Source: Bryobacterales bacterium
GTDB taxonomy: Bacteria > Acidobacteriota > Terriglobia > Bryobacterales > Bryobacteraceae
Length of the DNA: 64,000 bases
Assembly: GCA_947446025.1 (NCBI GenBank)
Contig: CANFEY010000010.1
Location: 1-64,000, forward strand
Direction: 5' to 3'
Part shown: piece by piece, positions 1-64,000 of the stretch
Numbering within the stretch: the stretch's first letter is position 1
Layout: every line of letters starts with the position of its first letter
Notes under the pieces: generated by a model
What the model was told of the DNA's origin: nothing
Seen by the model: the letters and a program-made list of their open reading frames with translations, nothing else
Database searches by the model: none
Made by a program: the position numbers and the translations under genes

Positions 1-316
1 GGTGCGGCCAAGGTTCATCCCTCATGGTGTCAGCCTCGTGTTTCGTCTTCTGGTATTTCAAATCGCGGCAACTCAAAAGAGGCCTCAACCGCCTACTCTT
101 CAGTTAGTTGCCGTCGGCGTGTCGCGCGTTAGCCGGACACTACTGATCGCTGCCGGTGATCCCGCGATCTACTTCTTGCACAGGGAGAAGCCGCACCTGG
201 TTCCCGTGGAAGTTTTCAAGCCATTCAATTTAACAATGGTCCTCTATGTCATGCACCCTGGTGCCTGACGGAACGGGCCGGGATGTTCAACTCAGAAGTC
301 AAAGCGGGAGGGTACG
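1..316. other. left-edge region with no supported gene
   Basis: The first 316 bases hold one open frame on the plus strand (2-268), but its translation has no recognisable domain, no convincing ribosome-binding site and an unremarkable composition, so it is not called as a gene. A GGGAGG motif near 306-311 belongs to the next gene. The minus strand gives only stop-interrupted frames. This may be the decayed end of something outside the window. Confidence 0.4.
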
Positions 317-757
317 ATGAAGTTTTTTAGCGGGTTGGTGGGCTCCGCGGAGCCAACCTTCAATACCCAAAAGGCGATCATGACGATTGTTGTCGCAGCA
401 ATCAAGGTAGATGGACACATCTCGGATGAGGAAAACCGGCATCTTCGTTCAATGTGTTCCTTCAGCCCGATTTTCGCGGCCAACACCAAAGAGGAAGACG
501 ATGCCGTAATCTCGTTTGCGGACAATGTGACCGCGCAACTTAAAGGGGAGGCCGTTGCAAAGGCTGCCGCCGTACTGAAGCCTGAACTGAGGGAAACTGC
601 GTTTGCCTTCGCGTGCGAGATGATTCTTGCCGACGGGATGGTGGGCGAATCCGAGGACGCCTTCATCTCCGAGTTGGCCCAGAAGTTAGGCATCAGCGAT
701 GCGGCAGGACAGACAATCGTTCAGGCGACCCTTATACGGATGCGAGGCGCGGCATGA
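317..757 (+). CDS. TerB-like (tellurite-resistance domain) helical protein
   Basis: A 146-residue soluble protein that looks like a stand-alone TerB-like domain: an all-helical fold with two related halves, each carrying an acidic stretch of the type A-x-x-x-x-D-G. Here these read AAIKVDGHISDEE (about residues 28-40) and CEMILADGMVGESED (about 98-112). TerB proteins are thought to bind metal near the membrane in stress-response complexes, but biochemical roles for lone TerB proteins are unclear. The ATG has a GGGAGG site a few bases upstream. The stop overlaps the start of the zinc-ribbon gene (ATGA), so the two are probably translationally coupled. The fold assignment is good; the cellular role is unknown. 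Confidence 0.75.
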   Translation: MKFFSGLVGSAEPTFNTQKAIMTIVVAAIKVDGHISDEENRHLRSMCSFSPIFAANTKEEDDAVISFADNVTAQLKGEAVAKAAAVLKPELRETAFAFACEMILADGMVGESEDAFISELAQKLGISDAAGQTIVQATLIRMRGAA

Positions 758-924
758 GTTCATACAGCAAGTGCCCCTCTTGCGGCTGCAGCAAGGCGGG
801 AGTCATGCTGTTCCGATGCGGAGAATGCGGTAAGGTCTTTTGCAAGAAATGCGGGGACAGCGCCTTCGGAGATGTCTGCCCACGGTGCGAACGCGGCGCT
901 GCACCCGCAGGCAAGATTGGCTGA
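754..924 (+). CDS. small zinc-ribbon protein
   Basis: A 56-residue protein starting at ATG 754, four bases before the end of the TerB-like gene. It contains four cysteine pairs, CPSC, CGEC, CKKC and CPRC, spaced as in a double zinc ribbon, so two zinc ions are likely bound. There is no membrane segment. The sequence does not show whether it binds nucleic acid or protein. Overlap with the TerB-like gene and a 15-base gap to the next gene make a three-gene operon likely. A longer frame extends upstream inside the TerB gene, but the coupled ATG is much the better start. Confidence 0.7.
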   Translation: MSSYSKCPSCGCSKAGVMLFRCGECGKVFCKKCGDSAFGDVCPRCERGAAPAGKIG

Positions 925-939
925 TACAGGGAGTGGGTT

Positions 940-1125
940 ATGAGCAAGAAGGAAGTAGTGGAGACGGTTTTTGGGCGGCGCAGCAAGTACGAAATCGTCC
1001 GGGACCACAGTTGGATGGGCAGCGTCGTATTTTCTATCCTGAAGGACGGAAAGTCTTATCGTGGTCCCTATGATGAGTTACGCGATGCAGTCCAGCGGGC
1101 GAAGGACGACGCGGACAAGGATTGA
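940..1125 (+). CDS. small hypothetical protein, third gene of the TerB operon
   Basis: A 61-residue charged protein (MSKKEVVETVFG at the start, ending in a lysine- and aspartate-rich tail). It starts 15 bases after the zinc-ribbon gene, with GGGAG-type purine-rich sequence before the ATG. I recognise no family. The central segment (KYEIVRDHSWMGSVVF, about residues 15-30) alternates charged and hydrophobic residues and could be a small beta-sheet, followed by a C-terminal helix. Its placement suggests it works with the TerB-like and zinc-ribbon proteins. Confidence 0.6.
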   Translation: MSKKEVVETVFGRRSKYEIVRDHSWMGSVVFSILKDGKSYRGPYDELRDAVQRAKDDADKD

Positions 1126-1354
1126 CACTTGCCGACGCCTGCTGCAAGCGAACTACGAGCCGAGTGGAAGAAATCGAGCGGGTGATCGACAACCCGGGCC
1201 AGAGTAGGGCCGAAGGCATGCTGCGAGCTGGTTGGCAAGAACCGACTCTTGGGGTATTGCCACGAAAGAGCGACGGTTCCAACCGCCGCACGGCTTACCA
1301 AGCCGCCCTACTAGCTGGCAGCAAGGACCGCTGTTCGGTAACTCGTAGGCTGTA
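1126..1354. other. intergenic region between convergent genes
   Basis: About 230 bases between the end of the TerB operon and the end of the DUF192 gene. Open frames cross it on both strands, but none has a recognisable protein or a plausible start. I looked for a tRNA-like cloverleaf and a strong terminator hairpin and saw neither. Confidence 0.4.
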
Positions 1355-1717
1355 CTACTGCGCTTCGTATTTTTCCAGCTCGAACTGGTCTCCTTTTTGG
1401 GTGCCGGTTTCGTCGATGGTGCCGGCGGGGAGTTCCACAACGGAATGTGCGCGCAGGCATAGGGCGATGCGGCGTTTGACCATGTGGGGGCGGGTCTTGA
1501 GGACGACGCGTTGTTTGCTGAGGAACAGCACGTCGATGGTGAACTTCATGGCGAAGGTGTGGACGCCTTCACTGGGCACGATCCAGAGGCCTTCGCCGGG
1601 CGCGAGGCCGGTGTGCTTGAGCAGGCCGGTGCGGCGCTTCTCGCTGGTGTCGGCGATATCGGCACGGTCGGCCAGAACGCGGCCTCGGGTCTTGTTGGTG
1701 ATGCGGAGTTTGAGCAA
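1355..1717 (-). CDS. DUF192 family protein
   Basis: A 120-residue protein of the DUF192 (COG1430) family. Recognisable features are the N-terminal strand, the segment RRTGLLKHTGLAPGEGLWI (about residues 28-46, corresponding to the family's R-x-x-G-L-M region) and FAMKFTIDVLFL (about 56-67, matching the usual F-W-M-x-x-T-x-x-P-L-D-I-x-F). Family members are small beta-barrel proteins of unknown biochemical function, often exported; no clear signal peptide is seen here. The start is TTG. It is divergent from a possible gene at 1761, with only 43 bases between. Confidence 0.8.
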   Translation of the reverse strand: MLKLRITNKTRGRVLADRADIADTSEKRRTGLLKHTGLAPGEGLWIVPSEGVHTFAMKFTIDVLFLSKQRVVLKTRPHMVKRRIALCLRAHSVVELPAGTIDETGTQKGDQFELEKYEAQ

Positions 1718-1760
1718 GACTCAGGCTAGCCTAAGCTCCGGGCTACAATCAAGGCACTTC

Positions 1761-2183
1761 ATGAGGCGGACACTTTTTTGTTGGCGATTTGCGGCTGCGC
1801 GCAGGCGCAGTTGGCCGGTATTGGGACGCGCGGAGGCGGCTTCGCGGGCAATAGGCGGCGCGGTGGCGCCGGGCTCGTTCATGGCGGTGTTCAGTACCAG
1901 TTTGCCGCCCATGGCGTTTTCGGTGGCGGACTCGGTGATCGAAATTGTGAGCGTGACGATGACGGGAACGAATGCGATTTGCCGGGCGCAGGCGTTGGCG
2001 GGCCGCATCACGCTGCCGAAGCCCACGCTGGTTCCGTTCGGGCTGGCGCAAATGATTCAGTTGAGGGTTGAGCCGCATCTGGCGGCGCGGCATCAATTTT
2101 CGATTCAGCGAAAGGACGGTTCCTTCATGCGGGCGGTGGTGGGCTACGGTTTCACGATCGGGATTCCAGTGAAGGTGGAGTAG
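1761..2183 (+). CDS. hypothetical protein (possible)
   Basis: A 140-residue frame starting ATG AGG CGG, between the divergent DUF192 gene and the convergent cyclase gene, ending 8 bases before the cyclase stop. Third codon positions are mostly G or C through the second half, as in neighbouring real genes, which favours coding. The N-terminus is arginine- and tryptophan-rich; the C-terminal half (about 70-140) looks like a beta-rich globular domain. No family is recognised. The frame remains open further upstream across DUF192, but that extension is antisense to a real gene and was not used. The gene exists mainly because it fills the gap well. Confidence 0.45.
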   Translation: MRRTLFCWRFAAARRRSWPVLGRAEAASRAIGGAVAPGSFMAVFSTSLPPMAFSVADSVIEIVSVTMTGTNAICRAQALAGRITLPKPTLVPFGLAQMIQLRVEPHLAARHQFSIQRKDGSFMRAVVGYGFTIGIPVKVE

Positions 2184-2191
2184 CTTCGCTT

Positions 2192-2965
2192 CTAGGGCAG
2201 CAGCGCTACGACGCGGGCGGGGCCGCCGGTGCCTGCGGCGATTTTCATGGGGAGCGCGATGAGAGTGGCTCCGGTGGCGGGGAGCTTTTCGGCTTGGGCG
2301 ATGTTTTCGATGCCGTAGATGTTGGCCTTTGTGAGCACCTGGTGGACGATGAAGTCGGTGGAGGGGCCATGGTCCATGCTCGCGGTGTCGATGCCCACGC
2401 CGGCGATATTGCGCTGGACGAGGAGCTCCGCTGCATCGCGGGCGATGCCGGGGAAGTGCAGATTGGCGGTGTCGCCCTTGACGTCGCTGCCCAGGTATTG
2501 CTTGCGGTCCGGCCAGAACTTACCCCAGCCGGTGCGGAAGACCACGATGGTCCCTGGGGCGATGGGGGAGTGTTGTTGCTCGAAGGCTTCGATATCGGCA
2601 CGGGTTGCCTGGTAGTCGCGGTCCTGGGCAGCTTTCGCGGCGACGTCGATGACGACTACGGGGGCGATGAGTTTCGATACGGGAATTTGATCGAGGGTCT
2701 GCTTACCTTCGGCGAAGTGGATGGGGCTGTCGATGTGGGTGCCGCCGTGTTCGGCGGAGGTGAATTCGCCGGCGGCGTACCAGTAGCCGCCCGCGCCCAC
2801 GGCCCACGCGTCCTTGCGATGGCGGAAGCCTTCGGCGTTGGGCCAGTAGATGGTCTTGTCGTCGAAGGAGTAGCTGAGGTCGACAAGCTTGGTGGCGTCG
2901 ATGCGCGGCGCTGGGGCCGAGCACGAGGCCAAGAACGCCGCAGTGAGTAGCAGAGCGGTGCGCAC
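2192..2965 (-). CDS. secreted cyclase family protein (kynurenine formamidase-like fold), lipoprotein
   Basis: A 257-residue metal-dependent hydrolase of the cyclase/arylformamidase superfamily (COG1878). The signature HGGTHIDSPIHF (about residues 74-85) carries the histidines and aspartate that bind the metal. The N-terminus is a signal peptide with a lipobox-like LASC at about residues 12-15, so it is probably a periplasmic or outer-membrane lipoprotein. Members hydrolyse amide or lactone bonds, for example N-formylkynurenine, but the substrate here is not evident. It starts at GTG, whose first base is the last base of the upstream PQQ dehydrogenase stop codon (TAGTG), so the two are probably co-translated. 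Confidence 0.85.
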   Translation of the reverse strand: MRTALLLTAAFLASCSAPAPRIDATKLVDLSYSFDDKTIYWPNAEGFRHRKDAWAVGAGGYWYAAGEFTSAEHGGTHIDSPIHFAEGKQTLDQIPVSKLIAPVVVIDVAAKAAQDRDYQATRADIEAFEQQHSPIAPGTIVVFRTGWGKFWPDRKQYLGSDVKGDTANLHFPGIARDAAELLVQRNIAGVGIDTASMDHGPSTDFIVHQVLTKANIYGIENIAQAEKLPATGATLIALPMKIAAGTGGPARVVALLP

Positions 2966-4695
2966 TATTTCTTGGGAAGCGCGAACACGTAGAGGGAGTT
3001 GGCGCCCTTGGGTGGATTGACGCCCGGGGCGTAGCGGACTACGCTGCCGGTCAGGAGGCCGTCACCGGTCAGGACGGCGACGTATTGCTGGCCGTTCACG
3101 GCGTAGGTAATGGTGCTGTTTGCGATGGGGCCGCCGATCTTTTGTTCCCACAGGACCTTGCCGCTGGCTGCGTCGAGGGCGCGGAAGTTGCGGTCCAGGT
3201 CGCCGAAGAAGAGCAGGTCACCGGCGGTGAGCAGCATGGCTCCGTTGATGGGCGCGGGGCCTTTGAAGATGTGGTCGATTTTGCCGGTGGCGGCGTTGAT
3301 TTTGGAAACGCCGGAGAATTCGTTGGGTTTGGAGGGGTCGCGGACCACGCCGTCGTGGGCGGAGCGCGTGTTCAGGTCCTTGGTGTGGACGCTGTTGCAG
3401 GTGTCGACGAAGGGGACATAGAGCGAGTTGGTGATGGGGCTGTAGCCCTGCGCCCAGTAGCTGCGGGTGTTGAAGAAGCAGACGATGCGGTCCTGGTTCG
3501 GGCCGGTGAACAGCAGGCTCTCATTGAGGTAGACCAGGCCGTTTTCGTCGATGTTCTTGATGAAGAAGTTCGGCACGTCGTAGGGCCAGGGGTTGGCCCA
3601 CAGGAACTCGCCGGTGTGTTTGTCGAGCGCGAAGACGCCGCCGGGTTCGCCGGTGGCCAGCACGATATCGCGGCGCTCACCGGGTTTGATTTTCTTGTTG
3701 AACCACTTGGCGGTGGCCGCGGTGGGATTGAGCGTGGTGCTGACCAGGGTGCGGTCATTGGTCCAATCTTCATCCCAGTCATCGCCGGGGAGGTGTTGGT
3801 AATACCACTTGAGCTTGCCGGTGTCGGCATCGATGGCGATGGTCGAGTCGCTGTAGAGGTCCATGGGGCCGTGATTGGGGAGGTCCTGATACTTCCCGCC
3901 GTGGCGTTCCGCTCGGCTGTTTGGAGTAGGATTGGCAACGCCCCATATGATGGCGTTGGTGGCCGGGTCGTAGGTGCCGCCTAGGCCCCAGGTGGCGGCG
4001 GTGCGCTTATCGTCGGGCGTGTCGCCCCAGGTGTCGCCGCCGGGTTCGCCGGTTCTTGCGGCGGTGTAGAACTTCCACAGCAGCTTGCCGGTCTTGGCGT
4101 CGTGCGCTGAGAGGTAGCAGCTGGCGGCGTTGGCGCAGGTGCCTCCGGAGATCACTTTGTTGCCCGCGATCACCGCGCCTTGCGATTGGCCGCGCGCATC
4201 GGTTTTCGCTTCCCAGCGGATCTCTCCGGTCTTGGCGTCGAGCGCGACCACGGCGTCGGGAGCGGTCCAGTAGATCATGTCTTCGCTCATGGCGATGGTC
4301 TTGGCCTTGGCCGCAGTCTTCTGGTTAGCGGGGACGTTGCGTGTGTATTCCCAGAGAAGATTGCCGTTGGTGGCGTCGAGCGCCTGCACCGCCGCGCCGG
4401 GAACTTGAAGATACATCACGCCGTCATGCACCAGCGGGATGGTTTCCTGCGACCCTGCAGCTTGTTGGCGCGACCATGCCATGCGCAGGTCGCCGACGTT
4501 GCCTTTGTTGATTTGGGTCAGCGGGGAGAAGCGCTGCGAATCGTAGGTGCGGTTATACATCAGCCAGTCATTGGGGCTGGGATTCTTGAGCATCTCCTCG
4601 GTGACAGGCTTGAAGGTACGCCCGCCCTGGCCGAGAAGGAAGACAGCGGGAAGGATCGCCGCGCCGCAGAGTGTCGCGAAGGTTGTGGCTTTCAT
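2965..4695 (-). CDS. PQQ-dependent alcohol dehydrogenase-type quinoprotein
   Basis: A 576-residue secreted quinoprotein of the methanol/ethanol dehydrogenase beta-propeller family. Several tryptophan-docking-type blades are visible, such as ALDAKTGEIRWEAKT, AHDAKTGKLLWKFYT, AIDADTGKLKWYYQH and ALDKHTGEFLWAN. The segment GDDWDEDW (about 300-307) lies where active-site residues usually fall. A signal peptide covers about residues 1-22. The fused cytochrome c domain of some alcohol dehydrogenases is absent, so a separate electron acceptor is needed. PQQ binding and alcohol oxidation are inferred from the family; the substrate is unknown. No PQQ biosynthesis genes are in the window. It forms an operon with the cyclase gene downstream. 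Confidence 0.85.
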   Translation of the reverse strand: MKATTFATLCGAAILPAVFLLGQGGRTFKPVTEEMLKNPSPNDWLMYNRTYDSQRFSPLTQINKGNVGDLRMAWSRQQAAGSQETIPLVHDGVMYLQVPGAAVQALDATNGNLLWEYTRNVPANQKTAAKAKTIAMSEDMIYWTAPDAVVALDAKTGEIRWEAKTDARGQSQGAVIAGNKVISGGTCANAASCYLSAHDAKTGKLLWKFYTAARTGEPGGDTWGDTPDDKRTAATWGLGGTYDPATNAIIWGVANPTPNSRAERHGGKYQDLPNHGPMDLYSDSTIAIDADTGKLKWYYQHLPGDDWDEDWTNDRTLVSTTLNPTAATAKWFNKKIKPGERRDIVLATGEPGGVFALDKHTGEFLWANPWPYDVPNFFIKNIDENGLVYLNESLLFTGPNQDRIVCFFNTRSYWAQGYSPITNSLYVPFVDTCNSVHTKDLNTRSAHDGVVRDPSKPNEFSGVSKINAATGKIDHIFKGPAPINGAMLLTAGDLLFFGDLDRNFRALDAASGKVLWEQKIGGPIANSTITYAVNGQQYVAVLTGDGLLTGSVVRYAPGVNPPKGANSLYVFALPKK

Positions 4696-4753
4696 GGTTT
4701 GTTCCTGTATGGCTAGCGTTGATTATACGCGACAGGAACGTTGGGTGGTGAAG

Positions 4754-6565
4754 TCAAGCGGAGGGGGCGGTGAGGCCGGCCAGACTATTCAGATTCTGGA
4801 CGACCGCGCTCAAGGTTTCCGCCTGAGCGGCCATGGCGCGGCTCGCCTCGGCGGTCTCGCCTGCGTGAGCAGCGGTGGCTTGGTTGAGTCCATCTACTTG
4901 GGAGATGGCTTGGTTGACTTGGTCGAGGCCGATACGCTCTTCCTGGCAGCCGGCGTTGACTTGCTGCACCAGTTGTCCGACCTGGGCAGCGACATCGGTG
5001 ATGGATGCCACCGCTGCCGCGACGCGGGCGAGTTTTTCATTGCCGTCGCGTGATTGGGCCATGGATTCCTGGACCAGGCCGGCTGTTTCGCGGGCGCTTT
5101 GGCTGCAGCGCTGGGCAAGGCCGCGGACTTCGTCGGCGACCACGGTGAACCCCTGGCCCGCTTCGCCTGCCCGGGCGGCTTCGACGGCCGCATTGAGCGC
5201 CAACAAATTCGTCTGGAACGCGACGTCATTGATGACGTTGATGATGCGGGATATTTTCTCGCTGGACTGCTGAATGCGGCCCATGGAGTCGACCAGTTGT
5301 GACAATTCGCGGTTGGCCTCCTCGACCTTTTGGTTGGCGGTACGGATCGCCGTTTCCGCGAGTTTCGAACTTTCTGAGTTGCGCTGGCTCATGGAGCCGA
5401 TTTCCTGGGTGGACGCCGAGGTCTCTTCGAGGGCCGCGGCTTGCGTGGTGGCGTCCGTGGCGAGGCTGCCGGCCGCGTGCGAAACACCCTGAGCGGTGGC
5501 AAAGATCCCCGAAGCCTCGCGATTCAATTGTTCCGCCATGCGGCGGAGCTGGCCAGTGGCATCGCGGATCACAAATGTCACCAACCCGACAGCCAGCAGA
5601 AGCAGTCCGACGGTGACCCCCATGGCCCACAGGCGGCTGGAGGCGAGCGCGCGAACGCGGGCAGCCAGAAGCGCGTCCAGTTCCTGAACGCCGGCGTGCC
5701 ACAGCTGCGAGGTTGCGAGTTCCGCTTGGGTGGCTAGTGCCTCGAACTCCTCGGTGGCGACGTGTTTGCCATCTGCCATGCGGCCCAGAGCGGACCCGAA
5801 GGCGTCGACCGACTCCTGGTACGGCTGGAATACTGCCGAGAGATTTTTCGCCAGCGTCGCACTGGGCCGCGAAGAAGCGGCATTTTCGTTCATGGACGTC
5901 TGTAGGTCGCCGACGATGCGGTCCTTGTCGGATTCCTTGAGCAGTGCCGCCAGGATGCCGAGCTGCCGCAGGCCGGCAGCGCCGAGCTTGCTCTTCCCCA
6001 GCGCGCGAATCCTGGCAAGACGGTCCTGCGTCTGCGGCAGGACGACCAGCGTGGCGTCCATGAGGTAGTAGCTATCCAGATCCGGGTCGAGCACAAGGTT
6101 CGACATGTCGCCGGCGTGGGCGATCATGGCTCGCACGTCGGCAATGAGGTGAGAGCGCGTCTCCTCGATGTCCACGGCTAACTCCGCAGTGCGCGGAGAG
6201 GCGAGCCGTTCTTTGAACGTCTTCCACTCGGCTGCGAAGGTGGCAGGAAGATTGTGCTCACGGTTGCGTTTTTTCAACCCCTCGGGGGTGAATTGCAGCA
6301 ACCCTCCCAAACGCGTCTGCACCTGCTCCAGCGCCGCGACATGCTGATCGACGCGTCCGGGTTTGCTGTCCATCAAAAGATCTTCGAGCAGTTGTTCGAG
6401 GGGCCGTTGGTAGGCGTTGCCCTCCATCTCCAATTCGGCGAAGGCAAGGTCCTTGGAGAAGCCCTTGGAGATAAAGTAGAGTAGCGAGCCGCTGACAATC
6501 AACAAGAAGACCGCGCCAGCGGCGGCGATGCGGCGCCCCAACGAAAGACTCGATATCCAGTTCAA
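4754..6565 (-). CDS. methyl-accepting chemotaxis protein
   Basis: A 603-residue chemoreceptor. It has an N-terminal membrane helix (about 13-33), a long helical periplasmic region with no recognised ligand-binding fold, and a second membrane helix (about 310-335). The cytoplasmic signalling coiled coil carries the conserved hairpin tip [19 protein letters not shown] followed by [15 protein letters not shown] (about 445-485), which contacts CheW and CheA. No CheR-binding pentapeptide is seen at the C-terminus. The start appears to be TTG. It lies 13 bases downstream of the hybrid kinase gene and may share its transcript. The ligand is unknown; no che genes are in the window. Confidence 0.9.
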
Positions 6566-6578
6566 GCGGCGAGTAACC

Positions 6579-8882
6579 TCACACCAGACATAACGGCGGT
6601 TCGGTTGGCGCTTGTGATGTAGGATCTATCTTAGTCTCGGGCTGGGTCTCGGGCTGGGTCTCGGGCTGGGTCTCGACCGCGAACTGGGCGATTACGGCAT
6701 CGAGTTCGGCTGTGTGGATTGGCTTCGAAAGGTACCCATCCATGCCCGCGGACAGGCAACGTTCGCGGTCGCCTTTGAGGGCGTGCGCGGTGGTGGCCAC
6801 GATGATCACATGCCCGCCCTCCCGCAGTTCCTTGTCGCGAAGGAGGCGGGTAGCGGTCCAGCCGTCCATTTCCGGCATCTGCACGTCCATGAGCACCAAC
6901 GCAAAGCAACGCTGGGCCAGCGTGTCCAAGGCTTCGCGGCCGTTGGCTGCGAGATGAACCCGGTAGCCGCGCTTTTCTAGCAGGCGCCGGGCGAGCAGCT
7001 GATTTACGGGGTGGTCTTCCACGACTAGGACGTCTCTTTGCGCGCGGGGGTCTGGACGGGCGGCGGTTGGGGCTTCCGGCGGTGCGACGCCGATGGCGGG
7101 CGGCGGTTCGCTGGCCAGACTCTTGCAGATACGGGCCAGCAGCTCAGAGCGTTGAATGGGCTTGACCAAATGGGTGGAGATCCCCAACTCCTGGCATCGC
7201 GCGGCGTCGCCCAACTGGTCATCGGAGGTGAGCATCATGATGGTGGAGCCGGCCGCGCGGGGACTGCGCTGCAGTTCGCGGGCCAGATCGAAACCATCCA
7301 TCTCCGGCATTCTGGAGTCCAGCAGCACCAGCGGAAAGGGCGTAGCTTGCGCCTCGATCTGGCGGAGCGCGGCCTCCGCGCAGTCCACTGCGACAGGTCT
7401 TGCTCCCCAGCTGGACAATAGGCCGGTCAACACGCGGCGGTTGGTGGCATTGTCGTCCACCACCAGGACCGGGAGCTCGCGCAGGCAGGAGGGATCGAGC
7501 GCCGGCAAAGCGACCGGACTGGTCCCGCCGACGCCGAACCGGGCGGTGAAGTGGAAGGTACTTCCCTCCCCCGGGGCGCTTTCAACCCAGATCCGCCCGC
7601 CCATCAGGTCGACCAGGCGTGCGCAAATCGTGAGCCCAAGGCCGGTGCCGCCGTAGCGCCGGGTCATGGAGCCGTCGGCCTGGGAGAAGGCGTCGAAGAT
7701 CGAAGCGTGCTTGCCGGCTGGAATGCCCACGCCTGTATCGCGCACGGAGAAATGCAGCAGGGCTTGGCCGGCGGTCCGCTCTTGCAGCGCAACCTGCACG
7801 TGGATTTCGCCCCGAGAGGTAAACTTGACGGCGTTGGCGACCAGGTTGACCAGGATCTGCCGCAGCCGTCCGGGATCCCCCACCAGTTCTTCCGGCAGAG
7901 CTGGATTGGCGTCGTAGATCAGTTCCAAGCCTTTCTGGTGCGCCCGGAAACCCAGGGATCGCATGGTCTCACCCAGGGTCTCTCGAAGGTCGAACGGAAG
8001 TGATTCAAACTCCAACTTTCCCGCCTCGATTTTGGAGAAGTCGAGGATGTCGTTGATGACCACGAGCAACGCATCGGCGGACGACTTCACCAGGCTCAAG
8101 CTTTCGCGCTGCTCGGCGCTGAGGGGCGTGTCGAGGACCAATTCGGTCATGCCCAGGATGCCGTTCATGGGGGTCCGTATCTCATGGCTCATGGTGGCCA
8201 GAAAGGTGCTTTTGGCCTGGTTGGCGGCCTCCGCCGCGTCCCGGGCGGCGCGCAATTCCTCGCGGCTGGTCTCCAGTTCAACGTGCTGCCGCGCGATGTC
8301 GAGCATCTCGTGGCGGCTTTGCACGCAGGAACGGACCAGAAAAATGTTCTCGAAGATAACCCAGGCGGCATGTTCCACCCAGCGCCAGTGGCTGGCGGCG
8401 GCAATGCCGAATACCGATTCAGGCCAATAGACGCCGCGCAGAAAATGATCCCCTGCAACCATGATGGTGGCGGGTACAAACACGCGCCAGTCCCGGTAGA
8501 AGGCCAAGAAGGCCAGCGATCCGAAAACGTGGAAGTGGGTTTCAATGCGCCCCCCGGTGATGTGAATCAGCAAGCCGGACATCAGCATTTGGGCTGCGGC
8601 GATGACGTAGCGCGTGAGGTGTTCGCCCGGACGCAGCCAGGCCAAAGCGACGGGCAGGATGGTGAGCGCGCCGCCCAGAAACGCCGCGCTCCACACGTGC
8701 GGATGGACTTGGCTGGCCTCGCCAGCCCAGGTACGCGGGGCGACCCACAGCGCGGCGGCGATGGCCGCAGCCCATTGAAAGAGCATCAGCGCGGCGAACA
8801 GCTTGTCTGTGCGGCGATAGACGGCGCGCCGGTTTTCGACGAACAGGTCCCAGGCGCGCTGCTTGATTCCTAGAGCGTCCAT
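6579..8882 (-). CDS. membrane hybrid sensor histidine kinase with two receiver domains
   Basis: A 767-residue hybrid kinase. Residues 1-190 hold about six membrane helices, including a His-rich segment ([20 protein letters not shown], about 115-134). A short coiled coil leads to the HisKA domain with the phosphorylated histidine in [12 protein letters not shown] (H233), then a HATPase domain with DTGVGIP and GGTGLGL motifs. Two receiver domains follow, with phosphoacceptor aspartates in [11 protein letters not shown] and [11 protein letters not shown]. There is no Hpt domain, so a separate phosphotransfer protein is expected. The tail ends in four-residue ETQP repeats. It overlaps the upstream thioredoxin-fold gene by 13 bases, and a chemoreceptor gene follows. 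Confidence 0.92.
6635..6675. repeat. 12-bp tandem repeat at the 3' end of the hybrid kinase gene
   Basis: Three identical copies of TCTCGGGCTGGG in tandem (6635-6670) plus a partial fourth. The unit keeps frame and encodes ETQP repeats in the C-terminal tail of the kinase. Such tracts change length by slippage, here without breaking the frame. Confidence 0.9.
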
Positions 8883-9505
8883 CTTGCGCCCTTCTCAGTG
8901 GAAGGCGTTAACAGGGAACATCCGAAAACCGGCGAATGAAGCGGTGAGCGCGCCTCGATCAGCCCCAGCACTAAACGCTGCACCGCTTCGATGCCGGCGT
9001 TCGGGCCTTCTTGTCCTCGCGCTCCGGTGAGCCCGCCAGTGAAGATCAGCCGCCCCGTGGGATCGTAGAGTACGGCCTGTCCAGAGACCGCCGCTCCGAA
9101 GGCGCGCATCTCTTCACCGGCACTATCGAGCGCCAGCGCTACCCCGGGAAATTCCGCCGCCGTTTGCCACAGTCCGATGGACTGCGCCTCCGCCAGGGTC
9201 ATGCCCGGCTTGCGGAACTGGATCGAAGTATCCAAGTGCCCCTTGAAGCGCGTTCGCATCCGGCCCAGTTCCGCCAAGCTGGCGCGCGTGCATGGGCATT
9301 CAGGATGCGCGAACAGTACCAGGGTGAACCGTCCCTCATGCCGGGAAATGCGGGATGCGGATGGCCAGCTGGCCGGCGCACCCGCCGGAGGGCCCGGGGT
9401 GTACTCGTAGCGGGTGATGGCTCCCAGCCCTGCCGCCACGGCCGAGATCCAAAGCAGGCCTACGATTATCCAACCGAACGGGCGCAGCGCACGAGGGTGT
9501 ACCAT
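8870..9505 (-). CDS. membrane-anchored thioredoxin-fold protein (RedB-like)
   Basis: A 211-residue protein with an N-terminal membrane anchor (about residues 11-32), then a domain with [19 protein letters not shown] (about 62-80). The CPC-T motif sits where a thioredoxin-like fold has its redox cysteines. The later segment [19 protein letters not shown] (about 138-156) matches the cis-proline side of such folds. Family members are labelled RedB and are usually seen with regulatory genes; their substrate is not established. The gene overlaps the start of the hybrid kinase gene by 13 bases, suggesting a link between redox state and signalling, which is an inference from layout. Confidence 0.7.
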
Positions 9506-9545
9506 CGCACCTCTTATCGGAACAGGTTCCGCAAGTGTGAGACGC

Positions 9546-10070
9546 CTACCTTACAGAGATGACAACACCAGCCTGAGCAGGGACTCCGCCGATCTCCAAT
9601 GTGAGCTCGGTCGAGGTCTGCCCGAACACAGTGGACGCAATCAGCGCGTTGACTTGGATGACTCCGGAGACGAATCCAGGGGCGGGTCCGGCGAAGACGA
9701 CCGGGCATCGTAGCCGCCGATGGTGACTTTGACGGGCAGCCGGAGCTGGCCGCCTCCTCGGACGGGGGTGACGCTGCCGGTGCTGCTGGAGGGTATGCTT
9801 TGGTTGCCGCCGGTGGCGAAGATCTGCACAATGGTTCCGCGCGCGGCCGGGTTCGAGGGGCTGTTGACGGTGTTGTCCTGGTTCAGCACGGCGGCTCGAC
9901 CGACGCCGGTGGACCCGAGGGTGAAGATGCCCGGCGGTGAACGTCAGACTTGGCGCCGACAGAATGAGGTGCGCGCGCGGTTTGGGCAGGACCGTCAGGG
10001 TGACTTCCAATTTCGCCGACTGGCTGCCTGCGGTCCCGGCTTCGCCCAGACCAAGTCACAACCAACACCA
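9546..10070 (-). pseudogene. frameshifted remnant of a TIGR03437-domain protein
   Basis: Three reading frames together encode the C-terminal part of a Solibacter-type secreted protein. Reading along the minus strand, KLEVTLTVLPKPRAHLIL (about 10010-9955) is followed in another frame by PGIFTLGSTGVGRAAVLNQD and SNPAARGTIVQIFATGGN (about 9930-9830), then VKVTIGGYDA. After a further shift near 9705 it continues as VVFAGPAPGFVSGVIQVNA and ends in GVVISVR. This order is exactly that of the TIGR03437 domain. The N-terminal part is missing, and an earlier stop near 10033 shows another shift. It is a decayed gene fragment, or less likely an assembly problem. Confidence 0.8.
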
Positions 10071-10080
10071 GCGCGGCAAG

Positions 10081-10812
10081 CTACTTGCTCACCAGGTGGC
10101 GCGCGTCGCGTTCGTTCTCGATGCAGACATATTCGTAGAGGTCGCCATTCGGGTCCAGCGTCAGCTCCTCAGTGGCGGTCCACGGCTTTTCGTATGCCAC
10201 GGGGTCGTCGATGGTGATGTCGATGAAGAGCTTTCCGTAGGTGGGGCGGCGGTAGCGCTCGGTCACCACCAGCGATTCCGAATGCGGGTGGCCGCGGTCA
10301 TCGAGCCAGGTCTTATCGTTGAAACCCGTGGTGCGCACCACGAACGCGTCGCCTTCCCAGCGGCCGGTGGAGTAGCCCATCCAGGTGGGGTCGGCGTCCT
10401 TGCGCAGGGTGCGGCCGTCCAGGAATATGGTGCGGTAGAGCATCTTGATTTCGTAGAGGATCACCATCATCGCGGGAGTTTGAATGATGCGGTTGGGAAA
10501 GCCTCCGGCGGCGATGATGCGCGGGGTGCCGGAGGGGAGGCAGACGTTCTCGGGGTCGCCCGCGCTGTTGGTGGCCACGCGCTGGTCGTAGAGTTTTTGC
10601 GCCCAGGGGGTCATCTTGACGGCGTCGGGCGGCAGATCGATCGCCAGACTGGTGTTGTATTTCACCATGGAGAGCCAGTAGCCCGAAAGGTCGGGCTTGC
10701 CGTCGGCGGTGCGCGGCGTGGGACCGTTCAGGTCGGGCTTGGCGGCGGGCTTTACCCACTGAGCGTGCAGCAAGGGGGTGGCGAGCAGAGCTAAGACGAT
10801 GCGGAATCCCAT
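10081..10812 (-). CDS. secreted protein of the DUF6152-associated family
   Basis: A 243-residue exported protein (signal peptide about residues 1-18, MGFRIVLALLATPLLHAQ). It contains DGKPDLSGYW near the N-terminus and, further on, STGRWEGDAFVVRTTGFND, then GHPHSESLVVTERYRRP and a final VTIDDPVAYEKPWT-type block. The same order is found in the protein at 11259-12062, so the two are paralogues that flank the DUF6152 gene. Such proteins are common in acidobacteria and some proteobacteria beside DUF6152; no activity is known. The ATG at 10812 precedes the signal peptide directly; a longer frame upstream is unlikely. Confidence 0.75.
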   Translation of the reverse strand: MGFRIVLALLATPLLHAQWVKPAAKPDLNGPTPRTADGKPDLSGYWLSMVKYNTSLAIDLPPDAVKMTPWAQKLYDQRVATNSAGDPENVCLPSGTPRIIAAGGFPNRIIQTPAMMVILYEIKMLYRTIFLDGRTLRKDADPTWMGYSTGRWEGDAFVVRTTGFNDKTWLDDRGHPHSESLVVTERYRRPTYGKLFIDITIDDPVAYEKPWTATEELTLDPNGDLYEYVCIENERDARHLVSK

Positions 10813-10887
10813 TCGCCGCCAGTATACTCCGAAAGCCGCTTGCGCGCGGGCTTCAATGATGATGAAGTATGTGGAGGAGCATTCCTC

Positions 10888-11256
10888 ATGAAACACAAGC
10901 TTTCTTTGCTGGCCCTTGCCTTGGCCAGTGCGGCGTCGCTGTGGGCGCACCATTCGCTCGCCGCCGAGTATGACACCAAGAAGCCGATCAAACTGACGGG
11001 CAAGATGACCAAGATCGACTGGCGCAATCCCCATGCTTGGATTTATGTGGATGCGAAGATGCCGAGCGGCGCTACTGAGAAGTGGCAGTGTGAGCTGGGA
11101 TCGCCTAACGCGATGACGCGCGCTGGATTCTTCAATGACTCCATTACCATTGGCGATGAAATCGTGCTCGACGGGTCGCTGGCGAAAGACGGGTCCAAGA
11201 CCTGCAGCACGCGCACTGTGACCGACAAAGACGGCAACGTGGTACTGAGACAGTAA
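10888..11256 (+). CDS. DUF6152 family secreted protein
   Basis: A 122-residue protein with a signal peptide ending after about residue 20 (SLWA-HHS). The mature part begins HHSLAAEYDTKKPI and continues KLTGKMTKIDWRNPHAWIYVD (about residues 32-52), the DUF6152 signature: a small OB-like beta domain whose target is unknown. A clear GGAGGA site lies 8-14 bases before the ATG. The next gene begins 2 bases after the stop, and a paralogue of that gene is divergent 75 bases upstream, so a shared promoter region at 10813-10887 is likely. Confidence 0.85.
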   Translation: MKHKLSLLALALASAASLWAHHSLAAEYDTKKPIKLTGKMTKIDWRNPHAWIYVDAKMPSGATEKWQCELGSPNAMTRAGFFNDSITIGDEIVLDGSLAKDGSKTCSTRTVTDKDGNVVLRQ

Positions 11257-11258
11257 CT

Positions 11259-12062
11259 ATGAAAAACCGAATCGTTTTCGCAGCCGCGGTGCTGCTCATC
11301 TCCGCCGCATTTCTCATCGCGCAGCCGCCTGCTGGAGCCGGCGCGGGCAAAGGTGGGGCTCCAAAGGGTGGAGCCGCAAAGGGCAAAGCGCCCGCTTACA
11401 CGCCTCCCGAAGGCCCTGCGCCCAAGCTTGCCAACGGGAAGCCGAGCATGAACGGTGTGTGGCAGCGGCCTTTTAACCAGAACGTGGAGCAGCCCTATGG
11501 TAAGCCTCTGCCCTACACGCCGCTGGGCAAGAAATCGTTCGACGAGTACGACGCGGAGAAGGGCGATTACACAGGCTCCTGCCTGCCGTTCGGACACAAC
11601 CGCTCGATCAATGGCCCGGACCCGGTGCAGTTCATCCAGACTGAGGATCAGTTCGCGTTCCTGTATGAGCAGAACACCTGGTTCAAGGTGCTGCCGACCG
11701 ACGGCCGTGCGCACAATACGCGCAAGGTGCCCACCTGGTACGGCGATTCAGTGGGCCGCTACGAAGGCGACACCCTGGTGATCGTGACGAAGAACTTCAA
11801 TGGCTTGACTAAACTGGACACCAACGGGCATCCGCACAGCGACAAAATGGTGCTGACGGAAAAGTTCACCCGCCGCGACTTGGGCCACATCGACTACGAG
11901 ATTACGGTGGACGATCCGGTGATGTACACCGAGCCATGGACCATCAAGAAGGTGTTCACCCTGCGCACGGACTGGCAGATCCAGGAGTATTCGTGCGAGG
12001 AGAACAACAAGGGCTTCTTCGAGGGGCGCGTGAAGGCTCCTGAGTATATGGGTAAGCAGTAG
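11259..12062 (+). CDS. secreted DUF6152-associated protein, paralogue of 10081-10812
   Basis: A 267-residue exported protein: signal peptide about residues 1-21, then a low-complexity Gly/Lys/Ala linker (about 25-45), then the conserved domain. Shared blocks with the divergent paralogue are NGKPSMNGVWQRP, GDSVGRYEGDTLVIVTKNFN, GHPHSDKMVLTEKFTRRD and YEITVDDPVMYTEPWT. The conserved HPHS and DDP motifs could be functional residues, but no enzyme activity is known. It follows DUF6152 by 2 bases and is followed by a good terminator hairpin, so the two-gene operon ends here. Confidence 0.75.
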   Translation: MKNRIVFAAAVLLISAAFLIAQPPAGAGAGKGGAPKGGAAKGKAPAYTPPEGPAPKLANGKPSMNGVWQRPFNQNVEQPYGKPLPYTPLGKKSFDEYDAEKGDYTGSCLPFGHNRSINGPDPVQFIQTEDQFAFLYEQNTWFKVLPTDGRAHNTRKVPTWYGDSVGRYEGDTLVIVTKNFNGLTKLDTNGHPHSDKMVLTEKFTRRDLGHIDYEITVDDPVMYTEPWTIKKVFTLRTDWQIQEYSCEENNKGFFEGRVKAPEYMGKQ

Positions 12063-12079
12063 TAAGGTAGTTCTTTCGG

Positions 12080-12116
12080 AAAGCACGGCGGCGCGGAACT
12101 CGCGTCCCGTGCTTTT
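12080..12116 (+). terminator. rho-independent terminator of the DUF6152 operon
   Basis: AAAGCACGG (12080-12088) pairs with CCGTGCTTT (12107-12115), with a GC-rich loop and a short T run at the end. It lies 18 bases after the stop at 12062 and before the YbjQ-family gene. Because the stem ends in A:T pairs, it could act in both directions. Confidence 0.8.
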
Positions 12117-12133
12117 CGTATTTAGAGGTAGAT

Positions 12134-12463
12134 ATGACCCATAACTTCGTTACCACCGCCTTTACGCTGGACGGCTACCGCACCACGCAAACGCTTGGCC
12201 TCGTCCGAGGCATTGTTGTGCGCTCGCGCTCTATCTTCGGGACCATTGGTGCCGGTTTGCAGACCATCGTCGGGGGCAACATCTCGCTGCTGACTGAGCT
12301 GTGTGAGAAGACTCGGCAGCAAGCTTACGACCAGATGGTGGACCAGGCCATGCAGATGGGGGCGGACGGCATCATCGGGATGCGGTATGACGCGACTGAG
12401 GTGATGTCGGGCGTGACGGAAGTGCTGTGTTACGGTACGGCGGTGAAGATTGAGAAGGAATAG
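12134..12463 (+). CDS. YbjQ/UPF0145 family protein
   Basis: A 109-residue protein of the YbjQ family (PF01906, formerly called a heavy-metal-binding domain). It shows the typical order: N-terminal strand, [20 protein letters not shown] (about residues 23-42), then a helix with [20 protein letters not shown] (about 61-80) followed by [12 protein letters not shown] and YGTAVKI. Homologues form pentameric rings; the function is not established. The length fits the family (about 105-110). It is 13 bases upstream of msrA and may be co-transcribed with it. Confidence 0.88.
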
Positions 12464-12476
12464 CTACAATTGAAGT

Positions 12477-12944
12477 ATGGAACTGAAGGCGACGTTCGGC
12501 GCGGGGTGCTTCTGGGGCGTGGAGGCGACGTTCCGGCGGCTGGCTGGGGTGCGGTCTACAGCGGTGGGCTACGCGGGCGGGCCGGTTGAGAACCCCACTT
12601 ACAAAGAAGTCTGCACGGACACGACCGGGCACGCGGAAGTGGTCGAGGTGACGTTTGACCCCGAGGTTATCAGCTACCGCGACCTGCTGGAAGTTTTCTG
12701 GAACAACCATAATCCGATGACGCTGAACTATCAGGGACCGGACTACGGCACGCAGTACCGCTCGGCGATTTTCTTTCATTCGCCGGAGCAGGAGACTGAA
12801 GCTCAGGCGTCGAAAGCGGCAGCGCAGGCTCGGTTTCCGCGGCCCATCGTAACGGAAATTACTCCAGCGCCCACGTTTTGGGCGGCTGAGGAGTACCATC
12901 AGCAGTACCTCGAAAAGCGCGGTCTGGCGAGCTGCCACACTTGA
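12477..12944 (+). CDS. msrA: peptide methionine-(S)-S-oxide reductase
   Basis: A 155-residue MsrA, which reduces methionine-S-sulfoxide in proteins and free form. The catalytic cysteine is C11 in [12 protein letters not shown]. The conserved GYAGG, Y-x-x-V-x-x-x-x-T-G-H-A-E and YRSAIFF segments are all present, and a resolving cysteine candidate lies near the C-terminus (LASCHT). It is cytoplasmic, with no signal peptide. The last base of its stop codon is shared with the ATG of the following SDR gene (TGATG region), implying coupled translation. MsrB is not in the window. Confidence 0.95.
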
Positions 12945-14371
12945 TGGATCTGATCGAGCAATTGCGCTCCACCGCGGACCTGCTGGAACGTATCGCCGCG
13001 GACCATACTCTGCTGGACCGACTGCCTTCGGAAGACCGCGCGCGGCTGCATCTTGCGATTGCGCAGGCTTACCATCCCGATCCGGTAATCCGCCGCCGGC
13101 GCTTGAAGGAAGCCGAACGCCAGCGTAGTGCGGAGCAAACGCAGAAGGCCGACTCGGTGCTGCACGAAACCGGCATCCGTCAGCTGCGCCGCAAGCCGGT
13201 GTTCACCACTCCGAACATTTTTCCGCCGGAGGCATTTGAGCAACAAGAGGCCGAAGAACACATCGAGCCGCAGCACTGTTACGTCTGCAAACAGAAGTAC
13301 ACGGCGGTGCATCACTTCTACGACCAGATGTGTCCGGAGTGCGCGGAGTTCAACTTCGCCAAGCGCACGGAGCTCGCGGACCTGAGCGGGCGCGTGGCGC
13401 TGCTCACGGGCGGGCGCGTGAAAATCGGTTACCAGGCTGGACTGAAGCTGCTCCGCTGTGGCGCGCACTTGATCGTGACCACACGCTTCCCACGCGACTC
13501 TGCGCAGCGCTACGCCCGCGAGCCGGACTTCGCCGACTGGGGGCATAGGCTGGAAATTTACGGGCTTGATCTGCGCCACACGCCGAGCGTCGAAGCGTTC
13601 TGCCAGCAGTTGCTGTCCACGCAATCGCGCCTGGACTTCATCATCAGCAACGCGTGTCAAACGGTCCGCCGCCCGCCGGAGTTTTACAAGCACATGATGG
13701 AGGGAGAGACGGAAGCGCAGCGCAACATGCCGGAGCATGTTCGGAAACTGGTCGAATTGCCGGGGCTCAGCCGGCCGGCGGAGTTATCGCAGGTTCCCTT
13801 GCTGGCCGAGGATGTGCTGGATCAGAAGCACCTGTTCCCGCAGGGCCGCCTGGACCAGGACCTGCAGCAAGTCGACCTGCGCGACCGCAATTCCTGGCGC
13901 CTGTTGCTGCACGAGGTGTCGGCGATTGAGCTGCTGGAAGTGCACCTCATCAACGCGGTGGCTCCGTTCATTTTGAACGCGCGCCTGCGGTCGCTGATGA
14001 ACCGGTCCCCGGATCGCGACAAGCACATCGTCAACGTCTCTGCCGTCGAAGGCCAGTTCTACCGCCGCTTCAAGACGACACGGCATCCGCACACCAACAT
14101 GGCCAAAGCCGCGTTGAACATGATGACGCGCACCGCCGCCGCCGACTATCACGGTGACGGCATCCACATGAACGCCGTCGATACCGGCTGGGTGACCGAC
14201 GAAGATCCCGTGGAGATCGCCGCGCGCAAAACCGCTGAGCAGCGCTTTCACCCCCCGCTCGATATAGTGGACGGGGCTGCCCGCATCGTGGACCCCATCA
14301 TCACCGGCATCAACACCGGCGAGCACATCTGGGGGCAGTTTTTGAAGGACTACAAGTCCACCGACTGGTAA
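12944..14371 (+). CDS. zinc-knuckle SDR oxidoreductase with altered catalytic tyrosine
   Basis: A 475-residue protein: a helical N-terminal region (about 1-100), a CYVC...CPEC zinc knuckle (about 110-135), and a Rossmann SDR domain from about residue 146 (SGRVALLTGGRVKIGYQAGL). A long insertion (about 245-325) sits inside the fold after the ISNA motif, where classical SDRs have NNAG. In the active-site region the serine lies in VNVSAVEGQ, but the place of the usual Tyr in Y-x-x-x-K is threonine (TNMAK). NAD(P) binding is likely; oxidoreductase activity is uncertain. Large-SDR homologues of this type occur in many bacteria and eukaryotes. It is coupled to msrA upstream and precedes guaB by 27 bases. 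Confidence 0.8.
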   Translation: MDLIEQLRSTADLLERIAADHTLLDRLPSEDRARLHLAIAQAYHPDPVIRRRRLKEAERQRSAEQTQKADSVLHETGIRQLRRKPVFTTPNIFPPEAFEQQEAEEHIEPQHCYVCKQKYTAVHHFYDQMCPECAEFNFAKRTELADLSGRVALLTGGRVKIGYQAGLKLLRCGAHLIVTTRFPRDSAQRYAREPDFADWGHRLEIYGLDLRHTPSVEAFCQQLLSTQSRLDFIISNACQTVRRPPEFYKHMMEGETEAQRNMPEHVRKLVELPGLSRPAELSQVPLLAEDVLDQKHLFPQGRLDQDLQQVDLRDRNSWRLLLHEVSAIELLEVHLINAVAPFILNARLRSLMNRSPDRDKHIVNVSAVEGQFYRRFKTTRHPHTNMAKAALNMMTRTAAADYHGDGIHMNAVDTGWVTDEDPVEIAARKTAEQRFHPPLDIVDGAARIVDPIITGINTGEHIWGQFLKDYKSTDW

Positions 14372-16763
<2,392 letters not shown>

Positions 16764-16774
16764 CCGCAGTCCCT

Positions 16775-17472
16775 TCAATTTACCGAGGGACGCTCCAACC
16801 GATCAATGATGAAGGTCTCCAAAACGTCCCGCGCCGGTTCCAATCGCAATCCCAGTTGTTCACGGAGCGAGGTAAAAATGCTGGCCCCGTCGGCTTTCAG
16901 AACGAAATCGTACCGGCCTGTCAGTCCAGTTTTGTCGAACACCGGGCGATCGACGCCCAGCCCCGCAATGACGGCGGAGACGGGGACTCCCGTATACACC
17001 CACCCTTCGCTACGTTCGCGATTGCGCTTCCGGGGACGCCGCTTTCAGCTTCGCGCCGTTTTCATCGACCACCAAATTGTAAATCGGGAAATCTTGAGTC
17101 CCGGAGTGCATGTTCATTCCGAAGCGTTCGACGAGCAAGGAGCGCACCATTTTCCGAAAGATCCTGTTGGGGCGGACGAGCATCTCCAGGTGCCTTCGCA
17201 ACGATGTCGAATCGCTCGTTTTGAACCCACTCGCCAGCTTCTTTCGGCCAGACGATCCGGTAAGCAGGCACCCCGAGGCCCAGTTCGATCAGGGTTTGAA
17301 GCGAAAATCCCCGATAGGTGACGAAGGGCCCTTCTGTCCGGCTTGAAAATCCTCGATTCGTCATTTCCGTAGGTTTGACGGATGCTGCTTCGAAAGCCTT
17401 GGTGGCCGGGGCTTGCCCGAAGAGGGGCAAGGCGAGGACAGCAAGTAGCGCAACTGGTCTCATGCGCCTCAA
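16775..17472 (-). pseudogene. decayed TIGR03435/DUF3738 secreted protein
   Basis: A Solibacter-type TIGR03435 gene in three frames. The first part (17472 to about 17185) encodes a signal peptide (LLAVLALPLFGQ) and FEAASVKPTEM, the usual start of the family, up to FDIVAKAPGDARP. A shift near 17180 moves the sequence to another frame with RKMVRSLLVERFGM and FPIYNLVVDENGAKL, ending at a stop at 17010. The last part, VDRPVFDKTGLTGRYDFVL (about 16940-16890) to IDRLERPSVN, is in a further frame. The usual segment between the last two parts is short, suggesting a small deletion as well. Function lost unless the shifts are assembly errors. Confidence 0.85.
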
Positions 17473-17495
17473 GATACCCTATTTCAGGGCCGAGG

Positions 17496-18836
17496 TCAGG
17501 CAACAACCTTTGCGGTGAGATCGCCCTTGGCTACGCGCACACGCACCATGGAATCGACGGGCGCATCCGTGGGTGACTTCACGATCTTCCCCTTATGTTC
17601 CACGATCGCGTAGCCGCGCGCGAGAATGGTGAGTGGGCTGAGTTGTTCCAACTTTGTGGCGAGAGGCGACAATGCGGCTTTCGCGTCGCGCAGATATAGC
17701 TGCTCCAGTTGGCGCAACGTCTGATCCAGCACGCCGGCCTTCCGCCGAGCCTCGGCGAACCGCAGCCGGACATCCCGTCGCGCGAGCCGCGCCGCTGCGG
17801 CGTCCAACCCACGAGTGCGCTGCGCCAACGCGGCGCGGATGGCATCGCGCAGCCGGTAATCCAGCTCGTCGATTCGCTGCGTGTGGCGGCCGATCATGTT
17901 GCGCAGACGCGGTTCGTCCACGGCGACTTCACGCAATTGCCGGGACGCCAGCAAAAGTGTGAGGCGCGCGATCTGTCGCAGTTTCTGTTCCGCGGCGCGG
18001 ACTCCGTCCACCAAACTCTGGCGAGTGGCGATTACAAGCTCCGCTGCGGCGGAGGGCGTCGCAGCCCGCACGTCGGCCACGAAATCCGCGATGGTAAAGT
18101 CGGTCTCATGCCCCACGGCGGAGATCACAGGCACCTCGCTCGCGGCAATCACGCGGGCCACGATCTCCTCGTTGAACGCCCACAGATCTTCGAGCGAACC
18201 GCCTCCGCGCGCGACGATGATCACTTCCGCCCAGTCCGAGGTGGCAAAGTAGCCGATGCCTTCCGCGATCTGTTCCGCCGCGCCTTCGCCTTGCACCTGC
18301 GCGGGGAAGATGCGGATGTGCCGGCCGGGGCAGCGGCGCTCCAGCACGTTGAGGATGTCGCGGATGACGGCTCCCGTGGGCGACGTCACGATGCCGATGC
18401 GCTCCGGTAGGGCGGGCAGCGGCTTCTTGCGCGCGGCGTCGAACAAACCCTCCATCGCGAGCCGCTGCTTCAACTGCTCGAATGCGGCCTGCAATGCGCC
18501 GAGGCCTTGGGGTTCCAGTGAATCGACGATGAGCTGGAGCTCTCCGCGCGCGTCGTAGAGATCCACCCGTCCGCGCACGATCACCGCCGCGCCGTCCTGC
18601 GGCTTGAAGCGCAGATAGCGCGCCGTCATTTTGTAACACACGCAGCGCAACTGCGACTGCGAATCTTTCAACGTGAAGTAGTAGTGTCCGCTGGTGGCCA
18701 GCTTCATGCCGGAGATTTCGCCCGCGACGAAGATATCCGTAAACTCACCCGCCAGCATCGCGCGCATCTCCGCGGTCAGTTCGCTGACGGTGTAGCTGCG
18801 GCGCTGCCGGCCCAGGCTGAAAGAAGTTTGCTCCAA
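17496..18836 (-). CDS. xseA: exodeoxyribonuclease VII large subunit
   Basis: A 446-residue XseA. The N-terminal OB domain (about 12-110) contains VAGEISGMKLATSGHYYF; the catalytic region carries RIGIVTSPTGAVIRDIL (about 145-161), the RGGGSLEDLWAFN motif and VISAVGHETDFTIADFVAD; a long coiled-coil region follows. The enzyme degrades single-stranded DNA with the small subunit XseB, whose gene is not in the window. The start is TTG, two codons after an in-frame stop and 9 bases after the transglutaminase gene, so the xseA transcript probably includes that gene. Confidence 0.95.
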   Translation of the reverse strand: MEQTSFSLGRQRRSYTVSELTAEMRAMLAGEFTDIFVAGEISGMKLATSGHYYFTLKDSQSQLRCVCYKMTARYLRFKPQDGAAVIVRGRVDLYDARGELQLIVDSLEPQGLGALQAAFEQLKQRLAMEGLFDAARKKPLPALPERIGIVTSPTGAVIRDILNVLERRCPGRHIRIFPAQVQGEGAAEQIAEGIGYFATSDWAEVIIVARGGGSLEDLWAFNEEIVARVIAASEVPVISAVGHETDFTIADFVADVRAATPSAAAELVIATRQSLVDGVRAAEQKLRQIARLTLLLASRQLREVAVDEPRLRNMIGRHTQRIDELDYRLRDAIRAALAQRTRGLDAAAARLARRDVRLRFAEARRKAGVLDQTLRQLEQLYLRDAKAALSPLATKLEQLSPLTILARGYAIVEHKGKIVKSPTDAPVDSMVRVRVAKGDLTAKVVA

Positions 18837-18844
18837 GTGTCAGT

Positions 18845-19831
18845 CTACTGCTGTTGCTGCTGTTGGTGGAGGAAGGGGTCAAGATCGAAGGCGGGGTCGG
18901 GCCGGATCGCGCCTTCCTGCTTCATCCATTCCTCAATCAAAGGAAAGTTGAACTCGTTCTCAGGGCGCGTGATAGTGTCGGTGGGCTTCACGATCACGTG
19001 GACATGCAACTCCCCGCGTCCATCGCCTTTGTAGACCCCCTTGGTCGGCGGCACGTCGGCGTAATCGCGTCCGATGGCGCACCGCACGTGGCGATCCGCC
19101 ACCAGCCGATCATTGGTCGGATCAAAGCCGACCCAGCCGAGCCCTGGCAGCAGAGCCTCCACCCACGCGTGCGAAGCGTAGCCCGCCGCGGCCCGCTCTT
19201 CGGTGAACTCGCGCGGGGCCACGTAGCCAGAAACATAGCGGCACGGGATCTTCAGCAACTGCGTCAGCGCGATCATGATATGCGCGAAATCCTGGCACAC
19301 GCCGCGCTTGGATTCGAGCGTCTCATCAATGGATGAATCCACGCGCGTGGATTTCGGAACGTATTCCAAGGTCTGGAAAATTTCCCGGTTCATGCGCCGA
19401 AGTACTGTCATGGGATCGTCTTGCCGGGTGATCTTGAGCGCCACGGCAAGTTCTGCCAGTAACGCCGTAGGATGCGCGAAGTCGCTGGGCAACAGCATTT
19501 CATGATGCTCGCCCTCGGAAATCATGCTGTCTACCTCAGACCATGCGGACACTGGCATGGCCTCCGGCCAGTCGCGGAATGGCTGCACTTCCACCAGCGC
19601 GGTGCTCACAATCGACAACGTCTCCACCGATCCCGGCTGGCTGAAGTGGTGTATCGTGTTGCCCAGATGGTCCTTGTATTGCAACACACGCGCGCGCGGC
19701 GAGACCTGTAGATCAAAGGACAGCAGATGTTGCGTCCACTCGGTGCGAGGCTGCAGGCGGACCTCCATGATAGTTTCGCGCACCGGCTCGTTATAGCGGA
19801 ACTTGGTTTGATGGCGGATGGAGTGGTACAT
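18845..19831 (-). CDS. transglutaminase-like protease-fold protein of the ATP-grasp/alpha-E cluster
   Basis: A 328-residue protein with the N-terminal beta domain typical of bacterial transglutaminase-like proteins (about 1-100; HQTKFRYNEPVRETIMEVRL) and a papain-like core. The catalytic triad is visible as Cys in SKRGVCQDFAHIM, His in ASHAWVEALLPGLGW and Asp in VGFDPTND. The C-terminus ends in a run of six glutamines. In many bacteria this gene neighbours alpha-E and circularly permuted ATP-grasp genes, as here; these are proposed to make or cleave peptide bonds, with no proven substrate. The gene looks intact although both upstream partners are disrupted. Confidence 0.9.
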   Translation of the reverse strand: MYHSIRHQTKFRYNEPVRETIMEVRLQPRTEWTQHLLSFDLQVSPRARVLQYKDHLGNTIHHFSQPGSVETLSIVSTALVEVQPFRDWPEAMPVSAWSEVDSMISEGEHHEMLLPSDFAHPTALLAELAVALKITRQDDPMTVLRRMNREIFQTLEYVPKSTRVDSSIDETLESKRGVCQDFAHIMIALTQLLKIPCRYVSGYVAPREFTEERAAAGYASHAWVEALLPGLGWVGFDPTNDRLVADRHVRCAIGRDYADVPPTKGVYKGDGRGELHVHVIVKPTDTITRPENEFNFPLIEEWMKQEGAIRPDPAFDLDPFLHQQQQQQ

Positions 19832-19834
19832 GGC

Positions 19835-20751
19835 TTAGTCGTTCAGCGCCGTATCGACGGGGTAATCAATGTAGCCTTCGACGAGCGCGGTATGGATGGC
19901 GGCGCCCTGGCGCTTGACCTCGTCCAAATGTGTGCGAATGCCGTCCGCCATCATCTCCTCAATCTGGATGTAGCTTAGCGAAGCGCGCAGCCGGCCAGCC
20001 AGCCGCGTGGCCCGCGAGCCTCGCGCATCCGACGCGGGCATGTTCGCCATGGCGCCGTTGAGTCGGTCCACGGAGAAACGGATGGAATGCGGGAAGGTGG
20101 AATCCAGCAGCAAAAACTCTGCGGCTTTCTCTGGACGGATGTCCACCGTGTGCGCACCCAGGTAGGCCTCGAAGGCCGTACAACTGCGCAACAGGCCAAT
20201 CCATTCGAGGTGCGTGTCTGTTGCCGGAAGTGCGTGTCAAGCAGCGTGGCAGTGTTGATGGCCCGCTCCAGGTATTGGCCGACTTCCACGAAATGCCAGC
20301 CCTCGCTGTGACTCATAGTGGAATCGTTGATGCCGCGGAACAAGTGGACGCCCTGCTCCACGTAGTTTAGGAACTCAATGGGCTGAGCCATCAAAGTGTC
20401 TTCGCTCGCAAAGCGGCGCACTTCGTGAAACATGCGGTTCAGCTGCTCCCACATCTGGGAGCTGACTTCGTTGCGCGCGTGGCGGCAATTTTCGCGGGCG
20501 GCGGAAATGCAGGCTACGATGGATGCCCGGCAGCGCGGATCGTACAGCAGTGTGTCGGTTAGATTGTCGCCGTCGGCAGCAGGGATAGGATCGCCCAGGC
20601 ACGCCAGGATGCGCTTCCAGCGCTCATCGGCGGCGTGTGAATGCTGGTCCAGCATCATCTCGGTTTGCACGGCCACCAGACGTGCCGTGTGTTCGGCACG
20701 CTCCAGATACCGGGCCATCCAATACAGTGAGTCGGCTACGCGCGATAACAT
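19835..20751 (-). pseudogene. alpha-E domain protein gene with a frameshift
   Basis: Two frames together give one alpha-E (COG2307) protein of about 305 residues. The first begins MLSRVADSLYWMARYLERAE, the characteristic N-terminus, and runs to LLDTHFRQQ. The second continues LRSCTAFEAYLGAHTVD and LLLDSTFPHSIRFSVDRLN to a stop at 19835. A one-base deletion near 20217 explains the join: restoring one base gives THLEWIGLLRSC, the normal sequence at this point. If real, the shift replaces the C-terminal third with unrelated sequence. It lies 3 bases from the transglutaminase gene and 1 base from the ATP-grasp gene. Confidence 0.85.
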
Positions 20752-20752
20752 G

Positions 20753-22159
20753 TCAGTCCCTCAGCACCCACGTGTCCTTGCTGCCGCCCCCCTGCGACGA
20801 GTTCACGACCAGCGAACCCTTGCGCAGCGCCACGCGCGTCAAGCCGCCCGGAACTGTAGTGACCGTCTTGCCGTCGTAAAGAACGTAGGGGCGCAGGTCG
20901 ATGTGGCGCGGCTCGATGCGTCCGTCCACGTAGCAAGGAGCGCGCGAAAAGTTCAGTGTGGGCTGAGCGATGTAATTCCGCGGATCGCTTTGGATCAGCC
21001 GCCGGAAGTCGTCTCGCATCTCTTTCGTCGAATGCGGGCCGATCAACATGCCGTAGCCGCCGGATTCACCCACGGCCTTGACCACCAGCTTGTCCAAATT
21101 CTCCAACACGTGCTGCCGCTGCACGGGGTCTTGACACAGAAACGTTTCCACGCTGCCCAGAATCGGCTCTTCGCCCAGGTAATACTTGATGATCCGCCCC
21201 ACGTAGGCGTAGACAGCCTTGTCGTCCGCGATGCCGTTGCCCAGCGTATTGCACAAAGTGACGTTTCCGGCGCGGTAGGCGTTAAACACGCCAGGAACGC
21301 CCAGCGAAGAGTCGGGCCGGAACGCCAGCGGGTCAATGAAGTCGTCATCGATGCGGCGGTAAATCACGTCTACACGCTTCAATCCGTCGGTGGTGCGCAT
21401 GTGAACCACGTTGTCGTGGGTGACCAGATCGCGGCCTTCCACCAACTCGATACCCATCTGCCGGGCGAGGTAGGTGTGCTCAAAGTAGGCCGAGTTGTAA
21501 ACGCCCGGTGTAAGCAGAACGACGGTGGGATCGGGGCGTTCCGCCGGGGCCAGCGCACGCAGCGTCGCCAATAGTGCGCCGGGGTATTATTCGATTGGCA
21601 GCACTCCGCACGTCTGGAACACGTCCGGGAAAATGCGCTTCATCACTTGCCGTGACGCAAGCATGTAGGAAACCCCAGAGGGCACGCGGAGGTTATCTTC
21701 CAACACCAGATAGCTCCCGTCCCGATCCCGGATCAAGTCCGTGCCCACCACGGTGACATACACGTCCTTCGGGACGTTCAGTCCGATCATCTGGCGCCGG
21801 TAGTGCTTGCAGGACAGTATCATTTCCCGCGGCACAACGCCGTCTTTGAAAATCTTGCCTTCGTGGTAGACGTCCCGCAGAAACAGGTTCAATGCCACGA
21901 TTCTCTGCGCCAAACCCTTCTCAAGCTGATCCCATTCCTTGCGCGTGATGACGCGCGGAACCAGATCGTGGGGAAAAATCTTCTCGATCCCCTCGTCGCG
22001 ACCGTAAACGGTGAAGGTGATGCCTTGATGCAGAAAGGAAAGGTCGGCGGCCAACTTGTGGCGGCGCAGTTCTTCCAGATTGAGTTCGCCCAGGTGCTCG
22101 CGCAAGGCGCGGTAGTGCGGACGGACTACGTCCAGCCCTGCCCCGGGACCCGCGCACAT
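20753..22159 (-). pseudogene. circularly permuted ATP-grasp protein gene with an in-frame stop
   Basis: One continuous 469-codon frame (DUF404/DUF407, COG2308) broken by TAA at 21587-21589, between FQTCGVLPIE and [14 protein letters not shown], where homologues carry an ordinary residue. Landmarks: HQGITFTVYGRDEGIEKIFP, PRVITRKEWDQLEKGLAQR and LVLEDNLRVPSGVSYML before the stop; [35 protein letters not shown] and [17 protein letters not shown] after it. The frame stays open upstream to about 22220 (FDGYELSPAYDEM resembles the family N-terminus), so the true start may lie before 22159. The family is predicted to ligate peptides using ATP. A single base change explains the stop. Confidence 0.85.
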
Positions 22160-22305
22160 TTCGTCGTAAGCGGGGGAGAGTTCATAGCCGTCGAAGATGC
22201 TGGTTGCAAACAGAGATCGGTCCTCCGAGTGGGCGCAGACGTGGCAGATTTCTCGGACGGGGAGAATCTTAGTATCGCATAGGGCCAGCGGAGTATCATG
22301 TGGGA

Positions 22306-23715
22306 ATGACTCCTCAAGAGGTCCTACAGTTTATTGGCGAGAATAAGATCCGCCAGATTGATCTGCGCTTCACGGATCTGCCCGGCGTGAACCAGCACGT
22401 TTCCTATCCCGCCAAGCAGCTCACGGAAAGCACCTTTGAGGAAGGCTTCGGTTTTGACGGATCCAGCATCCGCGGTTGGGCCGCGATCAACGAAAGCGAC
22501 ATGCTGCTGCTGCCGGATGCGGAAACCGCCTTCATCGATCCGTTCTACGAAGTGAAGACCCTGGTGATGACGTGCAACATCGTCGATCCCATCACGCGCC
22601 AGAACTACGACCGCGATCCGCGCTGGATCGCGCGCAAGGCGGAGATGTTCGTGCAGAACTCTGGCTTGGCGGACACGGCGTACCTGGGCGCGGAAGCCGA
22701 GTTCTTCATCTTCGACAACATCCGCTTCGATCAGCAGGCGAACCACGGCTTCTACTACATAGACGCCGAAGAGGGCCGCTGGAATTCGGCTCGCGCGGAA
22801 AACAACCTCGGCTACCGGCCGCGCTACAAAGAAGGCTACTTCCCGGTCCCACCTACGGACCATCATCAGGATCTGCGCGCGGAGATGGTGGAGACCATGA
22901 TCAAGTGCGGGCTCGACATCGAGTGCCACCACCACGAGGTCGCCACCGGCGGCCAGGCCGAGATCGATCAGAAGTACAACACACTGACCAAGTCGGCGGA
23001 CAACATGATGCTGTATAAGTACATCATCCGCAACACGGCCCATCAGTACGGGCGCACCGTGACCTTTATGCCCAAGCCGCTGTTCGGCGATAACGGCAGC
23101 GGAATGCACGTACACCAGAGTTTGTGGAAAGAAGGCAAGCCGCTTTTCTCCGGCGACCTGTACGCGGGCTTAAGCCAGATGGCTCTGTGGTACATCGGCG
23201 GGCTGCTGCGGCATGCGCGCGCACTGTCGGCGATCATCGCGCCCACCACGAATAGCTACAAACGCCTGGTGCCCGGCTACGAAGCTCCGGTGAACCTGGC
23301 GTATTCCCGCCGCAACCGGTCCGCCGCAGTGCGCATTCCGATGTATTCCTCGGCACCGAAGTCCAAGCGGATCGAATTTCGTCCGCCGGACCCGTCGGCG
23401 AATCCGTACCTCGCGTTCGCAGCGATGGTGATGGCCGGCCTTGACGGTGTGGTCAACAAGATCGACCCAGGCGAACCGCTGGACAAGGACATCTACGATC
23501 TCTCGCCGGAAGAGATGAAGGTGGTGCCGTCCATGCCTGGGTCGCTCGAAGAGGCTCTCAACGCACTGGAAGACGATCACGGCTTCCTGCTGAAAGGCGA
23601 TGTGTTCACCGAAGAACTGCTGGAGAATTACATCAACTACAAACGCCGCGCGGAGGCCGATGCGGTGCGCCTGCGCCCGCATCCTTACGAGTTCGCGCTG
23701 TATTACGACATCTAG
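22306..23715 (+). CDS. glnA: type I glutamine synthetase
   Basis: A 469-residue glutamine synthetase, which makes glutamine from glutamate, ammonia and ATP. Seen are the N-terminal beta-grasp ([20 protein letters not shown]), DGSSIRGW, the glutamate/ammonia-site region [13 protein letters not shown], the ATP loop around [19 protein letters not shown] and [13 protein letters not shown]. The adenylylation tyrosine is present in [11 protein letters not shown], so it is a GSI-beta enzyme probably controlled by adenylylation. The ATG at 22306 is preferred; a GTG two codons earlier is possible. It is divergent from the ATP-grasp gene. Confidence 0.97.
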
Positions 23716-23921
23716 CGCTTCTTGCGCTTTTTAAAGAAGACGTCGCCGGAACGGGGCACCAGCCCCAGAAACAGCACCAGCAGCGCGACCAAGGTGGCCA
23801 CTGACCCGGCCACCAAATAGTCGGCGTCCTCCGTAGGCTGCGGCATGAACCTCAGGATCACCGCGGCCACGGCACCGAACACCAACAGGGCTCCCGTCAC
23901 AACTAGCAGCGTCTTCTTCAT
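23712..23921 (-). CDS. small two-helix membrane protein
   Basis: A 69-residue protein starting [18 protein letters not shown], with membrane helices at about 4-24 and 40-57 and a basic C-terminus (FFKKRKKR), so both ends probably face the cytoplasm. No family is recognised. Its ATG overlaps the stop of the ferredoxin-NADP reductase-like gene, and its end overlaps the glnA stop on the other strand by 4 bases. Confidence 0.65.
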
Positions 23922-24610
23922 CAGTCGTATTTCTCGTAGCGGATTTGCTTGCGGTCGAAGCCCATTTCCTTGAGCGCACTGCGGACGCCGTCCACCATTT
24001 GCTTGAGGCCGCACAAGTAGAAATCGATGTCGCGGCGTCGGCCGATCGCGGCTTCTAAGTGCGCCTGTACATGGCCCGCTCGTCCACCCCAGCCGGATCC
24101 CGGACGGCTCAGCGTGGGCCAAAAGCGGAACTGCGAATGCGCCTGCTGCAAGGTTTCAAACTCCGCGCGGTACAGGATGTTCGATTCGTGCCGCACACCG
24201 AATAACAGCGTGAACTCGGGCGCGCCGTTTGGCAAGTACGCTCGCAGGAAAGACCGGAACGGCGTGATACCTGTGCCGGTCGCGATGAGAATGGACGCCC
24301 GCGCCGGGTCGCGCAGCACGAATGTCCCCAGCGGGGCGCTCATTTCTATTTGTTCCCCGGGGCGCAAAGCGAACAAGCGGGGCGAGAGCCGGCCGCCTTC
24401 CACAAGATTTAAGCACAGCTCAAATCCATTGCCGCCCGTGGGGGCCGAAGCCAGCGAATAGGCGCGCGTGATTTGCTTGCCTTCGATCTCCGCCTGAAGC
24501 GAAACAAACTGCCCAGGCGTGAAGTCGAGCCGATCCACACCCACCGCCTCGAACACAAAGTGGTTGACCCCTTCGGCCAACGCGGAGGAGCTGACTAAGC
24601 GGGCTTGCAT
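23921..24610 (-). CDS. ferredoxin-NADP reductase-like flavoprotein
   Basis: A 229-residue FAD/NAD(P)-binding oxidoreductase of the ferredoxin-NADP reductase family (COG1018 type). The FAD site is RAYSLASAP (about residues 49-57), the NAD(P) site GTGITPFRSFLRAY (about 110-123), and FYLCGLKQMVDGVRSAL (about 195-211) is the usual C-terminal nucleotide-binding block. There is no iron-sulfur domain, so it must pass electrons to a separate ferredoxin, flavodoxin or other partner. It is the third of four tightly overlapping minus-strand genes, overlapping the CbiX-like gene by 16 bases. Confidence 0.85.
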   Translation of the reverse strand: MQARLVSSSALAEGVNHFVFEAVGVDRLDFTPGQFVSLQAEIEGKQITRAYSLASAPTGGNGFELCLNLVEGGRLSPRLFALRPGEQIEMSAPLGTFVLRDPARASILIATGTGITPFRSFLRAYLPNGAPEFTLLFGVRHESNILYRAEFETLQQAHSQFRFWPTLSRPGSGWGGRAGHVQAHLEAAIGRRRDIDFYLCGLKQMVDGVRSALKEMGFDRKQIRYEKYD

Positions 24611-24966
24611 GCAGTTTCCCGGGCGCGGTCCAGCAGCGCATCCACCATGGCGGGATGCTGATCAAGCGGTGCGGCTACATCAATGCGCAATCCTGGGTGA
24701 GCGAGCTTTACTTCCCCAATCAAGCGTGGCAAGTCCCGCTGCAAGTGCAAGCCGAGCGTTAAGAAATACGGCACCACAACCACGTGCGACACGCGGTCCG
24801 CCATCGACGCCAGTGCGCCGCCAAGGCTAGGCAGCCCACCTTCGAGGAACGCCGCTTCGACGATATCCAGGCCGCCCCGCCGGGCCATATCCGCCGCGAC
24901 CACGCGCACCGCTTGGTTGGCGGATTCGATGCTTGATCCATGCGCGAACACGACGTAACCCGTCAT
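24595..24966 (-). CDS. CbiX/SirB-type chelatase
   Basis: A 123-residue single-domain protein of the CbiX family, which inserts Co or Fe into sirohydrochlorin. The N-terminal strand ends in the conserved VVFAHGS (about 5-11) with the metal-binding histidine, and VVVVPYFLTLGLHLQRDLP (about 62-80) matches the second half with another histidine. The length is that of the short, homodimeric archaeal and bacterial type rather than the two-domain CbiX/SirB. It lies between the zinc-binding protein and reductase genes with overlaps on both sides. Which metal is inserted cannot be told. Confidence 0.8.
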   Translation of the reverse strand: MTGYVVFAHGSSIESANQAVRVVAADMARRGGLDIVEAAFLEGGLPSLGGALASMADRVSHVVVVPYFLTLGLHLQRDLPRLIGEVKLAHPGLRIDVAAPLDQHPAMVDALLDRARETACKPA

Positions 24967-25568
24967 GCGGGCACCGCCGGAAAGTGGTCCATCAGGAAGT
25001 CGTAGAACACGCGTCCGCGCCGCCTGCCGTTGTCGTTTTGCAGGCCGAGCCGTTGCAGGAAAATCAGCGTCCCCAGCAAGTCCGCATCGCGCACGGATGA
25101 GGTGCTGTCCGCTTCCTCTACGCGCTTACGCAGCTCGTCGATCATCTGTTTCAACTCGTCCTGAATATCCGCCGCGTAGCGATTGGGTGGGCGCGTTTCG
25201 TAGATCAAGCCGCTCTGCGCGGTGCGGTAGGTCTGGATCATCGCCTCCAGCGCCTCGCGCGCATCGCTGTCCACCGCTTTGCCTTTTTCCATCGCCCTTG
25301 TAAGCGTGTTGCCCAGCATCAGCACCAAGTGTTCGTGGCGGCGCACGAAGTCTTCGCTCACGTCGATGTCCCTGTGCAGCACCTGCTCGGCGATCAGCAC
25401 CACCTTCGCCTCATGCATCCGCGCCTCGCGCAGATGCGGGCACTCGCGCGGGCATTCGATGGTTACCTCCCGCCCTTCCGAGCAGCAGAGCGCACAAATT
25501 TCGCCGTCCGCGCCGGGGCAATGGCGCTTGGCGCGGCGCTGGTTACAGATCTTGCATTGGATGGTCAC
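24963..25568 (-). CDS. protein with N-terminal cysteine-rich zinc-binding segment
   Basis: A 201-residue protein. The first 45 residues hold nine cysteines (CKIC, C-x-x-x-x-x-x-x-C-x-x-C-C, C-x-x-x-C) and an HL, consistent with two zinc sites; the motif ICALCCSEGREVTIECPREC resembles a cysteine-rich head shared by several uncharacterised acidobacterial proteins. The rest is helical, with a coiled-coil-like stretch (about 135-155). No enzyme motif is seen. Its stop overlaps the CbiX start (ATGA). A divergent small gene begins 29 bases upstream of its ATG. Confidence 0.65.
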   Translation of the reverse strand: MTIQCKICNQRRAKRHCPGADGEICALCCSEGREVTIECPRECPHLREARMHEAKVVLIAEQVLHRDIDVSEDFVRRHEHLVLMLGNTLTRAMEKGKAVDSDAREALEAMIQTYRTAQSGLIYETRPPNRYAADIQDELKQMIDELRKRVEEADSTSSVRDADLLGTLIFLQRLGLQNDNGRRRGRVFYDFLMDHFPAVPA

Positions 25569-25596
25569 AGGCAGGTGTCTTCTTCATCCTACTATC

Positions 25597-25761
25597 ATGG
25601 GGTACATGCCGCGAACTGACGTGTACTTGAAAGTGGAACTGGATTTGGACCCCAAGGAGTCCCCCGAACGTGTAGCCGCCGAAATCTGCCGCCTGATCAG
25701 CCGCGTCTACAGCGTGCGGAGGGCCGAGGTTTCCAGCATCATGCCGCGCGAAACCAGTTAG
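25597..25761 (+). CDS. small hypothetical protein
   Basis: A 54-residue protein (51 from the second ATG at 25606, which begins MPRTDVYLKVELDLDP). The pattern DVYLKVELDLDPKESPERVA followed by an amphipathic helix looks like a small alpha/beta domain. It could begin at either ATG; purine-rich sequence before them is weak. The gene is divergent from the zinc-binding protein gene and 66 bases upstream of the SYLF gene. The family is not recognised. Confidence 0.5.
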   Translation: MGYMPRTDVYLKVELDLDPKESPERVAAEICRLISRVYSVRRAEVSSIMPRETS

Positions 25762-25826
25762 GCTGCGGCGCGTCCAACTTGTTTGATCTATGCGATCATC
25801 ATGAAAGAAAGCACTGGAGAGAACCA

Positions 25827-26498
25827 ATGAAACTACGACTGCTGACCACTTTCGCTTTGACCGCCGCTCTGGCGTCCGCCGCGTCCGACGCGCCGGAGCG
25901 CCTCAAGGCGGCCGCTGAATCCTTCAAGGAAGTCATGGGAATTCCGGACCGCTCCATTCCCCAGGAACTTCTTGCCAAGGCCTACTGCGTGATCATTGTG
26001 CCGAACTTGAAGAAAGGGGCATTCATCATCGGCGGGCAGTATGGCAAGGGGTTTGCGTCCTGCCGCAAGGAGAATGGCGTGGGCTGGTCGGCGCCAGGAT
26101 CGGTGCGCATCGAAGGTGGCAGCGTGGGCCTGCAGATCGGTGCCACCGAGACCGACGTCTTCATGCTGGTCATGAACAAGCGCGGGATGGACCGCTTGTT
26201 GGCCACGAAGTTCACGCTGGGCGGTGAAGCCGCCGCGGCGGCTGGTCCGGTGGGCCGAACCGCGCAGGCTGAGACCGACGCCGCAATGACTGCCGAAATT
26301 CTCACTTGGTCCCGCTCGCGCGGCCTGTTCGCGGGCATCTCTCTAAAAGGGTCGACGTTGCGCGAGGACAAGGACTGGAACAAGGATCTCTACGGCAAAG
26401 AGATCACCAACAAAGACATCATCACCAAGGGCACCGCTGCTCCGGCCGCCGCCAGCGAGTGGATGAGTGAGCTGAACCGCTTCTCCAGCCGTAAGTAA
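25827..26498 (+). CDS. SYLF-domain (Ysc84-like) lipid-binding protein
   Basis: A 223-residue exported protein: signal peptide about residues 1-17 and a SYLF/Ysc84 domain (PF04366) over about 25-200. Diagnostic blocks are IPQELLAKAYCVIIVPNLKK, GGQYGKGFASCR, GGSVGLQIGATETDVFMLVM and WSRSRGLFAGISLKGSTLRED. SYLF domains bind phosphoinositides in eukaryotes; bacterial forms are secreted proteins of unknown role. A purine-rich GGAGAG lies 7-13 bases before the ATG. It is one base upstream of the methyltransferase gene, so the two probably form an operon. Confidence 0.9.
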   Translation: MKLRLLTTFALTAALASAASDAPERLKAAAESFKEVMGIPDRSIPQELLAKAYCVIIVPNLKKGAFIIGGQYGKGFASCRKENGVGWSAPGSVRIEGGSVGLQIGATETDVFMLVMNKRGMDRLLATKFTLGGEAAAAAGPVGRTAQAETDAAMTAEILTWSRSRGLFAGISLKGSTLREDKDWNKDLYGKEITNKDIITKGTAAPAAASEWMSELNRFSSRK

Positions 26499-26499
26499 C

Positions 26500-27813
26500 A
26501 TGGCGGATATCGAAGTTCCTTCCCAAATGCGGGAGGATTGGAACGCCCGGGCCCGCGAAGACGCGGGCTACTACGTGGCGTTCGGCGCGCGCGATCAGGA
26601 CGACGCGGCGTTTTTCGCCACGGCAACGGAAACCGTCAATAGCCTGGAAACCGAACTCCGCCGCGTGCCCGCAAAACACCGCACGCTGTGGAAGGGGCTC
26701 GAAATCGGCTGCGGACCCGGACGCCTGCTGCGCCCCATGAGCCGGCATTTCGCGGAGATCCACGGCGTGGACGTCTCCGACGAAATGATCGCACTGGCCA
26801 AGCAAAAGCTACGCGACGTTCCCAACGCGCATGCGCAGGTCTGCGATGGGGCTCGGCTTACGGCCTTTGCGGATGCGTCCATCGATTTCGTTTACTCTTA
26901 CGCGGTATTCCAGCACATCCCCAGCCGTGATGTGGTGCAGGAATATATGCGCGAGGTCCAGCGCGTGCTCAAGCCGGACGGGTTCGCGCGGCTGCAGCTC
27001 AACGGCCTTCCGCGCAGCATGGATGACCAGTACACCACGTGGTCCGGAGCCCGCTTCAGTGGAACGGAAATCCTGGAGTTCGCGCAACAACACGATCTAC
27101 AAGTGCTGGCGCTGGAAGGCGCGTCCACGCAATACATGTGGACCACGTGGCGCAAGCACGCCCCCGGTTGGAGCGCGGAGCAGGACGGCCGCACGTTCGC
27201 AGAGTTCCCGGTTCGCATCCGGCGCATCACCAACTCTGATAGCTCTGAGCCGCTTGCCCCCTCGCGCGGCCGCTTCGCTTCGATCTCCGTCTGGGTGGAG
27301 AATCTGCCTTCCGACGCCGGCCTGCAACACTTGCGCGTGACGATTGGTGAAGCGCTGGGACACGTGACCTACATCGGTCCCGCCGACAACGTCGGCTTGC
27401 AGCAAATCAGCGTGGTGCTGCCGGAGCTGGAAGCAACCGGCTTGCTGCCCGTTGAGCTTCGCTGGATGGATCAACCCATCGCGCCGCCGACTACGTTGCG
27501 CGTCATCGCGCCCGGGCCCTCGGTTCCGCGTCTTCGTTCCGTGACCGACGGCGTGAACTTGGTCGCGGGCACACGCATTGAAACGCGCACGGTGAAGATG
27601 ACGCTGGAAGAGATCGCTCGGCCCTTTGAAATTGAGGCTTGGGTCAACGGGCTCCCTGTGGCCGGTTTGGAGTACTTCTGTGTCGACCCGCGCCCGCAGG
27701 CGTTCGAGGTCAACTTCCATTTGCCGGAGGAACTCCCGCCGGGGAGTTATCCACTGGAAGTACGCATCGGCCGCCGCAAGCTCGCGCCGGTGATGCTGTA
27801 CGTCACGGCCTAG
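26500..27813 (+). CDS. class I methyltransferase with C-terminal beta-sandwich-like region
   Basis: A 437-residue protein. Residues about 1-190 are a SAM-dependent methyltransferase with LEIGCGPGRLLRPMS (about 67-81), DVSDEMIALAKQKL (about 91-104) and FVYSYAVFQHIPSRDVVQEY, all typical. The segment from about 225 to 437 has two repeats of strands ending in similar motifs (ASISVWVENLPSDAGLQHLR; FEIEAWVNGLPVAGLEYFCV), suggesting a pair of Ig-like domains. This fusion is unusual and its purpose unknown; it may bind the substrate. It follows SYLF by one base and converges with the decarboxylase-like gene, with 4 bases of overlap. Confidence 0.8.
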   Translation: MADIEVPSQMREDWNARAREDAGYYVAFGARDQDDAAFFATATETVNSLETELRRVPAKHRTLWKGLEIGCGPGRLLRPMSRHFAEIHGVDVSDEMIALAKQKLRDVPNAHAQVCDGARLTAFADASIDFVYSYAVFQHIPSRDVVQEYMREVQRVLKPDGFARLQLNGLPRSMDDQYTTWSGARFSGTEILEFAQQHDLQVLALEGASTQYMWTTWRKHAPGWSAEQDGRTFAEFPVRIRRITNSDSSEPLAPSRGRFASISVWVENLPSDAGLQHLRVTIGEALGHVTYIGPADNVGLQQISVVLPELEATGLLPVELRWMDQPIAPPTTLRVIAPGPSVPRLRSVTDGVNLVAGTRIETRTVKMTLEEIARPFEIEAWVNGLPVAGLEYFCVDPRPQAFEVNFHLPEELPPGSYPLEVRIGRRKLAPVMLYVTA

Positions 27814-28463
27814 CGCTTCAACATTGGTAGTTCCGCAGTCACGTTCGGTACCTGTTGATCCACGGCGCGCAGCATGATGGCGGCCATGGCGTAGTCCGCC
27901 ATCGTCGAGGTCAGCTCGAACATGCCTTCCTGGCCGAACTCTTTCACCACCCGCGCGTACAGTTCAGAACTGACTCTATGTTGGTCGCGGAACAATGCGC
28001 GGCCGAATTCGATGACCAGCGCTTCTTTCGCGGGCACTCCATCCAGCGGCCGGTTGAACTTCACCGCCTCGATGGCCTTCTCGCTTACCCCAGCCCGCCG
28101 CGCGCCGCCTTCGTGCGAGTTCCACTCATACGGCTCATCGAATTCCCGTGCCGCGATGATGCTGCACAGTTGATACATCGCGGGACCCGCCTTGATCTGG
28201 CGGATGAATTTATTGAGCAGGTCCATTGGGCCCGCAACGCCGATGCTGTACAGGGAAGTCGCTGCGGGGCCGACGGGCGGCGTCGGGCGAGGGTTGCCAG
28301 CGGCGTCCTTGCCCACCACGGCGTCATACACGCGCAACGCTTCGCCGCTCAGTGTGGCGCGCGGGATCAGCGGGAGCCGCGAGTAGGAGTCTTTGTCGAT
28401 ATCCGCGGGCAGAGTCTGCGCAGACAACGCCGCCGCCATCAGGACCAGAGTGAAGAGTTTCAT
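27810..28463 (-). CDS. secreted carboxymuconolactone decarboxylase-like (AhpD-fold) protein
   Basis: A 217-residue protein with a signal peptide (MKLFTLVLMAAALSAQ) and a CMD/AhpD-like helical domain. The segment YQLCSIIAAREFDEPYEWNSHEGGARRAGV (residues about 97-126) is the signature region: EWNSHE holds the conserved acidic and histidine residues, while the redox CxxC of AhpD is absent, so peroxidase activity is unlikely. Related exported proteins have unknown function. Its ATG overlaps the serine hydrolase stop (ATGA), placing it last in a three-gene operon. Confidence 0.8.
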   Translation of the reverse strand: MKLFTLVLMAAALSAQTLPADIDKDSYSRLPLIPRATLSGEALRVYDAVVGKDAAGNPRPTPPVGPAATSLYSIGVAGPMDLLNKFIRQIKAGPAMYQLCSIIAAREFDEPYEWNSHEGGARRAGVSEKAIEAVKFNRPLDGVPAKEALVIEFGRALFRDQHRVSSELYARVVKEFGQEGMFELTSTMADYAMAAIMLRAVDQQVPNVTAELPMLKR

Positions 28464-29410
28464 GGATGCATCCTCGCTAGTTGCGGAATAATCTGTTCCT
28501 CTACTATGTCAAACACCACGCCTCGCTGCTGACGGCGGTCCTCGCCTTCGTTGGGCGAGGATGTGACCACGATCACCGCATCCAACTTCGGCATCACGAA
28601 AATGTACTGCCCGCCGAAGCCCCACGCGTAGCAGGCCTCGACGCTGGCGAATTTGCCGGTCCACCAACCGTAGCCGTAGCCTTCCCCGTTGCGCGGCGAA
28701 ATCGTGTGCGGCGTGCAGGAGTCTTTCACCCAGGCGGCGGGGACCACCTGTTTGCCGCCGTTGAGGTACATCTCTCCGATGGTCAGCATTTGCCGCGGTG
28801 TCAGCAGCATGTCATTCCCGCCGAAGTAAATCCCCTGCGGATCGCGCGGCCACTGCGCCAGCGTGAACCCCAGCGGCCTGGCCAGCGCCTGCTGCCCGAA
28901 CGCCCACGTGTTCGACTTCGTGGCTTGCGTCAAAATCGCCGAGAGCAAATGTGTGTTGCCGGTGGAGTAGTTCATCTGCGTGCCATGCTCCGCCTCCACC
29001 GGGCGAGTGAGAATGTGCCGCACCCAGTTCGGACTGCCGACCCACGCTCCGTAGTAGCGGTTGCTGGTGGACCGCAGCCCGCTGCGCATGGTGAGCAGGT
29101 CTTCTATGGTGATGGAGCTCTTCGCCGCCTCTGGAAAATACTTGGCGATGGGAGTCTGCACTCCAGGGATCAACTTCCGCTCAATCGCGATCCCAATCAA
29201 CGCCGCCAGCACGCTCTTTGACGCCGACTTGATATTCGCGTAGCTGGTAGCTTTCTTCCCATGAAAATAGCGCTCCAGCACCACGTTCCCGCGCCAGCTC
29301 ACCAGCAGGCTGTGCAGCCGGGGCGTCCTCTCCCCCAGTCGCACCGCTTCGTCGAACGCCTGCGCACTCGCAAGGGCGGCGGTCAGCAGAAAGATGGCGA
29401 CGCGCAGCAA
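28460..29410 (-). CDS. secreted serine hydrolase, beta-lactamase class C family
   Basis: A 316-residue exported hydrolase of the beta-lactamase/penicillin-binding-protein-like family. The nucleophile motif S-x-x-K is in IKSASKSVLAALIGIAI (about residues 61-77), the Y-x-N-like motif in MNYSTGNTHLLSAIL, and a C-terminal GFGGQYIFVMPKLDAV stands where the third motif (KTG-like, here GGQ) lies. The signal peptide covers about 1-16. Members are often esterases or peptidases; no particular antibiotic resistance is implied. The start is TTG, two bases after the upstream gene's stop. Confidence 0.85.
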   Translation of the reverse strand: MLRVAIFLLTAALASAQAFDEAVRLGERTPRLHSLLVSWRGNVVLERYFHGKKATSYANIKSASKSVLAALIGIAIERKLIPGVQTPIAKYFPEAAKSSITIEDLLTMRSGLRSTSNRYYGAWVGSPNWVRHILTRPVEAEHGTQMNYSTGNTHLLSAILTQATKSNTWAFGQQALARPLGFTLAQWPRDPQGIYFGGNDMLLTPRQMLTIGEMYLNGGKQVVPAAWVKDSCTPHTISPRNGEGYGYGWWTGKFASVEACYAWGFGGQYIFVMPKLDAVIVVTSSPNEGEDRRQQRGVVFDIVEEQIIPQLARMHP

Positions 29411-29411
29411 G

Positions 29412-30413
29412 TTAGTTCCCGCTCAAGTTGCCCGGCCAGGGCGAGTTCGTATGATACGGCGTCGAATTGCCCACCATCTCCACACGGCGGATTTTGCTGT
29501 TCTCAATGAGGAACGCCTCGGTCACCAGAATGCTCGAGGGCCGGTTGAATCCCTTGAACTCGAAGGCCTTGCCGTTGCTCAGCACGCCCTTGTTGACGGT
29601 GCCCTGATCGAAGATCGCGTGCGACCAGACGACGCCGCGCTCCTGATCGACCACCGGGTAGCGGCGATGATGAATCGCCTGCACCACAAAATAGTAGCCG
29701 AGCTTGAACTGAGCCAGGCAATCCATGGCGTTCGAGTCGATACCGCTTGCCGGCATGGTGGGCGCCGGAGGTGCACCGGCCGTGTACGATCCGTTCTCAA
29801 TGCGCTTGCAATCGTCGGTGAACTGATAGGTGTTGGTACCATTTACACCCTTCCCGTCGTTCTTCTGCAAACCGCTGAAGTAGCTGTCTGCAGTGGCGAT
29901 CAACTCGGCGCGCGTGGCCTTCGGCTTGTCGGTGCGGAACCAGAAATCCTCGGGTTTGTAGGTGTCCATGAAGGCGATGTTGTTCGGCCCGCCGCCGCCG
30001 GGCTTGAAAAAGACGCTCTCGATCTCCGTGATCCGGCCCAGTTCGACCCGAAGGCGCAGGCTCATCAGCAGAAGCCCGCCCGCTTCCTTCATCGTGCCCA
30101 TATAGGCGACCTGTCCGCCTTCCGGATCCGCGAAATAGTGCGAGTATTGCCCGCGGCCCTCGGCCGTCTTCCAATACCCATCGCCGATGTCGAGCACTTG
30201 ATTGTTCTCGGTATAGACAACATCCTTTGACAGCGGCAGGCCCGTGGGATTGTGCGCGACGACGGCGGTCAGGTATTGATTGACCAGCCCTTCGAGGCAC
30301 GCCCGATTGCAGTTCAGCGGGATGGGCCCTGTGGAGGCCTCTGCGTTCGGCAGCGTGAGCACCACACCCACCAGCAGGGCCGCGGCCCCGAGCGTGAGAA
30401 ACATGGCTCGCAC
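29412..30413 (-). CDS. secreted protein with NTF2-like (DUF8021-like) features
   Basis: A 333-residue exported protein. After a signal peptide, the mature part begins CNRACLEGLVNQYLTAVVAHN (first 20 or so residues), with PLSKDVVYTENNQVLDIGDG following, an arrangement seen in DUF8021-type NTF2-like proteins. The second half (about 200-330) has a related pattern with LGYYFVVQAIHHRRYPVVDQ. The fold call is tentative and no activity is known. The GTG at 30413 and ATG at 30404 are both possible starts, with an AAGGAGA site upstream. It is the first gene of the operon with the serine hydrolase and CMD-like genes. Confidence 0.65.
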   Translation of the reverse strand: MRAMFLTLGAAALLVGVVLTLPNAEASTGPIPLNCNRACLEGLVNQYLTAVVAHNPTGLPLSKDVVYTENNQVLDIGDGYWKTAEGRGQYSHYFADPEGGQVAYMGTMKEAGGLLLMSLRLRVELGRITEIESVFFKPGGGGPNNIAFMDTYKPEDFWFRTDKPKATRAELIATADSYFSGLQKNDGKGVNGTNTYQFTDDCKRIENGSYTAGAPPAPTMPASGIDSNAMDCLAQFKLGYYFVVQAIHHRRYPVVDQERGVVWSHAIFDQGTVNKGVLSNGKAFEFKGFNRPSSILVTEAFLIENSKIRRVEMVGNSTPYHTNSPWPGNLSGN

Positions 30414-30505
30414 AGGATCGTTCTCCTTCCGCGCTATTCTATCTCTGTTTGACGTGGAGCGGGAGTGGCCTCAGTTGGTTAGGCTTGATTCATAGGAGAA
30501 CTGAT

Positions 30506-31174
30506 GTGTCTATACCTCGTCGCAGAACCTTGCCGCTAGTCGCTCGCTGTATTCAACGGCTCCAAGGCGATACCTCTGGTTTTGTGGAACATGACGATAT
30601 CGTTTCCGCGATTCTAGACGACCGCGATGGGGCGGCGCTCCTTCGCCAGGAGAGGAACAAGACTAAGTTCCAGACTGATCGGATATACCCTTCGAGCTGG
30701 CTCCAGTGGTTCTCACAGACCTATCCCAAGACCAATCCTTTTGCGGATCTCTTCGATCGCGAAGAACGGAAGGGCGGCTGGGCATATCGAGTAAAGAGCT
30801 CATTTGGACCGCTCATCACCCCCGATCCTTACGACTTGACCTCCGTCGAAGGCGATGCGCGGTTGTTCGTTCACTTCCGGCGCGAACGTAACCCCGCCCT
30901 TGCCCGGGCAAAAAGGAAGGCTATGCGCCGTCCAGATGGGTCCCTCCAATGCGAGGCCTGTGGATTCCTCGTCTCTCAGGTTTATGCCGGCCTAAGCGAT
31001 GATATCTGCGAAGTCCATCATCGCTGGCCGCTCGCCGAAATCGCCGACCCAGTCACAACACACCTTGAAGATCTCGCGTTGCTCTGTCCGAATTGCCATC
31101 GAGCCATTCACCGGACCGATCCACTGATGAGCGTTGAAGACTTTCGAACTGCTTTCTTTCCTTTGTTACGATAA
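30506..31174 (+). CDS. HNH endonuclease-domain protein
   Basis: A 222-residue protein ending in an HNH nuclease domain: CEACGF (about 152-157), CEVHHRWPLAEI (about 171-182), LEDLALLCPNCHRAIHR (about 190-206). Two CxxC pairs should bind zinc and the HH provides catalysis. The preceding GDARLFVHFRRERNPALARA resembles the linker found in McrA-like and other restriction-type HNH proteins. The N-terminal 130 residues have no recognised domain and may determine target specificity. The GTG at 30506 has AGGAGA 7-12 bases upstream, so it is favoured over a frame extending further back. No methyltransferase or other defence gene is adjacent. Confidence 0.8.
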   Translation: MSIPRRRTLPLVARCIQRLQGDTSGFVEHDDIVSAILDDRDGAALLRQERNKTKFQTDRIYPSSWLQWFSQTYPKTNPFADLFDREERKGGWAYRVKSSFGPLITPDPYDLTSVEGDARLFVHFRRERNPALARAKRKAMRRPDGSLQCEACGFLVSQVYAGLSDDICEVHHRWPLAEIADPVTTHLEDLALLCPNCHRAIHRTDPLMSVEDFRTAFFPLLR

Positions 31175-31190
31175 GAGCACGCCGTCTCCG

Positions 31191-31468
31191 ATGCCGATTA
31201 TCGACAAAAACAGCAAACTTGGCCTTTTCGTCAGCCACGTCGTCCCCGGCGTGGTGCGGCCGATGCGCGTGTTGTGGAATGAGATCATCGGGTTCGTCTT
31301 CGTTGTGCTCGCGGTCGCGATGGCACCGGGGTTGATCCGGGCGTTCCGGGAACTCGACACGCCCAAGGGCAGCCCGGGCAGGCTCGCTATCGCGGGGGGC
31401 TTTGTACTGATGCTGCTCTACTTCGGCGTTTCCTCATTTTTGCGCGCGCGGAAGATCTCACGCTCCTA

Positions 31469-31469
<1 letters not shown>
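31191..31469 (+). CDS. small membrane protein
   Basis: A 92-residue protein with two membrane helices (about 31-50 and 66-84) and a basic C-terminal tail. No family is recognised. The ATG at 31191 begins [11 protein letters not shown]; a longer frame overlaps the HNH gene end and is not needed. The last base of its TAA stop is the first base of the mutase ATG (TAATG), so the two are translationally coupled. Confidence 0.6.
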
Positions 31470-32948
<1,479 letters not shown>

Positions 32949-32959
<11 letters not shown>

Positions 32960-33306
32960 GCCCAAACCCGTCGACCCGAAAGCCGTCATGGAAGTGGGCC
33001 TGCGTATTCTCGATGAGGCTCTGGCACCACACTAGTTCATCGGTTTGTTGCTGGACTCGGAAGAAGCAGTGGGGGGGCATATGCCGCTGCCGAGTTCCGA
33101 AGGGGCGACCGATAGATCGAGTTGCACTTTCGGCACTCCATCGGCCTCTGACCTATCACGTGGGCGACAAGTCACTTTCTCACGAAGATTTCATGTGGTC
33201 GGTTCTAGGGAAACGTTGGGCAAGCAGTTACCGGGGATTCTCGGAAGACCCACTGGATGGAATTCGCCACTTGAGGGACGACATTGCCCGGCAATGTGAT
33301 TCCTAA
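32949..33306 (+). pseudogene. frameshifted remnant of an uncharacterised gene
   Basis: An ATG at 32949 (overlapping the mutase end) opens [17 protein letters not shown] and continues VGLRILDEALAPH before a TAG at 33033-33035. In another frame, 33100-33306 encodes LTYHVGDKSLSHEDFMWSVL, then YRGFSEDPLDGIRHLRDDIA. These two blocks fit together as the start and end of one protein of about 120 residues, of a type whose members share the pattern L-x-T-Y-H-V-G. The centre is disrupted by a stop and a shift. The protein's function is not known. Confidence 0.6.
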
Positions 33307-33395
33307 AGGGTTCACGGACGATTGGCACCCAGGGCTAGAGCCTGCCGGAAATGCATTCGGGGTACGTTATACGCACTCCGTGATACGATTAGAGT

Positions 33396-33674
33396 GTGAT
33401 CCGGTCGTTCGCTACGGTCGAGTCAGCGGCGCTGTTCCGCCGTGAGCGGGTTCGCAGGTTTCAGCAGATCGACGCCACGGCGTTTCGGAAGCTCGTCCAG
33501 CTCGACAGCGCCTCAGAACTGCGTGACCTGGCATCGCCTCCCGCCAACCGGCTCGAGTTGTTGCGGGGTGACCGTAAGGGGCAATACAGCGTGCGGATCA
33601 ATGACCAGCATCGGATCTGCTTCCGATGGAAAGACGGAGATGCATATGAAGTCGAAATCGCGGACTACCAATGA
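33396..33674 (+). CDS. higB: HigB-type toxin of a toxin-antitoxin pair
   Basis: A 92-residue RelE/HigB-like protein (plasmid maintenance killer family). The order IRSFATVESAALFRRERVRR, LASPPANRLELLRGDRKGQY (about 46-65), SVRINDQHRICFRW and EVEIADYQ matches HigB closely. Such toxins cleave mRNA on the ribosome. The start is GTG. The toxin gene precedes the antitoxin gene, the order typical of higBA, and overlaps it by 29 bases. Upstream (33361-33390) is AT-richer sequence with TTATACG and TGATACG elements that could hold the promoter and operator. Confidence 0.9.
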   Translation: MIRSFATVESAALFRRERVRRFQQIDATAFRKLVQLDSASELRDLASPPANRLELLRGDRKGQYSVRINDQHRICFRWKDGDAYEVEIADYQ

Positions 33675-33966
33675 CAAGATCCCCTTCCCGCATCCGGGCG
33701 AGACGATTCTTGAGGACTATTTGAAGCCGCTCGGGATGAGCGTCAACCGGCTTGCGATTGAGCTGCGCGTTCCGGCGACTCGCATGGGAGAGATCGTCCA
33801 CGGGCGGCGCGGGATCACCGCGGACACAGCACTACGCCTCGCGCGCTACTTTGACACCACGCCGAAGTTCTGGCTGAACTTGCAGAGCTCATACGACCTC
33901 GCCATCGCCTCCGACCTCGCTGAAGAAGAAATCACGCGGACGATCCACCCACGCCGAGCGGCCTAG
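33646..33966 (+). CDS. higA: HigA-type antitoxin with helix-turn-helix domain
   Basis: A 106-residue antitoxin of the HigA/VapA-like HTH family. The DNA-binding domain runs over about residues 15-75: PHPGETILEDYLKPLGMSV, then LAIELRVPATRMGEIVHGRR and TADTALRLARYFDTTPKFWL, a classic Xre-like pattern. It binds HigB and represses the operon. ATG codons at 33640 and 33646 are in frame; the second is used. It overlaps higB by 29 bases and ends 4 bases into the convergent sugar dehydrogenase gene end. Confidence 0.9.
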   Translation: MKSKSRTTNDKIPFPHPGETILEDYLKPLGMSVNRLAIELRVPATRMGEIVHGRRGITADTALRLARYFDTTPKFWLNLQSSYDLAIASDLAEEEITRTIHPRRAA

Positions 33967-35231
33967 CGCTTCGGCGACAGCCGCAACAGCGAGCTCCCCG
34001 CGAACACATACAGCGCGCCGTCTGGACCCTGCCGGACCTCGCGAATCCGCTGCTTGCGGTCCACCAGCAGCTTCTCCTCGGCGATCACCTTCTCGCCATC
34101 CAGCACCAGGCGCACCAGGTGTTCGCCCGCCATCGCTCCGATGAAGAGGTTGCCGCGCCACTCAGGGAACAGGTCGCCCGTGTAAAACGCCATGCCCGAC
34201 GGCGCGATCGACGGAGCCCAGAAATAGATGGGCTGCTCGATGCCTTCCTTCGCGCTGAGGCCCGTGCCCACCTTCACGTCCTTGCGCCCATCCGCTTGGC
34301 GTGCGTCGTATTGCGTCCCGTACGTCACGTCGGGCCAGCCGTAGTCGCGGCCTCCTCGGACGATGTTGAGTTCGTCACCGCCTTGCGGGCCATGGTCAAC
34401 AACCCAGAGTTCGCCCGTGACGGGATGCAGCGCCGCGCCCTCGGGGTCCTTGAAGCCGTGCGCGTAGGTGTCGGCGGGCACCATGGCATCCGCCAGCCAC
34501 GGATTGTCCGTGGGGATCGAACCGTCGCGGTTGATGCGCAGCACACGGCCGGAGAAATTGCGGCGGATATTGGGATCGGCGGAAAAGTCGCGCTCCACGC
34601 CGTCCAGGTCAGTGTCGTAAAAACGGAAACGGTCCGCGCCAGTGACGTAGAGCGTGCCCTCGCGGGAAACAACGATGCGCCGTTCTGAGCCTTCCGCCAA
34701 CACCTCGACGTCTTCCAGGCGCGTGTTGTCCGCGCTCAATTTCGCGCGCGCGACGCGTTCGAAGCCGAGCCGCAGCGTGCGCCGGACATCAAAGGGCTTG
34801 GTCCACACGTCTTCGTAGAAATGTTCGATGGGCCAGGTGCCGGCCGCTTCGCCCTTGGGCGGCGCGAAGTAGGTGAAGTAGAGCGTGCGGTTGCTGGCGA
34901 AGTTAGGGTCCAACGCCACGTCGTGCAACCCTTGAGCGGCAGTGACCTTTACGGGGGGCACGCCCGCCAGGGGCGCGGAGACGAATCCGCGGGCCGGGCG
35001 CACGATACGCATGAAGCCGCCGTTTTCCGTCACCAGGATGTCGCCACCCGGCAGGAACGCCATGGCCCAGGCTCCGTTGAGCCCGGTAGCTAACGTTTCT
35101 ACGTTGATGGGCGCGGACGGTTTCGCCGGTGCCGGAGCCTCCGTCTGGCCAGCGACCTCCGGCTTTGGCTTGCGAACCTGCGCACTGACGGCAATCAAGA
35201 AAGCGAAAAGAGCGACTGTGATTTTTCTCAT
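33963..35231 (-). CDS. secreted PQQ-dependent sugar dehydrogenase-like protein
   Basis: A 422-residue beta-propeller of the soluble glucose/aldose dehydrogenase family (COG2133). A signal peptide (about 1-18) is followed by a Pro/Ala-rich linker. Blade landmarks are GLNGAWAMAFLPGGDILVTE, QGLHDVALDPNFASNRTLYF (with the conserved histidine), SGRVLRINRDGSIPTDNP, YAHGFKDPEGAALHPVTGEL, VDHGPQGGDELNIV and GNLFIGAM. Family members oxidise aldoses with PQQ; substrate here unknown. The ATG at 35231 is preferred over a TTG at 35240. The start lies 8 bases from the divergent trmFO ATG, so promoters must lie inside the neighbouring genes. Confidence 0.88.
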   Translation of the reverse strand: MRKITVALFAFLIAVSAQVRKPKPEVAGQTEAPAPAKPSAPINVETLATGLNGAWAMAFLPGGDILVTENGGFMRIVRPARGFVSAPLAGVPPVKVTAAQGLHDVALDPNFASNRTLYFTYFAPPKGEAAGTWPIEHFYEDVWTKPFDVRRTLRLGFERVARAKLSADNTRLEDVEVLAEGSERRIVVSREGTLYVTGADRFRFYDTDLDGVERDFSADPNIRRNFSGRVLRINRDGSIPTDNPWLADAMVPADTYAHGFKDPEGAALHPVTGELWVVDHGPQGGDELNIVRGGRDYGWPDVTYGTQYDARQADGRKDVKVGTGLSAKEGIEQPIYFWAPSIAPSGMAFYTGDLFPEWRGNLFIGAMAGEHLVRLVLDGEKVIAEEKLLVDRKQRIREVRQGPDGALYVFAGSSLLRLSPKR

Positions 35232-35239
35232 AGGAGACA

Positions 35240-36574
35240 ATGGAAGCTTACCTGATGCCCAACAAGGATGTTCACATTATAGGCGGCGGACTCGCGGGAT
35301 GCGAAGCTGCCTGGCACGTCTCGCGCGCGGGTCTGCGGGCCGTGCTCCACGAAATGCGCCCGGTGCAATCTACGCCCGCGCACAAAACGGACGCGCTGGC
35401 CGAGCTGGTATGCAGCAATTCGCTCAAGAGCGAACAGGAGAACTCCGCGCCGTGGCTGCTGAAGGAAGAACTCCGCCGCCTGGGATCGCTGCTCATTGGC
35501 GACATCGCTCCGCGCGTTCGCGTGCCTGCGGGTCACGCCCTTACGGTGGACCGCGGCCTCTTCGCCGCCGAAGTCACCCGCGTACTGGCCGCCGAGCCGA
35601 ACATCGAAATCCGCCGTGAGGAAGTGACGTCTCTTGATCCCGAACAAATCTGGATCATCGCCAGCGGCCCCCTGACGTCCGACGCGCTCGCCGCCGAGAT
35701 CGCGCGCATCACCGGCTCTGAGCGCCTCTTTTTCTACGACAGCATCAGCCCCATCGTCGACACCGAATCCATTGACCGCACCATCGCCTTCGCGCAGTCG
35801 CGTTACGACAAATCCATCGACGGCACCGACGACTATCTGAACTGCCCCTTCAACAAAGAAGAGTACGAGGCGTTCCTGAACTCGCTGATCGAAGCCAGCA
35901 GCGTGCCCGCGCACATCGAAGAAGACAACGTACGCTACTTCGAGGCCTGCTTGCCCATCGAAGAAATCGCCCGCCGCGGCCGCGACACGCTGCGCTTCGG
36001 CCCGATGAAGCCGATGGGCTTGACCGATCCCCGCACGGGCCGGCGCCCCTACGCCGTGGTGCAACTGCGCGCCGAAGACGCCCGCGCGGGCAGCTACAAT
36101 CTAGTCGGGTTCCAAAATCACATGCGCTTCGGCGACCAGCAACGCGTGCTCCGCATGATTCCCGGCCTTGCCAACGCCGAATTCCTGCGCTTTGGCCAAG
36201 TGCACCGCAACACCTTCATCAACGCGCCGGCGCTGCTGACGAACACGCTACAGCTGCGCTTCAATCCCAACATCTTCTTCGCCGGACAAATCTCGGGCGT
36301 AGAAGGCTACGTCGAATCCATCGCCACCGGATTTCTTGCAGGACGCGGAGCCGCCGCGCTGGCCAGCAACCAGCTCATCCCTGTGGCTCCGCGCGCGACC
36401 GCGTTAGGCTCGCTCACCGCATACGTCTCCGGAGCCGACCCCACGCGCTATCAACCCGCGAACATCACCTTCGACCTGCTGCCCAAGCTCGAAAATCCGC
36501 CGCGCGATAAGAAAGTGCGCTACGCCGAAGTCTGCCGCCGGGCGCTGACCGCCCTTGAGGAGTTCCGTGTCTGA
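35240..36574 (+). CDS. trmFO: tRNA (uracil-54-C5)-methyltransferase, folate-dependent
   Basis: A 444-residue flavoprotein that makes ribothymidine at tRNA position 54 using methylene-tetrahydrofolate and FAD. The FAD-binding motif VHIIGGGLAGCEAAW lies at about residues 10-24, followed by ELVCSNSLKSEQENSAPWLL and the long middle region with FYDSISPIVD. The C-terminal half has FGPMKPMGLTDPRTG, FLRFGQVHRNTFINAPALL and FFAGQISGVEGYVES, all diagnostic. AGGAGA before the ATG at 35240 supports the start. It overlaps xerC by 8 bases; the pairing is common in bacteria. Confidence 0.96.
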   Translation: MEAYLMPNKDVHIIGGGLAGCEAAWHVSRAGLRAVLHEMRPVQSTPAHKTDALAELVCSNSLKSEQENSAPWLLKEELRRLGSLLIGDIAPRVRVPAGHALTVDRGLFAAEVTRVLAAEPNIEIRREEVTSLDPEQIWIIASGPLTSDALAAEIARITGSERLFFYDSISPIVDTESIDRTIAFAQSRYDKSIDGTDDYLNCPFNKEEYEAFLNSLIEASSVPAHIEEDNVRYFEACLPIEEIARRGRDTLRFGPMKPMGLTDPRTGRRPYAVVQLRAEDARAGSYNLVGFQNHMRFGDQQRVLRMIPGLANAEFLRFGQVHRNTFINAPALLTNTLQLRFNPNIFFAGQISGVEGYVESIATGFLAGRGAAALASNQLIPVAPRATALGSLTAYVSGADPTRYQPANITFDLLPKLENPPRDKKVRYAEVCRRALTALEEFRV

Positions 36575-37469
36575 ACTGACCTCAGCAACCGAACGCTACC
36601 TCACGGAACTCCGCGTCCGCAACGCTTCGCCGCACACCATCCGCAACTACGCCACCGATCTCGAACGCTTCGCTGCCTATTTCTCCCCGAAAGACGCCGA
36701 GCCGCCGCACCCCGCCTCCTTCACCGTGCCGCTCTTGCGTGAATGGCTCGGCCACCTGTATGCGGAGGGCCTGAGCCCGGTCACCATTCGCCGCAAGCTC
36801 GCCGCCGTGCGGTCCCTGTTCGACTTCCTCGCGCGCGAAGGCTCCATCCCCACGAACGTCGCGCGCCTGGTTCGCACGCCAAAGGCCCCGCAAAGGCTCC
36901 CCGCAGTTCCCACCGCCGAACAAACCAACGCGCTGCTCGATGGTGTCGCCGCCGGCAAATTGGAACGCGCCTTCCCGCAGCGCGACCTCCTCATCTTCGA
37001 ACTGCTCTACGGCTGCGGCCTGCGCATCAGCGAACTGGTGGGCCTGAACCTCGAAGACTTTGACCGCACGGAGCGCTGGATCCGCGTGCGCGGCAAAGGC
37101 CGCAAGGAACGCCAGGTGCCCTACGGAGGCAAGGCCGCCACCGCCCTGGATGCTTACCTTGAAGTCCGGCAAGCCCAGATCGGTGAGCGCGGCCTCTTCA
37201 CCAACAGATTCGGCAAGCGCCTTTCCGACCGCAGCGCCCGCGAAATCGTGAAGCTCTACTCCCGCGTGCTCGCCGGCGATTCTTCGCTCCACCCGCACAG
37301 TTTGCGCCACGCCTTCGCCACGCACCTGCTGGCCGATGGAGCCGACCTGCGCTCCATTCAGGAGCTGCTAGGCCACGCCCGCTTGGCCACCACGCAAAAG
37401 TACACGCAAGTGTCGCTGACGGACTTAATGGCGGTCTACGATAAGGCCCATCCCAAAGCGCACCGCTAA
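36567..37469 (+). CDS. xerC: tyrosine recombinase XerC
   Basis: A 300-residue tyrosine recombinase that, with XerD, resolves chromosome dimers at dif. The N-terminal SAM-like domain (LRVRNASPHTIRNYATDLER) precedes a catalytic domain with ELLYGCGLRISELVGLNLED (first Arg), GKGRKERQVPYG (Lys), HPHSLRHAFATHLL (His-x-x-Arg), GHARLATTQKYTQV (His and catalytic Tyr). Complete residue set indicates an active enzyme. The GTG start at 36567 overlaps the trmFO end. The last 45 bases overlap a convergent membrane-protein gene. XerC rather than XerD is inferred from the trmFO neighbourhood. Confidence 0.92.
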   Translation: MSELTSATERYLTELRVRNASPHTIRNYATDLERFAAYFSPKDAEPPHPASFTVPLLREWLGHLYAEGLSPVTIRRKLAAVRSLFDFLAREGSIPTNVARLVRTPKAPQRLPAVPTAEQTNALLDGVAAGKLERAFPQRDLLIFELLYGCGLRISELVGLNLEDFDRTERWIRVRGKGRKERQVPYGGKAATALDAYLEVRQAQIGERGLFTNRFGKRLSDRSAREIVKLYSRVLAGDSSLHPHSLRHAFATHLLADGADLRSIQELLGHARLATTQKYTQVSLTDLMAVYDKAHPKAHR

Positions 37470-38051
37470 CACGAGGGCGTCCAACAGCAGCAGATCCACG
37501 ATGCCGTAAGCCGCCATCCAGTAGCTTCGGAACGCAACCTGCGCAGCGATGGCGGTAACCCGTCTGACCACCGCGCCGCCTGGAAACGGAGCGGACGCCG
37601 GTAGCGATCCATCGCGTAGCGCTTGAAACGTGGGTGCCACCCACCACATCCCCAGGGTGAAGAGGGCGGAGCCAGCGCAGGGGATCGCCGCGGGAAGCAC
37701 AAGCAAGGCGATCCACTCCGCGCGGTGCGTTGCGAAGGGTTGGAAGGTCCGCAGCAGCAAACTCAGCGCGATCAGCGCCATCGCCACGGCCGCGTCAATA
37801 CCCAGCACCGCCAGCGATGTCTTGAGAAGGTGCGCGAATGGAACCTGACACGTCCGGAAACAAGTAGCAACGATGAGCAAGTAAAGCGAAGCGCCCGCAG
37901 CCAGCGTGCCCCAATTCAGCGTCCAGAAAACTACGCCGCTCGGGGGACCGTTCACCAGCCGCAAGAAATCTGGAAGCAGCCGCTCGAACCCGCCGCTGGC
38001 CCAACCCACAAGTCCCAGCGCGATGGCGGCGAGCACCAACCGGGCGCGCAC
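37425..38051 (-). CDS. polytopic membrane protein
   Basis: A 208-residue protein with about five membrane helices (about 5-22, 42-63, 80-102, 113-135, 160-195) and no recognised domain. The GTG at 38051 follows the kinase stop by one base; a longer upstream reading would overlap the kinase and is rejected. Its 3' end overlaps the convergent xerC by 45 bases. It is the second gene of a two-gene unit with the kinase, which suggests transport or membrane-linked function, though nothing in the sequence proves it. Confidence 0.6.
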   Translation of the reverse strand: MRARLVLAAIALGLVGWASGGFERLLPDFLRLVNGPPSGVVFWTLNWGTLAAGASLYLLIVATCFRTCQVPFAHLLKTSLAVLGIDAAVAMALIALSLLLRTFQPFATHRAEWIALLVLPAAIPCAGSALFTLGMWWVAPTFQALRDGSLPASAPFPGGAVVRRVTAIAAQVAFRSYWMAAYGIVDLLLLDALVLAVRFGMGLIVDRH

Positions 38052-38052
38052 T

Positions 38053-38982
38053 TTAGGACACCGGCCGCACTTCCACGTTCTTGTAAATCGCCTTCGCTTG
38101 ATCCAGCGAAGGGAAACTGGTGCCCGGCAGAATGGCTGTGGCCGTCCCCGTTGCCACCGCCCAACGCAGCGCGTCGGGGAACGGCTTCTTTTTCTCAAGG
38201 GCCCACAGGAATGCCGCCGCCATCGCATCGCCCGCGCCGATGGGACACAACGCATCCACCCGCGGCGGGAGCACTTCAAACACACCCTCCGCGCTCGACG
38301 CCAACGCGCCCCGGCTGCCCAGCGAAAGGATCACGGTCTCCGGCCCCATCGCGTGAATCCGCGCCACCGCCTCCAACGACTGCGTGCGGGTCAGAATCGC
38401 ACGGCCCAGCAAACGCTCCGCCTCCGGTTGATTGGGGGTGATCACGGTAGGCTTCGTTTCCAGCGCGCGCAGCAGCGCCTCGCCATCGGTATCCAGCAGC
38501 GTCTTCACGCCGCCGGCCTTTGCGATCTGAATCAAGTCCGCGTAAATGTCCGGCGGCACACCCGGCTGAATACTCCCGCACAACATCAGCCAGGAGGCTT
38601 TCTTCAAGCGAGCCTCCACCAGCTTGCGGACTGCCGCGACCTCCGCCGCCGATAACGGCGCACCGCGCTCATTCATCTTCGCGGTGAGGCCCTGCTGATC
38701 GGAAATTGTAAGATTGACGCGCCCCTCAGCGGCAACGGGTACCGCCTCATAGGGAAAGCCCATCCTCGCCAGCGACACTTCCATGCGCTTGCCCACTTCG
38801 CCGCCCGACGTCAGCAGCGCCAGCGTCTTCCCGCCGAACGAATGAATCACGTGCGACGCGTTGATGCCGCGCCCGCCCGCCGCCTCCGTGCGCGACAAAA
38901 TGTAGCCGCGGTCTTCGAAAACAAGCTTGTCGACCATCATGGTTCGGTCGATGGCAGGGTTGATGGTCAGGGTCAGAATCAC
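38053..38982 (-). CDS. PfkB-family sugar kinase (1-phosphofructokinase/hexose kinase type)
   Basis: A 309-residue ribokinase/PfkB-family kinase of the LacC/FruK/PfkB subgroup. Seen are ILTLTINPAIDRTM at the N-terminus, GGRGINASHVIHSFGGKTLA (about residues 37-56, first PfkB signature), TPNQPEAERLLG and the anion hole and base CPIGAGDAMAAAFLWAL (about 248-264, Asp in GAGD). It phosphorylates a sugar phosphate, most likely fructose 6- or 1-phosphate. The GTG at 38982 is preferred. It is divergent from the transporter gene beginning near 39000, and transcribed with the membrane protein downstream. Confidence 0.85.
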   Translation of the reverse strand: MILTLTINPAIDRTMMVDKLVFEDRGYILSRTEAAGGRGINASHVIHSFGGKTLALLTSGGEVGKRMEVSLARMGFPYEAVPVAAEGRVNLTISDQQGLTAKMNERGAPLSAAEVAAVRKLVEARLKKASWLMLCGSIQPGVPPDIYADLIQIAKAGGVKTLLDTDGEALLRALETKPTVITPNQPEAERLLGRAILTRTQSLEAVARIHAMGPETVILSLGSRGALASSAEGVFEVLPPRVDALCPIGAGDAMAAAFLWALEKKKPFPDALRWAVATGTATAILPGTSFPSLDQAKAIYKNVEVRPVS

Positions 38983-38999
38983 GCTACCATAAGTGTACC

Positions 39000-39950
39000 C
39001 TGAGCCTGCGTCAACACCCACAATTCTCCGCGTACGTAGCTCTGATTTGTGTCTGCATTTTCTGGGGCACTACTTATCTTGGATTCCGTATCGCGCTGGA
39101 CCACCTGGGTCCGGCCACCATCGTGTGCATCCGCAACTTCATCTCCGGCATCGTGCTGGTTGCGTGGGCCAGGTGGCAGGGCAAACAGTTCCCGCGCGGG
39201 CGCGACCTGTGGCTCACCGCGCTCTACGGCATCCTCACCATCGGCATCGGGAACGGAACGCTCGCCGTGGCGGAACTATGGACGCCCACCGGCCTCGCGT
39301 CGCTCTTCATCACCACCGGGCCGTTCCTCTACGCAGGCATGGACGCCGTGATGCCGGGCGGCGAAAAGCTCCACGGACCCACCATCCTCGGCTTGCTGGT
39401 CGGCTTCCTCGGCGTGCTAGGCCTCGTAGCGCCCGCCGCCTGGAACCTGCTCACCGGCGGACAATTCGAATCCGGCGGCGGCATCGTGCTCGGCTTCGTG
39501 GTGCTGCAATTCAGCGGAATCTGCTGGGCGCTCGGATCGTTGCTGCAGCGCAACCGCAAGGTCAACGTGCATCCCTTTGTGCTTGCAGGCGTACAGCAGG
39601 TAGCCACCGGCATCGCCTTCATCATCCCCGCGCTGCTCGAACCTCAGCAGCCCGAATGGAACGCGCGCGGCTTGGGAGCCGTGCTCTACCTGGCGGTCTT
39701 CGGAGGCATCGTCGGCTACGGATGTTACATGACCGCGCTCAGCCGCCTGCCGCTCGCCATCGTGTCCATCTACACTTACGTCAATCCCGTCGTCGCGGTG
39801 TTCCTGGGTTGGTTCGCCTATCGCGAACCGTTCGGCGTGCGCGAAGCCGCGGCCATGGCGGTGATCTTCCTGGGCGTGTGGCTGGTGCGCCGGGCCTCAG
39901 TGGCGGCCGAGAAGCTTCGCGCCCACGGCTCCACCCAGAGCCGGCGGTAG
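39000..39950 (+). CDS. EamA/DMT-superfamily transporter
   Basis: A roughly 316-residue permease with about ten membrane helices and two EamA repeats, each with the conserved G-x-x-W/Y pattern: FSAYVALICVCIFWGTTYLG at the N-terminus and FSGICWALGSLLQRN in the middle, ending in YVNPVVAVFLGWFAYREP. Members export amino acids or metabolites; substrate unknown. There is no ATG, GTG or TTG in frame until well inside the first helix; the frame opens from CTG at 39000, which is the proposed start. It overlaps the convergent zinc-ribbon gene by 54 bases. Confidence 0.8.
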   Translation: MSLRQHPQFSAYVALICVCIFWGTTYLGFRIALDHLGPATIVCIRNFISGIVLVAWARWQGKQFPRGRDLWLTALYGILTIGIGNGTLAVAELWTPTGLASLFITTGPFLYAGMDAVMPGGEKLHGPTILGLLVGFLGVLGLVAPAAWNLLTGGQFESGGGIVLGFVVLQFSGICWALGSLLQRNRKVNVHPFVLAGVQQVATGIAFIIPALLEPQQPEWNARGLGAVLYLAVFGGIVGYGCYMTALSRLPLAIVSIYTYVNPVVAVFLGWFAYREPFGVREAAAMAVIFLGVWLVRRASVAAEKLRAHGSTQSRR

Positions 39951-40508
39951 CGTTGAGGAAAGAAACATTCCGAAGACCATTGCCGCGATCCCTACCGGCG
40001 TCCGCAGCATGCTCATCAGTTGCCGTACATCGGCTTCAGGCAGCGCGGCGCGCTCAATGATCTGCTTCTGCAAATCGTCGAAAAACGTCGGCTCCAGCGC
40101 GATGGACGCGGTGAAGCTCAGCAACAGCAGCACGAATAAGAACACGCCGGTGATCCATCCCAGCCGCGCGCCATTGGCGGCGGAAATCGACTGGCCTGTG
40201 CTGCGGCGATACAAAAACACCGCGAACACGCCTCCGCCGACCAACGCCAGCAGCCCCAATGCTCCTAGCGGACCCGATAAGAAAAACGCCGCGAGTCCCG
40301 CAGGCAACGCCGCGCGTACTGCGGAACGATTGGCCAGATTGATGGCAGCAGGTTCAGCGGGCGCGACCGGCACCGCCTCCGCCACCACAGGCTCGGGCGC
40401 GGGAGTCTCTTCCACCAGTACCATCTCCTCGCGTTGAGGCTTGCCGCATTTGTGGCAAAAGCGCGCATCTGGCGGAAGCTGCGCACCGCACGTACAGGAT
40501 TCAGGCAC
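39897..40508 (-). CDS. zinc-ribbon membrane protein
   Basis: A 203-residue protein. The N-terminus has a zinc ribbon (CTCG and CHKCG, residues about 5-8 and 18-22), then a Pro/Ala/Val-rich linker (about 27-60) and three membrane helices (about 66-100, 112-135, 172-198). This domain order (zinc ribbon, linker, helices) is common in uncharacterised bacterial proteins. It overlaps the transporter gene end by 54 bases on the other strand and lies divergent to the dehydrogenase gene with a 35-base gap. Confidence 0.65.
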   Translation of the reverse strand: MPESCTCGAQLPPDARFCHKCGKPQREEMVLVEETPAPEPVVAEAVPVAPAEPAAINLANRSAVRAALPAGLAAFFLSGPLGALGLLALVGGGVFAVFLYRRSTGQSISAANGARLGWITGVFLFVLLLLSFTASIALEPTFFDDLQKQIIERAALPEADVRQLMSMLRTPVGIAAMVFGMFLSSTLPPALGGAVGAKLLGRH

Positions 40509-40543
40509 GTCTTCAGTGTGCCACGTTATTCTAAGGATTGCCC

Positions 40544-41509
40544 ATGTCTCTCAACCTGCTAGTGCTTGCCGATCCCAAAGCGTCGTGGCTTAAGCCCCTC
40601 GAACGTCTCAGCGCGGACGTCCACGTGACCATCTCCAACGACGAAGCCGAGGTTCGCGAAGCAGCCCCGCGCGCCGATGCGATTCTGAACGGCACCTTCA
40701 CGCCGAAGCTCCTCAGCATCGCCGTGCCGCTCGCCACCAACGCCCGCTGGCTGCATTCGCTTTGGACCGGCGTCGACAACGTGATGTCCCCCGAAGTGCA
40801 GGCCAGCCCCGTGCCGTTCACCAACGGCCGAGGCGTGTTCCGCGTGTCGCTGGCCGAATGGACCATCGGTGCCATGCTGCACTTCTCCTATCAAATGCGC
40901 CGCATGATCCGCCAGCAGGAAGCCGGCACCTGGGAAATTTTCACCACAGAAGAGCTCTACGGGCGCACGCTCGGCGTGGTCGGCTACGGCGAAATCGGCC
41001 GCGCCGCCGCCGAACGGGCCCGCGCGTTCGGCATGAAAGTGCTCGCCCTACGCCGCCGCCCCGAACTCTTCAGCGGCGATCCGCTGGTAGACCAGACGTT
41101 CGATCAAGCGCACATCAACGACCTGATCGCCGCCAGCGACTACGTAATGGTGGCCGCCCCTCTGACGCCGGAAACGCGCGGCTTGGTCGGTGCGGAGCAG
41201 ATCGCCGCCATGAAGCCCAACGCCGTGATCATCAACGTCGGGCGTGGTGCGATTATCGATGAGCCCGCTTTGATCGCGGCGCTCGAAGCCAACAAAATCC
41301 GCGGAGCCGCGCTAGACGTCTTCACCGTAGAACCCTTGCCACCCGGCCACGCCTTCTATCGCCTGAAGAACGTGCTGCTCTCCCCCCACACCGCCGACCA
41401 CGTGCAAGACTTCGTGCATCTTGCCGTCGAGTGTTTCCTCGACAACATGAAATTGTTCCAAGCCGGTCAGCCGTTGCAGAACATAGTGGACAAGAGAGCC
41501 GGATATTAA
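40544..41509 (+). CDS. D-2-hydroxyacid dehydrogenase
   Basis: A 321-residue dehydrogenase of the D-isomer-specific 2-hydroxyacid family. The NAD-binding motif is LGVVGYGEIGRAAAERARAF (about residues 144-163) and the catalytic set is visible: Arg in INVGRGAIIDEPALIAAL, Glu in DVFTVEPLPPGH and His in LLSPHTADHV. It reduces a 2-oxoacid or oxidises a D-2-hydroxyacid; candidates include glyoxylate/hydroxypyruvate reductases. AAGGA lies about 8 bases before the ATG. Regulation is unclear; a palindromic repeat pair follows the gene. Confidence 0.88.
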   Translation: MSLNLLVLADPKASWLKPLERLSADVHVTISNDEAEVREAAPRADAILNGTFTPKLLSIAVPLATNARWLHSLWTGVDNVMSPEVQASPVPFTNGRGVFRVSLAEWTIGAMLHFSYQMRRMIRQQEAGTWEIFTTEELYGRTLGVVGYGEIGRAAAERARAFGMKVLALRRRPELFSGDPLVDQTFDQAHINDLIAASDYVMVAAPLTPETRGLVGAEQIAAMKPNAVIINVGRGAIIDEPALIAALEANKIRGAALDVFTVEPLPPGHAFYRLKNVLLSPHTADHVQDFVHLAVECFLDNMKLFQAGQPLQNIVDKRAGY

Positions 41510-41518
41510 GAGAATGGA

Positions 41519-41624
41519 CCGTCTCGTCGGCTCCCTTACGGTCGCCGTTCATTGCTGCGAGCCCCACCGCGGCTACCAGCCCCCCAGCACTGAACAGCGA
41601 CCGTAAGGAAGGCGACAGACCGAA
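41519..41624. repeat. inverted pair of the dispersed ~40-bp intergenic repeat
   Basis: Two copies of an intergenic repeat in opposite orientation between the dehydrogenase and dehydratase genes. The left copy (41519-41557) contains CTCCCTTACGGTCGCCGTTC; the right copy (41585-41624) contains GCACTGAACAGCGACCGTAA and continues GGAAGGCGACAGACCGAA. The shared core is CCTTACGGTCGC / GCGACCGTAAGG, so the whole can fold into a long hairpin. Related single copies lie at 46534-46573 and 61321-61360. It could act as a terminator, an mRNA-stabilising structure or a protein-binding site. Confidence 0.75.
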
Positions 41625-41633
41625 CAAAATCCC

Positions 41634-42575
41634 ATGGCCCCCACCTTCCAAGACATCCAAGCCGCCTCCGAGCGCATCCGCCCCATCGCGAAGCGCACCC
41701 CAGTGTTACGTTCCCGCAGCTTCGACCAAGCCTCCGGCCTCACCGCATTCTTCAAGTGCGAAAACTTCCAAACCGGCGGAGCCTTCAAAATCCGAGGCGC
41801 GGCCAACTTCCTGCGCTCCATCCCCAAAGCCGACCTGCCCCGAGGCGTAGTCGCCTTCTCCTCCGGCAACCACGCCCAAGCCGTAGCCATCGCCGCCCGC
41901 GACCTGGGCGTGAAAGCAACGCTAGTCATGCCCGCCGACGCGCCCAAGCTGAAGCTCGAAGCCACCCGCGCCCAGGGAGCCGAGATCGTCATCTACGACC
42001 GCTTCACCGAAGACCGAGCCGTCATCGGCGCAAGAATCTCCGCCGAAACCGGTGCGACTTTAGTGCCGCCGTTCGACCACCCATGGATCGTAGCCGGCCA
42101 AGGCACAACCGCTCTGGAACTCCTCGAAGAGGTACAGGACTTGGACGCCATCGTGGTCCCCATCGGCGGCGGCGGCCTGATGTCCGGCTGTTCCATCGTC
42201 GCAAAACACCTGCGTCCCGGCATCAAGGTGATCGGCGTCGAACCCGCCGCCGCCAATGATGCGGCCCTGTCCCTAGCCGCCGGCAAACGCATTGAAATCG
42301 CCCCGCCCGACACCATCGCCGACGGCCTGCGCGTCCCTCAGCTGGGCGAACTAACTTTCTCCATCATCCAGAAAAACGTCGACCAAATCGCCTTAGTCAC
42401 CGACGACGAAATCCGCAACGCCGTAAAATGGCTGCTACTGCGCATGAAGATCCTAGTGGAACCCAGCGGAGCCGCCACCGCCGCCGCCGCACTCTCCGGC
42501 AAACTCCCCCCCGGAAGGGTCGGAATCATTCTGTCGGGTGGCAACGTGGATTTCGAGGTATTGGCAGGATTCTAA
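41634..42575 (+). CDS. threonine/serine dehydratase, PLP-dependent
   Basis: A 313-residue fold-type II PLP enzyme. The PLP lysine is in GGAFKIRGAANFLRS (K52), the substrate loop is FSSGNHAQAVA (about 83-93), and the glycine-rich phosphate cup is IVVPIGGGGLMSG (about 174-186). There is no C-terminal ACT domain, so it resembles catabolic threonine ammonia-lyase, serine racemase or threo-hydroxyaspartate dehydratase rather than the isoleucine-pathway IlvA. The exact substrate cannot be told. The 3' end overlaps the convergent aat gene by 50 bases. Confidence 0.85.
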   Translation: MAPTFQDIQAASERIRPIAKRTPVLRSRSFDQASGLTAFFKCENFQTGGAFKIRGAANFLRSIPKADLPRGVVAFSSGNHAQAVAIAARDLGVKATLVMPADAPKLKLEATRAQGAEIVIYDRFTEDRAVIGARISAETGATLVPPFDHPWIVAGQGTTALELLEEVQDLDAIVVPIGGGGLMSGCSIVAKHLRPGIKVIGVEPAAANDAALSLAAGKRIEIAPPDTIADGLRVPQLGELTFSIIQKNVDQIALVTDDEIRNAVKWLLLRMKILVEPSGAATAAAALSGKLPPGRVGIILSGGNVDFEVLAGF

Positions 42576-43224
42576 CATCCAACGCCCGCCCCAACCGCTC
42601 CAAATACTCCGCACGCGAAATCCACCGCGCCCCCAGCATCTCTGTAACCGGCGTCACCACCTGGGTGTCGAACAACACGAACCCCCATTCCCGTAGCTGC
42701 CGCTGCAACAACACCAGCGCAATCTTCGAAGCATTGGTCTCCCGATGAAACATGCTCTCCCCCGCAAACAGCCCGCCCATCGCCACCCCGTAAATCCCCG
42801 CCACCAGCACATCCCCGCGCCACAACTCGATCGAATGCGCATACCCCGCCCGATGCAACGCCTTGTAAGCGTCCAGAAACTCCGCCGTAATCCAACTGGA
42901 GTCCTCCTCCCGCGGAGCCGCCGCACAAGCCTCAATCACCGCATCGAAGTCCGCATCGAACGTAACCCGGTACGGATGCCGCCGAATCTCCACCCCCAGC
43001 CGCCGAGGCACGTGGATCGTCTCCAAATCCAGCACGGCCCGCGGGTCCGGCGACCACCAAGTCACAGGATCAGAGGTCCAAGGAAAGATCCCCTTCCGGT
43101 AGGCCTCCACCAGCCGCTCCACCGTCATCACCCCGGCCACCGCAACCATACCGTCGAGCCCCGTCCGAGCATCCGGCAACGCCCGCCCGTCGTCGATGGA
43201 AGGCACATTCGCCACAGGCCTCAT
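42526..43224 (-). CDS. aat: leucyl/phenylalanyl-tRNA-protein transferase
   Basis: A 232-residue Aat, the N-end-rule enzyme that adds leucine or phenylalanine to proteins with N-terminal Lys or Arg, marking them for ClpAP/ClpS. Diagnostic segments: RKGIFPWTSDPVTWWSPDPR (about residues 44-63), GYAHSIELWRGDVLVAGIYG and GGLFAGESMFHRETNASKIA, and FVLFDTQVVTPVTEMLGA. Length fits the family. It is divergent from rpmH with 178 bases between, and overlaps the dehydratase gene end on the other strand by 50 bases. Confidence 0.95.
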   Translation of the reverse strand: MRPVANVPSIDDGRALPDARTGLDGMVAVAGVMTVERLVEAYRKGIFPWTSDPVTWWSPDPRAVLDLETIHVPRRLGVEIRRHPYRVTFDADFDAVIEACAAAPREEDSSWITAEFLDAYKALHRAGYAHSIELWRGDVLVAGIYGVAMGGLFAGESMFHRETNASKIALVLLQRQLREWGFVLFDTQVVTPVTEMLGARWISRAEYLERLGRALDVRILPIPRNPRCHPTE

Positions 43225-43246
43225 GGCACAAGGATAGCGTTGGTGG

Positions 43247-43270
43247 GGCAGGCGGTTTCGCCTGCCTTTT
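43247..43270. terminator. perfect hairpin followed by T run between divergent genes
   Basis: GGCAGGCG (43247-43254) pairs perfectly with CGCCTGCC (43259-43266) around a GTTT loop, followed by TTTT. It looks like a rho-independent terminator reading rightwards, yet lies between divergent aat and rpmH, where no plus-strand transcript from an upstream gene is expected. It may stop antisense transcription entering from aat, or be a dispersed hairpin element. Confidence 0.6.
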
Positions 43271-43309
43271 ACTTGGGTCGTGTAGCGAACCCCGGAAAAT
43301 CCAGGAACT

Positions 43310-43338
43310 CTGACGCCGCCGCTTACGTTTGCTATACT
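43310..43338 (+). promoter_or_regulatory. sigma-70-type promoter for rpmH
   Basis: A good -10 hexamer TATACT (43333-43338) is preceded by CTGACG (43310-43315, four of six matches to TTGACA) with a 17-base spacer. It lies 65 bases before the rpmH ATG and faces it, so it is the likely promoter of the rpmH operon. Confidence 0.6.
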
Positions 43339-43402
43339 AGTTCTGATCTAACGACACTCAAGCTGCGCCGCCGCTATTGGCGCACTACGGAAGCCAATCG
43401 CA

Positions 43403-43567
43403 ATGCCAAAACGTACTTTTCAACCGAACAACCGCAAGCGCGCTAAAACACACGGGTTCCGTGAGCGCATGGACAGCGCCAACGGGCGCGCCGTGCTCGC
43501 GCGCCGCCGCGCCAAGGGCCGCCACAAGCTGACTGTCAGCGACGAAAGAGCAATACGTCTGGCCTAG
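43403..43567 (+). CDS. rpmH: 50S ribosomal protein bL34
   Basis: A 54-residue basic protein beginning [19 protein letters not shown] and continuing [19 protein letters not shown], unmistakably L34. The C-terminal ten residues ([12 protein letters not shown]) extend beyond the shortest bacterial forms. It begins the rpmH-rnpA-yidD-yidC-khpB-mnmE series. The stop (43565-43567) is 30 bases upstream of the proposed rnpA start. Confidence 0.97.
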
Positions 43568-43596
43568 AATCCACCGGCGCTCCAGCCTCACCGCGC

Positions 43597-43929
43597 CTGT
43601 TCCCTAAATCCGCGCGGGTACTGCGGACTGCCGAGTTTCGCAAAATTTATGACAACGGCGTCCGCCTATCCACTCCGCTTTTCGCCGCATTCCTGCTGGC
43701 GAGGGAGCCGGGTACCGGCGCGCGTTTGGGCCTCACCGTCCCCCGGGCCATCGGCGGAGCCGTCGACCGTAACCGCATCAAACGCCGCCTGCGCGACCTT
43801 TTCCGCCGCCGCCGCGATGCCTTCGGCGACTGCGACATCGTCCTCAACCCCCGCCGCACCATCCTCAAAGCATCCCCGGCGGACCTGGAACGGGCATTGG
43901 GCAAGGTAATGGAGCGATCCAAGAAATGA
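43597..43929 (+). CDS. rnpA: ribonuclease P protein component
   Basis: The frame encodes Rnp[21 protein letters not shown] at the start, [11 protein letters not shown], and then the hallmark RNA-binding block [20 protein letters not shown] (about residues 53-72). It supports tRNA 5' processing with RNase P RNA. From the last upstream in-frame stop (43462) to this block there is no ATG, GTG or TTG; the CTG at 43597, giving [14 protein letters not shown], best matches the usual N-terminus, so a CTG start is proposed (110 residues). The stop overlaps yidD (ATGA). Confidence 0.88.
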
Positions 43930-44135
43930 AGCTTCTGGCCCTCGCGTCACTCCGTTTTTACAAGCGTTGGATTTCGCCAATGCTCCCCAGCGCCTGCCGC
44001 TTTCACCCCACCTGTTCCGAGTACATGATGGACGCCATCACCACCCACGGCGTCGCTCGCGGAGTCTGGATGGGCCTCCGCCGCCTGGGCCGCTGCCACC
44101 CGTTTCATGAAGGAGGCTTCGACCCGGTCCGCTAA
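43926..44135 (+). CDS. yidD: membrane protein insertion efficiency factor YidD
   Basis: A 69-residue protein with the YidD signature: [20 protein letters not shown] then [13 protein letters not shown] and [17 protein letters not shown]. It contains the three conserved cysteines. YidD assists YidC-dependent membrane protein insertion. It overlaps rnpA by 4 bases and is separated from yidC by a hairpin that includes its own stop codon. Confidence 0.95.
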
Positions 44136-44146
44136 CCGGACGGGTC
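44121..44146 (+). other. strong hairpin at the yidD-yidC junction
   Basis: GACCCGGTCCG (44121-44131) pairs with CGGACGGGTC (44137-44146) with one bulged base and a five-base loop that contains the TAA stop of yidD. No T run follows, so it is not a standard terminator; it lies only 8 bases before the yidC ATG and may affect translation of yidC or mRNA processing. Confidence 0.55.
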
Positions 44147-44154
44147 CCTAGCTT

Positions 44155-45822
44155 ATGTTGGACAAGCTCTCAACCGAAGTGCGGATGCTGATCGCGATGC
44201 TGCTGGTCGGCGTCGTGTTCGCTCTCAGCCAGTATTTGATGCCCCCGCCGCCGGAACCCCCCGTCGCGGACCAGAACAAGACCGCCAAAGCCTCGCAGGC
44301 AGCGCCGGTGGTGGCCACTCCCGCCGCTCCAGCCCCGGCAGCCGTCGTGCCCGGAGCCGTCCAGGCCACCCAAGACGAAACCTTCACCATCGAAACCGAC
44401 CTGCACAAAGTCGCGTTCTCCAACCGCGGAGCCACCATCCGCAGCTGGGTTCTCAAGGCCTACAAAGACAGCACCGGCAAGCCGCTCGAACTAGTGAACC
44501 AACGCGGCCTCGCGCTCACTGGCAGCAAAGCCCTGCCCGCTCCTTTCGCCCTGGCGTTCAAGAACGCTCCTTCGAGCGACCCCAATAGCGCACTCTATCG
44601 GGTGACGCACGAAGGCACCTTCGGCGTCACTTTCGATTTCTCCGACGGGCGGATTACCTCCAAGAAGACCTTCCAATTCACAAAAGACTCCTATCTGGTC
44701 AAGGTCACCTCCCAAGTCGTCGAGAACGGCGTCCTCATCCCGCATTCGCTGGTATGGCGCGGCGGCTTCGGCGATTCCACGGGCACCAACCCCATCGCCG
44801 ACACCAATTCGCTCTACTACGACGCCACCAACTCAAGCCTCGAAAAACAAGCCGCCTCCGACGCTAGCGACGGCCCCGTCTCCGCTAGCGGCAACTACGA
44901 TTTCGCCGGAATTGAAGACAAATACTTCACCGCCGTGGCCTTGCTAGCCACCCCTGGCTCGCTGGAACTTACCACGTACTCTGACAGCGTTCCCACCGAA
45001 GCCGGCAAGGACGAAGCCCACGTTGGCGCGGCCTTCGGCGGCAGCGGCAATAACACCTTCCAGCTCTACACCGGTCCCAAGGACGTCGACCTCCTCAAGA
45101 CCGTCCACCCCCGTCTGCCACAGGTCATCGATTGGGGCTGGTTCTTCTTCATCGCTCAGCCGCTCTTCATCGCCCTGCAGTGGACCGCCAATACCGTCAC
45201 CCACAACTACGGCTGGGCCATCGTCCTGCTCACCATTGCTATCAACACCGTTTTGTTCCCCCTGCGCCTCTCCAGCATGAAGTCGTCGAAGAAGATGCAG
45301 GCCATTCAGCCCTTGGTCAAGCAGCTCAACGACAAGTACCAAGGCGTGGGGATGAACGATCCCAAGAAGCAGGATCAAAACGCCGAGTTAATGGAGCTCT
45401 ACAAGAAGCACGACATCAACCCCGTCGGCGGCTGCGTTCCGATGCTGATCCAGATCCCCTTCTTCTACGCTCTCTACAAGGTCCTCAGCCTCGCCATCGA
45501 AATGCGCGGAGCAGAATGGCTGTGGGTGGCGAATCTAGCCGAGCCCGAAACCATCGCCATCCGCATCCTGCCGCTTCTCCTGGTGGTCACCCAGTTCCTG
45601 TCGCAAAAAATGACCCCCAGCCCCGGCATGGACCCGGCCCAGCAGAAAATCATGCTGTTCATGCCCCTGATGTTCGGCTACATGTTCTGGTACGCCTCGG
45701 CGGGGCTTGTATTATACTGGTTGACCAGTAACGTGGTTAGCATCGCTCAACAGTGGCTTCTCAATCGGAACACCCCGGCGCCCCAGTTGGCCGTCGTGGT
45801 TCCACCTAAGAAGAAGAAATAG
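44155..45822 (+). CDS. yidC: membrane protein insertase YidC
   Basis: A 555-residue YidC/Oxa1 family insertase. The N-terminal anchor (about 10-28) is followed by an Ala/Pro-rich linker (about 30-70) and a large periplasmic domain (about 75-320) with TFTIETDLHKVAFSNRGATI. The conserved insertase core of five helices starts about residue 325 (IDWGWFFFIAQPLFIALQWT) and includes YGWAIVLLTIAINTVLFPLR, PVGGCVPMLIQIPFFYALYK and MPLMFGYMFWYASAGLVLYW. The C-terminus is basic (VVPPKKKK). Length suits a Gram-negative-type YidC. khpB starts 11 bases later. Confidence 0.96.
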   Translation: MLDKLSTEVRMLIAMLLVGVVFALSQYLMPPPPEPPVADQNKTAKASQAAPVVATPAAPAPAAVVPGAVQATQDETFTIETDLHKVAFSNRGATIRSWVLKAYKDSTGKPLELVNQRGLALTGSKALPAPFALAFKNAPSSDPNSALYRVTHEGTFGVTFDFSDGRITSKKTFQFTKDSYLVKVTSQVVENGVLIPHSLVWRGGFGDSTGTNPIADTNSLYYDATNSSLEKQAASDASDGPVSASGNYDFAGIEDKYFTAVALLATPGSLELTTYSDSVPTEAGKDEAHVGAAFGGSGNNTFQLYTGPKDVDLLKTVHPRLPQVIDWGWFFFIAQPLFIALQWTANTVTHNYGWAIVLLTIAINTVLFPLRLSSMKSSKKMQAIQPLVKQLNDKYQGVGMNDPKKQDQNAELMELYKKHDINPVGGCVPMLIQIPFFYALYKVLSLAIEMRGAEWLWVANLAEPETIAIRILPLLLVVTQFLSQKMTPSPGMDPAQQKIMLFMPLMFGYMFWYASAGLVLYWLTSNVVSIAQQWLLNRNTPAPQLAVVVPPKKKK

Positions 45823-45833
45823 GACAAACAACG

Positions 45834-46523
45834 GTGGCAGACAAGAAGTATTCCAAAGCGGATGCGGAAGCCCGCATCGAAGAATTCCTCGACATGGTCC
45901 TGGACGATGCCGACTTCGACTTGACCTACGACATCACCGGGGGCGAAGGCCTACACCCGGACTTCGAGAATCCCGACTTCGTCGTGCGCTTTGAAGGCCC
46001 GGACGTCGAAATCCTGCTCGGCAACAAGGCAGAAGTTTTGCTCGCCCTCGAACAGCTGACCATGGAAGCCATCGGCATGTCCGCCGAAGAGCACTCCCGC
46101 CTGTGCTTCGACGCCAACGATCACCGCGTGCTGCGCGTCAAGGAACTCCGCATGAGCGCCGAAGCCGCGGCGGAACGGGTCCAGAAAACCCGCCAGCCGT
46201 TCCACTTCAGCCCCATGAACAGCCGCGAGCGCCGCATTCTGCACCTAGCCATGCGCGACCACACCGATCTGCGCAGCGAAAGCGTGGGCGAAGGGCCGAT
46301 TCGCCAGGTCGTGATCGTTCCCAAGGAACTCACCGTAATGCCCGAGGCCATCCGCCCGCCCAAGCCGCGCCCCGAAGATGACAGCCCCCGCGACCGCCCC
46401 CGCTTCGGCGGTGGTGGCGGTGGTGGCGGGCGCGACCGTGATCGTCGCGGCGGCAGTGGTGGTGGACGTGGCGGTCCCCCGCGCGGCGGCGGCGGTGGCC
46501 GCGACCGTGGACCCCGGCGATAG
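45834..46523 (+). CDS. khpB: KhpB/Jag RNA-binding protein with glycine-arginine tail
   Basis: A 229-residue protein with KH and R3H RNA-binding domains, as in Jag/KhpB (EloR). The region from about 15 to 90 is KH-like (EILLGNKAEVLLALEQLTME in the middle), followed by R3H with FHFSPMNSRERRILHLAMRD (about 122-141). The Jag-N domain of Firmicutes is missing. The tail (about 180-229) is rich in Gly, Arg and Asp (RGG-like), a feature unusual for the family that may add RNA binding. The start is GTG. Position between yidC and mnmE is classic for the gene. Confidence 0.9.
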   Translation: MADKKYSKADAEARIEEFLDMVLDDADFDLTYDITGGEGLHPDFENPDFVVRFEGPDVEILLGNKAEVLLALEQLTMEAIGMSAEEHSRLCFDANDHRVLRVKELRMSAEAAAERVQKTRQPFHFSPMNSRERRILHLAMRDHTDLRSESVGEGPIRQVVIVPKELTVMPEAIRPPKPRPEDDSPRDRPRFGGGGGGGGRDRDRRGGSGGGRGGPPRGGGGGRDRGPRR

Positions 46524-46533
46524 AGCGCCTCCT

Positions 46534-46573
46534 CAGCACTGAGCCGCAACCGCAAGGGAGCGGACAGACGGAG
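46534..46573 (+). repeat. dispersed ~40-bp intergenic repeat, single copy
   Basis: A copy of the repeat seen at 41519-41624 and 61321-61360, in the same orientation as the right copy of that pair. It contains GCACTGAGCCGCAACCGCAA and continues GGGAGCGGACAGACGG. It fills most of the 57-base khpB-mnmE gap and ends 7 bases before the mnmE TTG. Confidence 0.75.
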
Positions 46574-46580
46574 CACCCAG

Positions 46581-47915
46581 TTGCAAGTCGGCGACACCAT
46601 AGCAGCCATCTCCACCCCGCCCGGTCGCGGCGGCATTGGCGTCCTTCGCATTTCCGGCCCCGACGCACGAACCACCGCGTCTACCCTAGTTAACTTCCAC
46701 CGCCGCCAACCCTGGATCCCCTGGGCCGCCACCCTGGCCACCCTACTCGACCACGGCGGCCAGCCAGTCGACCAAGTCGTCGTTACCTACTATGCCTCCC
46801 CCCGTTCCTACACCGCCGAAGACGTAGTAGAAATCGCCTGCCACGGCTCCCCCGTTATCCTGCGCCACGCCCTAGACCGCATCTGCCGCGCCGGTGCCCG
46901 CCTGGCCGAACCCGGCGAGTTCACCCTCCGCGCCTACCTCAACGGCCGCATTGACCTGCCCCAGGCCGAAGCCATCCGCGATCTCATCGATTCCACCACG
47001 CTCTACCAAGCCCGCATAGCCGCCCAGCAAGCCGAAGGCTCCGTCTCGCGCCTCTTGAAGCCGCTCAAGAACAAGATGCTGGAGCTGATCGCGCTCCTCG
47101 AAGCCGGCATCGACTTCGCCGAAGACGACATCAGCGTGGCTCCCGCCGAAGAAATCGTCCGCCGCCTCACGCCCCTAATCGACGGCGTGTCCAAACTAGC
47201 CGCCAGCTTCGCTTACGGCAAGCTAGTCCACGACGGCTTCACCCTGGCCATCGTAGGCCGCCCCAACGTCGGCAAAAGCAGCCTCTTCAACCGCCTGCTC
47301 GAACAAGACCGGGCCATCGTCACCCCCATCGCCGGCACCACCCGTGACGTCGTCTCCGAATCCGCCGCCCTCGAAGGCATCCCCGTGCGCCTGCTCGACA
47401 CCGCCGGTATCCGTAACGGCCAAGACGTAGTCGAATCGCTAGGCATCGAGCGCAGCTACCAGGCCATGGTCGATGCCGACCTCACCATCGTCGTCCTCGC
47501 CGGTGAAGTCACGCCTGCGGACTCTGCGCTTCTAGAAAAGGCGCAATCTCTTGGCAAGTCCCTAGTCGCAGCCAACAAAGTGGACCTCGCCCCGCTCCCC
47601 CTAGGCATCCCCGTCTCCGCGCTGACCGGCGAAGGCATAGACGATCTGCGTCAAGCCATCGTGCAAATGGTGGCTCCCAGCGGGAGCCTCCAAATGGATG
47701 GCGGCTTCATCACCAGCCTTAGGCAAGAACAGCTCCTGCGCGAATCCCACGAGGCGCTAACCCAAGCCCGCACTGCCGCCACCCTCGGCATCCCTCACGA
47801 GATGCTCCTGCTCGACCTCTACGCCGCCCTGGCCCCCATCGACGCCATCACCGGCGCCACCACCGCCGACGATATCCTCAATCGCATCTTCTCCACTTTC
47901 TGCATCGGAAAATAG
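46581..47915 (+). CDS. mnmE: tRNA modification GTPase MnmE
   Basis: A 444-residue MnmE, which with MnmG makes the xm5U34 modification of tRNA wobble uridines. The N-terminal domain begins [20 protein letters not shown], and [20 protein letters not shown] precedes the helical region. The GTPase domain carries [17 protein letters not shown] (P-loop, about residues 224-240), IAGTTRD (switch), DTAGIRN and AANKVDL. The C-terminus ends in FCIGK with the conserved cysteine. The start is TTG. It is the last gene of the rpmH series. Confidence 0.96.
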
Positions 47916-48029
47916 GACTTCGGCACTAAAAAGTCTCCTTAACTGATTGCTGTGAATCGGCTTACACCTCAACATCCAACTAAGATCAGTCCGCTGACAT
48001 TAGCTGTCGGGGCGTGTACGGTGGATACA

Positions 48030-48248
48030 TGCGTGGAAGTGAAGTGGTCCGACCGCTACTGCGACAGGCCAGAAGAACTCAAAAGCCTGTTGGGGTTTTG
48101 CGCAACCAACGGACTAAAGCGCGCCACGGTTACTTCAATCTCGAAGTCAGTTAGCCGGCAGGTGAGCGACGTTGAGCTCACGTTCGTCCCGGCGAGTGTA
48201 CATCGCTACCAGGTAGGGTACAACCTGGTGCACGGTAAGCCGAACTAG
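48030..48248 (+). pseudogene. C-terminal fragment of a DUF4143-type AAA ATPase
   Basis: A short frame resembling the end of COG1373/DUF4143 ATPases: VEVKWSDRYCDRPEELKSLL then FCATNGLKRATVTS and LTFVPASVHRYQVGYNLVHG. The Walker motifs and the rest of the gene are absent, and upstream residues in the frame are not family-like. It is a truncated remnant, lying between mnmE and a convergent TIGR03437 gene, with its last four bases overlapping that gene's end. Confidence 0.7.
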
Positions 48249-50086
48249 GGCCTGCCGACGCGAATACTCACCATGTCGGTAAACCCTTGCGGCGTCTGCA
48301 CAGCCAAACTGTGCGCTCCCGGGGGCAGAGTCGCGGGGATCTTCACGTTCAACTGATAGAGGCTCGCAAGCCCCGGTGTGAGTCCGTTAAAGGATATCTG
48401 CGCATCCTGCCCGCCGATGGTCACGGCGGTCAGCGCGTTCACTGTAGCGGGCCGGGCGCTGGGAGCCGCCGCGCCCTCCACCACCGCAGGCGTCACCGCG
48501 CCCATGCCGGACAAAAACACCTGCACGACCTCACCAGGAAGAGCGGGACTGTCGGCATTCACAACCCTGTAGTTGGCGTGCAATACCGCTCCCTCTCCTA
48601 ACCCGTTTTGCGTGAGGCTGAAGATACCGGGAGCGCTGTCCGCCAGCGGAACCTCTACCGTATTCGACACCGTGGTGCCAACGGTGACAATAATCGACGC
48701 AGTACTGCCCGTTGCCGAATATGGCACCACCAGGGTGATCTGTCCGGGCAAGACTCTGTAGATCGGAGCAGCCCTTCCGTTCACCGTCGCGCTCACGCCA
48801 CCCAACGTGGCGGGAAACGGAAACGCGCCTGCAGTCGCCGTTTGCGTCCCGAAGCCGGATCCAAACATGGTGACGAAGCCACCCGGCGTGATCGGATACC
48901 CCACGGCGAAGCTAGCCGCATTTAAGACACCTTGCGGGTTGACGAAGACGCCTGTTCCGGACTGCGGCGGCATCTTGGTGCCGAAGGAAAGCTCATAGCC
49001 GAAGGAGCCGATAACGTCCACCCCGCTGGTCGAAAACAGCGCCCCGCTTGCCGACACATTCACGCGGCCCGGCACCGACGTAAACGGCCCCGACCCATCC
49101 GCGCCCAACGCGTAGCTGGCAACCGTGGATGCATCAAAAAGTCCATCCGATTGCCGCGTGCGCCGCCCGAACACAACACTCCCCCCGCCGGCTTTCACCG
49201 AAGCCGCGTTTGAGGCCAGCCGCGACCGGTCCGCATCGAACCGCAGCCCGGCGCTGTAATACGCGTCGTTCCAACTGGCGTTCGTCGCGCCGCTGGCAAA
49301 CGCCCTCACCCCCACCACGATCCCGTGCGACCCGGCCGTGGCGGAGCCGCCGATGAAGTAGCTGCCGTCCGGCGCGACGTAAATTGTCTTCGGCCCAAGG
49401 ATCAGCTGCGAAAGCTCGGTCTGCGCTACTCCTGTGGGGAAGTTCAGTATCCCGGTCGCGTCCGGCGAAACCAGATAGGTGATGGGCGAAACAGTCTGCG
49501 TGGTCAACCGGTTTCCCAGGTTACGCGCTTGCCCGGTGACCGCGGATTCTGTCACTCCGCCGGCACCGTTCGCCGTGATCTTGAAATTGGTGTTACGGAT
49601 GTTCGACGTCCCGCCGCCGGGAAATTCCAGACTCGAGACATAGTACGGGCCAGTTAGCGACGCGTTGGTAAGCGAGCCCGTGGGCTTGGGGATGGCGATG
49701 AAAAGGTCGAAAATGTTCTGCCCAGCCTCCGTGGCCGCGCCCACCAATGCTCCCGTTCCCAGACGGGCGTTGATCGAAACGCCCTGGAAAAGCGCCCCTG
49801 TGAGTGTTGTCACGCCACCCGGCTTCACCCCGTACGTACCCGACCCGGTGAGCGCCACGGGAGCCGCCGTCTGCACCAGCTGCTGGCCCAGATACGTGAA
49901 CCCGCCCGAGCCGTCGAACGTCAGAGTTCCAAAACTGGTTCGCGTTTCGGAAACCGTATTGCCCGATGAAACCAGCAACACGTGCCGGAAATTATAGGAG
50001 CCTGTGAGCGAGGCGTTGCTCGAAACCTGAGCGAACCCCGTGGCGGCCACAACCAAGGTGGCGATGCTGAGAAGTCTTAGTGACAT
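48245..50086 (-). CDS. secreted protein with C-terminal TIGR03437 domain
   Basis: A 613-residue exported protein. A signal peptide (about 1-20) is followed by repeated beta segments such as NASLTGSYNFRHVLLVSSGN and NASLTGPYYVSSLEFPGGGT, likely beta-sandwich repeats. The C-terminal TIGR03437 domain (about 385-613) shows GVLNAASFAVGYPITPGGFV, MFGSGFG, PATLGGVSATVNGRAAPIYR and VLPGQITLVVPYS, then LPGEVVQVFLSGMGAVTP. The domain is typical of Solibacter-type genomes and may be a surface-sorting or adhesion module. ATG 50086 precedes the signal peptide. It is divergent from the cupin gene. Confidence 0.88.
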   Translation of the reverse strand: MSLRLLSIATLVVAATGFAQVSSNASLTGSYNFRHVLLVSSGNTVSETRTSFGTLTFDGSGGFTYLGQQLVQTAAPVALTGSGTYGVKPGGVTTLTGALFQGVSINARLGTGALVGAATEAGQNIFDLFIAIPKPTGSLTNASLTGPYYVSSLEFPGGGTSNIRNTNFKITANGAGGVTESAVTGQARNLGNRLTTQTVSPITYLVSPDATGILNFPTGVAQTELSQLILGPKTIYVAPDGSYFIGGSATAGSHGIVVGVRAFASGATNASWNDAYYSAGLRFDADRSRLASNAASVKAGGGSVVFGRRTRQSDGLFDASTVASYALGADGSGPFTSVPGRVNVSASGALFSTSGVDVIGSFGYELSFGTKMPPQSGTGVFVNPQGVLNAASFAVGYPITPGGFVTMFGSGFGTQTATAGAFPFPATLGGVSATVNGRAAPIYRVLPGQITLVVPYSATGSTASIIVTVGTTVSNTVEVPLADSAPGIFSLTQNGLGEGAVLHANYRVVNADSPALPGEVVQVFLSGMGAVTPAVVEGAAAPSARPATVNALTAVTIGGQDAQISFNGLTPGLASLYQLNVKIPATLPPGAHSLAVQTPQGFTDMVSIRVGRP

Positions 50087-50171
50087 GTTTCCCCGTACGT
50101 AGTCTAACCCGCCTTCCGCCCCGGAGTCGCGCTCTAAGGTGAAATCGGCGATACTGTCCTCAGGTGAACCC

Positions 50172-50630
50172 ATGAAGCTAACTCTGTTTTCGCTCACGTT
50201 GCTGCTTGCCGCGGGCGTAGTCATCGCGCAACAGCCCGCCACCCAGGCCACATATATGGACAAGGCCGCCATCGACGCCGCCCTGTCCAAGGGAGGGCCC
50301 GCGCTGACCCCGCGCGCCGCGATGGTGACCCGCAACGCCGACCACATGGTCGCCGGCGGCCGCCGCGACGCTCCAGGCGACGCCGAGCAGCACGAAAAAG
50401 CCTACGACATCGTGACCATCACCGAAGGCGAGGCCACCTACGTCACCGGCGGTACGCTCAAAAACAGCAAACAAACCGGCCCCGGCGAAATGCTAGGCGG
50501 CACCATCGAAGGCGGCGAGACCCGGCAACTGAAGAAGGGCGACGTGATCGTGGTGCCCCCCGGAGTCCCCCATTGGTGGAAGGATACCAAGGGAGTAAGC
50601 TACCTGATCATCAAGGTGAACAAACCCTAA
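50172..50630 (+). CDS. secreted cupin-domain protein
   Basis: A 152-residue exported protein. A signal peptide (MKLTLFSLTLLLAAGVVIAQ) precedes a single cupin barrel: HEKAYDIVTITEGEATYVTG (about 76-95) holds part of the metal-site motif, and KKGDVIVVPPGVPHWWKDTK (about 120-139) holds the second motif with histidine. The first motif has H and E where cupins bind metal. Enzymatic role unknown. The 85-base divergent interval to the TIGR03437 gene likely holds both promoters. Confidence 0.82.
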   Translation: MKLTLFSLTLLLAAGVVIAQQPATQATYMDKAAIDAALSKGGPALTPRAAMVTRNADHMVAGGRRDAPGDAEQHEKAYDIVTITEGEATYVTGGTLKNSKQTGPGEMLGGTIEGGETRQLKKGDVIVVPPGVPHWWKDTKGVSYLIIKVNKP

Positions 50631-50674
50631 TCCCCGTGCTAAACTAAGGAAAGTAGCCCACCCGTAATGCTCCC

Positions 50675-50749
50675 GGCCAGGTAGCTCAGTGGTAGAGCGC
50701 GGCCCTGAAAAGGCCGGCGTCGGCGGTTCAATCCCGTCCCTGGCCACCA
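50675..50749 (+). tRNA. tRNA-Phe (GAA)
   Basis: A complete cloverleaf with acceptor stem GGCCAGG/CCTGGCC, D-arm GCTCAGTGGTAGAGC, anticodon stem CGGCC/GGCCG with loop CTGAAAA (anticodon GAA), a five-base variable region, T-arm GGCGGTTCAATCCCGTC and encoded CCA (50747-50749). It sits next to an integrase gene, so its 3' end is a probable integration site. Confidence 0.93.
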
Positions 50750-50785
50750 CTTTTCAATAACTTACAGACCACGAAATCCAAAGAT

Positions 50786-50822
50786 GGTTGCAATTGGTTG
50801 CACTTCGGAACGTTCTGCAACC
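50786..50822. repeat. short repeats beside the integrase, possible arm-type sites
   Basis: GGTTGCA occurs at 50786-50792 and again at 50796-50802, and its complement TGCAACC at 50816-50822. The two direct copies are spaced 10 bases apart, one helical turn, as arm-type integrase sites often are. In addition ACCACTTTTC at 50746-50755, spanning the end of the tRNA, recurs at 50820-50829. Confidence 0.5.
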
Positions 50823-50846
50823 ACTTTTCCCTACCCAAAACGTACT

Positions 50847-52019
50847 TCACTGCACTGCTCCTGACCGCTGTACGTACGCGCTCAATCGGCCTACCGCACG
50901 CCGCTGCGACTCAGGCACCATCTGTTGGTAGATGTCCTGCGTCGTCGACGCGCGGCTGTGTCTGAGAAGTCCCTGCGCGTCTTTCACGTCGACTCCGGAT
51001 TGCTGGAGCCAGGTCGCACAAGACCGCCGCAGTACTTGCCAGTTCACCCAGCCGATGCCGAGCTTCCTTCCCGCTGGCTTGATATGCCGCGAGAGGATCG
51101 TGTTGTCACTCATCGGTGCTCCTGTCTTCACAGACTGAAACACCAAGTCTTCCGGACCATCAGACTTCACGACACGGTAATGTCGCAGAGCCCGCCCCGC
51201 GCGCACAACCACCTCTTTGGATTTCATCGCATGAATCCGTTCGATCACATGCTCGTCCACGGAGATCGTTGCCCTGCTGGAATCCGACTTGGGTTCATCC
51301 CAATCCCCACGACTGTAGCGTTCCTCAACGGTGATCGAGGCTACTCCTACACATCGCCACTTCAGGCCAGCCAGTTCGCTGACCCTCAGTCCCGTGAACG
51401 CTGCCACATAGACCATCGTGGCGTAGGGTTCTGGGAGGGAATCCACCAAAGCGAAGAACTCCCCGATTCGTAAGAAAGGCTTCGGCTTATTGAGCCGCCG
51501 CTTCTTCAAACGAATCTTGGCCATCGGATTGGTGACCAGGCGGTTGAAGTCCACCGCCGCGCCCAGCACTGCCGACATGACGTCCCGAATCTTGTCGAGG
51601 CTCTCCGCTGAAAGAGGTGTCCGGTGCAACCGGGCGAAATAATTTTGCGCTCGCTCCACCGTAATCTCCCGCAGCATCAAGTCCCCGAATTCAGGATTCA
51701 GGTGCACCTTCAGCACGCTCTTACTCCGCTTCTGGGTATTCATGCTCCAAGTTGACAACACATCGCGTTCGTAGATCTTGGCGAAGTCTCTGAACAAGAC
51801 TGCCCCTCCGATACCGGTTGCGGGCTGGTTGATCGCTGCGAGGTAATCGTCGCGCAACCGTTCCGCTTCAGCCTTGGTGAGGCTAGCCGGTCCCAGAGGG
51901 ACTCGTTTCATCTTTCGAGTTCTTCGCCCATTGCTTCCCTGCTGGTCCTCGCGTACGAGAACCACCCACTGCTTGCCTCGCCGTTTGGGCGAGGGCTTCT
52001 GATACCTTCTACGAGCCAT
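50847..52019 (-). CDS. tyrosine-type site-specific integrase
   Basis: A 390-residue integrase with an N-terminal basic arm (MARRRYQKPSPKRRGKQW), a core-binding domain (TWSMNTQKRSKSVLKVHLNP) and a catalytic domain. Catalytic residues: Arg in VAAFTGLRVSELAGLKW, an Arg in VLRRSCATWLQQ (the usual His of H-x-x-R is Gln), His-Arg in LLRHSRASTTQDIYQQM with the tyrosine Y. The element is integrated at or near tRNA-Phe (97 bases away). The ATG at 52019 is chosen, with AAGGAGG upstream though rather far; a longer frame extends to 52154. Confidence 0.85.
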   Translation of the reverse strand: MARRRYQKPSPKRRGKQWVVLVREDQQGSNGRRTRKMKRVPLGPASLTKAEAERLRDDYLAAINQPATGIGGAVLFRDFAKIYERDVLSTWSMNTQKRSKSVLKVHLNPEFGDLMLREITVERAQNYFARLHRTPLSAESLDKIRDVMSAVLGAAVDFNRLVTNPMAKIRLKKRRLNKPKPFLRIGEFFALVDSLPEPYATMVYVAAFTGLRVSELAGLKWRCVGVASITVEERYSRGDWDEPKSDSSRATISVDEHVIERIHAMKSKEVVVRAGRALRHYRVVKSDGPEDLVFQSVKTGAPMSDNTILSRHIKPAGRKLGIGWVNWQVLRRSCATWLQQSGVDVKDAQGLLRHSRASTTQDIYQQMVPESQRRAVGRLSAYVQRSGAVQ

Positions 52020-52175
52020 CGATTCATAGCCGCCTCCTTGCGGCAATGGCTCGCTCGAGATTTGCTCGACTGGAAGGGTATCACAGTCGGATTGGGGCGG
52101 CGCTTTCACTGCAGCTAGTTTGCTCCGATCCGGACCCCTAAAATAGGGAGACAAGGCCGTTTGTAAAGGAGCCTG

Positions 52176-52853
52176 ATGCCCCCATCTCCGCTTAAGCTGT
52201 TGGATGCTTTATTCGCCACCGTTGCCCGCAAAACGAAGCCGATGCCCTTTCGCGAGGGGGCGGCCACCGCACGTTACCTAAGCAACCTGGCCTACGAAAT
52301 GTCGCCGGGTCCGGAGCGCGAGCGAATCTTGCGGCTTTCCGAAATCGTTTGGGGGCGCGTATTCCAGTTTGCCGAGTTTCGTACAGCGGGCAAGGAAGAG
52401 GCAATCCAGCTCCTTGAGGAGTTTTCCAAGACGCATTTGGTGAAGTACCACATGCCGGTCTTAATCGAGAGCGTACGCGCTGCCCCTGCGCCCAAGCCAT
52501 ATCAGGCCAAACCAGTTCTGGCTTCGCCGCTAATGGCCGTCACGATGGGCCCAGGGTCAAAGCGCCTGCCGGACGACCTGACAGAGCGGATCTACGCAGG
52601 CTACTGGGCGCTCAGGTTCGGCAAAGTAGCCAATGCTCGCAGGCACGTTGCTGAGGCCCTACAACGAGCCGACATTCCTCGCGAAGGGCACCTCGGAGAC
52701 CAAGACTGGACGAGTTACGATGTGGGCGAACGTCTCAAGCAGTACGACGCCACGACTCCGAAGGCCCCGGATGCCCGGAAAGAACACCGCCAAGGGCTGG
52801 TCGAGAAATGGCAACTGCTCTGCGCAGGGGTCCGCGTTCCCCCGCGTCCGTGA
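52176..52853 (+). CDS. hypothetical protein of the integrated element
   Basis: A 225-residue soluble protein with no recognised domain: a helical N-terminal region (about 1-80), a proline- and alanine-rich middle (about 100-125), and a C-terminal helical region (about 135-215). It is divergent from the integrase, 156 bases from its proposed start. It could be an accessory cargo gene. Nothing indicates enzymatic function. Confidence 0.55.
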   Translation: MPPSPLKLLDALFATVARKTKPMPFREGAATARYLSNLAYEMSPGPERERILRLSEIVWGRVFQFAEFRTAGKEEAIQLLEEFSKTHLVKYHMPVLIESVRAAPAPKPYQAKPVLASPLMAVTMGPGSKRLPDDLTERIYAGYWALRFGKVANARRHVAEALQRADIPREGHLGDQDWTSYDVGERLKQYDATTPKAPDARKEHRQGLVEKWQLLCAGVRVPPRP

Positions 52854-53147
52854 ATCGAAGCCCGGGAACCCCGGAATTTCCCGTGCGGACAAACTACTCT
52901 TCTATTAGATTAGATCTTACGCGCTCGGCGTGACTTTCCGAGAATACGGATGTTCCTTTGAATCTTGCGGTTGCGAGCTGGAAGATCTTGCGGGATTTAA
53001 TTGGGTTTTGCGGTTTTCATGCCTTCACGTATTTTCTTCGCTCTGAACGCTGGTGTGGCGACGTAACTCTCTTCCTCAGAACGAGGACATTTTGCCCCCG
53101 ACAACCCGTTACCGGATGGAGAACGTGAGGCACGGTCGATTGTGTGA
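52854..53147. other. AT-richer intergenic DNA before the IS21 fragment
   Basis: Nearly 300 bases with no plausible gene. The first part (about 52900-53030) is noticeably richer in A and T than the rest of the window, suggesting DNA of foreign origin. It grades into a transposase remnant from about 53148. No tRNA, hairpin or insertion-sequence end was recognised. Confidence 0.4.
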
Positions 53148-53408
53148 CCGGTTTGCCGCGCTCGCGGCTGCGCAGGTGCGAGGCCACCCGTGTGCCTTTA
53201 TGTAGGATCTCGACGATGGTGGGCGTCGAGCGGATCTCTACTAGTTCATGCACCAGGTTGTACGGCACGCTGTAGAAGTTCGCATCGAAGGCTACGTGAT
53301 AATCGATGTTGACGCGGGCGCGCGACCACTCGCTCAGGTCGAACGGCTCCAGCGGCAGAGGCTTTAGCGCGGGCTTGTCGAGGGCTTCGTCCCGGAACGA
53401 TTTTCGCG
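53148..53408 (-). pseudogene. IS21-family transposase (IstA) fragment
   Basis: On the minus strand the sequence reads KSFRDEALDKPALKPLPLEP, FDLSEWSRARVNIDYHVAF and YSVPYNLVHELVEIRSTPTI, continuing VEILHKGTRVASHLRSRERG. This is the C-terminal part of IstA. The rest of the transposase, the istB helper gene and terminal repeats are absent, and the reading frame breaks at both ends. The flanking 53409-53659 shows no recognisable gene. This is an old, inactive remnant. Confidence 0.85.
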
Positions 53409-53659
53409 TTCACCCCGGAATCCCGTTCGCCTTGCCCCGGAATCCCCACTTCCTGCCAAGACCACCCCAACGAAGATCGTCTTGCCCGATGCGTCCGTAG
53501 TGGCACAAGTTTCTGCACCGTCAAGCAACTCGTCGAAGGTCGCTTTGTTCCAGTCCCTTTTCCGGGGACAGGAAGACGTTATGCCGAGCGTGTTCGGGTT
53601 AAGAGTGGCACTTGGATCTACTGTCCGGCTGGCGGAAAATGGTTGCTCTCAACTCGCGA

Positions 53660-56600
53660 TCAGCGGGCGGTGGTTTTGAAGAGCGACTCCAAGGGAACGT
53701 CGATGGTTTGGATGTGACCGCGGGCAAACGCTTCTCGCTTGTCCTCGCGATCATCGCGAAGCAGCCTCTGCCGGAGCCGTGTCTCGAATCGTGCCAGTTG
53801 TTGTTCGATGTCGTCCTTGGCGTTTTCCCGAGCGACGATATCCTCGCGATATCTCTTCAGGAAATAGTCAATTGTCTCGATGCGAATCTTGATCGAGCCG
53901 GATGGCTTGTTCTCGTCGATATCCTTGAAGCAAAAGTAGGGTGTAGAAGATTGCTCCACGATCTCTTCGACTACCGTATAAATTGGAGCGTCATGCCCAC
54001 ATTTGAAGCTGGACAGTTCCAGAGCCACCAGGTTGGGATGGCGCGCGACGTACTTGGCCGCCCAGACCTTGCGTGAGGTGTTTTCGCTATAAGAGTTCTT
54101 CCATACGTCGTCGATGGAGAGGCCATTCGGAATCTCCCCCGCCTGGATCTCTTCTCCAAATAGCCGCGATAGAACGTCGTCGTCGAACGGGAGCGAATCC
54201 TGAGTGAAGATCGGATAGCCTAGGATCTGTAGCTCCTCCAGTATCCCGTGGTTCACGCCTGGATCGTTGTGATAAGGCCGCCCCAGCAAGACGATCCCGA
54301 TGTGCTTCTCCCGCTCCAGATCGTTCAGAACGTCCCGGCCGCGCTGCCGAAGACGTGCCTCGTAACGGTGCAGATTCTCATAGCCAGCCTGGACGGCGCG
54401 GTGATTCTCTTCGGCAGAGAGGCCAAGGATGTCTTGGAATTCCTCTAGCAATTGCCGCTCGAGGAGTTCGGGTTTGGAGACGTTGACGAACGTATCCAGG
54501 TAACGGATGCCCTTCTCGGCGAACAAATCCCCCTCTTTGGTGAACGCTGCTTTCACCGCTGCCGGGGTTGCGGAGACTGTGGGACAGGCGCGGTTCCCCT
54601 GGGTTCCGCTCAGCATGGTGGGCATGCAATCGATCATCGGGAAGAAGATCAGATCCAGCGGCTTTCGGGCGTGTGCGGTCATCAGCAGGTTGTGGACATG
54701 CGGAATTCCGAGCTTGGAAGGAAAACAGGGGTCCACTGCGCCGCGCTTGCAGCCGTCTTTATACAACTGTTCGCTGGTGTAATCCGACCAGATGATGTTC
54801 TCCGCCTTGATGCCAAGGGAAACCAGGTACCCGCTGAAAAGGGGAGCCAGGGAATATAGATTTAGAACCCTGGGAATACCGATGCGAAGGCTAGCCCGTT
54901 TGCGCATCTTTGCCGCGCGGGATTTTTGAGCGGAAGTCCACTGAACCCGCGATTCAGGATCGGCGACCAGGGGAGGGTCGGGCCGGCGGAACACCTCGAT
55001 GGCCGCGTACTCGGCGAGATTGGGGTGCATGACCTTGACGTTATCTACGGTGCCCTTAATCCGGCGCATCTCACTGGTATCTTCCACCGTGCCTTTTTCG
55101 CAAGTGGCGATGATGAAGCGCTGCGCACCCTCGGCTAGAGGAACTTTCGTGGAACGCGCAGGTTGGATGGTGGCAACGATATTGGTCTTGACGTCGACGA
55201 ATGTGCGCAAGCATTCGTTCTTGCAGAAGTAGCAACGCGTTTCTTCTGTTCGCGTGGTGGAGTACGCCAGATTCGCCACTGCTTCCAGTCCAATGAACGT
55301 GGAAGCGCGGCCTCTATCAAACAACCGGCCCGCCTCAATGGCGGCACCGATCGCCCCTGCTTCCCCGCAATGCTCATGCACTATGACGGAAGGCGGGACC
55401 AAACCGACGAAGCGAGAGCGGATATAGTCTACCTGCGCTTTCACCGCTGCCAGATTGCGCTGTGTGCCGCCCTGCAAGAGAAAGCGGCTGCCCAGGGCCG
55501 AAAGGTTCGGGATTTGCGCAATGTACAGCCAGATGTTCTTCGGCAGCACACGACAAAGTCCGGCCATGATTTCTTCCGGTTTCCAGCCCTGACGCTGGAA
55601 GTCGACGATATCGGACTGCATGAACACCGCGCATCCGTAGCCGAACTCCGGCAATCGGCTGGCCGAAAACGCCCTATCCGCGTACTGTTCCACCGGCACA
55701 CGAAACGTCTCGGCGGTCGATTGCAGGAAGTAGCCGTTCCCTGCGGAACACTGCGTGTTGAGTTTAAAGTCCTTCACGCGGCCGTCCTTCAAGACGATGA
55801 TCTTGATGTCCTGGCCGCCGACATCGCAGATGACGTCGACGTCCTTGTAGAAATGCAGACCTGCCTTCGTGTGAGCGACGGTCTCAACCAGTGCAACGTC
55901 GGCTGAGAGCACATCCTTCAGCATGTCTTTCGCATACCCGGTGGTTCCTACGCCCAGGATCTTGAGCGTTACGCCTTGTACGCGGATCGAACTCTCCAGC
56001 TTCTTCAGGACCTTAATCGTGTCATCGATGGGGTTGCCTTGCGACAACTGATACACCTTGGCGAGAATCCGCCGGGGATGACTCTTGGAAAATAATACCG
56101 CTTTGGTGGAGGTGGAGCCGCCGTCGATTCCAACGAATCCTTCAATGGCCGCACCGCGAGAGAAGACGGCTGGCACAAAGGCCTTTTCCCGATACTCGGT
56201 CTTGAATGAATCGAGTTCCGCCTGACTGCCCGCAAGATTGAGCGGCGTATTGCGTCCGCGCCCATTGGATGGCGTCGCTTCTTCGGTCTTGCCGGGGGTG
56301 TCACGGGCGCGCTCGATCTGATCCGCAAGCGCATGCCAACCGCGGTACGCCCCGACGCTTTCGTCTTCAGACTTCCCATATTCCACGGCTCCGATGGCCG
56401 CGAAGTACTGCGCGTTTTCAGGAACGCGAATCAAAGTAGCCGGATCCACGCCGAAAGGGAGAGGCGTATTGCGCTCAGCCCAAATCTTGGGGATATTGGC
56501 GCGCCACGAATCCTGCATGCCACGGATGTATGTGTTGGGGCCGCCGAGCAGCAGCACCACGGGACGGAGCGTATGCCTCGTGTCAACACCGAAAGGTTTT

Positions 56601-56811
56601 GCATGACGATGGCTTCAAACAGGGACGCCATCAATTCTTCCGGAGGGACTCCCAGTTTTTGCAAACCATTAATGTCCGTCTCCGCGAAAACACCGCATTT
56701 TCCGGCCACCGGGTGAAGCTTGACGCCGTGATAGCCCATCTGGCAAAGCTGATCCGGCGGAATGCACAGGTTTCCAACGCACTCTACAAATGCACGCCCG
56801 ACGCCACTCAT
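53660..56811 (-). pseudogene. truncated and frameshifted BadF/BcrA-type acyl-CoA dehydratase activase (DUF2229)
   Basis: A large activase related to 2-hydroxyacyl-CoA dehydratase activators, with a DUF2229 C-terminal part. From 56811 one frame encodes FVECVGNLCIPPDQLCQMGY then HPVAGKCGVFAETDING and stops making family sequence near 56570; a one-base loss there shifts it to the frame 56560-53660 (966 residues), which starts VLLLGGPNTYIRGM. That frame contains a second ATPase domain with GFVGIDGGSTSTKAVLFSKS, DVGGQDIKIIVLKDG and TQCSAGNGYFLQ, and later PRVLNLYSLAPLFSGYL. The N-terminal ATPase half is missing beyond 56811. Probably inactive. Confidence 0.85.
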
Positions 56812-57101
56812 TGGCAGGCTCCCCAGTGGACCTTAGTAGGAGTAGGTATGTGTCTTGAAATCAGCGCTCTACCGATGCACGCCAACCCCGCCGCAATGCG
56901 GGGCGAACGATACGTAGTACCGATTTGGGACTGGTTTGCCATCTCCGATTTCCAACTTGAACCATCCGTCCCCGAACGGGATCGGAAAAACCCAAGAACT
57001 TTAGGCTCAGTTTGAGATTAAAGGGAAGAGGTGGGCTTCGTACCTCGACGAATCACCCTAGGTGGAGGGAATAAACTGCGGATGCTTGTAACGGGGGACC
57101 C
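56812..57101. other. intergenic DNA upstream of the truncated activase
   Basis: About 290 bases with no supported gene. The activase sequence ends abruptly at about 56811, and a stop (TAA in the activase frame) lies just beyond, marking a deletion or rearrangement end. A plus-strand frame across the region has no family features. A short GC hairpin (CCCCGC/GCGGGG near 56888-56905) is present without a T run. Confidence 0.4.
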
Positions 57102-57263
57102 TTAGTCCTGACCGCGTCTAAGGACTACCAGAAGTGTCTTTAGGGCGAATACCGCAAGGATGATCCAGGTGACCCAGAGGAACTCGCGGTCCAGCGTCCG
57201 CCAGGCAGCGAAGGCGAGGACGGCGTAGAGCGCCACGGCGGTTAGGAACTGGGGGTCTTTCAT
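57102..57263 (-). CDS. small membrane protein
   Basis: A 53-residue protein starting MKDPQFLTAVALYAVLAFAA, with two closely spaced membrane helices (about 8-22 and 28-48) and a short basic tail ending RRGQD. Codon use resembles neighbouring genes, with G or C in most third positions. It starts 25 bases after the TonB-like gene's stop, so it may be the end of that operon. No family recognised. Confidence 0.5.
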   Translation of the reverse strand: MKDPQFLTAVALYAVLAFAAWRTLDREFLWVTWIILAVFALKTLLVVLRRGQD

Positions 57264-57288
57264 GGGAGCTCGACGGGCTGAAGCCTGT

Positions 57289-58278
57289 CTACCTCGCCCT
57301 CGGGACGTTGTAGGAGAACGCGAGTTGCAGGCGGATCTCAGTGCCTCGGTATTCGTTGGGCAGGCTGGGAAACGGGTTGGAGGCGCTGACGCTGGCTACG
57401 GCGGCCTGATCGAAAGCGACAGTGCCGGAGGTGTTGGCGATCACTAGCTTGGGGACCTGACCCCGGCGGTCGATGGAGAATTGCAGTACTACGATGCCCT
57501 GGCGGCCGGTGCGCGCGATTTGGGGAATCACGGCGAACCACTGTTTGCGCACCATGTTGAGCACCTGCAACATGTAGGGCTTGAAGTCGAAGTTGAGCGG
57601 GTCACTCAGCAGTTGCATGTTGCCGACGGAGGTGGGGTCGCCGTTATCGCCGTCGGAGAACACGCCTCCGCCACCGCCGCCGGGTTGCTTGGTTGCCTTG
57701 GCCATTTCGCCGGGCAGGGCTTTGGGGGCCTTCAGGGTCGGATTCGGGGAGGGGTTGCCGATGGGCGCAGGAGCGACATTCTCCAGCGACAGCTTGGGTT
57801 GCTCAAACGGGCGCGGCACGTTCTGGACGCCGGTCAAGCCGGCTATTTCGGGGGCGTCGATCACCACCTCGACATTTGGGGCGGAGAGCGCGGGGGTGGG
57901 AGAAGGGGGCTGGTTCAACGGTCCGGTGGGGGCGGGGGGACGGAAACTGCGCGGGGCGGGCTTGGCCTCCAGCGCGCTGCGCACGTCCAATTCATGCGTG
58001 ACCTTACCCTGATTGGGATTCTTCTGCGTGAGCTCCTGCAGGCGCGGCGCTACAATCTTGACAGCCTGCCGGGGGTCGAATTGCACGCGCACGGTGTTGC
58101 GGAACTTGTAGTCGGAGTGCGGCATCAGCAGGAATACGAGGAGCGCGCAGATGTGGAACCCGACGGAAAAGATCGCAGCTCGGCTGAGGCGGGCAGCGGT
58201 AACAGGTTCGCGTCCGCCCCCTTGTGTACCAAGGATGCTGGCGAATTCTACTCGTTCGTTATGGGGTGCCCGGGACAT
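57289..58278 (-). CDS. TonB-like energy transducer protein
   Basis: A 329-residue protein with a single N-terminal membrane helix (about 32-52), a Pro-rich periplasmic linker (about 110-200, including a run of glycines) and a C-terminal TonB-type domain: YMLQVLNMVRKQWFAVIPQI (about 235-254), RQGIVVLQFSIDRRGQVPKL (about 260-279) and NEYRGTEIRLQLAFSYN. It would carry energy from the inner membrane to outer-membrane transporters, needing ExbB/ExbD, which are not in the window. It overlaps the upstream oxidoreductase gene by 20 bases. Confidence 0.82.
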   Translation of the reverse strand: MSRAPHNERVEFASILGTQGGGREPVTAARLSRAAIFSVGFHICALLVFLLMPHSDYKFRNTVRVQFDPRQAVKIVAPRLQELTQKNPNQGKVTHELDVRSALEAKPAPRSFRPPAPTGPLNQPPSPTPALSAPNVEVVIDAPEIAGLTGVQNVPRPFEQPKLSLENVAPAPIGNPSPNPTLKAPKALPGEMAKATKQPGGGGGGVFSDGDNGDPTSVGNMQLLSDPLNFDFKPYMLQVLNMVRKQWFAVIPQIARTGRQGIVVLQFSIDRRGQVPKLVIANTSGTVAFDQAAVASVSASNPFPSLPNEYRGTEIRLQLAFSYNVPRAR

Positions 58279-59215
58279 GGAGGGCGACTAGTTTCGAATG
58301 CTCTTCAATCTTATCAAGAATGGCCAGCGCTACCTTCAAGGCGTCCAAGGCGGCCTTTCCGGTTACGCGCGGCTGCTGGCGGGTGCGGATGCATTCAAAG
58401 AAGTTCTCCAGTTCCAGACGGAGCGGCTCGGATTTCATCGCGGCCAGGGGCGCGAAGCTGACGCTGCGGTTGGCGTCGACGGAGAACCGTGCCCCATCCT
58501 GGCGGCTGTAGTCGAGCGAGATGTACTCGCGGGGCTGGAATAGGCGCAGCTTGCGGATGCGTTCGGTGGAGATGCGGCTAGCGGTCATGTTGGCAACGCA
58601 GCCTCCGGGGAACTGCAGACGCACGTTGGCAATGTCGACTTTTTCGGACATCACGTGGATGCCGGCGGCGCGGATTTCATCGGGCATCACGCCGACCAGA
58701 GAGAGCACGACGTCCAAATCGTGAATCATGAGGTCCAGCACCACGTCCACATCGAGGCTGCGGGGGCTGAACTCGCTCATACGGTGGATTTCGAAGAACA
58801 ACGGCGTCGAGACCACTTTGGCCAGCGCGGTGACGGCGGGGTTGAAGCGTTCGAGGTGTCCGACTTGAAGGATGCGGCCGGTGCGGGCGGCCGTGTCAAT
58901 CAGGGCCTGACCGGCGGCCTCGTCGTGCGCGATGGGTTTTTCGACGAGAACGTCGCAGCCGAGTTCCATCAGCCGACAGCCGAACTCGGCGTGGGTAATG
59001 GTGGGCGTGGCAATCACGGCGGCGTCGGAGGCTGCGGCAACTTCTTCCAGCGTGCCGAACACCGGGCAACCGCGCTCATCGGCGGCGGCCTGCGCGCGGG
59101 TTGGGTCGGAGTCCAGAATGCCGGAAAGTTGGACGTCCGCCGCTTCGTGGATGATGCGGATGTGGTTCTTACCGAAGGCTCCGGCGCCTAGGACTGCGAT
59201 GCGGGGTTGCGACAT
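58259..59215 (-). CDS. Gfo/Idh/MocA family oxidoreductase
   Basis: A 318-residue NAD(P)-dependent dehydrogenase. The Rossmann motif is IAVLGAGAFGKNHIRII near the N-terminus and the characteristic lysine is in DVLVEKPIAHDEAAG (about residues 88-102), followed by GRILQVGHLERFNPAV. The C-terminal sheet domain contains LDVDVVLDLMIHDLDVVLSL, with conserved His and Asp. Members oxidise sugars or nucleotide sugars; similar proteins act on UDP-GlcNAc in lipid A synthesis, but no such neighbour is seen. ATG 59215 is preferred to an earlier TTG. Confidence 0.85.
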   Translation of the reverse strand: MSQPRIAVLGAGAFGKNHIRIIHEAADVQLSGILDSDPTRAQAAADERGCPVFGTLEEVAAASDAAVIATPTITHAEFGCRLMELGCDVLVEKPIAHDEAAGQALIDTAARTGRILQVGHLERFNPAVTALAKVVSTPLFFEIHRMSEFSPRSLDVDVVLDLMIHDLDVVLSLVGVMPDEIRAAGIHVMSEKVDIANVRLQFPGGCVANMTASRISTERIRKLRLFQPREYISLDYSRQDGARFSVDANRSVSFAPLAAMKSEPLRLELENFFECIRTRQQPRVTGKAALDALKVALAILDKIEEHSKLVALHVPGTP

Positions 59216-59240
59216 GCTCAACTTATGAGGCTAACATCCC

Positions 59241-59312
59241 TGTAGCTGAGCTTGGAAGCTCGCCTGTAGCTGCGCTTAGAAGCTAGCCTGCAGCTGAGCT
59301 TGGAAGCTAGGC
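59241..59312. repeat. three tandem copies of a 24-bp repeat at the 3' end of the kinase gene
   Basis: Three imperfect copies (59241-59264, 59265-59288, 59289-59312). The first contains TGTAGCTGAGCTTGGAAGCT; the others differ by one to four bases. The unit has internal symmetry (AGCTgagcttggAAGCT), so it may fold as a hairpin. It covers the kinase stop codon (59307-59309) and the short gap before the Gfo/Idh/MocA gene. Confidence 0.85.
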
Positions 59313-60458
59313 GGCGGTTCCCGCGCCGACATAGCGCGTGACGGTGGACCATAGCTCGTGCGCATCCACTGGTTTTGACAGGAACGCTTGCATGCCGTGG
59401 CTCAGGCACTCCTCGCGGGTTTGGTCCGAATAGTTGGCGGTGAGGGCCAAGATGGGCACGTTGGCATAGCCGGGGAGCTTGCGGATTTCGGCGGACGCCT
59501 GGAGCCCGTTCATATCCGGCATCTGCAAATCCATGAGGATGAGTTCCACGGGGTTGGATCGGGCGGCTTCGATGGCCTCCCTGCCGGAGGTGGCGCAGAC
59601 CACGCGGAAGTTGCGGCGGCGCAGCACGTGCTGCAACACGCGCAGGCCGATGGGATTGTCCTCGACAGCCAGAATCAGCGGGCCGTCGTCGGGATTGGTG
59701 GCCGCTGCCGCCGGCGCCGACTGCTCGGTCGCGCCGCGGAACGGGAGCTCGACGGTAAAGGTGGATCCTCGCCCTACTTCGCTCTGCACGGAAATCGCGC
59801 CGCCCATGACGCTCACCAGACGGTGGGTCAGTGCCAGCCCCAGTCCGAGGCCAGGATAGGCTCGCGAAAGGCCGCCGTCGCCCTGCCGGAACGAATCGAA
59901 AATCCCGTCGAGCTTTTCCGCCGGGATGCCGACCCCGGTATCGGTGACTGCGGCGATCAGCTTCCCGCTATCGAGAGATACGCGCAATTCGACGGACCCA
60001 GTGTGGGTGAACTTCACCGCATTGCTGATCAAGTGGCTCAACAGTTCGCGCACGCGCGGACCGTCGCCGATCATGGTTTCCGGCATTCCCGAATCCATGG
60101 CCAGGGAGTACTTCAGGCGCTTCATGACCGCCTTGGGCTGATGCTGAGCCAGCGCCGCTTCAAGGGTTTCGCGGAGGCTGAACTCACTTTCGTCGAGCGT
60201 GATCTGGCCGGCTTCGAGCGCTGCGTATTCGAGGCTGGTATTCAGCAGTTCGGTGAGCGATTCGGTACACAGCCGCGCCGCGCTCAGGTAGTCTTTTTGG
60301 TCTTCGTCCAGGGTGGTTTCGGCCAGCAGATCCAGCATGCCGACGATGCCGCTGAGCGGCGTGCGGACCTCGTGATTCAGGCTGGCAAGGAACGCGCCCT
60401 TGGCTTTGTCGAAATTTTCGCCATGCTCAGGAGCGGTCGGGGCGGTGTGGACAACCAT
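59307..60458 (-). CDS. cytoplasmic hybrid histidine kinase with receiver domain
   Basis: A 383-residue hybrid kinase lacking any sensor domain or membrane helix. HisKA with ASLNHEVRTPLSGIVGMLDL has the phosphorylated His at residue 29, the HATPase domain has [18 protein letters not shown] and GLGLGLALTHRLV, and a receiver domain (about 257-378) has LILMDLQMPDMNGLQA as its phosphoacceptor region. It presumably gets its signal from a partner protein. It has the same architecture core as the kinase at 6579-8882. The stop codon lies inside a 24-bp repeat array. Confidence 0.9.
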   Translation of the reverse strand: MVVHTAPTAPEHGENFDKAKGAFLASLNHEVRTPLSGIVGMLDLLAETTLDEDQKDYLSAARLCTESLTELLNTSLEYAALEAGQITLDESEFSLRETLEAALAQHQPKAVMKRLKYSLAMDSGMPETMIGDGPRVRELLSHLISNAVKFTHTGSVELRVSLDSGKLIAAVTDTGVGIPAEKLDGIFDSFRQGDGGLSRAYPGLGLGLALTHRLVSVMGGAISVQSEVGRGSTFTVELPFRGATEQSAPAAAATNPDDGPLILAVEDNPIGLRVLQHVLRRRNFRVVCATSGREAIEAARSNPVELILMDLQMPDMNGLQASAEIRKLPGYANVPILALTANYSDQTREECLSHGMQAFLSKPVDAHELWSTVTRYVGAGTAA

Positions 60459-60508
60459 AGCCTAGGTATCGGCGGTCCAAGGGCGCGAATATAGGGTGTT
60501 CGCCTCAG

Positions 60509-61303
60509 CTATTTCTTAGCGGGAGCCGCGGGTTTGGCGGCTTCTGCAGGCTTGGCGGGCGCGACGGGAACTTCCTGGACGTCGCCGATGATGCGGGATT
60601 CGGCGGCGAAGCGTTTGTAGTCCTCGTATTTTACGGTTTGCCGGATGCGGGCGCTGGTGTTTTCAAAGTAAAGAGTATCGTCCGCAATCGTGTAGACGGG
60701 AAACCAGAATTGGCCGTCGATTTTCTGCCGGGTCGTCTCGAACTTCGGGAACGCCTGGTTTCGCGTCTGAATGCCCACGCCGCGGCCGTAGGTACGGACA
60801 ACCTGGATGTCCCGGTCGTCCACCCAGAGGATGCCGGAGAAATAGCGCTCTCCCTTAATCATTTTCTTGGGCTTCACTGCAAAGGCGTAGCAGTCCAACT
60901 CGTCGAGCCGTTCCTTTCCCAGGTAGCGCACATCGTAGTTGGCAATCGTCGCTGTGGTCAGAACGAATGGCTGAACATCTTTCAGATCCTTGAGGTCTTC
61001 CGGACCGAGCTGAAAATTCTTGAGGGTCTCGACCGGGGCGCGGACCACTTTTTCGGTTCGCTTAAGATCACGGTCGAAGATAATGTCCGAGACCAACTCC
61101 CACCGCCCGACGGTATTGCCGGCTCTGTCCAGGTCCAGGATGCGCGCGGTCTGGCGATAGGTGTAGGCTTCGCGGGCCTTGGCGAAGTCGGCTTCGTTGG
61201 CCGCGAAGGTCTTGATGATCTCCTCGACGCGGGCGGGGGACAGGTCGGAGTCGGCCGCCAGCAGGCTTGCGGCACATAGGATGATGGTTCCGAACACGCG
61301 CAT
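60509..61303 (-). CDS. secreted outer-membrane lipoprotein-sorting-like protein
   Basis: A 264-residue exported protein (signal peptide about 1-18) with a C-terminal Ala/Pro/Lys tail (about 240-264). The middle shows AFAVKPKKMIKGERYFSGIL and WVDDRDIQVVRTYGRGVGI, a pattern seen in LolA/LolB-like and outer-membrane lipoprotein-sorting proteins, suggesting a hydrophobic-binding half-barrel. Role unproven. The ATG at 61303 is preceded by a GAGGAG site. A copy of the dispersed repeat lies 18 bases upstream. Confidence 0.7.
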   Translation of the reverse strand: MRVFGTIILCAASLLAADSDLSPARVEEIIKTFAANEADFAKAREAYTYRQTARILDLDRAGNTVGRWELVSDIIFDRDLKRTEKVVRAPVETLKNFQLGPEDLKDLKDVQPFVLTTATIANYDVRYLGKERLDELDCYAFAVKPKKMIKGERYFSGILWVDDRDIQVVRTYGRGVGIQTRNQAFPKFETTRQKIDGQFWFPVYTIADDTLYFENTSARIRQTVKYEDYKRFAAESRIIGDVQEVPVAPAKPAEAAKPAAPAKK

Positions 61304-61320
61304 TGGTGAACTCCTCGTTT

Positions 61321-61360
61321 CTTCCGTCTGACCACTCCCTTGCGGTCGCGGTTCAGTGCT
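61321..61360 (-). repeat. dispersed ~40-bp intergenic repeat, single copy
   Basis: A minus-strand copy of the repeat: the plus strand reads CTTCCGTCTGACCACTCCCT then TGCGGTCGCGGTTCAGTGCT, the reverse complement of the copies at 41585-41624 and 46534-46573. It lies between the lipoprotein-sorting-like gene start and the acyl-CoA dehydrogenase gene end. Confidence 0.75.
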
Positions 61361-61395
61361 TCCGCCGGTCAGACACACCCTAAGGATGCACCAGC

Positions 61396-62550
61396 CTACC
61401 CGCGGGTTCCCAGCAACGCTTTGGCGATGGTCAACCGCTGCATATTACTGGTGCCTTCGTAAATCCGACCGATCTTGGCGTCCCGGTACAGCTTCTCCAC
61501 CGGATAATCCTTCGTGAACCCCACGCCGCCCAGCACTTCCACGGCCCGCGAGGCCACCCGCTCAGCGATCTGGCTGGCGAAATACTTGGCCATGGCCGCT
61601 TCGGTCACGTACGGCTTGCCGGAATCCTTCAAGCGGGCCGCGTTGTAGACCAGGAGCCGCGCGGCTTCAACATCTACCGCCATCTCCGCTAGTTCAAATT
61701 GTACCCCTTGGAACTCCGCGATGGGCTTGCCAAACTGCTTGCGCTGCTTCGCGTAGGCCAGCGCATGCTCCAGCGCCCCGGCCGCAAGCCCCACCATCTG
61801 CGCGCCGATGCCGATGCGGCCCTGGTTGAGCGTTTCGATGGCCACTTTGTAGCCCTGCCCTACCGCTCCAAGAATGTTCTCTTTCGGCACGCGGCAGTTG
61901 TCCAGCACCAGTTCGCAGGTGGACGACGCCCGGATGCCGAGCTTGTCCTCCTTCTTCCCCACGGTCAGCCCTGGGAAATCGCGCTCGACCAAGAACGCGG
62001 TGATGCCCTTGTAACCCGCTTCTGGATTGACGGTGGCGAAGACGAGGAAGAACGTGGACTCCGCCGCATTGGTGATCCACAGCTTGCGACCGGTGAGAAC
62101 GTAGCCGCCGCCGTCTTCGGTTGCGCGGGTGGTGAGCGCGAAGGCATCCGAGCCCGAGCCTGCTTCGGACAGCGCGTAGCTCGCCAACGCGTTCGACGCC
62201 GCGCGCGGCAGCCAGCGGCGGCGCTGCTCCTCGTTGCCCCAGGCGCACACGGCGTTGTTGAAGAGCGTGTTGTGAACGTCGACGATGACGGACGCCGAGG
62301 GGTCCACCTTGGCTAACTCTTCAATCGCGATCACGGCTTGGAAGAAGCTGCCGCCCTGGCCGCCGAATTCTTCGGGCACATCGATGGCCATCAGGCCCAG
62401 ATTGAAGAGTTCTTGTAAGAGATCCTTACGGAAGACGCCGGCATCATCCATGGCCCGGACGTGCGGTGCCAGCCGTTCCTTGGCGAAGCGGCGCACCGAG
62501 GCTTGGAATTGCGACTCCTCTTCGGTGAGTACGGTCAGGGCTTCCGGCAT
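61396..62550 (-). CDS. acyl-CoA dehydrogenase, short/branched-chain type
   Basis: A 384-residue flavoprotein that oxidises acyl-CoA at the alpha-beta bond. Landmarks are YALSEAGSGSDAFALTTRAT (about residues 130-149, FAD-binding signature 1), KLWITNAAESTFFLVFATVN, the GRIGIGAQMVGLAAGALEHA segment and the catalytic glutamate in IGRIYEGTSNMQRLTIAKAL (about 360-379, signature 2). Electrons go to ETF. Glutamate position resembles butyryl- or short-branched-chain enzymes. It starts 15 bases from the divergent amidase GTG, and could act in branched-chain amino acid breakdown. Confidence 0.93.
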   Translation of the reverse strand: MPEALTVLTEEESQFQASVRRFAKERLAPHVRAMDDAGVFRKDLLQELFNLGLMAIDVPEEFGGQGGSFFQAVIAIEELAKVDPSASVIVDVHNTLFNNAVCAWGNEEQRRRWLPRAASNALASYALSEAGSGSDAFALTTRATEDGGGYVLTGRKLWITNAAESTFFLVFATVNPEAGYKGITAFLVERDFPGLTVGKKEDKLGIRASSTCELVLDNCRVPKENILGAVGQGYKVAIETLNQGRIGIGAQMVGLAAGALEHALAYAKQRKQFGKPIAEFQGVQFELAEMAVDVEAARLLVYNAARLKDSGKPYVTEAAMAKYFASQIAERVASRAVEVLGGVGFTKDYPVEKLYRDAKIGRIYEGTSNMQRLTIAKALLGTRG

Positions 62551-62565
62551 GTTACTGATTATAGG

Positions 62566-63888
62566 GTGACCATTTTCGAAATGGGCCGCAAGCTGCGCGG
62601 CCGGGAAGTCTCGGTGCGGGAATTGACGGCGGAGGCGCTGGGGCGGGCGCACCGGTCGGAGTTGAACGCTTTCATCACCATCCTCGATGGGTATGCGCTG
62701 GAACGGGCGGACCGGTTGGACGCCATGCTGGCGCGCGGCGAAGATCTGGGGGCGCTGCACGGCATCCCCATCGCCCACAAGGATTGCATCCTGACTAAGG
62801 GCATCTGCACTACCGGTGGGTCGAAGATTTTCTCGGACTACGTGCCGGAGCGCGACGCGGAGGTGGTCCAGCGCTTGCACGCGGCCGGAGCGGTCACCAT
62901 CGGCAAGACCGGGCTGCACGAGTTTACGGCGGGGATCAGCAACCTCAACCCGCACTTCGGTCCTGTGCTCAATCCTTACGACCCCACGCGGGTTTCGGGA
63001 GGATCTAGCGGAGGCTCGGGTGCGGCGGTGGCGGCCGGCATTGTGGCCGCGGCAACGGGCACGGACACGGGGGGGTCTATACGCATCCCGGCGTCTTTCT
63101 GCGGCTGCGTGGGGCTGAAACCTACCTATGAACGGGTAAGCCGCGAAGGCACGATGGCACTGGGTCCGAGCCAGGATCACGTGGGTCCGCTGACCCGCTG
63201 CGTCGCTGATGCGGCCACTCTATTCAGCGTCATGGCCGGGGTACTCGAGGCGGAGGTGCCCGCGCTGGAACACATCCGCATCGGCATCCCGGAGAACTAT
63301 TTCTGGGACAACCTCGCGCCCGAGGTCCGTTTCCACGCGCGTGGAGCAGTGCAGGTGATCGCGGCGCTGGGGGCGAAGGTGCGGGAGGTGCGGGTCCCGG
63401 ACGTGACTCCGTTGATGGAGGTGGCTCGCGTGACGCTCTTGTGTGAGCTGGCCTCCACCATCGGCGAGCACAGCCCGCATGAGAAGGACTACGGAGCCGA
63501 CGTGTGGGCGCTGATTGAGCAGGGCCGCCGGTTCTCGGCAACAGACTACCTGGACGCGCAGACGGCCCGCGCGGCAATGGCGCAGGAGTTCGCGCGTCTG
63601 TGGGCGGACCTCGATTGCCTGATGATGCCTACCACGCCGTTCCCCGCGTTCCGCATGGACGCGCCAGCCGACATGCGCCCGGAGACCACGCGCCTGACGC
63701 GGCCATTCAACTTGCTCGGCTGGCCGGCGCTGTCGCTGCCGTGCGGCTTTTCGGCGGAGGGCTTGCCGATTGGGGTGCAACTGGTGGCGGATGACGGTGC
63801 CGAGGCCGTGCTGTTCCGCGCGGGGGCGGCGATTGAGCAGGCCCTGAAGCTGCCCTTGCTTACAGGAATCCCAGCGCAGGGCCGCTGA
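62566..63888 (+). CDS. amidase signature family enzyme (GatA-like)
   Basis: A 440-residue amidase. The Ser-cisSer-Lys triad is complete: Lys in [14 protein letters not shown] (about residue 71), the cis-serine in [18 protein letters not shown] (about 141-158), and the nucleophile in [19 protein letters not shown] (about 165-183). Family enzymes hydrolyse amides or, in GatCAB, transamidate Glu-tRNA; without gatB or gatC nearby a stand-alone amidase is more likely. The GTG at 62566 fits the family N-terminus ([19 protein letters not shown]) better than the ATG at 62581. It overlaps the convergent DUF1501 gene by 29 bases. Confidence 0.88.
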
Positions 63889-64000
63889 AGTTTCTCAGGT
63901 TCGGGAAAACCGTGTCGAGCCCGGCGGGTTCCACACCGAACCAACTCGCGAGCGTGGCACCGTATTGATCGAGCGAGGTGGTCGGGATGAGCACGCCGCG
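63860..64000 (-). CDS. DUF1501 family protein, C-terminal end only
   Basis: The last 46 residues of a larger minus-strand gene that continues beyond the window. The reading GVLIPTTSLDQYGATLASWF, then GVEPAGLDTVFPNL, ending in ALGFL, matches the end of DUF1501 proteins: secreted, twin-arginine-exported proteins common in planctomycetes and acidobacteria, of unknown function and sulfatase-like fold. It overlaps the end of the amidase gene by 29 bases. Confidence 0.8.
   Translation of the reverse strand, partial: RGVLIPTTSLDQYGATLASWFGVEPAGLDTVFPNLRNFSGPALGFL

Follow-up and report, generated by a model that had tools for sequence, protein, structure and literature searches.

Probable left end of an integrative element at tRNA-Phe in a Bryobacterales genome and tRNA-Phe as an element hotspot across the family

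Anticodon-centred integration, which leaves a restored tRNA and a displaced tRNA fragment, is an established mode of entry for genomic islands; the part of the Islander work that tabulates its subsites counts 2083 islands of the anticodon-centred subsite and 1836 of the T-stem region (PMC4383910). The mycobacteriophage integrases, in the portion of the literature that treats their attachment sites, are described as using a tRNA common core of 30-45 bp flanked by pairs of arm-type sites (PMC10865867). Candidatus Solibacter has been described as rich in integrase genes and in candidate islands with tRNA genes and, as far as the pertinent section of that report goes, as having no intact prophage (PMC3174227).

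Here, we analysed a window, that is, one stretch of 64 kb from a draft genome of a Bryobacterales bacterium (G000), in which the region beginning at 50675 is very probably the left end (attL side) of an integrative element that entered tRNA-Phe at the anticodon arm. The locus resembles the anticodon-subsite islands of the Islander collection, as they are characterized in the cited part of that work (PMC4383910), in that a tyrosine integrase lies beside an intact tRNA with the element 3' of it, and in that the core seen in relatives extends between the anticodon arm and the 3' end of the tRNA. It resembles the mycobacteriophage sites, in the account given in the cited portion (PMC10865867), in that the core includes the tRNA 3' half and paired repeats stand on both sides of it, as on the viral contig L317, whereas the hosts are different. 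Phage integrases among the matches listed (8 of 406) share 25.7% identity with the integrase of the window, and all 406 lie below 60%. The features of the locus are as follows.

50675-50749, plus strand: tRNA-Phe(GAA), the sole tRNA found in the 64-kb window.
From about 50702 to the CCA, plus strand: 3' part of tRNA-Phe, beginning GCCCTGAAAAGG..., which matches the element-borne core; its extent follows the copies of the 3' half that relatives and viral contigs carry.
50750-50773, plus strand: conserved stretch 3' of the tRNA, beginning CTTTTCAATAACTTACAG..., alignable with G178, L103 and L106.
50785-50803, plus strand: putative arm-type direct repeat TGGTTGCAATTGGTTGCAC, with GGTTGCA twice at period 10.
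50816-50822, minus strand: inverted GGTTGCA (TGCAACC on the plus strand).
50847-52019, minus strand: tyrosine recombinase (integrase) of about 390 aa; the open reading frame runs on to 52154.
52020-53003, no strand: integrase upstream region and orfX block, of which 52039-53003 is held in common with contig C51 of G024 (87%).
52176-52853, plus strand: orfX, 225 aa, no family match, apparently shared recently with the sister genome G024.
53017-53268, minus strand: transposase C-terminal fragment (Mu-transpos_C_2, E 8.5e-9), putatively of IS21.
53660-56912, minus strand: BadF/DUF2229 gene (53660-56560) and its upstream.

The order of integrase, divergent gene and transposase fragment after tRNA-Phe, proposed in the first-pass annotation, was borne out by the open reading frames and by Pfam. 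The same annotation spoke of AT-richer DNA, and the GC content over the feature is indeed 0.56-0.60 compared to 0.60-0.66 to the left of it; to the right, it is still 0.53-0.60 until about 57 kb, so that no right edge can be drawn from low GC.

The integrase matches Phage_integrase (PF00589, E 2.4e-15) and Phage_int_SAM_3 (E 2.2e-7) in Pfam, as well as the PHROG integrases of phrog_1 (E 6.4e-59), and by sequence its product is assignable to the tyrosine recombinases of the phage integrase family. The alignment with relatives makes Met at 52019 the likely start. Residues R, K, R, H and Y, which we take to be catalytic together with the HxxR box, are conserved in the alignment of 11 sequences; none of the 11 retains the first His of the box, pointing to a trait of the family rather than to damage. 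The closest counterpart is the integrase of the congener G178 (71% identity; grouped with that of the window in the tree with support 1.000), from which it differs by a dN of 0.214 and a dS of 1.60, the latter near saturation, giving a dN/dS of about 0.13, again with dS near saturation, which indicates constraint. With the frame open, the catalytic residues kept and the sequence constrained, the gene looks intact and functional, and the description of the whole as a "decayed integrative element" therefore stands as to an element without its far end and falls as to the integrase gene.

The attachment region can be read by comparison with relatives. The core there is a tRNA half of about 48 nt, from the anticodon stem to CCA, the copies beginning in the stem (GCCCTGAAAAGGC...) and stopping at or near CCA; by correspondence to this element-borne core, the 3' part of tRNA-Phe from about 50702 is most likely attL. 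Homology with the sister genome G024 past tRNA-Phe reaches 50773, and the CTTACAG of the post-tRNA stretch is also present in L317. Two GGTTGCA copies with an inverted partner, noted on first inspection, were found at 50786, 50796 and 50816 (50786-50803 reads GGTTGCAATTGGTTGCAC). In a search that required at least three different letters, no 7-mer pair in the 64 kb other than these direct copies was exact at period 10, and a looser pattern allowing up to three mismatches gave a single match, at the same site, against a chance expectation of 0.49. The same 18 nt occupy the same position in G178, between tRNA-Phe and a convergent integrase; L103 has the pair at equal distance past a tRNA-Phe 3' half, and L106 has the variant GGCTGCAATTGGCTGCA. 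Conservation and placement of this kind support the view that the GGTTGCA copies are putative arm-type integrase sites. The inverted TGCAACC at 50816 lacks the conservation in relatives that the direct pair has. No second exact copy of the pair occurs in the G000 assembly; contig C72 carries a candidate with three mismatches, which we attribute to chance since a reversed control pattern also gave one match.

Another repeat that had drawn attention, ACCACTTTTC, is present as described, at the tRNA end (50746) and again at 50820, but a role in attachment is improbable: the left-end sequence to which its first copy belongs is variable among relatives (ATTTTC in G178), and the copy at 50820 is made up of the inverted repeat and a T-rich stretch. 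At least two copies appeared in 1 of 100 shuffles, i.e., such a recurrence would seldom arise by chance, and the rejection of the repeat rests on comparison rather than on statistics.

The relatives of the integrase are found at the same tRNA. In 13 of 16 family loci other than the window's own, the end of the integrase is no more than about 165 nt away from tRNA-Phe or from a 45-54-nt copy of the tRNA's 3' half (G178, L106, L108, L110, L111, G005, G140, G065, G035 and the viral contigs L315-L318); the count leaves out a 69-residue match in contig C148 of G170, and the three misses are L112, G090, where the integrase is a broken piece at the edge of its contig, and G066, where just the letters of the anticodon arm are recognisable by eye. 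Two layouts recur: (i) the integrase converges on the tRNA 3' end, as in the window, G178, L106, L108, L110 and L317, and (ii) it lies upstream of the half and co-oriented with it, as in G005, G140, G065, G035, L111, L315, L316 and L318. In G178, the integrase is about 90 nt from tRNA-Phe, convergent as in the window and accompanied by an identical GGTTGCAATTGGTTGCAC. L317, part of a 69-kb viral contig, shows the order arm pair, 48-nt half, CTTACAG, arm pair, integrase, and no full tRNA was found in it, so that it reads as an unintegrated (free) attP. The layout and pair of G178, the 13 relatives at tRNA-Phe and the attP of L317 together indicate that the window most likely holds the attL side.

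Counterparts of the end that the window lacks can also be recognised. Five right ends, with GAGCAAATCCGA...TTGGTTGCA..TTGGTTGCAC before a tRNA-Phe half, were found in G178, G119 (two), G200 and G024, that of G024 being decayed, its tRNA part down to 28 nt and its pair at period 9. This integrase family was absent from the stretches examined around the five, which are consequently linked to the integrase by motif alone. By eye, the neighbours of some of these ends look chromosomal. Partial copies of tRNA-Phe number 13, in 8 of 23 genus genomes, leaving out a 77% match on contig C153 of G200 in which ARAGORN finds no tRNA; G057 (contig C98) and G076 (contig C19) hold the tRNA and a half on one contig.

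The far end, reported as missing from the window because no duplicated tRNA 3' end was seen there, is missing from the whole draft genome as well: the last 26 nt of tRNA-Phe, searched with up to three mismatches as had been suggested, are present once. Blastn of tRNA-Phe against G000 returned one other match, on contig C91, which is a tRNA-Thr gene and was rejected as the lost far end; the best ungapped match to the tRNA 3' half elsewhere on the window's contig, 28 of 48 positions, is at the level of shuffles (26-30 in 30 shuffles). Contig C46, with a 46-nt match to the flank of the decayed half of G024, was likewise set aside, as the match is part of a tRNA-Val gene. The right flank of G210 was considered as the native flank, but its best matches lie off the tRNA contig in G000, G024, G178 and G119, and no common native flank can therefore be set. 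Of the features by which tRNA-integrated islands are recognised, the window has an integrase beside an intact tRNA, and relatives have both tRNA and fragment, but G000 has only attL, without the displaced fragment on which the Islander method depends, as that method is set out in the cited part of the work (PMC4383910). G000 thus lacks the mark by which a complete island is defined, which counts against the left-end reading, and with no displaced fragment in the draft assembly the region is classed only as the left end of an island-type element. That one end of an element lies at tRNA-Phe and that its far end is not found are both supported, by the layouts of relatives and the genome-wide tRNA search, respectively.

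The right end, judged from the assembled contigs, is lost or unassembled, and the DNA to the right of the feature suggests rearrangement. In G024, G210 and G178, the counterparts of the blocks 56913-59236 and 59329 onward are carried by different contigs, each block within conserved surroundings of its own, so that G000 either has junctions of its own there or is misassembled. Colinearity with the DNA of relatives picks up again at 56913, and the BadF/DUF2229 stretch before it may or may not be part of the element; at a threshold of E 1e-100, the gene was found in 8 of the 23 genomes of the genus, counting G000 itself, and in neither G024 nor G210.

These observations would be accounted for by the following course of events. 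The integrase would have recombined an element-borne tRNA-Phe 3' half of about 48 nt with the chromosomal tRNA gene, with a crossover within or near the anticodon arm and the integrase bound to the GGTTGCA sites; the tRNA would have been rebuilt by the element's half, placing the element 3' of it. Integrase, att arms and orfX would have entered jointly, and the right end and cargo would have been lost later through deletion, IS activity and rearrangement. Once these are removed, attL x attR excision would be impossible from the assembled sequence.

The stretch 52039-53003, comprising the integrase upstream, orfX and 150 nt beyond, is 87% identical to contig C51 of G024, a different contig from that of its tRNA, and the homology ends about 20 nt short of the integrase start. 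Over 183 codons, orfX has a dS of 0.21 between G000 and G024, compared to 0.82-1.63 for 10 core genes; a value so far below that of the core indicates recent transfer, and we regard this divergence as strong evidence that orfX moved recently. Among 61 genomes, orfX was matched in just two other than its own, once at 84% and once weakly (E 1.3e-4). It has no family match in Pfam, PADLOC, PHROGs or NCBIfam, and no occurrence in viral contigs was confirmed.

The cargo of relatives shows that the class of element to which this integrase belongs covers islands, mobilizable elements and phages. Among selected open reading frames, G178 carries a GajA-like gene in two frames, a GajB-like helicase and PDC-S19; L106 the methylase, specificity and restriction subunits of a type I RM system; L111 a type IIG RM enzyme; and G140 a MobQ relaxase (NCBIfam) and a TraG-like match below the Pfam cut-off. 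The neighbours of the integrase in G065 (L102) look chromosomal by eye. In having integrase relatives near a MobQ relaxase (G140) and restriction or Gabija-like genes (G178, L106, L111), the family is like integrative mobilizable elements and defence islands; unlike them, the window shows no such genes among the frames scanned, including none for relaxase or conjugation among seven frames in Pfam and three in NCBIfam. With modest confidence, the element would more probably have been a genomic island, or else a mobilizable element, equipped with genes for defence than a complete prophage, an island being favoured for the window because its closest relative, G178, carries defence-like genes.

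That the region is instead the remnant of a prophage is rather doubtful, though the case has substance: a tRNA half stands beside the integrase in 4 of 4 viral contigs of this integrase family, and the 10 open reading frames scanned on viral contigs include a portal and head protease (L319), RecT-/RecE-like proteins (L322), a methyltransferase (L321) and a primase (L320). Nine frames of the window between 50.8 and 56.8 kb, compared with PHROGs in a scan that took in part of the overlapping small frames, returned nothing beyond the integrase and the transposase fragment and no head, packaging or tail genes, and in G178, the closest relative, the 14 kb of interior include defence-like genes. It seems unlikely that the element is complete in the cell, with its right end on unassembled or unbinned sequence and nothing decayed. 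G000 is a draft of 120 contigs, and 8 of 102 aligned tRNA-Phe loci (a count that leaves out 14 further loci on short contigs) stop within 2 nt of the tRNA, as if the assembly broke at a second copy; on the other hand, the contig of G000 continues for another 33 kb beyond the tRNA, the genome is listed as 99.88% complete, and a transposase fragment and displaced core blocks lie within 9 kb.

Very improbable is a resident integrase inherited vertically in the lineage: its divergence from G178 does equal that of core genes (MnmE, dN 0.176 and dS 1.73; Jag, dN 0.215 and dS 1.63) and so also fits descent from a common ancestor, but the family is patchy across genera and present in viral contigs, tRNA-Phe of other genus members has different integrases or none detected, and in G024, the closest sister compared, the identical tRNA is followed by another repeat (GTTCCA). 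Of 16 genus loci searched by profile (two with less than 350 nt to search), 2, the window's own among them, have the family at tRNA-Phe, and gene content there varies among relatives, i.e., the uniformity that the first-pass annotation had held to speak against an element is not seen. Under the left-end reading, the locus by itself is an ordinary half-lost tRNA-associated element with an apparently intact integrase gene, and its kind is already known.

Across the family, tRNA-Phe is a hotspot of elements, mainly with one allele of the anticodon arm. A tRNA-Phe match was found in 106 of 111 family genomes, and 102 full loci, 20 of them from the genus, were aligned, leaving out at least 14 with a contig end less than 0.9 kb away. 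The arm is of type P (CAGCC or CGGCC-CTGAAAA-GGC..) in 79 loci and of type C (GCGGAYTGAAAATCCGC or ACGGACTGAAAATCCGT) in 23. Exact 7-mer pairs spaced 10-12 apart and no farther than 160 nt from the tRNA were counted at 33 of 70 type-P loci (the other 9 of the 79, whose downstream sequence is shorter than 160 nt, do not enter this count) and at 2 of 23 of type C; shuffling the letters gives 1.34 and 0.52, and a control window 1 kb away gave 1 of 64 and 0 of 22, respectively. An integrase match lies within 2.5 kb at 20 of 67 and 1 of 23 loci (p 0.011), as detected by a profile grown from our own matches that will miss families. The exact pair is absent at 8 of the 20 type-P loci with an integrase match and hence is not universal. 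Either sign (a pair of spacing 10-11 or an integrase) marks 40 of the 70 loci of type P and 2 of the 23 of type C or, counted by genus, 22 of 43 and 2 of 15 (p 0.014), the loci being non-independent. For pairs of spacing 11 alone, the two alleles differ less clearly (19 of 70 and 1 of 23, p 0.02; p 0.11 with 6-mers). Different integrase groups have different repeats (e.g., CGAACA and GTGCCA), and further repeats (TTCATTCC and GTTCCA) occur at loci where no integrase was found nearby. G105 is an exception, with a type-C tRNA-Phe and yet two type-P halves. Among the literature matches listed, no title names a tRNA-Phe hotspot in Acidobacteria, which describes those titles and makes no claim of absence from print.

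What the finding means lies first in the attachment logic: core, arms and orientation are readable from relatives, by which half-lost elements become recognisable without their far end. Beyond the single locus, the survey offers a testable link between alleles of the tRNA anticodon stem and element load in Acidobacteria. Tentatively, and with somewhat more doubt than belief, we propose that the allele CAGCC/CGGCC-CTGAAAA-GGCTG/GGCCG may be the shared docking site of several diverged integrase groups, many with their own pair of 10-11-nt period at a characteristic distance, while genes with the GCGGAYTGAAAATCCGC arm are nearly element-free. If this is true, a compensated change in the anticodon stem would confer an immunity that is inherited and that covers an entire community of mobile elements.

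Part of a 69-kb viral contig (IMG/VR UViG_3300035088_000014; L317, 4195-4470) carries a 48-nt 3' copy of tRNA-Phe (a half) with repeat pairs flanking it on both sides, an arrangement that, judged by its sequence, reads as an intact free attP. In G024, the closest sister among the genomes compared, a stretch of contig C24 (L104, 9728-10150) has the appearance of two element remnants stacked together: a tRNA-Phe half, decayed and accompanied by a GGTTGCA pair, is separated by about 230 nt from a piece of tRNA-Val, 46 nt of which are common to the tRNA-Val gene on contig C46 of the window's own genome (G000), and a TTGACAC pair sits between the two. Two further genomes hold tRNA-Phe halves: (i) contig C319 of G105 has two, about 1.3 kb apart (L304, 7098-8418), which are of type P, whereas the tRNA-Phe found in this genome is of type C, the other anticodon-arm allele, and (ii) on contig C98 of G057 (L259), only about 1.4 kb separates tRNA-Phe from a 3' half at the contig end, a possible mini-element.

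To the right of the remnant in the window, the DNA similarity of the BadF/DUF2229 gene (minus strand) to G151, G193, G201, and G139 extends upstream to 56737-56763; since it passes the ORF start at 56560 (window 56560-56763), the gene may be frameshifted. A 24-nt tandem repeat in three copies (59239-59310) falls between core blocks 56913-59236 and 59329 onward. Because these blocks are separate loci in both G024 and another relative, G210, the repeats mark either a G000-specific junction or a misassembly.
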